Shown: in pieces, positions 1 through 37,739 of the stretch
How positions within the stretch are numbered: position 1 is the first letter of the stretch
Layout: the number at the start of each line of letters is the position of its first letter
Assembly: GCA_017450705.1 (NCBI GenBank)
Contig: JAFSTC010000087.1
Coordinates: 1-37,739, forward strand
Direction of reading: 5' to 3'
Length of the DNA: 37,739 nucleotides
DNA from: Lentisphaeria bacterium
GTDB taxonomy: Bacteria > Verrucomicrobiota > Lentisphaeria > Victivallales > Victivallaceae
The notes under the pieces: model-generated
Told to the model about the DNA's origin: nothing
Database searches by the model: none
The model's input: the letters and a program-made list of their open reading frames with translations, nothing else
Program-made: the position numbers and the translations under genes

Positions 1-276
1 CGCAAGATGGACCTGGCAAAAACAGCGGCGCCGGATTGGTGATGCATTGCAAAAATGGCGGGACTGACGATTTCGAGGGGCGTACCCTTCTGCGGTACAC
101 CCCGAGGAAGCGGCTGTTTCGCGCTTTTGCAAGGCGCGCCAAGACAAGTCGGGGATTTTGACTGGGCCATCAATACCCGTATGGTGACGGTGAAGCCGCT
201 GCGGTCTTATTTGCCGTGCGGCCGGGCGACGGCGGACGCACGGATCCCGGCGGATCGGTTCTTCGAAGGCGGATAA
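1..276. other. Left-edge region with no confident gene
   Basis: No start codon with a ribosome binding site, and no recognisable domain, was found here on either strand. One + strand frame is open from the window edge to a TGA at 159-161 and could be the tail of an upstream gene (its text includes NGGTDDFEGRTLLRYTPRKR), but I do not recognise it. Another + frame runs from 55 to 276 and has a composition typical of chance frames in high-GC DNA. Treat this as the 3' flank of an unseen upstream gene plus intergenic DNA. Confidence 0.4.
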
Positions 277-353
277 AAATCCGCTTTTCGAATGAAAAAA
301 TCCGCTTTTCGGACAAAGAAATCCGCTTTTCGGACAAAATAAATCTGCTTTTC
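277..353 (+). repeat. Four phased 14-base direct repeats upstream of the pseudopilin promoter
   Basis: The 14-mer AAATCCGCTTTTCG occurs at 277-290, 298-311 and 319-332, and a variant (AAATCTGCTTTTC) at 341-353. Starts are 21, 21 and 22 bases apart, which is close to two turns of B-DNA, so all copies face the same side of the helix. The last copy ends 12 bases before the -35 hexamer at 366. A stack of activator binding sites is the simplest reading. The spacing and identity are seen directly; the regulatory role is inferred. Confidence 0.75.
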
Positions 354-365
354 ATGTTTTTGCGC

Positions 366-394
366 TTGACAATCCCCGACTTGCGTTATAAATT
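366..394 (+). promoter_or_regulatory. Promoter of the pseudopilin-glycosidase locus
   Basis: TTGACA at 366-371 is followed by TATAAATT at 387-394. The gap is 15 bases if the -10 is TATAAA and 17 if it is TAAATT. The block around it is almost repeated at 7053-7105 in front of the second large glycosidase gene. The leader to the start codon at 495 contains a GC-rich inverted repeat, GCGGCCG...CGGCCGC, near 417-438. Confidence 0.7.
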
Positions 395-494
395 ACCGCC
401 GATATGAGATCGGATGCGGCCGCGGCGAACCGGCCGCGAGTGATCGGACGGGATTTCATTGCAACCGCAATCTTGCATAAAAAGGAGTGTCGGA

Positions 495-1298
495 ATGGAT
501 CGGAAACACAACACATCTTCGTCGGCAAAGGGTTTCACGCTTATCGAGCTCCTTGTCGTCATCGCCATCATCGCCATACTGGCCGCCATGCTGATGCCGG
601 CGCTGCAGAAAGCGCGCAAAAGGGCCAGCAGCATGACCTGTCTCTCCAACATGAGCACCATCGGCAAGGCCCAGGCGATGTATTCCGACGCGAACGAGGA
701 TTGGATCGTCGCGACCAAGACCGGATCGACGGCCAGTTTTTCCGATGCGACACATCCGGCGCTGCGCGCATGGTTTGTCAAACTCATCCCCTACGGCGTC
801 ATTGTCGTAAAAGAGACCAAGACCGGATACGTCAACTTTTTGAAGACCCGCGGGACCGTGGCCTGTCCCAACGAACCCGGCAAATTTTACGGCGACAGCG
901 GTGTGACTTCCGGATATTATTACACGTTCTGCCACTATCTCGCCAACGGTTATCTCTCCGGCGCGAACTGCTCTGCCCTTTCGATCAACTTCAAGATGCA
1001 TAAGGTCCGGGCGGCCAAGCTGCCGTCGAAGGCGTATTTTGCGGGAGACTCCAAACAGCGTGCGTATCCGGCCTACCGGACGAACCTTTCTCTCGGCTTC
1101 CGCGACAACGGCGTCGATGACCGTGTGAACGCCGGTTCCGAATATCCCCTGGCCGGCGGAGGAGACTGCAACATGGCCTTCATGGACGGCCACGCCGGAA
1201 CTCTGAAACTCGACGAGGCCAGAAGCCTTGGAGGCGCCACCGGTCCGCAGGTCGGTCAGAGAGGCGTCAACACCGATGACCTCGGCGTCGATTTCTAA
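495..1298 (+). CDS. Prepilin-type N-terminal methylation domain protein (type II secretion pseudopilin-like)
   Basis: This 267-residue protein begins with a short polar leader ending K12-G13. The hydrophobic stretch [20 protein letters not shown] follows. Cleavage by prepilin peptidase is expected between G13 and F14, and Glu18 is the conserved +5 glutamate. Near the end, [10 protein letters not shown] resembles the processing-associated H-X9-DG region found in pseudopilins of Lentisphaerota and Planctomycetota. The start at 495 is chosen because GGAG at 484-487 lies 7 bases upstream; an in-frame start at 459 lacks this. The protein should be anchored in the inner membrane with a periplasmic globular domain. 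It is the first gene after the promoter at 366 and lies 135 bases before a secreted glycosidase, so a role in export or display of these enzymes is plausible but unproven. Confidence 0.9.
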
Positions 1299-1395
1299 GA
1301 ACCGCCGGGACGTTTTGCGCCGGTCGTCCGGCAGAAGATCGATCGGAAACGGGAAATGTCGGGATCGAAACCATTCCTGATGATCCCGAAGTCGG

Positions 1396-1409
1396 TTTCT
1401 TTGAAGAAA
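1396..1409. promoter_or_regulatory. 14-base palindrome before the first large glycosidase
   Basis: TTTCTT-TG-AAGAAA is a perfect 6-base inverted repeat with a 2-base centre. It lies 24 bases upstream of the start codon at 1434, in the only sizeable gap between the pseudopilin and the glycosidase. It could be a repressor site or a small RNA hairpin. No promoter of the type seen elsewhere in the window is visible in this gap. Confidence 0.3.
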
Positions 1410-1433
1410 TTCCCATAAAAAGAGGTGATCGCA

Positions 1434-4400
1434 ATGAAATCGAGGAAATACTGTCTTTGGGTGTTCCTGTTCGCATTCTGCTGGATGTTCCCGTGCATTT
1501 CTGCAGACAAGGATCTGCTTGGTACGCTCAAACCCGTTTCCGCAGACGCAGTCGCAAAACTGAGAAAAGCCGGATGGCAGATCGATGACTCGACGGAGAT
1601 ACCCTTCGGCTGGTACATCGGCAAAAGCGGCGTCAAAAAACCCGAATACAAAGTCATCAAATCGGGAAACGCCAAAACGCAGATATTCATTCGGGGCGGA
1701 TTTGCGGTGGATGCCACCGTCATCAAGCAGGATCCGTCTCATGAGCTGGCTTTGCTGGAATTCAACGGCAAGGGCATTTGCGAAGGCGCGAATTTCATCT
1801 TTCATCTTGTCCTGATCGATCCCAAAGGCAAAACGCTCGGCAATGCCTCATCCGCATTCCGGATGACCCGCGACTGGAAGCCGTATGTTTTGAAGCTTCG
1901 TATTCCCAAGCGTCCCGACGGCATAAAAACGAAGATCACGCCCGGGTTCTATTCTCCGGAGGGCGTGTACATGGAAAATGTAAGGATCAAAACCGTTCCC
2001 GCGACGGACTCGGCGCAGCAGATACCTCAAAAAAAAAACGCAATTCTTGACTTCGATTTCACCCATGTCGAGGGAAAAACCGAAATTCAGGACCGTACCG
2101 GGAATTACACGCTTTACTCCGATTGCGGAAAATTGAAGGAGGAGCATCACGCTCTGCGGGTATCGCAGGGAGCCCGCTTCCGCATTCCGTGCAAAGACGA
2201 TGCCTTCGGCGAAAAGTTCACGATCAGCGCGTGGATATTGAAGGCTTCTCTCGGGGGGATCTTCCACACGCCAATCCTCTCCAGAGGCTGGCAGAAACCG
2301 ATCATATTTCTCGGTCCGGTCAAAGGCCAGTTCGATTTTGCGTTTTACGTGGATGTCAGACTTCCGGCTTTTGCCACAGGGAACGGCGGCGGACTGCTGA
2401 CCGACGGCTACTACTACAATATGAACATCAAGTACCTCAAACCGGAGTATCTCAAGGCCAAAAACAATTTCCCCCTCGAACTCAATACGTGGCAGCAGGT
2501 CACGGCTGTGTATGATTCCGGTGCCGTCAGAGTCTATCTGAACGGGGCCCAGGTCGGAGAAAATCCGAATCGGTCCGACAAAAAACTGCTTACGTCCGGC
2601 TTGGATCTTTACCTCGGCGCTCATCGCGTCAAGGGAGAGAGAGACAATAAAATCACCGCGGAGATGCTGATCAAGTCGATCCGGGTGGTCGGACGTGCCC
2701 TTTCCGCCGAAGAGATCGCGGCGGACTTTGCGGAAGAGAAGAAACTCATGCCTTTCGGCGAAAGTTTTCCGGATCTCATACGGACAAGGGCCTATTTCCC
2801 GGAGGATATGATGGCGCTGGATCCCGCCATGAAAAACAGACTGCGGCAGACTGCGGCTTTCAAAAAAAAACTGCCGTCCGATCCCTTCGCCGGGAAAAAG
2901 AATATTTCGACCCGCCTGGAATCGTCTCCCGGAAAAGGGCTCAGGCTCTATATTGACGGCAACGTCGAAGCGCCGGTCAACGGGCACGGCCACATCAACG
3001 ACAACGACCATCGGCTTGGTGAATTCGTTTCCGATTTCGCCGCCGCGGGGGTCGACCTGGCGGGATTGGGAAATCCCGGCGTCTGGGTCGGGATCGGCAA
3101 GTACGACTGGAAAGAGCTCGACCGCCGTCTGGCGCTGTATATCAAAAACAATCCCCGCTGCAAGATCGATATTACGCTCGGCACGAGTCCGCCGAGCTGG
3201 TACCGCCGGCAATTTCCCGAAGAGCAGGAGGAGTATTATGTCAACTGGCAAAGACCGGAAAAGAAACGCTGGACCGGTCACGGGGGGTTGCTCGGCTCCG
3301 ACCGTTACCTGAAGGATTCCGTCCGCATGATCGAAGATATCGTGCGGCACATCGAGAACGGACCCTACGCCGCCCATGTCTACGGCTATCTCGTCACCGG
3401 CGGCGATGCCGGAGAATGGTACTGGCCGGGACAGTTTGCGGGCGGGGGTTCCGCGACGGGATACTCCGTTCCGACGCGGAAAGCTTTCCGCGACTGGGTG
3501 CGTCAACATTACAACAACGATGTATCCGCCTTGCGGAAGGCGTGGAACGATCCGCAGCTGGATTTCGACAAGGTGGAGCTCCCGCTTCCGAAAGAGCGTT
3601 TCGCCTCCGAAAATCTTTTCTTCCGCGACCCGGTCAAAGCGGCGGCGGTCATAGACTGCCGGAAGTTTTATCAGGAACGGACCGCCATGAATGCGATCTC
3701 CTATATCAAGGCCATCAGACGTGCCGCTCCCGGCAAACAGATCACGACTTACTACGGCTATCCCATGCTTTATGCGGGAAATCCCGCGCTGGCATTCAGC
3801 GGACTTCAAACGGTCAGCGACATTCTGAAATGCCCGGAACTGAACTGGATCGCCACCCCCATCGATTACAACCAGCGGCGGGGCGGAGACGCCGGTGCGA
3901 ACATCGCCGGGTATATCGGCAGCGCCAAACTTCACGGCAAAGGGATATGGCGGGAAGAAGATATACGCACCCATCTTTTCGAACGTCTGACATCCGGCCG
4001 GACCGGCAGTCTGCGCGAGACCTGTGAGGTGCTCCGGCGCGCTTATGCATACACCATCGCCGACGATTACGGCTTCTGGTATATCTGTCAGTGCGGACTT
4101 CACGGGTATCATCAGAATGAGGTCATGGAAGATGCCGCGCGGATGAAAAAGATCGCCGATGAAGCCGCCCGAACGGACCGCCGGGATATTTCGGAAGTCG
4201 CCATCGTGTTCGACGAGAAGGATTCCCTGAACTTTCTGGCGCCCAAGACCAGCGGCAACGATTTTGTTTCCGAATGCATTTACTGCGTTTTCCGCAAGCT
4301 TCACCGTATGGGTGCGCCGTTCAAACTCTATTTTATCGACGACCTTTCCGATCCGAAGATGCCGGATTACAAGCTGTATATCTTCCTGAACCAGTGGTCG

Positions 4401-5003
4401 GCCAATGCGGAACAGATCTCGGCGATCCACCGGAAACTCGCCAAAAATCACGCCACGGCATTCTGGTGCTATGCGCCGGGGTACCTGGACGGGAAACGCT
4501 TCAGTACGGACAACATGAAAAAACTGACGGGATTCGACTTTCTGGAGGAACGCGCCATGCGTCATCTTTCGACGACATTCGATCCGGCCGGAAAGTTCGC
4601 CAAACTGCCGGCATTGGAAGCGCCCGCCGCCGGGCCCGTGTTCAGCGCAAAACCGGGAAAGGGCGTACAAATCGTCGGAAGATGCGGCAAATACAATACC
4701 GCGGCGATCCTGGACCTGCCGGATTTCCGTTCCGTGTGGTCGCTGCTTCCGCCGAACAGGGAAATGCTTACGGCGCTCTGTGAACTGGCGGGAGTCCACG
4801 TCTATTCGAGAGACGGCGCCACCCTGCTTGCCAATGATTCCTACGTAGCGATCCATTCCGCCGACACGAAACCGGTCGAGATCAAACTGCCGCGGAAAGG
4901 AAACGTGGTGGAATGTATTTCGCAAAAAGAATACGGTGCTGCGGACCGCATAAAATTTACGCCGGAATATGTCGGCCAGACTGCGATATTCAAAATCAAG
5001 TGA
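1434..5003 (+). CDS. Secreted LamG-domain, GH42-like glycoside hydrolase (paralog 1)
   Basis: This 1,189-residue protein starts with a signal peptide (MKSRKYCLWVFLFAFCWMFP, then CISADKD). A beta-sandwich region covers about residues 55-205. A LamG/concanavalin-like domain follows at about 206-433 (FTISAWI, WQQVTAVYDSGAVRVYLNG, LDLYLGAHR). From about 480 a TIM-barrel resembles GH42 beta-galactosidases, including the family-like stretch FRDWVRQHYNNDVSALRKAW. Glu661 in GGDAGEWYWPG is the best acid/base candidate, and Glu841 or Glu842 in WREED the best nucleophile candidate. A trimerisation-like Rossmann region follows (VAIVFDEKDS, MPDYKLYIFLNQW). AGAGG at 1421-1424 and onward supports the start at 1434. 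The substrate is unknown. The same architecture recurs at 7163-10717. Assignment to a numbered CAZy family other than clan GH-A is not claimed. Confidence 0.8.
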   Translation: MKSRKYCLWVFLFAFCWMFPCISADKDLLGTLKPVSADAVAKLRKAGWQIDDSTEIPFGWYIGKSGVKKPEYKVIKSGNAKTQIFIRGGFAVDATVIKQDPSHELALLEFNGKGICEGANFIFHLVLIDPKGKTLGNASSAFRMTRDWKPYVLKLRIPKRPDGIKTKITPGFYSPEGVYMENVRIKTVPATDSAQQIPQKKNAILDFDFTHVEGKTEIQDRTGNYTLYSDCGKLKEEHHALRVSQGARFRIPCKDDAFGEKFTISAWILKASLGGIFHTPILSRGWQKPIIFLGPVKGQFDFAFYVDVRLPAFATGNGGGLLTDGYYYNMNIKYLKPEYLKAKNNFPLELNTWQQVTAVYDSGAVRVYLNGAQVGENPNRSDKKLLTSGLDLYLGAHRVKGERDNKITAEMLIKSIRVVGRALSAEEIAADFAEEKKLMPFGESFPDLIRTRAYFPEDMMALDPAMKNRLRQTAAFKKKLPSDPFAGKKNISTRLESSPGKGLRLYIDGNVEAPVNGHGHINDNDHRLGEFVSDFAAAGVDLAGLGNPGVWVGIGKYDWKELDRRLALYIKNNPRCKIDITLGTSPPSWYRRQFPEEQEEYYVNWQRPEKKRWTGHGGLLGSDRYLKDSVRMIEDIVRHIENGPYAAHVYGYLVTGGDAGEWYWPGQFAGGGSATGYSVPTRKAFRDWVRQHYNNDVSALRKAWNDPQLDFDKVELPLPKERFASENLFFRDPVKAAAVIDCRKFYQERTAMNAISYIKAIRRAAPGKQITTYYGYPMLYAGNPALAFSGLQTVSDILKCPELNWIATPIDYNQRRGGDAGANIAGYIGSAKLHGKGIWREEDIRTHLFERLTSGRTGSLRETCEVLRRAYAYTIADDYGFWYICQCGLHGYHQNEVMEDAARMKKIADEAARTDRRDISEVAIVFDEKDSLNFLAPKTSGNDFVSECIYCVFRKLHRMGAPFKLYFIDDLSDPKMPDYKLYIFLNQWSANAEQISAIHRKLAKNHATAFWCYAPGYLDGKRFSTDNMKKLTGFDFLEERAMRHLSTTFDPAGKFAKLPALEAPAAGPVFSAKPGKGVQIVGRCGKYNTAAILDLPDFRSVWSLLPPNREMLTALCELAGVHVYSRDGATLLANDSYVAIHSADTKPVEIKLPRKGNVVECISQKEYGAADRIKFTPEYVGQTAIFKIK

Positions 5004-5096
5004 CATAATAACTCGGGATCGGCCGGGAAACGTGCCGTTTCGCCGCATTTCAACGATTTGGGATTTTTCCGACCGTCCTGCTCTGAAAGGATCTGT

Positions 5097-7055
5097 ATGA
5101 ATTACGCGCTGTTTTTCGACAATCATACGCCGCCGCTGGTCCATGACGTCGGAAGCCGTTTCGACGCGGATCGTTTCACGGATGAACTGCTACGCTGTCA
5201 TGTGGATCATCTGACGTTTCATGCCCGCTGCAATCAGGGATTTGCGTATTACGACACGAAAATCGGGATCCGGCATCCCGGACTTCAGCCGGGTCGGGAT
5301 CTCTTCGGAGAATTGGCCGACGCCTGCGAAAAGAAAAATATTTCGCTGGTCGCCTATCTGAACGGCGGTCTCAGTCATGCCGAAGGTCAGCGCCACCGCG
5401 ATTGGCTCACGATCGACTGCGAGGGCCGGATCTACCATAAGATAGGCGGCGCCGGTTTTTCTTCGCCCTTCTTCCGGATGATGTGCCGGAATTCCCCGTA
5501 CCGCGATCACCTGATCGACATGATCTCCGAGATCGCTTCACGCTATCCCGTCAGGGGATTTTTCATAGATTGTCTTATCCCGGCGGCGTGTATCTGCCCG
5601 ATCTGCGTGGAACTGATGAAAAAGGAGGGCGTCGACTGGCGGGATCCGGCCGCGGTCAAGGAATTTGCACGCCGTTCCGTACTGCGTCTCTGCCGCGATA
5701 TCGATTCGGCCGTCCGGCAGAAAATCGCGTCGCCCGTCATGTATTTCAACGGTCCGGCGTACGGGACCATGAAGGGTCTGGATACCTATTTCGACTGTGA
5801 ATGTCTGCCCACTGCCGGCTGGGGATATGAATTTTTGCCGGCGGCGGCGCACTATGTGCACGCGCTTCGCCGTTCCGGCGTGGAAGTCCTCAACATGACC
5901 GGCCGTTTTTACGACTGGGGCGACTTCGGAAGTCTGCGTTCCGCTCCGTCCCTGGAATACGATCTGGCATACGGTCTTGCGCATGGTCTGAGGCCGAATA
6001 TCGGCGGACATTTCCATCCGCGCGGCGATCTCGATCAGCCCGTGTTCGATCGCATCGCCGAGGTTTATCACAAACTTCAGCGCTGCGATGCGTATTACCG
6101 CGATGCGCAGAATCTCGCCGATGCCGCGCTGGTCTGTCAGGAAAGCGAACTTCACGATCTTCCCGCCGTCACGGCCGCGATCCGCATGCTGGAGGAGCTG
6201 AAGATCCAGTTCGACGTGGTCTGCGATTCCGATGATCCCGATTTTTCCGCGTACCGTCTGATTATCGTTCCGGAACACGTTTCCCTGTCCGACGACCTCA
6301 AAAAAGCCATTCGGCGCGCAGCCGCTTCCGGATCGTCGATTTTTGCCTGCGGCCGCAACGGAGCGGAGGCTTTCTGTCGGGAACTCGGCGTCGAGTCTGC
6401 GGAGCCCGCGGATTTCACGCCCGTCTATATCCAGCCCGATCAAAAATATGCCGATCGGCTGCCGGAGATGCCTCTTTCGCTTTACGCGGAGGCATTTCAG
6501 GCGGAACCTTCCGTCTCCGGCCGTCCCTCCGGCACCTTGATCCGGCCGTTCAATTCATACGGATGGGACGGCATTGCGGACAATACGTACAATCCCCCGG
6601 AGAGATCGGCGTCCATGCCGCTTCTGATCGAAGGGCCCTCCGGCATTTATTTCGCCGGAGACTTCTTCACCGGGTATTCCATACGCTTTGCCATGCATCT
6701 GCGCAATCTCTTTTCCAACATGCTGAAAAAAACATTGCTGCCGAAGCCCGTTCTCGAAAATATCTCTCTCCCGTCATTCGTCCGTTGTTCCGTAACTGTC
6801 CAGAAGACGGAAAAACGCACCATGGTCCATCTGATATCCTTCATCCCGGAACGCAGGATGGCTGCGAACGTCGTCGAGGAGGGGATCTCCGTCGTCGACG
6901 GCACTTTCCGTCTGCGCTGTCCCGGCGTACCCGGAAAAGTTTATCTTGCCCCGGAAGGCAGGACGGTCCCGTTCGAAATGGAAGAGGGATATGCGGCGGT
7001 GACGCTGCCGCATTTCAAGGGGAGCGCGCTTCTGGTGTTCGAAAATCCGAGCTGA
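5097..7055 (+). CDS. GHL6-like TIM-barrel putative glycoside hydrolase, cytosolic
   Basis: This 652-residue protein has no signal peptide (it starts MNYALFFDNHTPPLVHDVGS). The first ~350 residues look like a TIM-barrel of the hypothetical glycosyl hydrolase 6 (GHL6, alpha-L-fucosidase-like) group. Family-type features are the HARCNQGFAYYDTKIG segment, RGFFIDCLIP and a nearby CICPIC motif at about residue 165. A Rossmann-like domain follows (ALVCQESELHDLP, YRLIIVPEHVSLSDDL), as in GH42 trimerisation domains, with a beta-rich tail. The start at 5097 follows GAAAGGA six to seven bases upstream. Lying 93 bases after one exported glycosidase and directly before the next, it probably acts on imported oligosaccharides, but the linkage is unknown. 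The TGA at 7053-7055 is already inside the next promoter block. Confidence 0.7.
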   Translation: MNYALFFDNHTPPLVHDVGSRFDADRFTDELLRCHVDHLTFHARCNQGFAYYDTKIGIRHPGLQPGRDLFGELADACEKKNISLVAYLNGGLSHAEGQRHRDWLTIDCEGRIYHKIGGAGFSSPFFRMMCRNSPYRDHLIDMISEIASRYPVRGFFIDCLIPAACICPICVELMKKEGVDWRDPAAVKEFARRSVLRLCRDIDSAVRQKIASPVMYFNGPAYGTMKGLDTYFDCECLPTAGWGYEFLPAAAHYVHALRRSGVEVLNMTGRFYDWGDFGSLRSAPSLEYDLAYGLAHGLRPNIGGHFHPRGDLDQPVFDRIAEVYHKLQRCDAYYRDAQNLADAALVCQESELHDLPAVTAAIRMLEELKIQFDVVCDSDDPDFSAYRLIIVPEHVSLSDDLKKAIRRAAASGSSIFACGRNGAEAFCRELGVESAEPADFTPVYIQPDQKYADRLPEMPLSLYAEAFQAEPSVSGRPSGTLIRPFNSYGWDGIADNTYNPPERSASMPLLIEGPSGIYFAGDFFTGYSIRFAMHLRNLFSNMLKKTLLPKPVLENISLPSFVRCSVTVQKTEKRTMVHLISFIPERRMAANVVEEGISVVDGTFRLRCPGVPGKVYLAPEGRTVPFEMEEGYAAVTLPHFKGSALLVFENPS

Positions 7056-7072
7056 TTTTCAAGTTTTTGCGC

Positions 7073-7101
7073 TTGACAACCCCCTGCCCGGGGTATAAAT
7101 T
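7073..7101 (+). promoter_or_regulatory. Promoter of the second large glycosidase
   Basis: TTGACA at 7073-7078 is followed by TATAAATT at 7094-7101, with the same spacing as the promoter at 366-394. The flanking GTTTTTGCGCTTGACAA and TATAAATTAC segments are identical in both. This second copy begins at the stop codon of the preceding gene, so it can uncouple the second glycosidase from the first unit. Confidence 0.75.
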
Positions 7102-7162
7102 ACGCACGATGCGAGTCAGGAGACCGACGGTCCACCGAAAACAACGGAGAAAAATAGAAAAA

Positions 7163-10100
7163 ATGACTTTCAAGATCGTTTCCGCGTCATTGCTGCTTTG
7201 CGCCGCTTTCGTCTGCGTCGGCGAAAGTTTCGAAAAACTCGTTCCCCTGAAGGAAGACCGCAAAACTTCGCTGACCAAAGACGGTTGGACCCTCGGTGAA
7301 AAATGCGCCCTGCCCTACGGCTGGTACATCGGCAAATTCGGTGCAAAAAATCCGGAATACAGGGTCGCCGGATCCCCGGATCCCAAGCAGGGGCAATGCA
7401 TCTTCATCCGCGGCGGCTTCACCGTGGACGCCACGCTGGTCAAGCAGCAGGCGGATCACGAATATGTGGTCATGGAGTTCTCCGCCAAAGCGGAAAACAA
7501 AAATGCCTATATCGTGCTTTTCGCCTATTTGATGGATAAAAAAGGCAAGAACCTGGGTCAGCGCGGTTACAGCAAGGCCATCGGGACGACGTGGGCAAGA
7601 CATCAGTTGAAGTTGAAGATGCCGAAGCGTCCGCCGGGCGTGGAGACCCGGATCACACCGGGGTTCTATTCGCAGCAGGGAATATATCTGGATGATGTGA
7701 CATTCCGTTCGGCATCGGAGAAAGAATTTTCAATTCCTCCCGTGCCGCAAAAAAAAAATGCACTGATGGACTTTGAGTTTTCCGGGGTCGGCGGCAAAAG
7801 CGAATTTGCCGACAGGACCGGAAACTTCACCGTCTATTCGGATTGCGGGAAATTCGTATCTCAGCACAACGCGCTCCGGGTCGCCCAGGGAGCGCGTTTC
7901 CGCATCCCCTGCAAAGACGGCGCTTTCGGCGAGACCTTCACCATCAGCTGCTGGATCAGCAAAGCTTCTCTCGGCGGCCTTTTTCACACGCCGATCCTTT
8001 CCCGGGGCTGGCAGAAACCGGGATCCTATCTGAGCCCCGTCCCGGGGGAATTCGATTTTGCGTTTTATGTGGATATCCAGCTGCCCGGATTTGCCGCGGG
8101 CAGCCGCGACGCCCTGCAGACCAAGGGGCATTATTACAACATGAACATCGGTTATCTTTCACCCGATTATCTGCTGATCGACACGAACAAACCGCTGGAA
8201 CTCAACCGCTGGCAGCAGGTGACCGCCGTTTACGACCGCGGCGCCGTCGAAATGTACCTCAACGGCAAACTCATCGGCAAAAATGCCAGGAAAACCGAAA
8301 AAAAACTGATGACGTCGGGGCTCGATATGTATCTGGGCGCTTTCCGCTGCAAAAACGAACGGGACAACAAAGTCTCCGCGGAGATGCTGATAAAGTCCCT
8401 GCGCGTCGAAGGCCGGGCGCTTTCCGCACAGGAGGTCGCCGCAGATTTCGAGCGGGAGAAAAAGATCCTGCCTTTCGGCGATATTTATCCGGATCTGACC
8501 GAGATCAAGGATTACTATCCCGAAGATATGATGGAACTGGACCGGCCCATGAAAAACCGTCTCCGCCGGACCGCCGAATACAAGAAGGAACTGCCGGCCG
8601 ATCCGTACAAGGGCAAAAAGAACATCACCACCCGTCTGGAAGCCTCTCCCCGGCGCGTCAGTCTGGTGATCGACGGCAAAGTCACCGCCAAAGTCAACGG
8701 ACACGGACACGTTCAGGACAACGATCACCGTCTGGCGGAATTCGTTTCGGACTTTGCCGCCGCGGGGATCGATCTGGCGGGTTCCGGCGTGGGCCCCGTC
8801 TGGCAGGGCATCGGCAAATACGACTGGGAACGGATCGACCGCCGCCTGGAACTTTACATCAAAAACAACCCCCGCTGTCTGATCGACGTCACCATCGGGA
8901 CGTCTCCGCCGCAATGGTACAGAAAACAGTTCCCGGAAGAACATGAAGTCTACCTTTACAAAGGCAAAAACGGCTGGGAAAGACGGCGCTGGACCGGACA
9001 CGGCGGTTTTCTCGGGTCGGACCGTTATCTGCGGGACTGCAGCAAAATGGTGCGCGATATCGTCCGTCATATCGAAAACTCCCCCTATGCGTCCCACGTC
9101 TACGGCTATCTCGTTTCCGGCGGCGATGCCGGGGAGTGGTACTGGCCCGGACAATTCGCCGGCGGTCCCACCGGGTATTCCGTCCCGACGCGGAACGCGT
9201 TCCGCGACTGGCTCAGAAAGAAATACAAAAACGACGTACAGCTTCTGCGCCGCGCCTGGAAATCTCCAGACCTTACTTTCGATACGGTCGAGATCCCCAT
9301 GCCCGAAGAACGCTACAAGTCCGAAAACTTTGCGTTCCGCGATCCGGAGAAGGCCGTTCCCGCAACGGACATGAGGCTCTTCATGCAGCACCGCAACATC
9401 CTCAACATCAGCACGATCATGAGAGGTGTCCGACAGGAGGCCCCCGGGAAACAGCTGACGACTTACTACGGTTATTCCCTGCATTATCTGGGGAATTCCC
9501 TGCTGGGGTTTTCGGGTCTGCAGACTGTTTCCGATATTCTCCGCAGTCCCGATATCGACTGGATCGCCACGCCCATCGATTATCAGCGCAGACGGGGCGG
9601 CGAACCCGGCGTCAATATCGCCGGATTCCTCGGCAGCACCTCACTGCACGGCAAAGGCATCTGGCGGGAGGAGGATCTGCGGACACATCTTTTTCCCCGT
9701 CTGACCTCCGGACGCACCGGCAGTCTGCGGGAAACCAATGAAGTCATCCGCCGCGCTTACGGTTATACCATCGCCGAGGATTACGGCATGTGGTATATCT
9801 GTCAGTTCGGTCTTCACGGATACCATCAGAACGGCATCATGGACGATTCCGCGAAAATGAAGAAAATCGCGGACAAGGCCGCGGCGGATCCCGGAAAGAA
9901 TGTGGCGGAAACGGCTTTTATCTTTGACGAAAAAGATTCCGTCAATTACCTTTGCGCCTACCGTTTCGGCAATTTTTTCGACCAGTGCGGCTTCTATCTT
10001 TTCCGTACCGCCCACACGATGGGGGCTCCTTTCAGACTTTACTTTGCCGACGACATCGCCGATCCCCGGATGCCTGACTACAAACTCTATGTGTTCATGA

Positions 10101-10717
10101 ACATGTGGTCCGTCACGCCGGAACAGAGAAAGGCGATCCACGCCAAACTGCGCAAAAACAATGCGGTGGCCTACTGGTGTTACGCCCCGGGGTACCTCGA
10201 CGGAAAAACATTCAATATGAAAAACATGAAAGATCTGACGGGCTTCGAATTCAGGGAGGAGCGCGCAATAAAGAACCTCAAAGTCGATTTCCTGTCAGGC
10301 ACACCGTTTGCCGAAGTTCCGGCATTGAGCGCGCTCCCCATTGCCCCCGTTTTTTCCGTCTGTCCCGCCCCCGGAACGCTGATCGTCGGCAAAGACGGTG
10401 CATACAACCTTGCGGCAATCAGGAAACATAACGGATTTACCTCAGTCTGGTCTCTGCTGCCGCCGAACCGTAAAATGCTGACGGCTCTGTGCCGTCTGGC
10501 AAAGGTCCATGTCTATACCGATCGCGACACGCTTCTTCTGGTCAACGACAAATATATCGCACTGCATCCGGCGGGAACGGATCCCGTGACGGTGACCTTG
10601 AGAGAGGAGGCGTCCGTCCGGGACATGCTTGCGGAAAAAGATCCGGGGCGGTGCAGATCTTTTGTGTTCAAACCGGAATACAAGGGACAGACGGCTATTT
10701 ACGAACTGAAGAAATGA
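7163..10717 (+). CDS. Secreted LamG-domain, GH42-like glycoside hydrolase (paralog 2)
   Basis: This 1,184-residue protein is collinear with the product of 1434-5003 over its whole length. It has a signal peptide (MTFKIVSASLLLCAAFVCVG), then a beta-sandwich and a LamG domain (FTISCWI, WQQVTAVYDRGAVEMYLNG). A GH42-like barrel follows, with the same candidate catalytic glutamates: Glu658 in GGDAGEWYWPG and Glu836 or Glu837 in WREED. The trimerisation-like domain is also shared. The reading frame is open far upstream, but the promoter at 7073-7101 and the signal peptide place the start at 7163, 13 bases after GGAG. Both paralogs keep their predicted catalytic residues, so neither looks decayed. 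Differences cluster in surface loops and around the LamG ligand face, consistent with related but different glycans. Confidence 0.8.
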   Translation: MTFKIVSASLLLCAAFVCVGESFEKLVPLKEDRKTSLTKDGWTLGEKCALPYGWYIGKFGAKNPEYRVAGSPDPKQGQCIFIRGGFTVDATLVKQQADHEYVVMEFSAKAENKNAYIVLFAYLMDKKGKNLGQRGYSKAIGTTWARHQLKLKMPKRPPGVETRITPGFYSQQGIYLDDVTFRSASEKEFSIPPVPQKKNALMDFEFSGVGGKSEFADRTGNFTVYSDCGKFVSQHNALRVAQGARFRIPCKDGAFGETFTISCWISKASLGGLFHTPILSRGWQKPGSYLSPVPGEFDFAFYVDIQLPGFAAGSRDALQTKGHYYNMNIGYLSPDYLLIDTNKPLELNRWQQVTAVYDRGAVEMYLNGKLIGKNARKTEKKLMTSGLDMYLGAFRCKNERDNKVSAEMLIKSLRVEGRALSAQEVAADFEREKKILPFGDIYPDLTEIKDYYPEDMMELDRPMKNRLRRTAEYKKELPADPYKGKKNITTRLEASPRRVSLVIDGKVTAKVNGHGHVQDNDHRLAEFVSDFAAAGIDLAGSGVGPVWQGIGKYDWERIDRRLELYIKNNPRCLIDVTIGTSPPQWYRKQFPEEHEVYLYKGKNGWERRRWTGHGGFLGSDRYLRDCSKMVRDIVRHIENSPYASHVYGYLVSGGDAGEWYWPGQFAGGPTGYSVPTRNAFRDWLRKKYKNDVQLLRRAWKSPDLTFDTVEIPMPEERYKSENFAFRDPEKAVPATDMRLFMQHRNILNISTIMRGVRQEAPGKQLTTYYGYSLHYLGNSLLGFSGLQTVSDILRSPDIDWIATPIDYQRRRGGEPGVNIAGFLGSTSLHGKGIWREEDLRTHLFPRLTSGRTGSLRETNEVIRRAYGYTIAEDYGMWYICQFGLHGYHQNGIMDDSAKMKKIADKAAADPGKNVAETAFIFDEKDSVNYLCAYRFGNFFDQCGFYLFRTAHTMGAPFRLYFADDIADPRMPDYKLYVFMNMWSVTPEQRKAIHAKLRKNNAVAYWCYAPGYLDGKTFNMKNMKDLTGFEFREERAIKNLKVDFLSGTPFAEVPALSALPIAPVFSVCPAPGTLIVGKDGAYNLAAIRKHNGFTSVWSLLPPNRKMLTALCRLAKVHVYTDRDTLLLVNDKYIALHPAGTDPVTVTLREEASVRDMLAEKDPGRCRSFVFKPEYKGQTAIYELKK

Positions 10718-10720
10718 GGG

Positions 10721-10797
10721 GGACAGCCTGCCCTGCGGGAGACCGCAGGGGGACGGTCGGCATGCTGTCCGGTTCAAAATATCCCGCTTTTTTTGAA
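10721..10797 (+). terminator. Structured terminator region between convergent units
   Basis: A perfect 8-base stem, CCCTGCGG/CCGCAGGG, closed by a GAGA loop lies at 10731-10750, inside an outer 7-base stem, GGACAGC (10721-10727) with GCTGTCC (10764-10770). A second inverted repeat, TTCAAAA (10773-10779) with TTTTGAA (10791-10797), includes a run of seven T at 10788-10794. It follows the stop of the second glycosidase at 10717 and faces the mntP stop at 10836, so it probably ends transcription between the two. Confidence 0.55.
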
Positions 10798-10835
10798 AAG
10801 GGATGGAGGCCCGGGGGAAGGGAAAACCAATCTTT

Positions 10836-11423
10836 TCACGAAAAGAGGAGTTTTATTCCGACGAAGATGATGGCGGCGCCGCCGGCGGGGAGGAGGAGCC
10901 ATTCGGGGAGCGTCCGGCCGGGACGGCGGGTCAGGCGGCCCAGGCGGGCGCCCAGCTGGACGCCGGTGAAGGAGGCAAATCCGGTCACGATGCCCATGGC
11001 GAAGCAGGGGAGGAAAAACGTCTTGCCGGCGAAGGCCAGTCCGCCGCCGACGGCGAAGGCGTCGATGCTGGTCGCCACGCTGGAGACGAGAAGCATTTTC
11101 CAGCTGGAAAACGCGCCGTCTATCTCCGCGGAGGGACTGGCGTTCCGGGCCTTGACGCCTTCATAAATCATTTTGCCGCCGACGAGCAGGAGCAGAACGA
11201 AGGCGACGGCGTTGCCGGCGGAGGAGACGGCTTCGGTCAGGAACCCGGCGCAGAAAAATCCCGCCAGCGGCATGAAGAACTGGAAGCCGCCGAAAAAAAA
11301 CGCCGCAAGACAGGCGTTTTTCAGCCGCTTGCGGCGGGGACAGGTCAGCGATCCGCCGACGGAGACGGAGAATGCATCCACGGACACGCCCAGCGCCGTC
11401 AGCAGAATCTCGAACAGATCCAT
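10836..11423 (-). CDS. mntP: MntP-type manganese efflux pump
   Basis: The 195-residue product has six predicted membrane segments in two related halves. Each half carries the family's signature acidic motif: DAFSVSVGGSL near the N-terminus and SIDAFAVGGGLAFAG in the second half. Length matches MntP (about 185-200 residues). The family exports Mn2+ across the inner membrane. The start codon at 11423 overlaps the argF stop in ATGA, so translation is probably coupled to argF. Upstream in-frame codons lie inside argF and are not needed. No manganese riboswitch is present, and its placement in an arginine operon is unusual, so control may differ from the usual Mn-responsive gene. Confidence 0.88.
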   Translation of the reverse strand: MDLFEILLTALGVSVDAFSVSVGGSLTCPRRKRLKNACLAAFFFGGFQFFMPLAGFFCAGFLTEAVSSAGNAVAFVLLLLVGGKMIYEGVKARNASPSAEIDGAFSSWKMLLVSSVATSIDAFAVGGGLAFAGKTFFLPCFAMGIVTGFASFTGVQLGARLGRLTRRPGRTLPEWLLLPAGGAAIIFVGIKLLFS

Positions 11424-12319
11424 CAGAAGAGCAGACTCATGATCGCCTTCTGGACGTGGAGCCGGTTCTCGGCCTCGTCGAAGACGATGGACCGGGGAGA
11501 ATCCATGACGTCGGCGGAAACCTCTTCGCCCCGGTGCGCGGGCAGGCAGTGCAGGAATTTCGCATCCTTTTTCGCGGACTCGAACAGCCGGGAGTTCACC
11601 TGATAGGGCGTGAAGATCTTCATGCGCTCGGCGCGTTCCTCCTCGAATCCCATGCTGACCCAGACGTCGGTGTAGAAGTAATCGACGCCGGATGCGGCCT
11701 TGACGGGGTCTTTTTCCCAAAGGATGTTGGAAGCGCCGCCGATGAGTTTTTCATCGGGCTCCACGCCCTCGGGAGAGGAGATCACCAGTTCCATGCCGGT
11801 GAGCTTTGCGGCGAGGATGAGGGAGTTTGCGATGTTGCTGCGGCCGTCGCCGTAGAAGGCCAGACGGACGGAGCGGTCCACCCGGCCGCTGTATTCCTTG
11901 ATCGTCAGCAGATCGGCGATGATCTGGCAGGGATGGAACTCGTCCGTGAGCGCGTTGATGACGGGAATGGTGGCGACGCGCGCCAGCTCCTCGACACCCG
12001 CGTGGGAGAAGGTGCGGATGACGATGCCGTGGAGATACCGGCTGAGGACATTGGCCGTGTCGGCGATGGTCTCGCCCCGGCCCACCTGCATTTTGGACTG
12101 ATCCAGATACAGCGGACGCCCTCCCAGCTCGCCCACGCCCACCTCGAAGGAAACGCGGGTACGGGTGGAGGACTTGGCGAAAATGAGTCCGATGCTCTTG
12201 CCGGCCAGCGGGGTGTAGCTCACCTCTCCGCGCTCGCGCTTGAGTTTGGTGGCCAGTTCGAAGATATTTTCCAGGTCATCACGGGAGATGTCCCTGAGTG
12301 TCAAAAGATCTTTTTTCAT
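11423..12319 (-). CDS. argF: Ornithine carbamoyltransferase
   Basis: The 298-residue protein has the carbamoyl-phosphate binding motif SSTRTRVSFE, then FHPCQIIADLLT and FLHCLPAHRGEEV, which holds the ornithine-site cysteine. All are hallmarks of ornithine rather than aspartate carbamoyltransferase. It makes citrulline from ornithine and carbamoyl phosphate in the cytosol. Length is slightly shorter than the usual 305-335 residues, but all core motifs are present. The start at 12319 is preceded by AGGAGA. The gene lies 34 bases after argD and overlaps mntP by four bases, so the three form one transcript from the promoter near 13600. Confidence 0.95.
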   Translation of the reverse strand: MKKDLLTLRDISRDDLENIFELATKLKRERGEVSYTPLAGKSIGLIFAKSSTRTRVSFEVGVGELGGRPLYLDQSKMQVGRGETIADTANVLSRYLHGIVIRTFSHAGVEELARVATIPVINALTDEFHPCQIIADLLTIKEYSGRVDRSVRLAFYGDGRSNIANSLILAAKLTGMELVISSPEGVEPDEKLIGGASNILWEKDPVKAASGVDYFYTDVWVSMGFEEERAERMKIFTPYQVNSRLFESAKKDAKFLHCLPAHRGEEVSADVMDSPRSIVFDEAENRLHVQKAIMSLLF

Positions 12320-12353
12320 TTTTGAAATCTCCTGAGATTGAGGATAGACAGAG

Positions 12354-13547
12354 TCACTTGCCGCAGAACTCGGCAAGGGCGTCGGCAATGCGCTCGACGG
12401 CAGCGTCGGAATCCGCACGGGTGATGACGAGCGGCGGCAGCAGACGCAGCACGTTTTCTCCGGCGGTCAGGGTCACGAGGCGGCGCTTGAGGGCGAGGGC
12501 CTGGACCGGCCCCGCGGGCTGGTCCAGAACGACGCCGATCATGAGGCCGCGGCCCCGGACGCCCTGCACGCAGGGAAATTTCTTCCCGACTTCGGAGAGA
12601 CGCTCCATCAGGTACGCACCCTCGCGGCGGCAGTTCTCGAGGACGCCGTCCTTGTCGAAGGCCTCCTGGACCGCCAGCGCGGCAGCGCAGGCCAGCGGCG
12701 TGCCGCCGAAGGTGGAGGCGTGGTTGCCCACGGTGAGGATGTCCGCATATTTTCTCCGGACGATGAAGCCGCCCATGGGATAACCGTTGGCGATGGCCTT
12801 GGCCATGGAGATCACGTCGGGCTGGACGCCGAAGCTCTGGAAGGCGAAGCGCGTTCCCAGCCGTCCCATGCCGCACTGGACCTCGTCGCAGAGCAGCAGG
12901 ATGTCCTTCTCGTCGCAGAAGGCGCGCAGCTCTTTGAGATACGCGGGATCCGCGGGCAGGATCCCGCCCTCCCCCTGGACCATTTCGAGCATGACGGCGC
13001 AGACCTGGGGCGTCCAGGCCTTGCGGACGGCGTCGATGTCGTTGAACGGCACCTGGAGGAAGCCAGGCACATCCGGTTCGAAGCCCTTGCGGTACTTGGC
13101 CCGTCCGGTAGCGGCGAGCGTGGCCAGAGTACGGCCGTGGAAAGAGTTCTCCATGGTGATGATGACGTTGCGCCCCGTGGCGTTGCCGAACTTGCGGGCC
13201 AGTTTGATCATGCCCTCGTTGGCCTCGGCGCCGGAGTTGCAGAAAAAGACTTTCCCGTCGAAGGACTCTTTGACGAGTTTTTCGGCCAACCGGGGCATCA
13301 GTTCGTTCATGTAGAGATTGGAGATATGAACGAGTTTCTTTGCCTGCTCGCAAATGGCTTCGGTGACGCGCCGGTTGCAGTGCCCGAGGTTGCAGACGGA
13401 GATCCCGGCGGCGAAGTCGAGGAATTCGTTGCCCTCGTCATCCCAGAGGCGCGCGCCCTCACCGCGCACGAACAGCTGCTTGGGGGCATAGGTCGGCACG
13501 ACAAAATTCTGAAAGCGTTCAACCGTCTCGTTGTACAGGGCACTCAT
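12354..13547 (-). CDS. argD: Acetylornithine aminotransferase (class III PLP enzyme)
   Basis: This 397-residue class III aminotransferase begins with the family's FVVPTYAPKQLFVRGEGARL region. It carries NSGAEANEGMIKLAR, which binds the cofactor phosphate, and FHGRTLATLAATG. LLCDEVQCGMGRLG holds the PLP-ring aspartate, and ISMAKAIANGYPMGG the Schiff-base lysine. STFGGTPLACAAALA follows. It interconverts N-acetylornithine and N-acetylglutamate semialdehyde, and many ArgD proteins also serve lysine synthesis. The start is at 13547, with AAAGGA about 11 bases upstream, and it is first in the argD-argF-mntP unit. Class III enzymes are similar to one another, so the neighbouring argF is what settles the assignment. 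Confidence 0.93.
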   Translation of the reverse strand: MSALYNETVERFQNFVVPTYAPKQLFVRGEGARLWDDEGNEFLDFAAGISVCNLGHCNRRVTEAICEQAKKLVHISNLYMNELMPRLAEKLVKESFDGKVFFCNSGAEANEGMIKLARKFGNATGRNVIITMENSFHGRTLATLAATGRAKYRKGFEPDVPGFLQVPFNDIDAVRKAWTPQVCAVMLEMVQGEGGILPADPAYLKELRAFCDEKDILLLCDEVQCGMGRLGTRFAFQSFGVQPDVISMAKAIANGYPMGGFIVRRKYADILTVGNHASTFGGTPLACAAALAVQEAFDKDGVLENCRREGAYLMERLSEVGKKFPCVQGVRGRGLMIGVVLDQPAGPVQALALKRRLVTLTAGENVLRLLPPLVITRADSDAAVERIADALAEFCGK

Positions 13548-13592
13548 CTTTTCCGTAATCCTTTATGAAAATTGACTCCAAGTGAAAAGGTT

Positions 13593-13620
13593 AATATAGC
13601 ACGGATTTCCGAAAAGTCAA
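13593..13620 (-). promoter_or_regulatory. Promoter of argD-argF-mntP
   Basis: Read on the minus strand, TTGACT (13620-13615) and TATATT (13598-13593) are separated by 16 bases. The promoter points into argD, whose start codon is 46 bases downstream. Confidence 0.8.
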
Positions 13621-13649
13621 TCAACCGGCCGCGGCGGACGGCAGATGAT

Positions 13650-13678
13650 TTGACTTTGAGCCGGACCTGCTGTATATT
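13650..13678 (+). promoter_or_regulatory. Promoter of the glycosyltransferase-epimerase unit
   Basis: TTGACT at 13650-13655 and TATATT at 13673-13678 are 17 bases apart. It is divergent from the argD promoter, with 29 bases between the two -35 hexamers. Confidence 0.8.
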
Positions 13679-13702
13679 AGGGACCGCGTACATTAGGGAC
13701 CG
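13676..13702 (+). repeat. 11-base direct repeat over the transcription start
   Basis: ATTAGGGACCG occurs at 13676-13686 and again at 13692-13702, 16 bases apart. The first copy begins inside the -10 element of the promoter at 13650-13678, and the second covers the leader. This is a possible repressor site or a small local duplication. Confidence 0.5.
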
Positions 13703-13768
13703 TGCGCAGCCGGAACGGTAGAATCGTCCGGTCCGGCGGTGCGCGGATGCGTCAAAAAAAGGATCTCG

Positions 13769-14605
13769 GTGACTGAAATGTCTCAATTTCCCCCATTTTC
13801 CGTTCTGATGAGCGTCTATTTCAAGGAGGATCCGTCCTTTCTGGAGCTTGCCCTCAAGAGCATCTGGGATGACCAGACTTTAAAGCCGGACGAGATCGTT
13901 CTCGTCAAGGACGGTCCTCTGACGGAGGAACTGGACAAAGTCATTTCGGATTTTGCCGGGCGTGCTCCGGTCAGCATCGTCGCGCTCGCGGAAAATCAGG
14001 GGCTCGGCAAGGCGCTGGCGGAAGGCGTCAAAAAATGCAGCTTCGACTACGTTGCGCGGATGGATACCGACGATATTTCCCTGCCTGAGCGTTTTGAAAA
14101 GCAGTTCACCTTCCTGAAGGAACACCCAGAAGTCGATATTTGCGGCAGTGCCATCGACGAATTTTTGTCGGACCCGTCGGAGGTCATTTCCCGCCGGGTC
14201 GTCCCCGCCGGGAACAGGGAGATCCTCCATTTTCTGAAAACGCGAAACCCCTTCAATCACATGTCCGTCGTTTTCAAGAGGCAGACGATCCTCGATGCGG
14301 GCAATTACCAGCCGTTTGCCTATTTCGAAGACTACTGGCTCTGGGCCCGCTGCCTGGCATCGGGGAAAACGGGAGCGAATCTTACGGAAAGTCTCCTCCG
14401 TGTCCGCGTCGGGAACGGGATGTATGCCCGCCGCCGCGGCAGACAGGTGATCCTGTCGGGGATGAAACTTGACAGAAATCTGTACAGGCTGAAAGTCATT
14501 TCGTTCTTTGAGTTCTGCAGAAATCTCGTTCTGCGCGCGACGGTCCGGCTTCTGCCGACGTCGATGCTCAAGATGCTGTACAGGACATGTCTGAGAAAAC
14601 ATTGA
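13769..14605 (+). CDS. Family 2 glycosyltransferase
   Basis: The 278-residue product has a GT-A fold N-terminus: FSVLMSVYFKED, then EIVLVKDGP, ENQGLGKALAEGV, and the metal-binding YVARMDTDDIS (DxD-type). These fit inverting family 2 enzymes that pass a sugar from a nucleotide donor to a lipid-linked or surface glycan. No membrane-spanning helix is obvious; the basic, hydrophobic C-terminus may bind the membrane. GTG at 13769 is preferred because AGGA at 13760-13763 lies 5 bases upstream; ATG at 13778 is the alternative and is 14 bases from it. The donor sugar cannot be told from sequence. It is followed by an epimerase gene and belongs with polysaccharide synthesis. Confidence 0.88.
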   Translation: MTEMSQFPPFSVLMSVYFKEDPSFLELALKSIWDDQTLKPDEIVLVKDGPLTEELDKVISDFAGRAPVSIVALAENQGLGKALAEGVKKCSFDYVARMDTDDISLPERFEKQFTFLKEHPEVDICGSAIDEFLSDPSEVISRRVVPAGNREILHFLKTRNPFNHMSVVFKRQTILDAGNYQPFAYFEDYWLWARCLASGKTGANLTESLLRVRVGNGMYARRRGRQVILSGMKLDRNLYRLKVISFFEFCRNLVLRATVRLLPTSMLKMLYRTCLRKH

Positions 14606-14640
14606 ATCTCATTTTGACTTGCGGGAAGGGAAACAAAGTC

Positions 14641-15621
14641 ATGAATATAGTGATACTCGGCGGCAGCGGTTTCGTAGGGACCCGTCTGACGGAAATTCTG
14701 CTTCAGGATCACCATCAGGTGACGATCGGGGATCTGGTGAAGAGCGTCAAGTACCCGGAGCTGTGGCAGCACTGCGATGTCTGCTCGGATGATGATCTGC
14801 GGAAACTGCTCCCCGGGAAAGACTGCATCGTGAATCTGGCGGCCTCGCACCGGGATGACGTGCATCCGATCTCCCTGTACACGCGGAACAATGTGGAGGG
14901 AGCGGAACACGTTTGCAAAATCGCGGCCGAAGCGGGAGTCCATCTCATCGTGTTCACCTCGTCCGTTGCCGTTTACGGTTTCCCGGAATACGCGTACGCC
15001 GAGGACGCGCCCCAGCATCCCTTCAATGAATACGGGAGGACCAAGGGGCTGGCGGAGAAGGTTTACGAGAAATGGCAGAAGTCCGGTCCGGAAAATTCTC
15101 TGCATGTCGTCCGGCCGACCGTGATCTTCGGCGAGGGGAACCGGGGGAACATCTACAATCTGCTGCATCAGCTGGCGACCCGCAAATTCGTCATGATCGG
15201 CAACGGGAAGAATTGCAAATCGATGGCTTACGTCGGCAATGTCGCGGCGTTTCTCAAGTGGAATATCGAGGTCAACAAAGCGCCGTACTCCGTTTACAAC
15301 TACATCGACAAGCCCGACATGAACATGCATGACCTCATCAGACTGTTCGAAGAGAAACTCGGGCACCGCTGCTGCCCGTCCTTTTCCATTCCCTACTGGC
15401 TCGGCGTGCTCGGCGGTTACGGCTTCGACTTGCTGGCCTTTCTTACGCGCAGGCAGCTGCCGATCAGTTCGATTCGGATCAAGAAGTTTTGCGCCCAGAC
15501 CGTCTTCAGTGCCGACAAGGTCGGTCAGTCCGGGTTCACTCCGCCGTTCCGGCTGGAAGACGCGCTCGAGCGGACAATCCGGTACGAGTTCATCGACGGT
15601 CACGGTGACAAGAAGAACTGA
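14641..15621 (+). CDS. NAD-dependent nucleotide-sugar epimerase/dehydratase
   Basis: This 326-residue extended SDR opens with IVILGGSGFVGTRL, the NAD-binding glycine motif. VFTSSVAVYGFPE follows, and then YGRTK, giving the catalytic Tyr-x3-Lys pair, with VVRPTVIFGEGNRG and YNYIDKPDMNMHDL in the substrate half. This is the layout of UDP-sugar epimerases and dehydratases such as GalE and WbpP relatives. It probably makes a sugar donor for the adjacent glycosyltransferase. The ATG at 14641 follows GAAGGGA with about 10 bases. The gene starts 35 bases after the glycosyltransferase stop and appears cotranscribed with it. The exact sugar is not predictable. Confidence 0.85.
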   Translation: MNIVILGGSGFVGTRLTEILLQDHHQVTIGDLVKSVKYPELWQHCDVCSDDDLRKLLPGKDCIVNLAASHRDDVHPISLYTRNNVEGAEHVCKIAAEAGVHLIVFTSSVAVYGFPEYAYAEDAPQHPFNEYGRTKGLAEKVYEKWQKSGPENSLHVVRPTVIFGEGNRGNIYNLLHQLATRKFVMIGNGKNCKSMAYVGNVAAFLKWNIEVNKAPYSVYNYIDKPDMNMHDLIRLFEEKLGHRCCPSFSIPYWLGVLGGYGFDLLAFLTRRQLPISSIRIKKFCAQTVFSADKVGQSGFTPPFRLEDALERTIRYEFIDGHGDKKN

Positions 15622-15763
15622 ATTCCCGTTCATCCGCACGGCCGGCACGAACAGGGCGTTTTGACGCCGTTTCAAACAGAAGCGGCGGTCCGCATGCACC
15701 CGAGAAATCTGCGCGGCTGTCTGCCGTGACTGGCCGGGATGCGCCCCGCCGGAACGGAAAATC

Positions 15764-17647
15764 TCAGATATTTTCTTCGCGGCAGATGAACTGGCGCAGC
15801 CCGATGCCCTTCTTCCGGCAGAAGTTTTTGAGGAGCTCCATCTTTTCGGGCTCGGTGTAGCTGCAGGTGATGACGATCTCGTCAAAGGGATCGGCGGCGT
15901 GGATGGCGTCCAGATCGGACAGGGAACCCAGCACGTCGAATCCGTAAACGTTGAGCTTGCGCAATGCCGGATCATCGTCGACGATACCCACCACCCGCAC
16001 GTGATCGCACTCGGGGGAGTGACCGCTGAACTTGCCCGTGATGTAAAGACGGCAGAACAGCCCGCCGCCGTAGATCAGAACGCCCCTCAGATCGGGCGCC
16101 TTGCCCTTCGTGCGGATAAAAAGCCGCCTGTACCCGAAACTCTCGTAGTAGTGGATGAGAAAACGCTCCATCAGAATGAAAGCGATCGCCACCAGCAGGA
16201 ATATGGCGTAAAACCGGCTGTACTCCCACAATTCATCCCCGGAGAGACGCAGAACGACGCAGTTGAGAACGTACCCCGACAGGCCCGCCGCGCAGAGAAG
16301 CATCAGCAGTTTCCGCGACTGACCGATCCCGACCCTGAGCCAGAAAGTCCGGTAGATGCCGGATACGCACAGAAACAGGACGAAGGGCACGACATGGGTG
16401 AAGATCGGCATCGGCCGCAGCAGAAGCTTCGAAAGCGTGTTCACGCAGAAGACCTGCCCCACCGCGAACGCGGCCAGGACCAGCACGCAGTCGATGAAAG
16501 GATGAGATATTGTCAATACGAAGTTGCGGTGCGGCAGCCGCACCTCCTTGGCGATGCGGTTCAGCGTATCGAGCAATTCGACGCTGGAGTAGCGCATCAT
16601 GATGACGAAGACGACCAGGAACAGGATGTAGATCATGGCCGGGATGTATGACTCGAGGAAGACGCCGATCATCGCCAGCAGAACGAGACTCAGGGAGAGG
16701 CCGTAGATGATGTACGTGGCCTTGCGGGGCTGACCGGTCTCCTTCAGGATGCGGTGATGCAGATGGTCGTGATCGCCCTGCATGATGCCGCTGTTGGGAT
16801 CCTTGTTCACGTACCTGCGGAAAACCCGCCGCCAGATGGCGAGAAAAACATCGAACATCGGCACGCCTATCGCGGCCAGCGGCACGAGCACCGCCGTCGA
16901 CGAAATGGACCGGGTGGAGTACTCCATACTGACGTACGCGAAAAACAGGCCGAGGAACATGCTCCCCGTATCGCCGAGAAAAATCTTCGCCGGGGGGAAA
17001 TTGTAACGGAGGAATCCCAAACAGCACGTGCCGAAGCAGAGCAGGACCACGATGGGAGCCGCCGTGCCGCCGGAGAGGGCCGTCCACACGGCCAGCAGGA
17101 AAGAGGAGATGAGTCCGAGCCCCGAGGCCACGCCGTCCATCCCGTCGATCAGGTTGAACGCATTGATGATGATGACGCTCCAGAAAACCGTCATCACGAG
17201 GGCCAGAGACTCCGGAAGCCGGTGGGAGAAAAGATGGGTGAAACCACATCCCTCCAGATAGATGATGACGCCGACGATGATCTGCGCCGCAAGTTTTATC
17301 CAGCTCCGGAGTTCGCAGCGGTCGTCCAGAATGCCGACGGCCAAAATGATCAGTGCCGGCGGGGTGAAGTACGTGAGAAACTCGACGGCGTGAGTAAAAA
17401 AGGCCACGTTCATGAACCGAGCTGCGGCGGCAAACACGAAGAGTGAGAAGAAGAAGGCGATCCCGACCGCGATGCCGCCGCCCCTCGGAACAGGTTTCGC
17501 ATGCTGGTGACGTCCGTGGGGGACGTCGATGAATCCCCAGCGTTCCAGCAGGACGACGGCTTTTCCCGTCAAAAATACCGACGCAAGGAACCCCGCGACG
17601 GGGCTCAGCAGGTACAGTGCACAGACTTTCAATATCGCGACCAACAT
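15764..17647 (-). CDS. WecA/TagO-like glycosyl-1-phosphate transferase fused to a CapD/WbaP-type membrane-Rossmann module
   Basis: The 627-residue protein has two parts. Residues 1 to about 360 form a multi-spanning enzyme of the MraY/WecA/TagO family, with HAKPVPRGGG, ILDDR, INAFNLIDGMDGVASG, IFLGDTGSMFLG and GDHDHLHHRIL. It moves a sugar-1-phosphate from a UDP-sugar to undecaprenyl phosphate at the inner membrane. Residues about 395-510 add four more membrane segments, and about 520-627 form a cytosolic Rossmann domain (LIYGGGLFCRLYITGKF, VVGIVDDDPALR). This resembles the N-terminal half of CapD/WbpM or WbaP-type proteins, but their catalytic domain is missing. The start at 17647 follows GGAG by about 7 bases; a TTG at 17713 is less likely. 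It probably starts lipid-linked polysaccharide synthesis with the convergent glycosyltransferase and epimerase. Confidence 0.87.
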   Translation of the reverse strand: MLVAILKVCALYLLSPVAGFLASVFLTGKAVVLLERWGFIDVPHGRHQHAKPVPRGGGIAVGIAFFFSLFVFAAAARFMNVAFFTHAVEFLTYFTPPALIILAVGILDDRCELRSWIKLAAQIIVGVIIYLEGCGFTHLFSHRLPESLALVMTVFWSVIIINAFNLIDGMDGVASGLGLISSFLLAVWTALSGGTAAPIVVLLCFGTCCLGFLRYNFPPAKIFLGDTGSMFLGLFFAYVSMEYSTRSISSTAVLVPLAAIGVPMFDVFLAIWRRVFRRYVNKDPNSGIMQGDHDHLHHRILKETGQPRKATYIIYGLSLSLVLLAMIGVFLESYIPAMIYILFLVVFVIMMRYSSVELLDTLNRIAKEVRLPHRNFVLTISHPFIDCVLVLAAFAVGQVFCVNTLSKLLLRPMPIFTHVVPFVLFLCVSGIYRTFWLRVGIGQSRKLLMLLCAAGLSGYVLNCVVLRLSGDELWEYSRFYAIFLLVAIAFILMERFLIHYYESFGYRRLFIRTKGKAPDLRGVLIYGGGLFCRLYITGKFSGHSPECDHVRVVGIVDDDPALRKLNVYGFDVLGSLSDLDAIHAADPFDEIVITCSYTEPEKMELLKNFCRKKGIGLRQFICREENI

Positions 17648-17729
17648 CTCAAACTCCACACTAAGAACAAAAGCCGACGCCGGGACTCCGGCCGCAGCGG
17701 CAAACGGTTCCAAGACATGACGGGTAATT

Positions 17730-17758
17730 AATATAACTCACGACGGACCGAAAATCAA
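17730..17758 (-). promoter_or_regulatory. Promoter of the WecA-like fusion gene
   Basis: On the minus strand, TTGATT (17758-17753) and TATATT (17735-17730) are separated by 17 bases, pointing to the start at 17647. Confidence 0.75.
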
Positions 17759-17819
17759 ACCGGGGACCCACTCTTGCCGCTTTTTTTTCGCGTCCCGCGC
17801 TCCACGTTCCCGATCCGGC

Positions 17820-17847
17820 TTGACAACGGGAAGAGACAGGCTATATT
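17820..17847 (+). promoter_or_regulatory. Promoter of the SDR-lyase-TetR unit
   Basis: TTGACA at 17820-17825 and TATATT at 17842-17847 are 16 bases apart. A short AACC-GTTT-GGTT inverted repeat lies just downstream in the leader. Confidence 0.8.
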
Positions 17848-17911
17848 AAAAAGCAACCGTTTGGTTTTTATTTAAGAAAACACCGGGGCCCTTGAAAACG
17901 GAGGATCTCTT

Positions 17912-18943
17912 ATGCCGGACTGTCCCAAAAATGAAGCCGAGCTGGATGAACTGCTGAGCCGTCCCGCTCCGGCGCTGACCGAAATGATGAAGCGGCTGGA
18001 CGGGGATATCGCCATCCTCGGCGTGGCGGGAAAAATGGGCGTCACGATGGCGATGCAGGCAAAACGCGCAGCGGAGACCGCGGGCGTCGGGAAACGGATC
18101 ATCGGGGTTGCCCGTTTTTCCAAAGATGGCGAACGGGAAAAGCTGGAACGGGCCGGCGTCGAAACGGTCAAGTGCGATCTGCTGGATCAGAATCAGGTGA
18201 ACGCCCTGCCCCCCTGGTCCAACATCATCTTCATGGCGGGACGGAAATTCGGTACGGAGGGCGACGAAGCCCGGACCTGGGCGATGAACGCCCTCGCCCC
18301 GGCATACGTCGCGGAACACTTCAAAGACAGCCGGATCGTGTTCTTCTCCACCGGGTGCGTCTACCCGCTGCGATCGAGAAAAGAGGGCGGATGCACGGAG
18401 AAAACGGCCCCCTCCCCCATCGGAGAATACTCCCAGTCCTGTCTGGCACGGGAGCGGATCTTCGAGTATTTCCAGCTGAAGCACGGGACGAAGATGGTGA
18501 TCTTCCGCCTCAATTATGCCATCGATCTGCGTTACGGCGTTCTGCACGACATCTGCCGCCCCGTCTGGGAGGGACGTCCCGTGGACAACACCGTGGGCGC
18601 CTTCAACGCCATCTGGCAGGGCGACGCCAACGCATACGCCCTGCTCTCGCTGGAGCTGGCGCAGTGCCCCCGGGAGATCCTGAACGTGACGGGGCCGGAA
18701 ACCGCCGACACCGTCGCCGTCGCACGGGAAATGGGGCGGCTCCTCGGCAAAGAGGTGACGTTCACGCGGGAAACGTCAGGCGATCTCGGGTACCTCAGCG
18801 ACGCCTCGAAGATGTGCGGCCTCTTCGGAAAACCGCGCATCCCCCTCGCCGAGCTCATCCGCATGCAGGCGCAGTGGATCTCTTCCGGAGGCGTCTCCAT
18901 CGGCAAACCGACCCATTTCGAAGTCAACAACGGGAAATTCTGA
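17912..18943 (+). CDS. SDR-like NAD-dependent epimerase/dehydratase family protein without the catalytic lysine
   Basis: This 343-residue protein has a Rossmann fold after a ~28-residue N-terminal helix. The dinucleotide motif is atypical (ILGVAGKMG, still GxxGxxG). FFSTGCVYP matches the SSxxVYG strand of extended SDRs. In place of Tyr-x3-Lys it reads Y173-SQS-C177, so the catalytic lysine is a cysteine. VTGPETADTVAVAREMGRLLG near the C-terminus is typical of the substrate half. It has no signal peptide. The start follows GGAGG by about 8 bases, and the lyase gene begins two bases after its stop. The missing lysine suggests a changed mechanism or a non-redox binding role. The family is clear, the reaction is not. 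Confidence 0.75.
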   Translation: MPDCPKNEAELDELLSRPAPALTEMMKRLDGDIAILGVAGKMGVTMAMQAKRAAETAGVGKRIIGVARFSKDGEREKLERAGVETVKCDLLDQNQVNALPPWSNIIFMAGRKFGTEGDEARTWAMNALAPAYVAEHFKDSRIVFFSTGCVYPLRSRKEGGCTEKTAPSPIGEYSQSCLARERIFEYFQLKHGTKMVIFRLNYAIDLRYGVLHDICRPVWEGRPVDNTVGAFNAIWQGDANAYALLSLELAQCPREILNVTGPETADTVAVAREMGRLLGKEVTFTRETSGDLGYLSDASKMCGLFGKPRIPLAELIRMQAQWISSGGVSIGKPTHFEVNNGKF

Positions 18944-18945
18944 AA

Positions 18946-20010
18946 ATGAAAAAAGTCTCGGATATCGACAAAACCGTTCTTGCAGAAGTGAGACGGGGGA
19001 CCGTCATCCCCGCCCAGGTGCTGGCGCTGGACGAAAACCGCCGGTTCTGCCCGAAATATCAGCGGGCGCTGTGCCGCTACTTCATCGACGCGGGCGTCGG
19101 GGGCATCGCCGTGGGCGTCCACTCGACCCAGTTCGCCATCCGCGATCCCAAAATCGGTCTCTTCGAACCCGTACTGCGCGAAACGACGAGATTCATCGAC
19201 GAATACTGCGCGGAAACAGGCCGGAAGATCCTCAAGGTGGGCGGCGTGTGCGGCAGGACGGATCAGGCCCTCCGGGAGGCGGAATTCGAGGAGCGCTGCG
19301 GCTGCGACGCCGTCCTGCTCTCGCTGGCCGCTTTCAAGGACGATCCCGTGGAGACCATGCTGGACCACTGCCGGAAAATCGCGGAGGTCATGCCGCTCAT
19401 CGGCTTCTATCTCCAGCCGGCGGTGGGCGGCCGCAAACTGCCCTTCGAGTTCTGGAGAAATTTTTTCGGGATCGAGAATCTTCTGGCCGTGAAGATGGCT
19501 CCCTTCAACCGCTACTTCACGCTGGACGTCATGCGGGCCGCCGCGGAGTCGGGACGGGACGACGTGACCTTGTACACGGGAAACGACGACAATCTTCTCG
19601 TTGACCTCCTCACGGAATACAGGTTCGGTTCGCGGAAACTGCGGATCCGCGGCGGACTCCTCGGCCACTGGTCGTGCTGGACGAAAAAAGCCGTCGAGCT
19701 GCTGAGAGAAGTCCATGCGATCGTCGACACCGGAGGGGGCATCCCGCCGGAACTGCTCACCCGCGCGGCGGAGATCACCGACTGCAACGCAGCCTTCTTC
19801 GACGCCGCCCACGACTTTGCCGGCTGCATACCGGGACTGCACGAGGTGCTGCGCCGTCAGGGGCTTCTGCCGGGGATCTGGTGTCTGGATCCGGAGGAAA
19901 AACTGTCGGAAGGTCAGGCGGAGGAGATCTCCCGGGTGTACGCAAGCTACCCCCATCTCAACGACGACGATTTCGTCAAAGCCCGTCTGGCCCGCTGGCT
20001 GGCCGACTGA
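18946..20010 (+). CDS. Dihydrodipicolinate synthase (DapA/NAL) family aldolase or lyase
   Basis: The 354-residue product has the DapA-type barrel. Lys183 in LLAVKMAPFN is the expected Schiff-base lysine, and Tyr155 in IGFYLQP the expected active-site tyrosine. Their 28-residue spacing equals that of Tyr133 and Lys161 in E. coli DapA. It is longer than DapA (about 290 residues), with an extended C-terminus, and it lacks the family's usual N-terminal GxxxALxTPF motif, reading VIPAQVLALDENRRF instead. It is therefore unlikely to be the biosynthetic enzyme and more likely an aldolase or lyase of a sugar-acid or keto-acid pathway. It is tightly placed between the SDR-like gene (2-base gap) and the TetR gene (15-base gap). 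Confidence 0.8.
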   Translation: MKKVSDIDKTVLAEVRRGTVIPAQVLALDENRRFCPKYQRALCRYFIDAGVGGIAVGVHSTQFAIRDPKIGLFEPVLRETTRFIDEYCAETGRKILKVGGVCGRTDQALREAEFEERCGCDAVLLSLAAFKDDPVETMLDHCRKIAEVMPLIGFYLQPAVGGRKLPFEFWRNFFGIENLLAVKMAPFNRYFTLDVMRAAAESGRDDVTLYTGNDDNLLVDLLTEYRFGSRKLRIRGGLLGHWSCWTKKAVELLREVHAIVDTGGGIPPELLTRAAEITDCNAAFFDAAHDFAGCIPGLHEVLRRQGLLPGIWCLDPEEKLSEGQAEEISRVYASYPHLNDDDFVKARLARWLAD

Positions 20011-20025
20011 CATCGGGGGGACGCC

Positions 20026-20643
20026 ATGCAGAAAAGAGCCATGGAAACGCAGACGAAGATCCTCGGGACGGCGATGCGTCTCTTTTCCGAACACGGCCTC
20101 AAAGGTACCACCGTCGACCGGATCGCGGCGGAGGCGGGCGTCAACAAGCAGCGCATCTACGCCTACTTCGGATCGAAGGAAAAGCTGTTCGTCGCCGCCC
20201 TGACCCGGGTCTTTCAGGAGGCGGCTCCCGTTTCCCAGTCCATGCTCGACGAGGCCCGCGCCGATCCGGAGCACCTCACGGAGATCCTGCTTCGGGGATT
20301 TCACAACTTTCACGCGGTCAATCCCCAGTTTTGGCGGCTCCTGGCCTGGGCCAATCTGGAGGACGCCCGGCTGCTGGAGAGTCTCCGGGACGTCCGGACG
20401 GGCGAAAACGGGGAGATACGCAGGCTGTTCGACCGGGCCCGCGCCGGCGGGCGTCTGGCGGACATCTCCTTCGGGAATTATCTCTTCACTCTGCTGGCTG
20501 TCTCGTGGTTCCTGCGTTCCAACGCCCTGACGCTGCGCTACACCATGGGACGGAACACCGTGGATGAAAACTCCGCGGGGACGCTGTTCCGCGAACTCGA
20601 CCGTATTTTTGCCCGGAACGCCGCCGAAGGCTTTTCGCGTTGA
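20026..20643 (+). CDS. TetR/AcrR family transcriptional regulator
   Basis: This 205-residue protein has the TetR DNA-binding domain at residues 6-55: ILGTAMRLFSEHGLKGTTVD, RIAAEAGVNKQRIYAYFGSK and EKLFVAALTRVF. The C-terminal helical half is the ligand-binding and dimer part; its FLRSNALTLRYTMGRNT region gives no hint of the ligand. The start at 20026 follows GGGGGA by 6 bases. It is last in the unit from 17912. Its stop codon overlaps the promoter of the next unit, and a 31-base palindrome lies just past that promoter's -10. It is the obvious candidate to control the ceramidase-fold genes, and perhaps its own unit. Confidence 0.9.
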   Translation: MQKRAMETQTKILGTAMRLFSEHGLKGTTVDRIAAEAGVNKQRIYAYFGSKEKLFVAALTRVFQEAAPVSQSMLDEARADPEHLTEILLRGFHNFHAVNPQFWRLLAWANLEDARLLESLRDVRTGENGEIRRLFDRARAGGRLADISFGNYLFTLLAVSWFLRSNALTLRYTMGRNTVDENSAGTLFRELDRIFARNAAEGFSR

Positions 20644-20667
20644 AATAAAGAAAACCGGGACTATATT
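20640..20667 (+). promoter_or_regulatory. Promoter of the ceramidase-fold gene unit
   Basis: TTGAAA at 20640-20645 overlaps the TetR stop codon, and TATATT at 20662-20667 lies 16 bases further. It starts the unit 20753-24188. Confidence 0.75.
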
Positions 20668-20670
20668 ATA

Positions 20671-20710
20671 ATCATGCCATCCGAAGGCCGGGTGGCATGA
20701 TCTGTTTTTT
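20671..20710 (+). promoter_or_regulatory. 31-base palindrome with T-run: TetR operator or leader terminator
   Basis: ATCATGCCATCC (20671-20682) pairs with GGGTGGCATGAT (20690-20701) across a 7-base centre, with one G-U pair and no mismatch. A run of six T at 20705-20710 follows. It begins three bases after the -10, covering the transcription start, where a repressor would block RNA polymerase. As RNA it would also form a 12-base hairpin with a U-run and could end the upstream TetR transcript. Both uses are possible. Confidence 0.65.
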
Positions 20711-20752
20711 GCACCGGCGGCATCCGGCAACAAATCGAGGAAAATCCAAGTC

Positions 20753-22045
20753 ATGAAAATCGCGTGGTTCAAAAAAGTCATATCCCCCGAAATCGGCGCT
20801 TATCTTGCGGGGTACAGTCTCAAAGACAAGTCTGTCGCCAAACTGGATGATCTTTACATGACCGGTCTCTGCGCCGACGACGGCGAGCGGAAGGTCCTGC
20901 TGGTCAGTTTCGATCTCCTCGGACTGGACGAGGGGTACACCCGCGAGATCCGCAGATCCTGCGCGGAGATCCTCGGCATCGGGGAGTGCGCGGTGATGTT
21001 TTCCTGCACCCACACCCACACGGGCCCCGAGACCAGGACTCTCGCAAAAGCGCCTCAGCAGCTGAACAAACCCTACCTCGAACAGCTGAGATCGTGGATC
21101 CTCGACGAGGTGAGCAATCTCAAGGATTTCCGCGAGTGCTCCGTCTATTTCTACTCCTCGAAGTGCGATGAGAACCGCAACCGCCGCTACGTCACGGCGT
21201 GCAACCGCGCAACTTTCACCCCCCACCGCCGGGAAGTCGTCCCCACCGCGACGGAATACGCCGACAAGGAACTGGGTCAGCTCTGCTTCCTCGACAAGGC
21301 GACGGGGCAGCCCCTCTATGTCGTCGGCAACTACGCGGCGCACCCGCTGGCGGGACACTCGCCCGGACTGGGCGGTCTTCGGATCTCCGCCGACTTCCCC
21401 GGCGCCTTCCGGCGTTACGTCACGTCCGAAACGGGGGCGGAGTGCATGTTCATCTCCGGCGCGGCGGGCGACCTGGTGCCCAAGGAGGACGAGCTGGGGT
21501 CTGACGCCATCGAAAAGATGGGCCGAAATCTGGCCAAGGCCGCCATCGGCGGACTGGTGGACTGCACCCGCAATCCCCTGCGTTTCCGCATGGACGACGC
21601 CAAGGTGGGCGCGGTCAGCAAGTTCGTCACCGTTCCTCTGCGCAAGCACAAAGTCGGGACGCTCCAGAATTACTACGCGGGCAAGACCGCCCTCGATCTC
21701 GAGATGCAGGCCGTCTCCATCGGCGACGTCTGTTTCGTGGGCGTTCCCGGCGAGCTGTGCTGCGAACTGGGACAGGAGATCAAGTGGAACAGTCCCTTCC
21801 GCCGCACCTGGATCGCCTACAATTCCACGGGCTATCTGGATTACATCGGCCACGCCAACATGCTGGTGGCGGGCGGATACGAGGGAAGCGCCCAGCTTTT
21901 CACGGCCCGCTGCGGACTGGCACTGCTCGAGACCGCCGCGGACGCCATGTTCGAGCTGCGGGAAAAGCTCTGCCCCTCCGAAGGCGATGAAATGTATCCC
22001 GACTGCGTCACGCCGCCCCTCGTGGACATCCCCGCGGGACGCTGA
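20753..22045 (+). CDS. Neutral/alkaline ceramidase-fold protein, cytosolic, catalytic serine absent (copy 1)
   Basis: The 430-residue product matches the N-terminal domain of neutral/alkaline non-lysosomal ceramidases. It has SCTHTHTGP and GNYAAHP (zinc histidines), RISADFPGAF, PGELCCELG (zinc glutamate region) and GGYEGSAQ. The hexapeptide that holds the nucleophile in Pseudomonas ceramidase, GDVSPN, reads GDLVPK here, so the serine is valine. There is no signal peptide, and the C-terminal Ig-like domain of secreted ceramidases is missing. It is therefore probably a zinc hydrolase on a small cytosolic substrate, not a sphingolipid enzyme. ATG at 20753 is the first start after the palindromic leader, with GAGGAAAA about 11 bases upstream. 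A near-copy follows. Confidence 0.75.
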   Translation: MKIAWFKKVISPEIGAYLAGYSLKDKSVAKLDDLYMTGLCADDGERKVLLVSFDLLGLDEGYTREIRRSCAEILGIGECAVMFSCTHTHTGPETRTLAKAPQQLNKPYLEQLRSWILDEVSNLKDFRECSVYFYSSKCDENRNRRYVTACNRATFTPHRREVVPTATEYADKELGQLCFLDKATGQPLYVVGNYAAHPLAGHSPGLGGLRISADFPGAFRRYVTSETGAECMFISGAAGDLVPKEDELGSDAIEKMGRNLAKAAIGGLVDCTRNPLRFRMDDAKVGAVSKFVTVPLRKHKVGTLQNYYAGKTALDLEMQAVSIGDVCFVGVPGELCCELGQEIKWNSPFRRTWIAYNSTGYLDYIGHANMLVAGGYEGSAQLFTARCGLALLETAADAMFELREKLCPSEGDEMYPDCVTPPLVDIPAGR

Positions 22046-22081
22046 AAGATTTCGACAATCCCCCAAACAAAGAGGCATGAA

Positions 22082-23374
22082 ATGAAGATTGCGTGGTTCA
22101 AAAAAGTCATCTCCCCCGAGATCGGAGCCTGTCTGGCCGGATACGGCATCGGCGACAAGTCGGTCGCCAAGCTGGACGATCTCTATGCGACAGGTCTCTG
22201 CGCCGACGACGGCGAAAACAAAATACTGATCGTGGGTTTCGATCTGCTGGGCCTGGACGAGTGGTACATCACCAAACTCCGCAAGGAGTGCGCCGAGATC
22301 CTCGGCATCGAAAGCTGCGCCGTGCTGTTTTCCTGCACCCACACCCATACGGGCCCCGAGTCGCGGACCATGTTTTCCGCGCCGCAGGAACTCAACACGA
22401 AGTATTTGGACGAACTGGAGAACGGGATCCTCGAAGAGGTGAAAAATCTCAGGGATTTCCGCGAGTGTTCCGTCTACTTCTATTCCTCGAAATGCGATGA
22501 AAACCGCAACCGCCGCTACGTCACGGCGTGCAACCGCGCGACCTTCACGCCCCACCGCCGTGAGGTCGTCCCCACCGCGACGGAATACGCCGACAAGGAA
22601 CTGGGGCAGCTCTGCTTCCTCGACAAGGCGACGGGACAACCCCTCTATGTCGTCGGCAACTACGCGGCGCACCCGCTGGCGGGACACTCGCCCGGACTGG
22701 GCGGTCGGCGGATCTCCGCCGACTTCCCCGGGGCCTTCCGGCGTTACGTCACATCCGAAACGGGCGCGGAGTGCATGTTCATCTCCGGCGCGGCGGGCGA
22801 CCTGGTTCCCAGGGAGGATGAGCTGGGAGCCGACGCCATCGAAAAGATGGGCAGGAATCTGGCCAAGGCCGCCATCGGCGGACTGATCGACTGCACGCGC
22901 AATCCCCTGCGTTTCCGCATGGACGACGCCAAGGTGGGCGCGGTCAGCAAATCCGTCACGATCCCCCTCCGGAAGAACAAGATCGGCAAACTCCCCGCGT
23001 ACTACGCAGGCAAAACCGCCGTGGAGCTTGAGATGCAGGCCGTCTCCATCGGCGACGTCTGTTTCGTGGGCGTCCCCGGCGAGCTGTGCTGCGAACTGGG
23101 ACAGGAGATCAAGTGGCACAGTCCCTTCCGCCGTACCTGGATCGCCTACAATTCCACCAGTTACATGGGGTACATCGGCCATGCCAACATGCTGATGGCG
23201 GGCGGTTACGAAGGCAGTTCCCAGCGCATCACGGCCAGAGGCGGACTTGCACTGCTCAACACCGCGGCCGACGCCCTCTTCGAGCTGAGGGAAAAGATCT
23301 TTCCGTCGGAGGCGGACGATCCCTATCCGGACAACCTCACGCCCCCCCTCGTGAACATTCCCGCGGGACGCTGA
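22082..23374 (+). CDS. Neutral/alkaline ceramidase-fold protein, cytosolic, catalytic serine absent (copy 2)
   Basis: This 430-residue tandem paralog has the same length as copy 1, without gaps. Residues about 126-243 are nearly identical between the copies (one clear change, Leu to Arg, just before RISADFPGAF). The first 125 residues and the C-terminal third differ at many positions. The zinc histidine motifs are kept, and the nucleophile hexapeptide is GDLVPR, again without serine. Changes near the C-terminus (GGYEGSSQRITARGG against GGYEGSAQLFTARCG) fall next to the expected active-site entrance, so the two may differ in substrate or form a hetero-oligomer. It starts 36 bases after copy 1, with AGAGG upstream. 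Confidence 0.75.
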   Translation: MKIAWFKKVISPEIGACLAGYGIGDKSVAKLDDLYATGLCADDGENKILIVGFDLLGLDEWYITKLRKECAEILGIESCAVLFSCTHTHTGPESRTMFSAPQELNTKYLDELENGILEEVKNLRDFRECSVYFYSSKCDENRNRRYVTACNRATFTPHRREVVPTATEYADKELGQLCFLDKATGQPLYVVGNYAAHPLAGHSPGLGGRRISADFPGAFRRYVTSETGAECMFISGAAGDLVPREDELGADAIEKMGRNLAKAAIGGLIDCTRNPLRFRMDDAKVGAVSKSVTIPLRKNKIGKLPAYYAGKTAVELEMQAVSIGDVCFVGVPGELCCELGQEIKWHSPFRRTWIAYNSTSYMGYIGHANMLMAGGYEGSSQRITARGGLALLNTAADALFELREKIFPSEADDPYPDNLTPPLVNIPAGR

Positions 23375-23387
23375 GGAGGGAATGCGG

Positions 23388-24188
23388 ATGGAACGGCCCT
23401 GGGAGGGGGCTTTCGAGCCCTTCAGAGTCTTCGGCAACACCTTTTTTTCCGGCACGATCCCCGCGTCGACGCACCTCATCGACACGGGAAGCGGCCTGAT
23501 CGTCATCGACACGGGTTATCAGGAAACGCTGTACCTCATGCTGGACTCCCTCCGGAAACTGGGGTTCGTTCCCGGAGACATCCGGTACATCGTACACTCC
23601 CACGGGCACATCGACCACGCGGGGGCGACAAAGGCGCTGGTCGAGCTCACCGGTGCCGAAACGTTCATCGGCACCGGAGATCTCGACATGGTCACGGGGA
23701 AGCGTCCGCTCTCCTGGGCGCCGGAGTACGACATGACCTTCCCCGGCGTTTTCGAGCCGGATCATCTGCTCCGGGACGGCGACAGGATCACCCTCGGGAA
23801 CGTGACGGTGGAATGCGTCGCGACCCCCGGCCACTCCCCCGGGACCTTCTCCCTGTTCTGGAACGCGGGCGAAAAGGACGGCAGGACCGTCCGTGCCGGC
23901 ATGATGGGCGGCGCGGGACTCAACACCATGGCGTCGTGGTACATCCGCAAGTATCACCTCGAAGAGGAGGACTGGCGGGGAGCCTTTGCCGCAAGTCTGG
24001 AACGCTGCCGCCGGGAACACGTGGATCTCTTCATCGGCAACCACACCGGTCAGAACCGGATGAAGGAAAAATTTTTCCGGCTTCAGGCGGGCGACGCCGA
24101 TGCTTTCATCGACGAAAACGCCTGGGGCAAGTTCCTCGACGGCTGCGAAAAAGATTTTTCCGCGCTGCTCGAGAAGGATCCTCTCTGA
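23388..24188 (+). CDS. Metallo-beta-lactamase fold hydrolase
   Basis: This 266-residue protein has the fold's metal motif HSHGHIDHAG (HxHxDH), followed by VECVATPGHSPGTFSLFW with the third histidine, and LFIGNHTGQN near the C-terminus. STHLIDTGSGLIVIDTGY is the usual opening strand pair. It has no signal peptide. The fold covers thioesterases, lactonases, phosphodiesterases and others, so the substrate is not predictable. It is the last gene of the unit with the ceramidase-fold pair, 13 bases after copy 2, which suggests consecutive hydrolytic steps. ATG at 23388 is chosen because GAGGAGGG ends 7 bases upstream; ATG at 23382 is only one base from it. Confidence 0.85.
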   Translation: MERPWEGAFEPFRVFGNTFFSGTIPASTHLIDTGSGLIVIDTGYQETLYLMLDSLRKLGFVPGDIRYIVHSHGHIDHAGATKALVELTGAETFIGTGDLDMVTGKRPLSWAPEYDMTFPGVFEPDHLLRDGDRITLGNVTVECVATPGHSPGTFSLFWNAGEKDGRTVRAGMMGGAGLNTMASWYIRKYHLEEEDWRGAFAASLERCRREHVDLFIGNHTGQNRMKEKFFRLQAGDADAFIDENAWGKFLDGCEKDFSALLEKDPL

Positions 24189-24195
24189 GAGCCGG

Positions 24196-25080
24196 TCAGG
24201 CTTTTTTCCGGAAGAGGCCGCTGGTCCACTCCCTGAGCGTCACGCGCTCCAGCTCTTCGAAGCCGCAGGAGGTGTAGACCGCGCTCACGCCGTCGAACTC
24301 GCCGTTGAGGATCCCCGCGAGCGCCAGATATCTGCCGGGCTTCACCCAGGTGACGATATTGGCGCTGTAGGCTTTGAGCAGATGCCCGAGGATGTTGGCG
24401 CAGACCAGATCGTAGCCGCCTGTCGCGCCCCGGTAGTTTTCGGCGTTGCCGACCTCGGGGACGATGCCGGAGAGTTTGTTGACCGCGATATTTTCTTCGG
24501 CGACGCGGACGGCGTCGGGATCGAAGTCGAAGGCGTCGATGCGCTCATAGCCCCGCAGTCCGGCGGCGATGGCGAGGATGCCCGAACCGCATCCCGCATC
24601 CAACATGCTTGCCATGCCCGGTTTGCCCGCGAGACGGTCGATGACCTGGAGACAGTAGAGCGTCGTCGCGTGCTGGCCCGTGCCGAAACTCATCCCGGGA
24701 TCGATGGTAAGGACCGCCTGCCCCGGTTTCGGTTCGATCTTTTCCCAGCTGGGCCGCACGATGAGCGTATCGGAGATCACGAGGGGCTTGAAAAATTTTT
24801 TCCACGCCTCGGCCCAGTCGGCCTTGTTCAGCTTGTAGATGCTTCCCGCTTCCAGTTCCGCGCCGAAATCGCGCCACTCGGGGAGACAGGCCTCGACCGC
24901 GGTAAGATTCCGTTCCGCCTGCGGCAGGGTGTCCGCATAGACCGTGTGGACAAAGGTCCCCTCCTCCCGGTTTTCGTAACTGCTGAAATCCGCCTCAAGC
25001 CCCGCAAGAAGTTCGGGAACGAGACCGAAAGATTCGGAGTCGTCCCTCAGATCGAAGCAGTAGAGGACCTCGTCACTCAT
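24196..25080 (-). CDS. prmA: Ribosomal protein L11 methyltransferase
   Basis: The 294-residue protein has the PrmA order of motifs: DPGMSFGTGQHATT, then MLDAGCGSGILAIAAGLRG (SAM binding) and VCANILGHLL, the NxxxxPhi catalytic-loop equivalent. The N-terminal ~120 residues form the substrate-recognition part. It trimethylates ribosomal protein L11 using S-adenosylmethionine. Its start overlaps the stop of the upstream gene by eight bases (ATGAGTGA), so the two are cotranscribed from the promoter near 26070. It converges on the hydrolase gene with only 7 bases between the stop codons. Confidence 0.92.
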   Translation of the reverse strand: MSDEVLYCFDLRDDSESFGLVPELLAGLEADFSSYENREEGTFVHTVYADTLPQAERNLTAVEACLPEWRDFGAELEAGSIYKLNKADWAEAWKKFFKPLVISDTLIVRPSWEKIEPKPGQAVLTIDPGMSFGTGQHATTLYCLQVIDRLAGKPGMASMLDAGCGSGILAIAAGLRGYERIDAFDFDPDAVRVAEENIAVNKLSGIVPEVGNAENYRGATGGYDLVCANILGHLLKAYSANIVTWVKPGRYLALAGILNGEFDGVSAVYTSCGFEELERVTLREWTSGLFRKKA

Positions 25081-26011
25081 TTTTCTTCTCTCCGGCGGGA
25101 GAGGCTTTTGCGGGAGCGGACTTTGAAGGATCCGGCTTCTGCAGATGCTTCTCCTGTTCCGCGATCTTCCGCCGGGCTTCGGCCAGAGCGCTTTCGGCAC
25201 GGTCGAGGGCCGTCTGGCGGGTGCTCAGCAGTTTTGCGGCCGTATCCAGCTCGGCCCGGAGCCGGAAATTCTCCTTCTCCAGCCGGACGATCTCGCGCTC
25301 CTGAAGTTTCTCCGTCTTTTCCAGACGCCTGAGGACGGTCTCGAAGCGTGCCTTCTGCTCTTCCAGACGTTTTTCGATACCGGAAGAAGCCTCGCGTTCG
25401 GAACGGCCGGCCGCTTCGACTTTTTCGGCGATGGCCCTGAATTCCTTTTCCGCCTTTTCCCGGAGCAGTTTCGTCTCGCTGCCAGAAGCGGCAAGGCGCG
25501 TTTCCAGATTTCGGGAAGACTCCCTGAGGGTGAGCAGCTGCCCCAGCAGCAGAAGCGTGGCGCACGCCGCGCCCAGCAGCAGGATCATCAGCACGGCCAT
25601 GATCAGAAATCCCCGGCGGCGGGTACGGGCCTGCCAGTTTTCCCGCTGCTCGAAATCATGCAGGAAGTTCCCCACATCGAAATTGACCGCCGGCAGATGG
25701 CGCACTTCCTCCCCTCCGGAGGAGACGGCGCCCGGATCCCCGTCTTCGGGAAGCGGGGATATCTCCGGGCGAACGGCACACCGGGAGGCCAGTTCAGCCT
25801 CCAGTTCGGCGGAACCGGTCCCGCCGTCCTTGGCGGCGCTGATGATCTTCAGGACCGCGAGGGAGTCGTCCGTGTATACCTTTCTGCGCCCGCGCACCTC
25901 GAAGTCGATGTAGCGGTCGTATTTTCTGAGCCAGTCGTTGACGGTCGTCCGCGGAACGTTCAAACTTGCCGCAAGGTCGCTGACCGAATACAGTTTTTTG
26001 CCATTGTCCAT
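25073..26011 (-). CDS. HTH, single membrane segment and coiled-coil protein of unknown role
   Basis: This 312-residue protein starts with a MerR/helix-turn-helix-like domain at about residues 6-65 (YSVSDLAASLNVPRTTVNDW, then RGRRKVYTDDS). An acidic linker follows, then one membrane segment near 160-185 (GFLIMAVLMILLLGAACATL). A long coiled coil of Glu/Lys/Arg/Ala heptads covers about 190-295, and the tail is Lys/Pro/Ala-rich. The order suggests a DNA-binding domain in the cytosol tied to the membrane, with a periplasmic coiled coil. That would suit a membrane-bound regulator or a chromosome-to-envelope link. I do not recognise a named family. It is first in a unit with prmA. Confidence 0.7.
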   Translation of the reverse strand: MDNGKKLYSVSDLAASLNVPRTTVNDWLRKYDRYIDFEVRGRRKVYTDDSLAVLKIISAAKDGGTGSAELEAELASRCAVRPEISPLPEDGDPGAVSSGGEEVRHLPAVNFDVGNFLHDFEQRENWQARTRRRGFLIMAVLMILLLGAACATLLLLGQLLTLRESSRNLETRLAASGSETKLLREKAEKEFRAIAEKVEAAGRSEREASSGIEKRLEEQKARFETVLRRLEKTEKLQEREIVRLEKENFRLRAELDTAAKLLSTRQTALDRAESALAEARRKIAEQEKHLQKPDPSKSAPAKASPAGEKKNE

Positions 26012-26055
26012 GATCGTTCGATTCTCCGAATCTGATTGCGCATTGCTCCGTCTAT

Positions 26056-26083
26056 AACATACCCCGCTTTTTCCGGATTTCAA
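26056..26083 (-). promoter_or_regulatory. Promoter of the HTH-coiled-coil gene and prmA
   Basis: On the minus strand, TTGAAA (26083-26078) and TATGTT (26061-26056) are 16 bases apart. It is divergent from the promoter at 26103-26131. Confidence 0.6.
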
Positions 26084-26102
26084 AAAAATTTCCGGTGCAA
26101 TA

Positions 26103-26131
26103 CTGGAATAAATCGCACGAAGCGCTATATT
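26103..26131 (+). promoter_or_regulatory. Promoter of the double-HTH, uppP, proC unit
   Basis: TATATT at 26126-26131 has a weak -35, CTGGAA, at 26103-26108, 17 bases upstream. The weak -35 may mean that an activator is needed. Confidence 0.6.
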
Positions 26132-26193
26132 ATTGATGCGGCGGCGCGGATCGCCGGGAAAACGGTCCCGCCGGGAACGGGAAAGAGAACGGA

Positions 26194-27084
26194 ATGGTCA
26201 ACACATCCTTGAACATCGATATGGGGAACATCATGCGCCGGTGCATGCGCAAGCGGCACCTGACGCAGGATTCTCTGGCGCAGTATCTGGGCGAGGACCG
26301 GAAAACGGTCTCCCTGATCCTCGCAGGCAAGATGATGCCCTCCGTCGAACTGCTGGAAAAAATGCTGATCGGCATCGGCGCCGACTGCGACACGAAATCC
26401 AAGGTGCGGGCCATGGGCCGCAAGCTCCGGCTTGGGGTGGAAAACAAGACCATCTGGACTTACGCCAATCTCAGATCCCTCCGGGAAAAACGGGGGCTCA
26501 CGATCCCCATGCTTTCCAACAGGACCGGGATCGCGACCTCGCGCATCGCGGCGCTGGAGAGCGGGGAAGACACACCCACGGAAAAGGAGGATTCCTTTCT
26601 GCGGCGCACGCTGGACGGCAAACTCGAACTTTCGTGTTTCGACCGCGGCCGGGGCCCCGGAGGCGGGATATCCGCAATGCCCGTCCGGGTCCCCCTGCTG
26701 TCCATCGACGACCTGACCCACTACTCGAAGCACATGCGTCTCATCGATATCGTGATGGAGCGCTCTGTCGAAAACGTCTGCTGGGAGCTGGACACCCTGC
26801 TGCCCCCGACGGCTGTCCTCTCCGACTGCCGCCGTCTCCAGCTGGCCGTGCCGGGGTTCGTCGTTCTGGTCCTGACGGAGAATCCCGAAGTCCCCGTCCA
26901 TTCGGTCGAGCTGTGGTACGACGGTCAGGGCGGTTTTTCCCTGCGCGAGCACGTCAACGGCACATGGAGCCCCGTCGGCATGACGCTGCCAGACGCCGTT
27001 CCGGCGCCGAAGGCGTGGTCTCTGCCCGTGGTGGATATGGTCATCAAACCCTTCGGATCAAAAACAGGAGTTTCTGACAAATGA
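26194..27084 (+). CDS. Regulator with two XRE-type helix-turn-helix regions
   Basis: This 296-residue protein has an XRE-like HTH at about residues 9-60 (NIMRRCMRKRHLTQDSLAQY, then LGEDRKTVSLILAGKMMP). A second lies at about 92-130 (LRSLREKRGLTIPMLSNRTG, IATSRIAALESGEDTP). The C-terminal ~150 residues are a separate domain of mixed alpha/beta character (VPGFVVLVLTENPEVPVHSV) that I do not recognise. Two HTH domains in one chain suggest binding to a split or asymmetric operator. The start at 26194 lies 63 bases after the -10. It overlaps the next small membrane-protein gene in ATGA, so the pair may work together, for example with the membrane protein as a sensor. Confidence 0.75.
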   Translation: MVNTSLNIDMGNIMRRCMRKRHLTQDSLAQYLGEDRKTVSLILAGKMMPSVELLEKMLIGIGADCDTKSKVRAMGRKLRLGVENKTIWTYANLRSLREKRGLTIPMLSNRTGIATSRIAALESGEDTPTEKEDSFLRRTLDGKLELSCFDRGRGPGGGISAMPVRVPLLSIDDLTHYSKHMRLIDIVMERSVENVCWELDTLLPPTAVLSDCRRLQLAVPGFVVLVLTENPEVPVHSVELWYDGQGGFSLREHVNGTWSPVGMTLPDAVPAPKAWSLPVVDMVIKPFGSKTGVSDK

Positions 27085-27329
27085 GTTTGCCCGGATCCGG
27101 CTGCTGCTGCGGCATCATCGTCGGGATCGTTCTCGTCCTTCTCACGGCCGCGGGCGGGACCGTCGCCATCTACTGCTGGAGAAATCCGGAGGCGAGAAGA
27201 TCCGGCGTCACCGCCCTGGAAGGCGGCTGGCAGAAAGTCAAGGATTTCGGAGACGGCATCGTCTACGGCGTCAGGGACGCCGAGCTGCCGACGCCGCCCG
27301 AACCAAAAATAGAGATCAGCATCAAATAG
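27081..27329 (+). CDS. Small single-span membrane protein, Cys-rich N-terminus
   Basis: The 82-residue product begins MSLPGSGCCCG and continues into one hydrophobic segment (IIVGIVLVLLTAAGGTVAIY). A short amphipathic region follows (GGWQKVKDFGDGIVYGV), and the tail is Pro/Glu-rich. Three adjacent cysteines at the membrane edge could be lipid-modified or bind metal, but there is no classical lipobox. It overlaps the preceding regulator by four bases, and AGGAG lies 10 bases upstream of its start. No family recognised. Confidence 0.7.
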   Translation: MSLPGSGCCCGIIVGIVLVLLTAAGGTVAIYCWRNPEARRSGVTALEGGWQKVKDFGDGIVYGVRDAELPTPPEPKIEISIK

Positions 27330-27342
27330 GTCATTTTTCATC

Positions 27343-28155
27343 ATGCAGGATTGGATACACATCATCATCATGGCCGCCGCCCAGGGGCTGACGGAGTTCC
27401 TCCCCGTCAGTTCCTCGGGCCACCTCGTCGTGCTCGGGAAGCTCTTCGGATTCAACGCCGACGCCAACCTCTCCCTGGGGATCTTCATGCACGCGGGCTC
27501 CCTCTTCGCCATCATCCTTTTTTACCTGAAACTCCTGCTGGGGTTCTTCAAAAAGGAACAGTTCCATCTGCTGCTCATGCTGATCGTCGCCACGATCCCC
27601 GCCGCAGTGGCGGGCGTCACCCTCAAACTCACCGGCTGGGGCGCGAAACTTTTCGATGATCCCCTCATCACCGGCATGGCGTTTCTCGTCACGGGGGCGC
27701 TGCTGATGCTGACCGGCCGGAAAAAACTCCTGCCGGATCAGGAGCAGGCGGTCACCGTCAAAGACATCTCCCTGCGGCAGGCGGTCATCATCGGCCTGGT
27801 CCAGATGGGAGCGATCCTGCCGGGCATCTCCCGCTCCGGAAGCACCATCTCCGCGGGCCTCTTCTGCGGCGTGAAGCGTGAGGACGCCGCCGCCTTCTCG
27901 TTCCTGCTGGCCCTGCCCGCCATCGGCGGCGCGGCGCTGATCGAAGTGATCTCCGCCCTCCGCGGTCACGGCGACGCGGGACAGGCCTTCTCCGTGCTGC
28001 AGATCGTCACGGCCGTGCTGGTCTCGTTCCTCTTCAGCATGGGAGCCCTGGCAGGGGTCGTCACCATCGTCAAAAAAAGCCGGCTCTCCGTCTTTTCGTG
28101 GTACCTTTTCGCCCTCGGAGCGGCGGTCATCGTCTGGCAGGCTTCAAAACTGTAA
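27343..28155 (+). CDS. uppP: Undecaprenyl-diphosphatase
   Basis: This 270-residue polytopic protein has both UppP (BacA) signatures. AAQGLTEFLPVSSSGHLVVL near the N-terminus holds the catalytic glutamate, and ILPGISRSGSTISAGL holds the phosphate-binding arginine. About eight membrane segments are predicted, and length fits the family (265-275). It dephosphorylates undecaprenyl pyrophosphate outside the inner membrane, recycling the carrier for peptidoglycan and O-antigen synthesis, including the product of the WecA-like fusion enzyme. It lies 13 bases after the small membrane-protein gene with only a weak ribosome binding site, and 15 bases before proC. Confidence 0.95.
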   Translation: MQDWIHIIIMAAAQGLTEFLPVSSSGHLVVLGKLFGFNADANLSLGIFMHAGSLFAIILFYLKLLLGFFKKEQFHLLLMLIVATIPAAVAGVTLKLTGWGAKLFDDPLITGMAFLVTGALLMLTGRKKLLPDQEQAVTVKDISLRQAVIIGLVQMGAILPGISRSGSTISAGLFCGVKREDAAAFSFLLALPAIGGAALIEVISALRGHGDAGQAFSVLQIVTAVLVSFLFSMGALAGVVTIVKKSRLSVFSWYLFALGAAVIVWQASKL

Positions 28156-28170
28156 CGGAGTTTATCGATC

Positions 28171-28962
28171 ATGAGCAAAATCTTCTTTCTCGGCGCCGGG
28201 AAAATGGCCACGGCCATCGCCGGCGGACTGGTCAAGTCCGGCCTCTACAAGGCGGAGGAACTTGCGGCGTTCGACGTGAATGCGGCGGCGGGAGCGGCTT
28301 TCACGAAAACCACCGGCGTTGCCGTGTGCGGCCTCGACGCCGCCTCGAAGGCCGAAGCGCTGCTGATCGCGGTGAAGCCGCAGATGATCGCCTCCGCCCT
28401 CGCGCCTCTTTCGGGCAAACTGGGCGACAAACTTGTCATCTCCATCGCCGCGGGAGTTCCCATCGAAAAAATTTCGTCTCTCACCGGGGCGAAGCGGATC
28501 GTCCGGGTCATGCCGAACACGCCGGCGCTGGTGGGGGCGGGAGCCGCCGCCTACGCGCCCGGCCCCGGCGCAGCGGCTGAAGACGCCGCCCTCGTCGGGA
28601 AGATCCTCGGGGCTGTGGGAACGGCCTTTCAGGTGAAGGAGCACGACATCGACGCCGTGACGGGGCTCTCGGGCAGCGGTCCGGCCTATGCGTTCGAGTT
28701 CATCCAGGCCCTCGCCGACGGCGGCGTTGCCGAGGGACTGCCCCGGGACATCTCGGTGAAACTCGCCGCACAGACGCTCCTCGGCGCGGCGAAAATGGTG
28801 CTGGAGTCGGGGAAACACCCCAACGAACTGTGCGATGCCGTGACCAGTCCTGCCGGGACCACCAGCCGCGGCTTGGAACTGCTGGCGGAAAGGGCCTTCC
28901 ACGCCGCCGCCATGCAGGCGGTGCGGGCCGCCGCCCAACGCTCCCGGGAACTGGGGAAATAA
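28171..28962 (+). CDS. proC: Pyrroline-5-carboxylate reductase
   Basis: The 263-residue protein opens with FLGAGKMATAIAGGL, the NAD(P)-binding motif. VRVMPNTPALVGAGAAAYAP follows, and then the family signature in GLSGSGPAYAFEFIQALADG through VTSPAGTTSRGLELL. It reduces pyrroline-5-carboxylate to proline in the cytosol. GGAG lies 10 bases upstream of the ATG. It is the last gene of the unit begun at 26194, and a strong intrinsic terminator follows 31 bases after its stop. Confidence 0.95.
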   Translation: MSKIFFLGAGKMATAIAGGLVKSGLYKAEELAAFDVNAAAGAAFTKTTGVAVCGLDAASKAEALLIAVKPQMIASALAPLSGKLGDKLVISIAAGVPIEKISSLTGAKRIVRVMPNTPALVGAGAAAYAPGPGAAAEDAALVGKILGAVGTAFQVKEHDIDAVTGLSGSGPAYAFEFIQALADGGVAEGLPRDISVKLAAQTLLGAAKMVLESGKHPNELCDAVTSPAGTTSRGLELLAERAFHAAAMQAVRAAAQRSRELGK

Positions 28963-28993
28963 GCCTCTCCTCCCCGTTGCCGGCAAAAGGAAA

Positions 28994-29027
28994 GACCGCC
29001 GCGGAACCCCGCGGCGGTCCTTTTTTT
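28994..29027 (+). terminator. Intrinsic terminator after proC
   Basis: GACCGCCGCGG (28994-29004) pairs perfectly with CCGCGGCGGTC (29009-29019) across an AACC loop, and a run of seven T at 29021-29027 follows. It ends the 26194-28962 unit and may also stop the convergent transcript of the gene that ends at 29050. Confidence 0.92.
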
Positions 29028-29049
29028 CTTCCGTTTCCCGAAACGGGCG

Positions 29050-29349
29050 CTACTTGACCTCGAGCTCGCTGGCCCAGGTGCCGTGGGGATCCTCGAGCAA
29101 GATCCCCTCCTTGTCGGCGAGAAACGCTTCCAGATGGGGCGAAGAGCAATGGGTCTTCAGAGCGTCGGCATTCTTCCACTGCTCGTAGATGAGGAACTTG
29201 TCGGGATCCTTCGTCGCGTGGGGGCGGTAGCAGATGTTCCCCGGCTCCCGGATCGTGACCGCAGCCAGTTCGACGAGGGCCTTCTTCATCTTTTCTCCGC
29301 AGCCAGGCTTGGCGTTGACGGGGCAGAACAGCGTGATGACTTCCGACAT
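29050..29349 (-). CDS. Antibiotic biosynthesis monooxygenase (ABM)-domain protein, putative quinol monooxygenase
   Basis: This 99-residue protein has the dimeric ferredoxin-like ABM fold: VITLFCPVNAKPG, then EPGNICYRPHATKDPDKFLI and YEQWKNADALKTHCSSPHLE. That pattern is typical of YgiN-like quinol monooxygenases and relatives. Proteins of this group oxidise quinones or detoxify electrophiles without a cofactor. ATG at 29349 is chosen because GGAG lies 10 bases upstream; ATG at 29358 is one base from it. It is transcribed alone from the promoter at 29433-29460. Confidence 0.85.
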   Translation of the reverse strand: MSEVITLFCPVNAKPGCGEKMKKALVELAAVTIREPGNICYRPHATKDPDKFLIYEQWKNADALKTHCSSPHLEAFLADKEGILLEDPHGTWASELEVK

Positions 29350-29432
29350 ATTACCCATACTCCTTTTTTTCGGTTCGCCCGCCCGGATCCGCGGCGGACA
29401 TTCCGCACGCACCGGACCGTTTCTCCGCACTT

Positions 29433-29460
29433 AATATACCGTTCTTTCCCGGATTGTCAA
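29433..29460 (-). promoter_or_regulatory. Promoter of the ABM-domain gene
   Basis: On the minus strand, TTGACA (29460-29455) and TATATT (29438-29433) are 16 bases apart. It is one of the best matches to the shared promoter pattern. Confidence 0.85.
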
Positions 29461-29490
29461 CCCGGACGCCCGGGGACCGGAGAAACGCAT

Positions 29491-29519
29491 TTGCAAACAT
29501 CCCGCGGGCAGGATATATT
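29491..29519 (+). promoter_or_regulatory. Promoter of the UPF0126/TRIC-like gene
   Basis: TTGCAA at 29491-29496 and TATATT at 29514-29519 are 17 bases apart, 27 bases before the GTG start at 29546. Confidence 0.75.
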
Positions 29520-29545
29520 ATCCGGCGGATCTTCTGGAGAAAAAA

Positions 29546-30196
29546 GTGGAACCGTCGGTCATCATACAGACGCTCGACCTTGCCGGGACTTGCATTTTCG
29601 CCGTGACCGGAGCGGTCAAGGGCGTCAGAAAACACCTGGACATCTTCGGCGTCACCGTGCTCGCGTGCTGCGTCGGCGTCGGCGGCGGCATCATCCGCGA
29701 CGCCGTCATCGGACGCTTCCCCGTCTCCGCGCTGGCGAACGAAAACTACATCCTCATCTCCATCGTCTCCGGCCTCGTCACCTTCGGCACGGCCAAGCAC
29801 TGGATGCGGATCCGTTCATTCCTCCAGATCGGTGATGCCGCCGGACTGGGCATCTTCACCGCGCTGGGCGCACAGCGGGCGTTCGAGGCCGGACTGGGGC
29901 CGACGGGGATCATCCTCTGCGGCGTCATCACGGCCATCGGCGGCGGCGTCATCCGCGACGTGCTGACGGGGACCGTTCCAGTGGTGCTCAAAAGCGATTT
30001 CTACGCCACAGCCTCCATGATCGGCGCCATGATCTTCTGCTTCATGCTCAAGTCCGATCCGCCGTTTCCGCTGCTTTTCATCGTTTCGGCCGGAACAGTG
30101 ACCGTGCTGCGTCTGCTGGCGCTCCACTACAACGTCCAGCTCCCCGCCGCGGGATATCTCACCCGCAGACACCGCCGCCGGCAGGAAAAAGGTTGA
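29546..30196 (+). CDS. UPF0126 / trimeric intracellular cation (TRIC) channel family membrane protein
   Basis: This 216-residue protein has about seven membrane segments in two repeated halves. Each half carries the family's glycine motif: VGVGGGIIRDAVIGRFP in the first and AIGGGVIRDVLTGTVPVVL in the second. Prokaryotic TRIC channels conduct K+ or Na+ across the inner membrane. The start is GTG at 29546, 7 bases after GGAG; no ATG fits. Its stop codon lies inside the -35 hexamer of the guaB promoter, so the two genes abut but are transcribed from different promoters. Confidence 0.88.
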   Translation: MEPSVIIQTLDLAGTCIFAVTGAVKGVRKHLDIFGVTVLACCVGVGGGIIRDAVIGRFPVSALANENYILISIVSGLVTFGTAKHWMRIRSFLQIGDAAGLGIFTALGAQRAFEAGLGPTGIILCGVITAIGGGVIRDVLTGTVPVVLKSDFYATASMIGAMIFCFMLKSDPPFPLLFIVSAGTVTVLRLLALHYNVQLPAAGYLTRRHRRRQEKG

Positions 30197-30221
30197 CGCT
30201 TGCGCGTTCCTGTGCTATATT
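30193..30221 (+). promoter_or_regulatory. Promoter of the guaB-skp-lpxD-Sel1-ispD operon
   Basis: TTGACG at 30193-30198 overlaps the previous stop codon, and TATATT at 30216-30221 follows after 17 bases. It lies 45 bases before the guaB start. Confidence 0.8.
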
Positions 30222-30266
30222 ATAGCGGTATAGTGTAATTCGGCACACGGAAGGAGCATATTCAGC

Positions 30267-31760
30267 ATGCGTTACATCGATGAATTCATGGCGGCGTTCC
30301 CCTACGAGGGACTGACTTTCGACGATATTTCCCTCGTGACCCAGTACGCGGATTTTCTGCCCCACGACACGGATGTCTCGACCCGCTTTTCGCGGAACAT
30401 CAAGCTCAACATCCCCCTCGTCAGCGCGGCGATGGATACCGTCACCGAGAGCAAGATGGCCATCGCCATGGCCCAGCTGGGCGGCATCGGCGTCATCCAC
30501 AAGAACCTGGATCCCGCCTCTCAGGCCGAAGAGGTCCGCAAAGTGAAGACCTACCTCAACGGCCTCATCACGAAACCCGTGACCTTCAACGTCAACCAGA
30601 CCGTCGAGGAGATGCTGGAGGAAAAACGCCGCAGAAAATACTCCTTCAGCGGCTTCCCCATCGTTGATGATCAGAACCGTCTTGTCGGCATCATCACCAG
30701 CCGGGACGTCAAGTTCCTCACCGACTACAAGATCAGGATCGGCGACGTCATGACGAAAAATCCCGTCATCGCCGACGGCGAAGTCACCATGCAGGACGCC
30801 TACCGCATCATGATCGAAAACAAGGTCGGCAAACTGCCCATGGTCGACAAAAACGGCGGCCTCCTCGGCCTCTACAGCTTCCTCGACGTCCGCACCCTCA
30901 TCGAGCGCGACGAACCGGATTACAACCGCGACGCCATGCACCGGCTCCGTGCGGCGGCGGCCATCGGCCCCTACGACGAAGCCCGCGCCGAAGCCCTCGT
31001 CAACGCCGGAGTCGACGTCATGGTCATAGATACCGCCCACGGCGACAGCAAAGGCGTCATCGAGACGGTCCGCCTCTTCAAAAAAACCTACGGCGGCAGA
31101 GTCGACATCGTCGCCGGCAACATCGCCACGGGCGAAGCGGCCAAAAAGCTCGCCGACGCGGGCGCGGACGGCGTCAAAGTCGGTATCGGCCCCGGCTCCA
31201 TCTGCACCACCCGGGTGGTGGCGGGCGTGGGCGTGCCGCAGATCTCCGCCATCTATGCGGCGGCGAAGGCGGTCCCCTCGGACGTTCCCGTCATCGCCGA
31301 CGGCGGCATCAAGCAGTCCGGCGATCTGGCCAAGGCCATCGCCGCGGGCGCCTCCAGCATCATGATGGGCAGCGTCCTCGCCGGGACCACCGAGTGCAAC
31401 GGCGACGTCGTGCTGCATCAGGGACGGAGCTACGTGGCCTACCGCGGCATGGGCAGTCTCGAAGCGATGAAAAAGAACGCCGGCAGCCGGGAACGCTACG
31501 GGCAGGACGACGTGGACGACGACTCCCAGCTCGTTCCGCAGGGCATCGAAGCCATGGTCCCCTTCCGCGGACCGGTGCGGGGCGTCATCCATCAGTTCGT
31601 CGGCGGTCTGCGCTACAGCCTGGGCTACTGCGGGACCCGCACGATCCCCGAACTTCAGCAGCGGGCCAAAATGGTGCGCGTCACCGCCTCCGGACTGCGG
31701 GAGGCCCACCCCCACGACGTCGTCATCACCAAGGACGCCCCCAACTACACGGCGAAATAG
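30267..31760 (+). CDS. guaB: Inosine-5'-monophosphate dehydrogenase
   Basis: The 497-residue enzyme has [20 protein letters not shown] and [20 protein letters not shown] at its N-terminus, then two CBS domains at about residues 95-210. The catalytic loop [18 protein letters not shown] has Cys313 as nucleophile, and the mobile flap contains [10 protein letters not shown]. It oxidises IMP to XMP with NAD+, the rate-limiting step to GMP. GGAAGGAG lies 11 bases upstream of the start. It leads a tight operon, with skp starting 10 bases after its stop. The mix of nucleotide, outer-membrane and isoprenoid genes ties growth-rate metabolism to envelope synthesis. Confidence 0.97.
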
Positions 31761-31770
31761 GGCAGACGCC

Positions 31771-32376
31771 ATGAGTTTTCTCCGCAATCTTTCTTCCGCC
31801 GTCCTGCTGCTCGCGGGAGCGGCGGTCTTTTCCGCGGAGAGCCGGATCGCCGTCATCGACCTGGAGCGGGTCTTCCGCGAGTATTACAAAAGCCGGATCG
31901 CCGAAGATGTGATCCGCCAGCAGGCCACCGCCTACCGGACTTATCTTGCCCGCCTCAACGAGGAGCTGCGCAAGCTCGGCGAGGCGGCGAGGACGGCCCA
32001 GAGCAACGCCCTCAATATCGCTTTGGCCCCCGCCGAAAAGCAGAAGGTCGAGCAGGAAGCCATCGCCGCCCGGAACGCCGTGCGCGAAAAGGAGGCGGAG
32101 ATCAAACTCTTCGTGGAGGAACGCTCCGCCGACATGCGCCGGCTCGAAAACACCAAACGAGCCCAGATCATGACGGAGATCCGCCGGGAGGTCGCAAAAC
32201 GCGCCTCCGCCGAGGGGTTCGAGTTCGTCATCGACAGCTCGGGCAAGACGATGAACGACCAGCCTGCGCTGCTGGTCTATCCCGAAAGATGCGACATAAC
32301 CAACTCCGTTCTCCGGGAACTGAACCGCTCCCGGAGCCAACCGGAGAAAAAAAACAACGGAGAAAACCGCAAATGA
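31771..32376 (+). CDS. skp: OmpH/Skp-family periplasmic chaperone
   Basis: This 201-residue protein has a signal peptide (MSFLRNLSSAVLLLAGAAVF, then SAES). RIAVIDLERVFREYY follows, the first strand and helix of Skp, and a long charged coiled coil covers about residues 45-140. A return strand, EGFEFVIDSSGKTMND, ends the fold. Skp trimers hold unfolded outer-membrane proteins in the periplasm. Its stop overlaps the lpxD start in ATGA, the usual skp-lpxD neighbourhood of Gram-negative bacteria, although bamA is not next to it here. The family is diverse, so the call rests on fold pattern and neighbours. Confidence 0.85.
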   Translation: MSFLRNLSSAVLLLAGAAVFSAESRIAVIDLERVFREYYKSRIAEDVIRQQATAYRTYLARLNEELRKLGEAARTAQSNALNIALAPAEKQKVEQEAIAARNAVREKEAEIKLFVEERSADMRRLENTKRAQIMTEIRREVAKRASAEGFEFVIDSSGKTMNDQPALLVYPERCDITNSVLRELNRSRSQPEKKNNGENRK

Positions 32377-33416
32377 AAAAACTGTCTCTCTCGGCCGAAA
32401 AGATCGCGGAAATCGTCAAGGGCAAGATCGTCGGCGATCCCAGCCGGATCATTTCCGGCGTGTCCGGCATCCGCGACGCGAAGTCCACCGATTTGAGTTT
32501 CGTCGGCAGCAAGCGGTATGAAAAACAGCTGGCCGACACGGGCGCGGGGATCGTCCTCGTCTGCGCCGACCTCGCCTCCGCTTCGACCGAGAACCGCACG
32601 CTCATCGTCTGCGGCAACGTCGATTACGCCTTCAGCGTGGTCATCGCCCTCTTCGCCGAAGAGCCGCCCAAGTGGCCGGTGGGGATCCATCCCAGCGCGG
32701 TGGTCTCGCCCACGGCGGTCATCGGTCAGGGCGTCTCGATCAACGCCAACGCCGTCATCGAGGACGGCGCCCAGATCGGCGACGGAACCGTCATCGGCGC
32801 GGGATGCTACATCGGCCACGACGCGAAGATCGGCGCCGGATCCTTGCTCTATCCCAACGTCACGGTCATGTACCGCTGCATCGTGGGCCGCAAGGCGGTC
32901 ATCCATCCCGGCGTCGTCATCGGCGGCGACGGATTCGGCTTCATCCCCGGTCCCCAGGGGCTGGTCAAAGTGCCCCAGACCGGCATCGTCCAGATCGACG
33001 ACGATGTTGAGATCGGCGCCAACACCACCATCGACCGCGCCCGGTTCGGCAAGACCTGGATCAAGAGCAATGTCAAGATCGACAATCAGGTCATGATCGC
33101 CCACAACGTGGTCATCGGCGAAAGCTCCATCCTGGTCGCGCAGAGCGGCATCGCCGGCAGCGCTGAACTGGGGCGGGGCGTCGTCCTCGCGGCCAAGTCG
33201 GGCGTCAACGGTCACATCACTCTCGGCGACGGCGTTCAGGTTGCCGGGACCAGCGGCGTCGTGAAGAGCCTTCCCGCCGGAGCCATCGCCCTGGGCACCC
33301 CCGCGGAGTCCCAGCGGGAATTCATGGCCCGGTACTCCCTGCCCTCGCGCTTCGAGAAGCTCAAGGCCAAGGTGGAAAAACTCGAGAGCGAACTGAGCAA
33401 GCTCGCAAAGAACTGA
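32373..33416 (+). CDS. lpxD: UDP-3-O-acylglucosamine N-acyltransferase
   Basis: The 347-residue product has the LpxD N-terminal uridine-binding domain (EIVKGKIVGDPSRIISGVSG, LSFVGSKRYEKQL). A left-handed beta-helix of hexapeptide repeats starts at IHPSAVVSPTAVIGQG and runs to about residue 300, with GGDGFGFIPG and IAHNVVIGESS, where the catalytic histidine is expected. A short coiled coil ends the chain. It adds the amide-linked acyl chain in lipid A synthesis, which shows that the organism makes lipopolysaccharide. The start at 32373 overlaps the skp stop by four bases. A TTG start for the next gene follows two bases after its stop. Confidence 0.95.
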   Translation: MKKLSLSAEKIAEIVKGKIVGDPSRIISGVSGIRDAKSTDLSFVGSKRYEKQLADTGAGIVLVCADLASASTENRTLIVCGNVDYAFSVVIALFAEEPPKWPVGIHPSAVVSPTAVIGQGVSINANAVIEDGAQIGDGTVIGAGCYIGHDAKIGAGSLLYPNVTVMYRCIVGRKAVIHPGVVIGGDGFGFIPGPQGLVKVPQTGIVQIDDDVEIGANTTIDRARFGKTWIKSNVKIDNQVMIAHNVVIGESSILVAQSGIAGSAELGRGVVLAAKSGVNGHITLGDGVQVAGTSGVVKSLPAGAIALGTPAESQREFMARYSLPSRFEKLKAKVEKLESELSKLAKN

Positions 33417-33418
33417 TT

Positions 33419-34711
33419 TTGCAACTCTCTGTAAAATCGTTTCCGTCCCGTCTCCCGGGCGGTCTCTTTCTGTCCCTGCTTCTGGCGGGGACATCTCTTT
33501 TGTCCGCCGCGGAAACGCCTCTGGATCCGCTGCACGACGCGGCGCAGAAGGGAGATGCGGCAAGCCAGCTCGCACTGGCGGACGCCTTCTTCTTCGGACG
33601 GGGACGTCCGGTCAACCCGGCCCTCGCGGCCTACTGGTACCGGAAAGCCGCCGAAAAGGGCAACGCCGGAGCGCAGTACAATCTGGGCGTCTGTCACGAA
33701 TTCGGCTGGGGCGTGCGTCCCAGCCGGATCCTCGCCTGCGACTGGTACGCGAAGGCGGCGGAACAGGGACTCGCCCGGGCCGTCATCCGCCGGGCGGAAC
33801 TGCTTTACGACGGCGTGCCCGACGAGGATGACGGCAAGACCAAAATCCCCGGCATCCCCCCCTCCCCTGCCGAAGCAGTCGCGTCTCTGCGGAGGCTCCC
33901 AGACGATCCCGTCGCCTGCCGGGTCCTCGCCGCGCTGCTCCTGCGGGACAGGAAAGCGCTTGAAAAAAACGCGGCTGAGATCCGCCGTCTGCTGGAAAAA
34001 GCGGCCGCCGCCCCCGCGCCCGACGCGGAGGCCTTTCTTCTGCTGGCGACGGTTCTTCAGGACGGTATCGGCGGCTCTTACGATCAGAAGCGGGCCGCCG
34101 ATCTGCTGGAGAAGGCGGCGGCTGCCGGCTCCCCCGACGGAATGGTCCGGTACGGCCTGCTTCTGGAGTACGGTCACGGCAGGAAGTGCGACCCCGATTC
34201 CGCCATCCGGCTCTACCGCAAGGCGGCGCAGGCCGGTTCTCCCCGGGGCATGACGGAGCTGGCGAGGCACCTCAAATCGGGACTGTATGTCGAAGCCGAT
34301 CTGCCGGAGGCCTTCCGTCTCTTCTCGAAGGCCGCCGAACTCGGCTACTCCCGGGCCCTGGCGGAGACGGGGGATTGTTTCCGTCACGGTTACGGCACGG
34401 AACCCTCCTCCGAACGGGCCTTCGATCTTTACATGCGCGGGGCGAGAACGGGGGATCCCGTCTCGCAGCTGCGCCTGGGGGAGTGCTACCGGGAGGGGAT
34501 CGGGATCCCCGCCGACCCCGCGGGCGCGTTCTACTGGTTCCGGAAGGCCGCCGAGAGCGATCTGCCGGAGGCCGTACGCAACTGCGCCCTGGCCGTTCTC
34601 TCGGGGAACGGTGTCACAAAAGACGTCCCGGTCGGCACCCGGCTGCTGAAGCGCGCAGCGGAGCTGGGTGACGCCGAAGCGCGCAAACTTTTGACGGACT
34701 GGAGCAACTGA
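33419..34711 (+). CDS. Secreted Sel1-repeat (TPR-like) protein
   Basis: This 430-residue protein has a signal peptide (SRLPGGLFLSLLLAGTSLLS, then AAETPLD) followed by Sel1 repeats. Clear copies are ALAAYWYRKAAEKGNAGAQY, SRILACDWYAKAAEQGLARA and DSAIRLYRKAAQAGSPRGM. EAFRLFSKAAELGYSRALAE and GAFYWFRKAAESDLPEAVRN also fit. Sel1 arrays bind proteins and often assist envelope assembly. The reading frame has no ATG before the signal peptide; TTG at 33419, two bases after the lpxD stop, is the only start giving a complete signal peptide, so translation is probably coupled. The middle (residues about 135-185) has weak repeats. The start codon shared with ispD is a one-base overlap (TGATG). Confidence 0.82.
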   Translation: MQLSVKSFPSRLPGGLFLSLLLAGTSLLSAAETPLDPLHDAAQKGDAASQLALADAFFFGRGRPVNPALAAYWYRKAAEKGNAGAQYNLGVCHEFGWGVRPSRILACDWYAKAAEQGLARAVIRRAELLYDGVPDEDDGKTKIPGIPPSPAEAVASLRRLPDDPVACRVLAALLLRDRKALEKNAAEIRRLLEKAAAAPAPDAEAFLLLATVLQDGIGGSYDQKRAADLLEKAAAAGSPDGMVRYGLLLEYGHGRKCDPDSAIRLYRKAAQAGSPRGMTELARHLKSGLYVEADLPEAFRLFSKAAELGYSRALAETGDCFRHGYGTEPSSERAFDLYMRGARTGDPVSQLRLGECYREGIGIPADPAGAFYWFRKAAESDLPEAVRNCALAVLSGNGVTKDVPVGTRLLKRAAELGDAEARKLLTDWSN

Positions 34712-35415
34712 TGAGCATGAAAAAAATTCCCAGCCTCGGCATCGTCATCGTCGCGGGAGGCAGTTCGACCCGCTTCGGAGGCGGCAGCAAACTCTTTGCG
34801 GATCTTGGGGGCGTGCCCGTGTTCATCCACAGCGTGCGCACCTTCGCCCCCCTGACAGCGCCGGGACGGACCGTCCTCGTCGTCCCCGCGGGAGAAATGG
34901 AGCGTTTCCGTGAGGCCCTGAACGTTCATGCCCCGGGGGTTGACATCCGGCTCGTTCCCGGCGGCGCGGTCAGGACGGGATCGGTCAAAAACGGCCTGAA
35001 GGCGCTCCCCGCCGATACGGAGATCGCCGCGATCCACGATGCGGCCCGCCCGCTGGCGTCGGAGGAACTGCTGTGCGAACTGGTCCGGGCGGTGAAAACC
35101 CTTCACTGCGGTGCCATCGCGGCGGAAAGGATGATCGACTCCGTCTGCCGGACTCTTCCGGACGGGACCATCTGCGAAAACGTCCCCCGGGAAGATCTCT
35201 GGCGCATCCAGACTCCGCAGGTGTTTCCCTGTTCCGAGATCCGCGCCTGTTACGAAGAGCTGAAAGACGCCGTGCTGACGGACGACTCCGCCGCCTTCCG
35301 CGCCTGCGGAAAGAAAGTCGTCGTCGTGGAAAACACGTCGTGCAATCTCAAACTGACCACTCGCGCCGATCTCGATCTGCTGCGTTTTCTGCTGGCCGCC
35401 CGCACCGACGATTAG
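34711..35415 (+). CDS. ispD: 2-C-methyl-D-erythritol 4-phosphate cytidylyltransferase
   Basis: The 234-residue enzyme has the nucleotide-binding loop IVIVAGGSSTRFGGGSKLF, then IHDAARPLASEEL and WRIQTPQVFPCSEIR, and DDSAAFRACGKKVVVVE. All are family hallmarks. It joins CTP and methylerythritol phosphate in the MEP isoprenoid pathway, which also supplies undecaprenyl phosphate for the glycan genes here. It is the last gene of the guaB operon and overlaps the Sel1 gene by one base. GC content falls sharply right after its stop codon at 35413-35415. Confidence 0.93.
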   Translation: MSMKKIPSLGIVIVAGGSSTRFGGGSKLFADLGGVPVFIHSVRTFAPLTAPGRTVLVVPAGEMERFREALNVHAPGVDIRLVPGGAVRTGSVKNGLKALPADTEIAAIHDAARPLASEELLCELVRAVKTLHCGAIAAERMIDSVCRTLPDGTICENVPREDLWRIQTPQVFPCSEIRACYEELKDAVLTDDSAAFRACGKKVVVVENTSCNLKLTTRADLDLLRFLLAARTDD

Positions 35416-35497
35416 ATTTTTGGTCACTTGACAAAGTAAACGCAAGTTTGTCAGCTCCGGAGATTGCTTTTTCCGTTTCATGCGCTACATTTTCCAT
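35348..35497 (-). other. Orphan gene start at the low-GC boundary (possible remnant)
   Basis: AAGGAG lies 8 bases before an ATG at 35497 on the minus strand. The first ~30 residues read MENVAHETEKAISGADKLAF, then TLSSDQKSNR. The frame then runs antisense into the 3' end of ispD and stops at 35348. The good ribosome binding site and low-GC start, joined to antisense ispD sequence, look like a gene beginning cut off at the island edge. It may also be chance. I would not annotate it as an expressed protein. Confidence 0.3.
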
Positions 35498-35577
35498 GAC
35501 CTGTTCTCCTTCTGATTGGTTGTTTGGGCGAAAACTATAATCAATCAGTGAACAGGTCTTTTTTCAAGTACCCCTTC
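35416..35577. other. Non-coding AT-rich boundary region
   Basis: No complete gene is seen here. It holds an inverted repeat, CTGATTG (35512-35518) and CAATCAG (35542-35548), just upstream of the orphan ribosome binding site, which could be an operator or a hairpin. No terminator with a T-run follows ispD. Confidence 0.4.
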
Positions 35578-35757
35578 TCAATTTGTGCGCAATTTTCCGG
35601 ACGTTATCGGCGCAGGAAAATTAACGATTTCCCAACTTCCCAGAGGCAAAGGTCCCGAACCATCTGTTTCCCATTGTTTGGAAAGATCACCATCTCCTGA
35701 TTTTGCTTTAACAGTTACCGTTTTATTGGTCCCTCGTTCTGCAAACGCTTCTAGCCT
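35578..35757 (-). pseudogene. Out-of-frame C-terminal continuation of the membrane-anchored island protein
   Basis: Just past the end of the upstream frame, another minus-strand frame is open for 59 codons, from 35757 to a TGA at 35580-35578. It encodes RLEAFAERGTNKTVTVKAKS, GDGDLSKQWETDGSGPLPLG and SWEIVNFPAPITSGKLRTN. It has no start codon of its own with a ribosome binding site. Skipping one A in the ATAAAGG run at 35761-35755 joins it to the protein encoded at 35723-36310, giving about 243 residues. A single-base insertion, or a sequencing error, is the simplest explanation. No family recognised. Confidence 0.5.
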
Positions 35758-36310
35758 TTATAACTTTCGCAAGTAAATCAACGTATAACACTCTCGACCA
35801 ACCTTCTCTTCCGGCCAACGTCCCCCGAGGAAAACCTGCGACATATGCGGATAATGTAAGAACAATATGTTCAGCTTCGACAATCTTTCCAGAGGCGATG
35901 AGACTGTCAGTGTATGTGTCAGCAAGATCAATCACCGCGATTAATGTTTGTAGCGCACAAACGTAGTGTTCTGCAGAAACATGGTCTATCGTTTCCCTTA
36001 AACAAGCCTTTTCATCGATCTTCAATATCTTTTTAACCGAATGAAAAATCTTAATTCTATTTTGTCTGTTACATTTATCGTCACCGTGATAAGAAGATTT
36101 TAAATATCCAAATTCATTTGTTGCGAAATTCTTTTTCAGCAGTAAATTTATTTCCAAAAGATTGTCTATTTGGCTTCGATACCCCTTTTCACAGGTTATC
36201 TGCGTTTCAACTACCCGGGGCGAACTCTTAGTATTATTATGTAGAAGAGCACTCAAAATACTGATGATGGCAACCAATAACGCAAAAATCAGTATCAATC
36301 TTTGACTCAT
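35723..36310 (-). CDS. Membrane-anchored protein of unknown function, probably frameshifted near its C-terminus
   Basis: The annotated frame gives 195 residues: an N-terminal membrane anchor (MSQRLILIFALLVAIISILS), then a mostly helical domain with several cysteines (TCEKGYRSQ, DDKCNRQNR, KACLRE, YVCALQ). I see no known domain. The frame ends soon after LAKVIKARSVCRTRDQ. A second frame continues with plausible protein sequence, so the true C-terminus may be lost (see 35578-35757). ATG at 36310 follows GGGAA; ATG at 36322 is the alternative. Low GC content and rare codons for this genome mark it as foreign. It lies 120 bases after an exported protein gene on the same strand, behind an RHS-type gene, a place where immunity or accessory proteins are often found. 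Confidence 0.55.
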   Translation of the reverse strand: MSQRLILIFALLVAIISILSALLHNNTKSSPRVVETQITCEKGYRSQIDNLLEINLLLKKNFATNEFGYLKSSYHGDDKCNRQNRIKIFHSVKKILKIDEKACLRETIDHVSAEHYVCALQTLIAVIDLADTYTDSLIASGKIVEAEHIVLTLSAYVAGFPRGTLAGREGWSRVLYVDLLAKVIKARSVCRTRDQ

Positions 36311-36430
36311 TTTTATTCCCATACTCTTGTCTGATAAGAAAATCTGTATGTTGCGCGCCCCGAAATGGAATACAACCTGAACCAATATCTATTTTGAGAT
36401 GGGTCATGGCCCAAAATCAGAAAACTTAAA

Positions 36431-37201
36431 TTACCTTATATGCTGAAGCAATTCGTTTATACGATCTTGGATCAAATTCAACTCTTTGATGTCGATTTCT
36501 CCGGCACGATATTTTTCTTCCATTATTTTCAGATATGTATTGAGTTCGGAAAGATTCATTTGTCTCATTTGGTCAATATCAATTTTTGCGTGGGACGGGG
36601 AAGGAGCGTTTTTTGAAATATCGACTGTTTTGATTTCCAACATCAAATCAATTGGATCAAAATTGACAGGGTTACCAAAATAGAAATTTATGATATTTTT
36701 GCCATGCATCGAAATCGGACCACTCTGGAAGAAAATTTCCAAAATCCTGATCGGCGAACCGATCCCCCCGCGGTATATGTTGGCATAGCGAATGTAGCCG
36801 CCACAAATGTTCAGGGGATATTCCACATTCCTTAGTCCTCGCAAGTGGATGGAGATTTTCGCATTGATTACCACTGGCGCTGGCGATTTGCTTTCTGGGT
36901 TATCAATGCGAATGTAATCTTTTTCTATAAAAAAATACAGTTCGTGTTCGCGCTTGCATGGCAATTCGATGCTGGCCAAAACCATTCGCTTTTTTCTCTT
37001 CCTGTCCGCACGATAGAACAAAAGCCTGTATTGTTTACTCGGCGGAACAGGAGGCACACATAAAGTATATTTCAAAGATGCTGCGTGTGGATTGTAATAA
37101 TTTTTATCGCGTACAAGAGTTATCTCGTCGGAAGCACAAAATACTTGACTTCCAAGCAACATAAGAGACAACAAACAAATTTTCACTATGTATGTTCTCA
37201 T
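36431..37201 (-). CDS. Exported protein of unknown function next to an RHS gene
   Basis: The 256-residue protein has a signal peptide (MRTYIVKICLLSLMLLGSQV, then FCASDE) and a beta-rich middle (YTLCVPPVPPSKQYRLLFYR, VVINAKISIHLRGLRNVEY). It ends in a helical hairpin (MNLSELNTYLKIMEEKYRAG). No family is recognised. The ATG at 37201 follows the RHS stop by a single base (TAAGATG), so its translation is probably coupled to the RHS gene. Low GC content matches the neighbour at 35723 and differs from the rest of the window. The position directly behind an RHS gene would suit a cognate partner or immunity protein, but this is inference from location only. Confidence 0.65.
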   Translation of the reverse strand: MRTYIVKICLLSLMLLGSQVFCASDEITLVRDKNYYNPHAASLKYTLCVPPVPPSKQYRLLFYRADRKRKKRMVLASIELPCKREHELYFFIEKDYIRIDNPESKSPAPVVINAKISIHLRGLRNVEYPLNICGGYIRYANIYRGGIGSPIRILEIFFQSGPISMHGKNIINFYFGNPVNFDPIDLMLEIKTVDISKNAPSPSHAKIDIDQMRQMNLSELNTYLKIMEEKYRAGEIDIKELNLIQDRINELLQHIR

Positions 37202-37202
37202 C

Positions 37203-37739
37203 TTATTCACCGTAAACATCATCCTGAACCACGGAGAAAAGCTGTTTCTTCTCGTAGAGAAAGTCAAGCTTCCTGCCGGAAGGAGCGGTCACGCTCTGCA
37301 GAAGCCCGGCGCGGTACACGAATCTCCATCCGCTTTTTCCGCGTTTCCCGGTAAATGTCCAGTCGCCGCTTTTGAATGGATCCCGACGACCCGTGTCGGC
37401 TTCCCATTCCGAATAAGGTGCATAAAAGCCGCGGCCTTTTCTGGCTCTTTCGTAAAGTTCGATTTTGATCGCATCCTTGGGCGCCTTCTTGTCTTTTTTC
37501 GGAAAGAATTTTATTTTCTCGCCCCAGGGGGTGGTCCACAGAACGCCGTCCTTGTCGTAATAAGCTGTGGACTCCAATTGCGGTGAGTACCACCCGTAAC
37601 CGAACAGACCCGACTTTTCCCGCGTGGAGTCATAGACCAGTTGCACCGGCAGCCGCAGTTCCGGTGAGAAATTGGCCGTCCCGGCAATCTCCGCAACCCG
37701 GAAACCGTCTTCCGCAAGCAATGCCTTCCCCGCGGAAAC
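37203..37739 (-). CDS. 3' end of an RHS/YD-repeat-type protein (5' end outside the window)
   Basis: The frame is open to the right edge, giving at least 178 residues. The visible part resembles the entry region of RHS proteins: GTANFSPELRLPVQLVYDST, then KSGLFGYGWYSPQLES, VLWTTPWGEKIKFFP and SVTAPSGRKLDFLYEKK. In complete RHS proteins this region is followed by many YD repeats and a variable toxin-like tip. Here the frame stops at 37203, just after QDDVYGE. So the gene appears cut short after the entry region, or it is a short orphan form. Its base composition is closer to the chromosome than to the two genes behind it, as if those replaced its 3' part. Confidence 0.65.
   Translation of the reverse strand, partial: VSAGKALLAEDGFRVAEIAGTANFSPELRLPVQLVYDSTREKSGLFGYGWYSPQLESTAYYDKDGVLWTTPWGEKIKFFPKKDKKAPKDAIKIELYERARKGRGFYAPYSEWEADTGRRDPFKSGDWTFTGKRGKSGWRFVYRAGLLQSVTAPSGRKLDFLYEKKQLFSVVQDDVYGE

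Follow-up and report, generated by a model that had tools for sequence, protein, structure and literature searches.

A four-copy direct-repeat array upstream of a pseudopilin-glycosidase operon of a Lentisphaeria bacterium as a candidate AraC/XylS-family operator

Analysis of the window, by which we mean the whole stretch of 37,739 nucleotides that makes up an entire contig in the 3.97-Mb draft assembly of a Lentisphaeria bacterium, uncovered an array of four 14-base direct repeats upstream of the promoter of a pseudopilin-glycosidase operon. We interpret this array as a candidate enlarged operator for an activator of the AraC/XylS family, a reading to which the sequence comparisons lead us to assign a probability of about 0.55. 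An AraC-type site appears the most likely kind because direct repeats with a spacing of 20-21 bases specifically adjoin AraC-family genes in the same genome. The repeats, their spacing, the promoter-like sequence, the conservation of the core over the linkers and the genome-wide association of the spacing with AraC genes are all matters of observation. By analogy to known systems the regulator family can be named with moderate confidence, and we infer that an AraC protein binds the array and activates the operon, presumably with a glycan fragment as the signal. The copies are:

277..290, + strand: core copy 1, AAATCCGCTTTTCG, exact match
298..311, + strand: core copy 2, AAATCCGCTTTTCG, exact match
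319..332, + strand: core copy 3, AAATCCGCTTTTCG, exact match
341..354, + strand: core copy 4, AAATCTGCTTTTCA, the promoter-proximal variant, 2 mismatches (12/14)

Exact matching confirmed the first-pass annotation in its description of four 14-base copies starting at 277, 298, 319 and 341, the last a variant, spaced by 21, 21 and 22 bp. These spacings correspond to approximately two helical turns, and the layout is the direct-repeat arrangement of AraC/XylS operators. Tandem Repeats Finder recovered the array with a period of 21, 3.7 copies and a score of 114, against scores of at most 55 in the rest of the window, and identical 14-mer triples at +21/+42 are expected by chance at ~1e-12 in a window of the same composition; a chance origin of the array is negligible. 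When neighbouring copies are compared, 2 of 42 positions are changed in the 14-base core as against 12 of 21 in the 7-base linker (P 0.002 in a permutation test in which the best 14-column window was re-chosen in every permutation), and the G+C part of the core (TCCGC/TCTGC) is conserved to the same degree as the A/T tracts. The conservation of the core fits selection acting on it, with a recent duplication followed by few changes as the alternative. Apart from a short dyad, TCCG-N5-CGGA, within copies 2 and 3 only, the array is a direct repeat and lacks the dyad-symmetric site of a LacI-type operator. GCGGAT, the reverse complement of the ATCCGC of the core, is also seen upstream of the array at 250-255 and 269-274, and positions 269-284 form the dyad GCGGAT-AAAA-ATCCGC. 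A peptide-coding repeat, conceivable given that 21 bases equal 7 codons, was rejected because the last spacing of 22 bases breaks the frame; as an intrinsic terminator the array offers just 5-bp stems, which are weak and at chance level; and an Rfam search for an RNA element gave no match.

The promoters and genes associated with the array are:

349..377, + strand: promoter-proximal block, TTTTCATGTTTTTGCGCTTGACAATCCCC, near-identical in P2 and in a congener
366..394, + strand: promoter P1, sigma-70-type, TTGACA, 17-bp spacer, TAAATT (10/12 consensus bases)
399..413, no strand: CCGATATGAGATCGG, a 5-bp inverted repeat at the presumed start site, separate from the array, read from the sequence
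495..1298, + strand: pseudopilin with N-methylation motif, first gene of the operon (Pfam PF07963)
1434..5003, + strand: LamG/GH42-like glycosidase (domain search)
5058..7055, + strand: GHL6-family glycosidase-like protein (domain search)
7056..7104, + strand: second promoter P2, with the same proximal block and core promoter and no array (comparison with P1)
7163..10717, + strand: second LamG/GH42-like glycosidase, 60% identical to the first (domain search and comparison)

The -35 of P1 (TTGACA) occupies 366-371 and its better -10 (TAAATT) 389-394. Between the end of copy 4 (354) and the TTGACA (366) lie 11 bases, and the -35 therefore begins 12 bases after copy 4, in agreement with the earlier description of an array abutting this promoter; AraC/XylS operators likewise touch the -35 or lie directly upstream of it. 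Taking the transcription start near 401, an assumed position, the four copies begin near -124, -103, -82 and -60. The operon runs from the pseudopilin through the LamG/GH42-like gene to the GHL6-like gene, so that the pseudopilin and glycosidase content attributed to the locus holds in the form of a pseudopilin plus two glycosidase-like genes. No named genome was found to encode a close relative of this pseudopilin. The two LamG/GH42-like genes indicate that part of the locus has been duplicated internally, their promoters being related. A perfect 13-bp inverted repeat (CAAGTCGGGGATT at 145-157, AATCCCCGACTTG at 371-383) connects a dispersed repeat in the left flank to the P1 spacer; it was rejected as a loop operator, given that P2 does not keep its right arm and that the left arm belongs to the dispersed repeat.

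Comparison with P2, which precedes the second LamG/GH42-like gene, and with a promoter in the congener G015 (contig 148) bears on the origin of the array. The latter promoter drives a LacI-family gene, a pseudopilin, a LamG/GH123-like gene and a GHL6-like gene whose protein is 38% identical to that of the window. TTTTCAWGTTTTTGCRCTTGACAAYCCC is common to P1 (349-376), P2 (from 7056) and the G015 promoter, as is TTTTCAWGTTTTTGC adjoining the -35, and copy 4 from TTTTCA onward is shared with both. Matches to TTTTTGC-CTTGACA with 3 mismatches occur far above a reversed-pattern control, and this sequence is in part common to promoters of the family in general. The four-copy array is absent from both P2 and the G015 promoter; the DNA upstream of P2 is coding, since the preceding gene extends to 7055. 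The sharing of the core promoter by P2, which lacks the array, counts against an AraC operator. These patterns suggest that the promoter-proximal part is older and that the upstream copies are later additions, with loss of the array in P2 and G015 as the alternative. In G015 a dyad, CCTAACACGAGTTAGG, lies right after the -10 of the LacI-family gene promoter (stretch ~1470-1560, minus strand); it is likely to be an autoregulatory operator, and the inverted repeat at 399..413 of the window occupies a place corresponding to this repressor-like dyad.

The best-surviving alternative, which we nevertheless regard as unlikely, is that the array acts through intrinsic curvature or as an extended UP element, with phased A/T tracts that bend the DNA upstream of the -35 and stimulate RNA polymerase with no need of a specific regulator. 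The tracts in question are:

273..361, no strand: A/T tracts phased at ~10.3-10.5 bp, computed centres 276.5, 286.5, 298, 307.5, 320.5, 328.5, 340, 350.5 and 359

The array thus has the phased A-tract architecture (~10.5 bp) of such DNA. Its A/T spectral power is 4.27 as against 0.46 in shuffles, none of 5000 of which reach 4.27, and the sharing of TTTTCAWGTTTTTGC beside the -35 by all three promoters is also in line with this explanation. The bend predicted by a wedge model is high but not extreme, its value being reached by 1.6% of 855 other pseudopilin upstream windows and by 5 of 500 shuffles. The conserved TCCGC/TCTGC, however, is not needed for bending, and curvature leaves the link of the spacing to AraC genes unexplained. 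Bending may contribute alongside a regulator.

This link emerged from a census of the genome, which has 72 AraC-family (HTH_18) genes and ~150 pseudopilin paralogs in 4 Mb. The paralogs are often found beside AraC or LacI genes, and most congeners also have dozens of them. A pseudopilin gene is found within 3 kb of 34 of the 72 AraC genes, where density alone would predict ~15, and 13 of these 34 are divergent. For each AraC gene, with the start taken by rule as the most upstream ATG without a gene caller, the 250 bases upstream were searched for the best 14-base direct repeat at each spacing. At a threshold of at least 11 of 14 matches, 10 genes had a repeat at spacing 21 and 4 at 20, compared to 0-3 elsewhere in the range from 12 to 60; at 12 or more matches there were 5 at 21, 2 at 20 and one at 36, and none otherwise between 14 and 39. 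Dinucleotide shuffles gave ~0.56 per spacing and at 21 never more than 3 in 100 rounds, as against the 14 cases observed at 20-21. When only AT-rich repeats were retained, by a filter that was picked after the data were seen and was meant to remove coding periodicity, the counts at 20, 21 and 22 were 4, 8 and 1 upstream of AraC genes (0-2 elsewhere) and 1, 1 and 3, without a peak, in pseudopilin upstream regions. The spacing test on 107 pseudopilin upstream regions gave no clear peak, and 30 AraC genes sampled from five congeners gave a weak peak only, with 2 at 20 and 3 at 21. Several of the AraC-linked pairs sit shortly upstream of a -35 whose -10 follows after a spacer of 16-18 bp, the corresponding gap from repeat to -35 in the window being 11. 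The spacing of the array is therefore that typical of AraC-linked DNA in this genome, and this, together with the direct-repeat layout before the -35, backs the earlier proposal that its geometry fits an activator on one face of the DNA.

Other activator families, namely the LytTR response regulators and the OmpR/PhoB-type, likewise use direct repeats of 21-22-bp period, and no regulator gene that would decide the family was found beside the array in the window. The spacing test, applied to AraC, LacI and pseudopilin genes, ties the 20-21-bp repeats of this genome to AraC genes. In the LacI control, a first run found 4 of 27 genes at spacing 21; upon inspection of a similar set nearly all the spacing-21 matches were G+C-rich and coding-like. 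A site for one of these other families is, next after curvature, a rather improbable reading.

In contrast to the spacing, the repeated word itself does not recur. The exact 14-mer is found nowhere else in the 4-Mb genome beyond the three array copies, there is no other 21-spaced pair in the genome with up to 3 mismatches, and no comparable array precedes any of the 107 other pseudopilin genes examined. Across 33 congeners a single pair match was recovered, inside a coding sequence, and was taken as chance. Because the word and its 21-spaced pairs occur at the array alone, no regulon with the word is visible: the 14-mer is private to one promoter, and the recurrent feature in the genome is the spacing, not the word. 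Consistent with this, none of the AraC-linked pairs closely resembles the 14-mer, and among them two copies are the rule, with none clearly having three or more. The first-pass annotation had suggested that the array may be the recognition site of a glycan-sensing regulator of this lineage and had advised a search for similar arrays upstream of other pseudopilin or glycosidase genes; with the word at one promoter, no linked regulator candidate, and P2 and G015 devoid of the array, such a lineage-wide role is not supported. It had also named what would count against it, namely an array occurring only here or inside unrelated coding DNA together with unaffected expression upon deletion of copies, and since the array occurs only here, the first half of that description applies.

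No AraC or LacI regulator gene was found within the window, whose contig begins 276 bases before the array, inside a dispersed repeat. Positions 1-234 belong to a mosaic, apparently non-coding dispersed repeat family with several copies of >90% identity in the genome and more partial ones; no transposase was seen beside the copies read. The end of contig C88 and the start of contig C53 both carry the first 141 bases of the window without a difference, as happens where an assembly graph branches, so that more than one contig could precede the window and a regulator gene may lie upstream. At the end of C88 lies a same-strand gene for an AIDA/FG-GAP protein, and no AraC gene was found there, the join of this contig to the window being ambiguous. 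Many AraC regulators act on distant genes.

The restriction of the array to one locus and the identity of three cores, as in fresh duplicates, would also be expected of a recent, functionless tandem duplication (minisatellite) that arose neutrally beside a promoter. Arrays with a 21-bp period occur in unrelated genomes too: pattern scans of public genomes and viruses returned two-copy chance or coding matches plus one intergenic array of ~12 copies in a Bacteroidetes MAG, with a unit like CATCCGCTTTTCATTTTCGGA (stretch ~2520-2770, minus strand). The latter was judged a convergence, tandem arrays being common. Against neutral origin, however, are the gathering of changes in the linkers, the agreement with the AraC-linked spacing of the genome, the termination of the array 11 bases short of the -35, and the retention of the proximal block in a congener whose GHL6 gene is merely 38% identical. 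Accordingly, we rank this reading below the preceding two and consider it improbable. A silencer array coated by a DNA-binding repressor is very unlikely: tandem sites can seed repression too, several loci here have a LacI gene immediately before a pseudopilin gene, and G015 has a LacI gene behind a related promoter, but repeats upstream of the -35 are in the usual position of an activator, LacI operators are dyads, and the G015 dyad lies after the -10, outside any array.

The preferred reading of an AraC/XylS-family operator finds parallels in several characterized systems. At Pm, XylS uses two 15-bp direct repeats upstream of the -35, of which the proximal one is filled first (PMC5481539). 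As in the array, these are tandem direct repeats immediately upstream of the -35, in XylS with one subunit per repeat (PMC5481539); unlike it, they number two and carry TGCA/GGTA boxes, as opposed to four copies of an unrelated 14-mer. MtlR of Pseudomonas fluorescens recognizes at PmtlE 15-bp blocks at -72 to -58 and -50 to -36, 22 bp apart and upstream of the -35, with a poly-A tract (PMC4514859). The similar blocks ~22 bp apart before the -35, the A-tract and the sugar-linked nature of the MtlR promoter recall the array, whereas the number of blocks (two against four) and the status of MtlR as a known, footprinted regulator set them apart. At araBAD, the araI1-araI2 sites of AraC are adjacent activator sites by the promoter, both bound with the sugar present (PMC4760080); adjacency and position beside the promoter are shared with the array, and araBAD has in addition a distant looping operator. 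Closest are the AraC-linked repeats of the same genome, which are spaced by 20-21 bp, AT-rich, and in some cases just before a -35 and beside pseudopilin operons; they differ in having two copies as a rule, other words and an adjacent AraC gene. A search of the literature on the control of pseudopilin operons in such bacteria yielded nothing useful. The array is thus best read, by analogy, as a probable AraC-type operator with two copies beyond the usual pair.

Under the AraC/XylS-family interpretation, one regulator subunit would bind each 14-base core, once per 21-base period, and the subunits would stack in tandem along a single side of the helix. The copy nearest the promoter would set the last subunit beside the -35, where it could recruit RNA polymerase to the pseudopilin-glycosidase operon. 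This copy and the core promoter would be the older elements, the upstream copies having probably arisen through tandem amplification of that unit and serving to raise affinity or cooperativity, and the gene for the cognate regulator probably lies at another place in the genome. A tentative and rather doubtful extension is that the four-site AraC-type array arose by tandem duplication of one ancestral proximal site, with subunits polymerising on one face, and that the 72 AraC regulators and ~150 pseudopilin operons are paired by private operator words set in a fixed 20-21-bp geometry. With a fixed 20-21-bp spacing beside AraC genes, operators could be recognized and regulators proposed on the basis of sequence only, and the four-copy locus may serve as an example of how copy number sets the response of a promoter.
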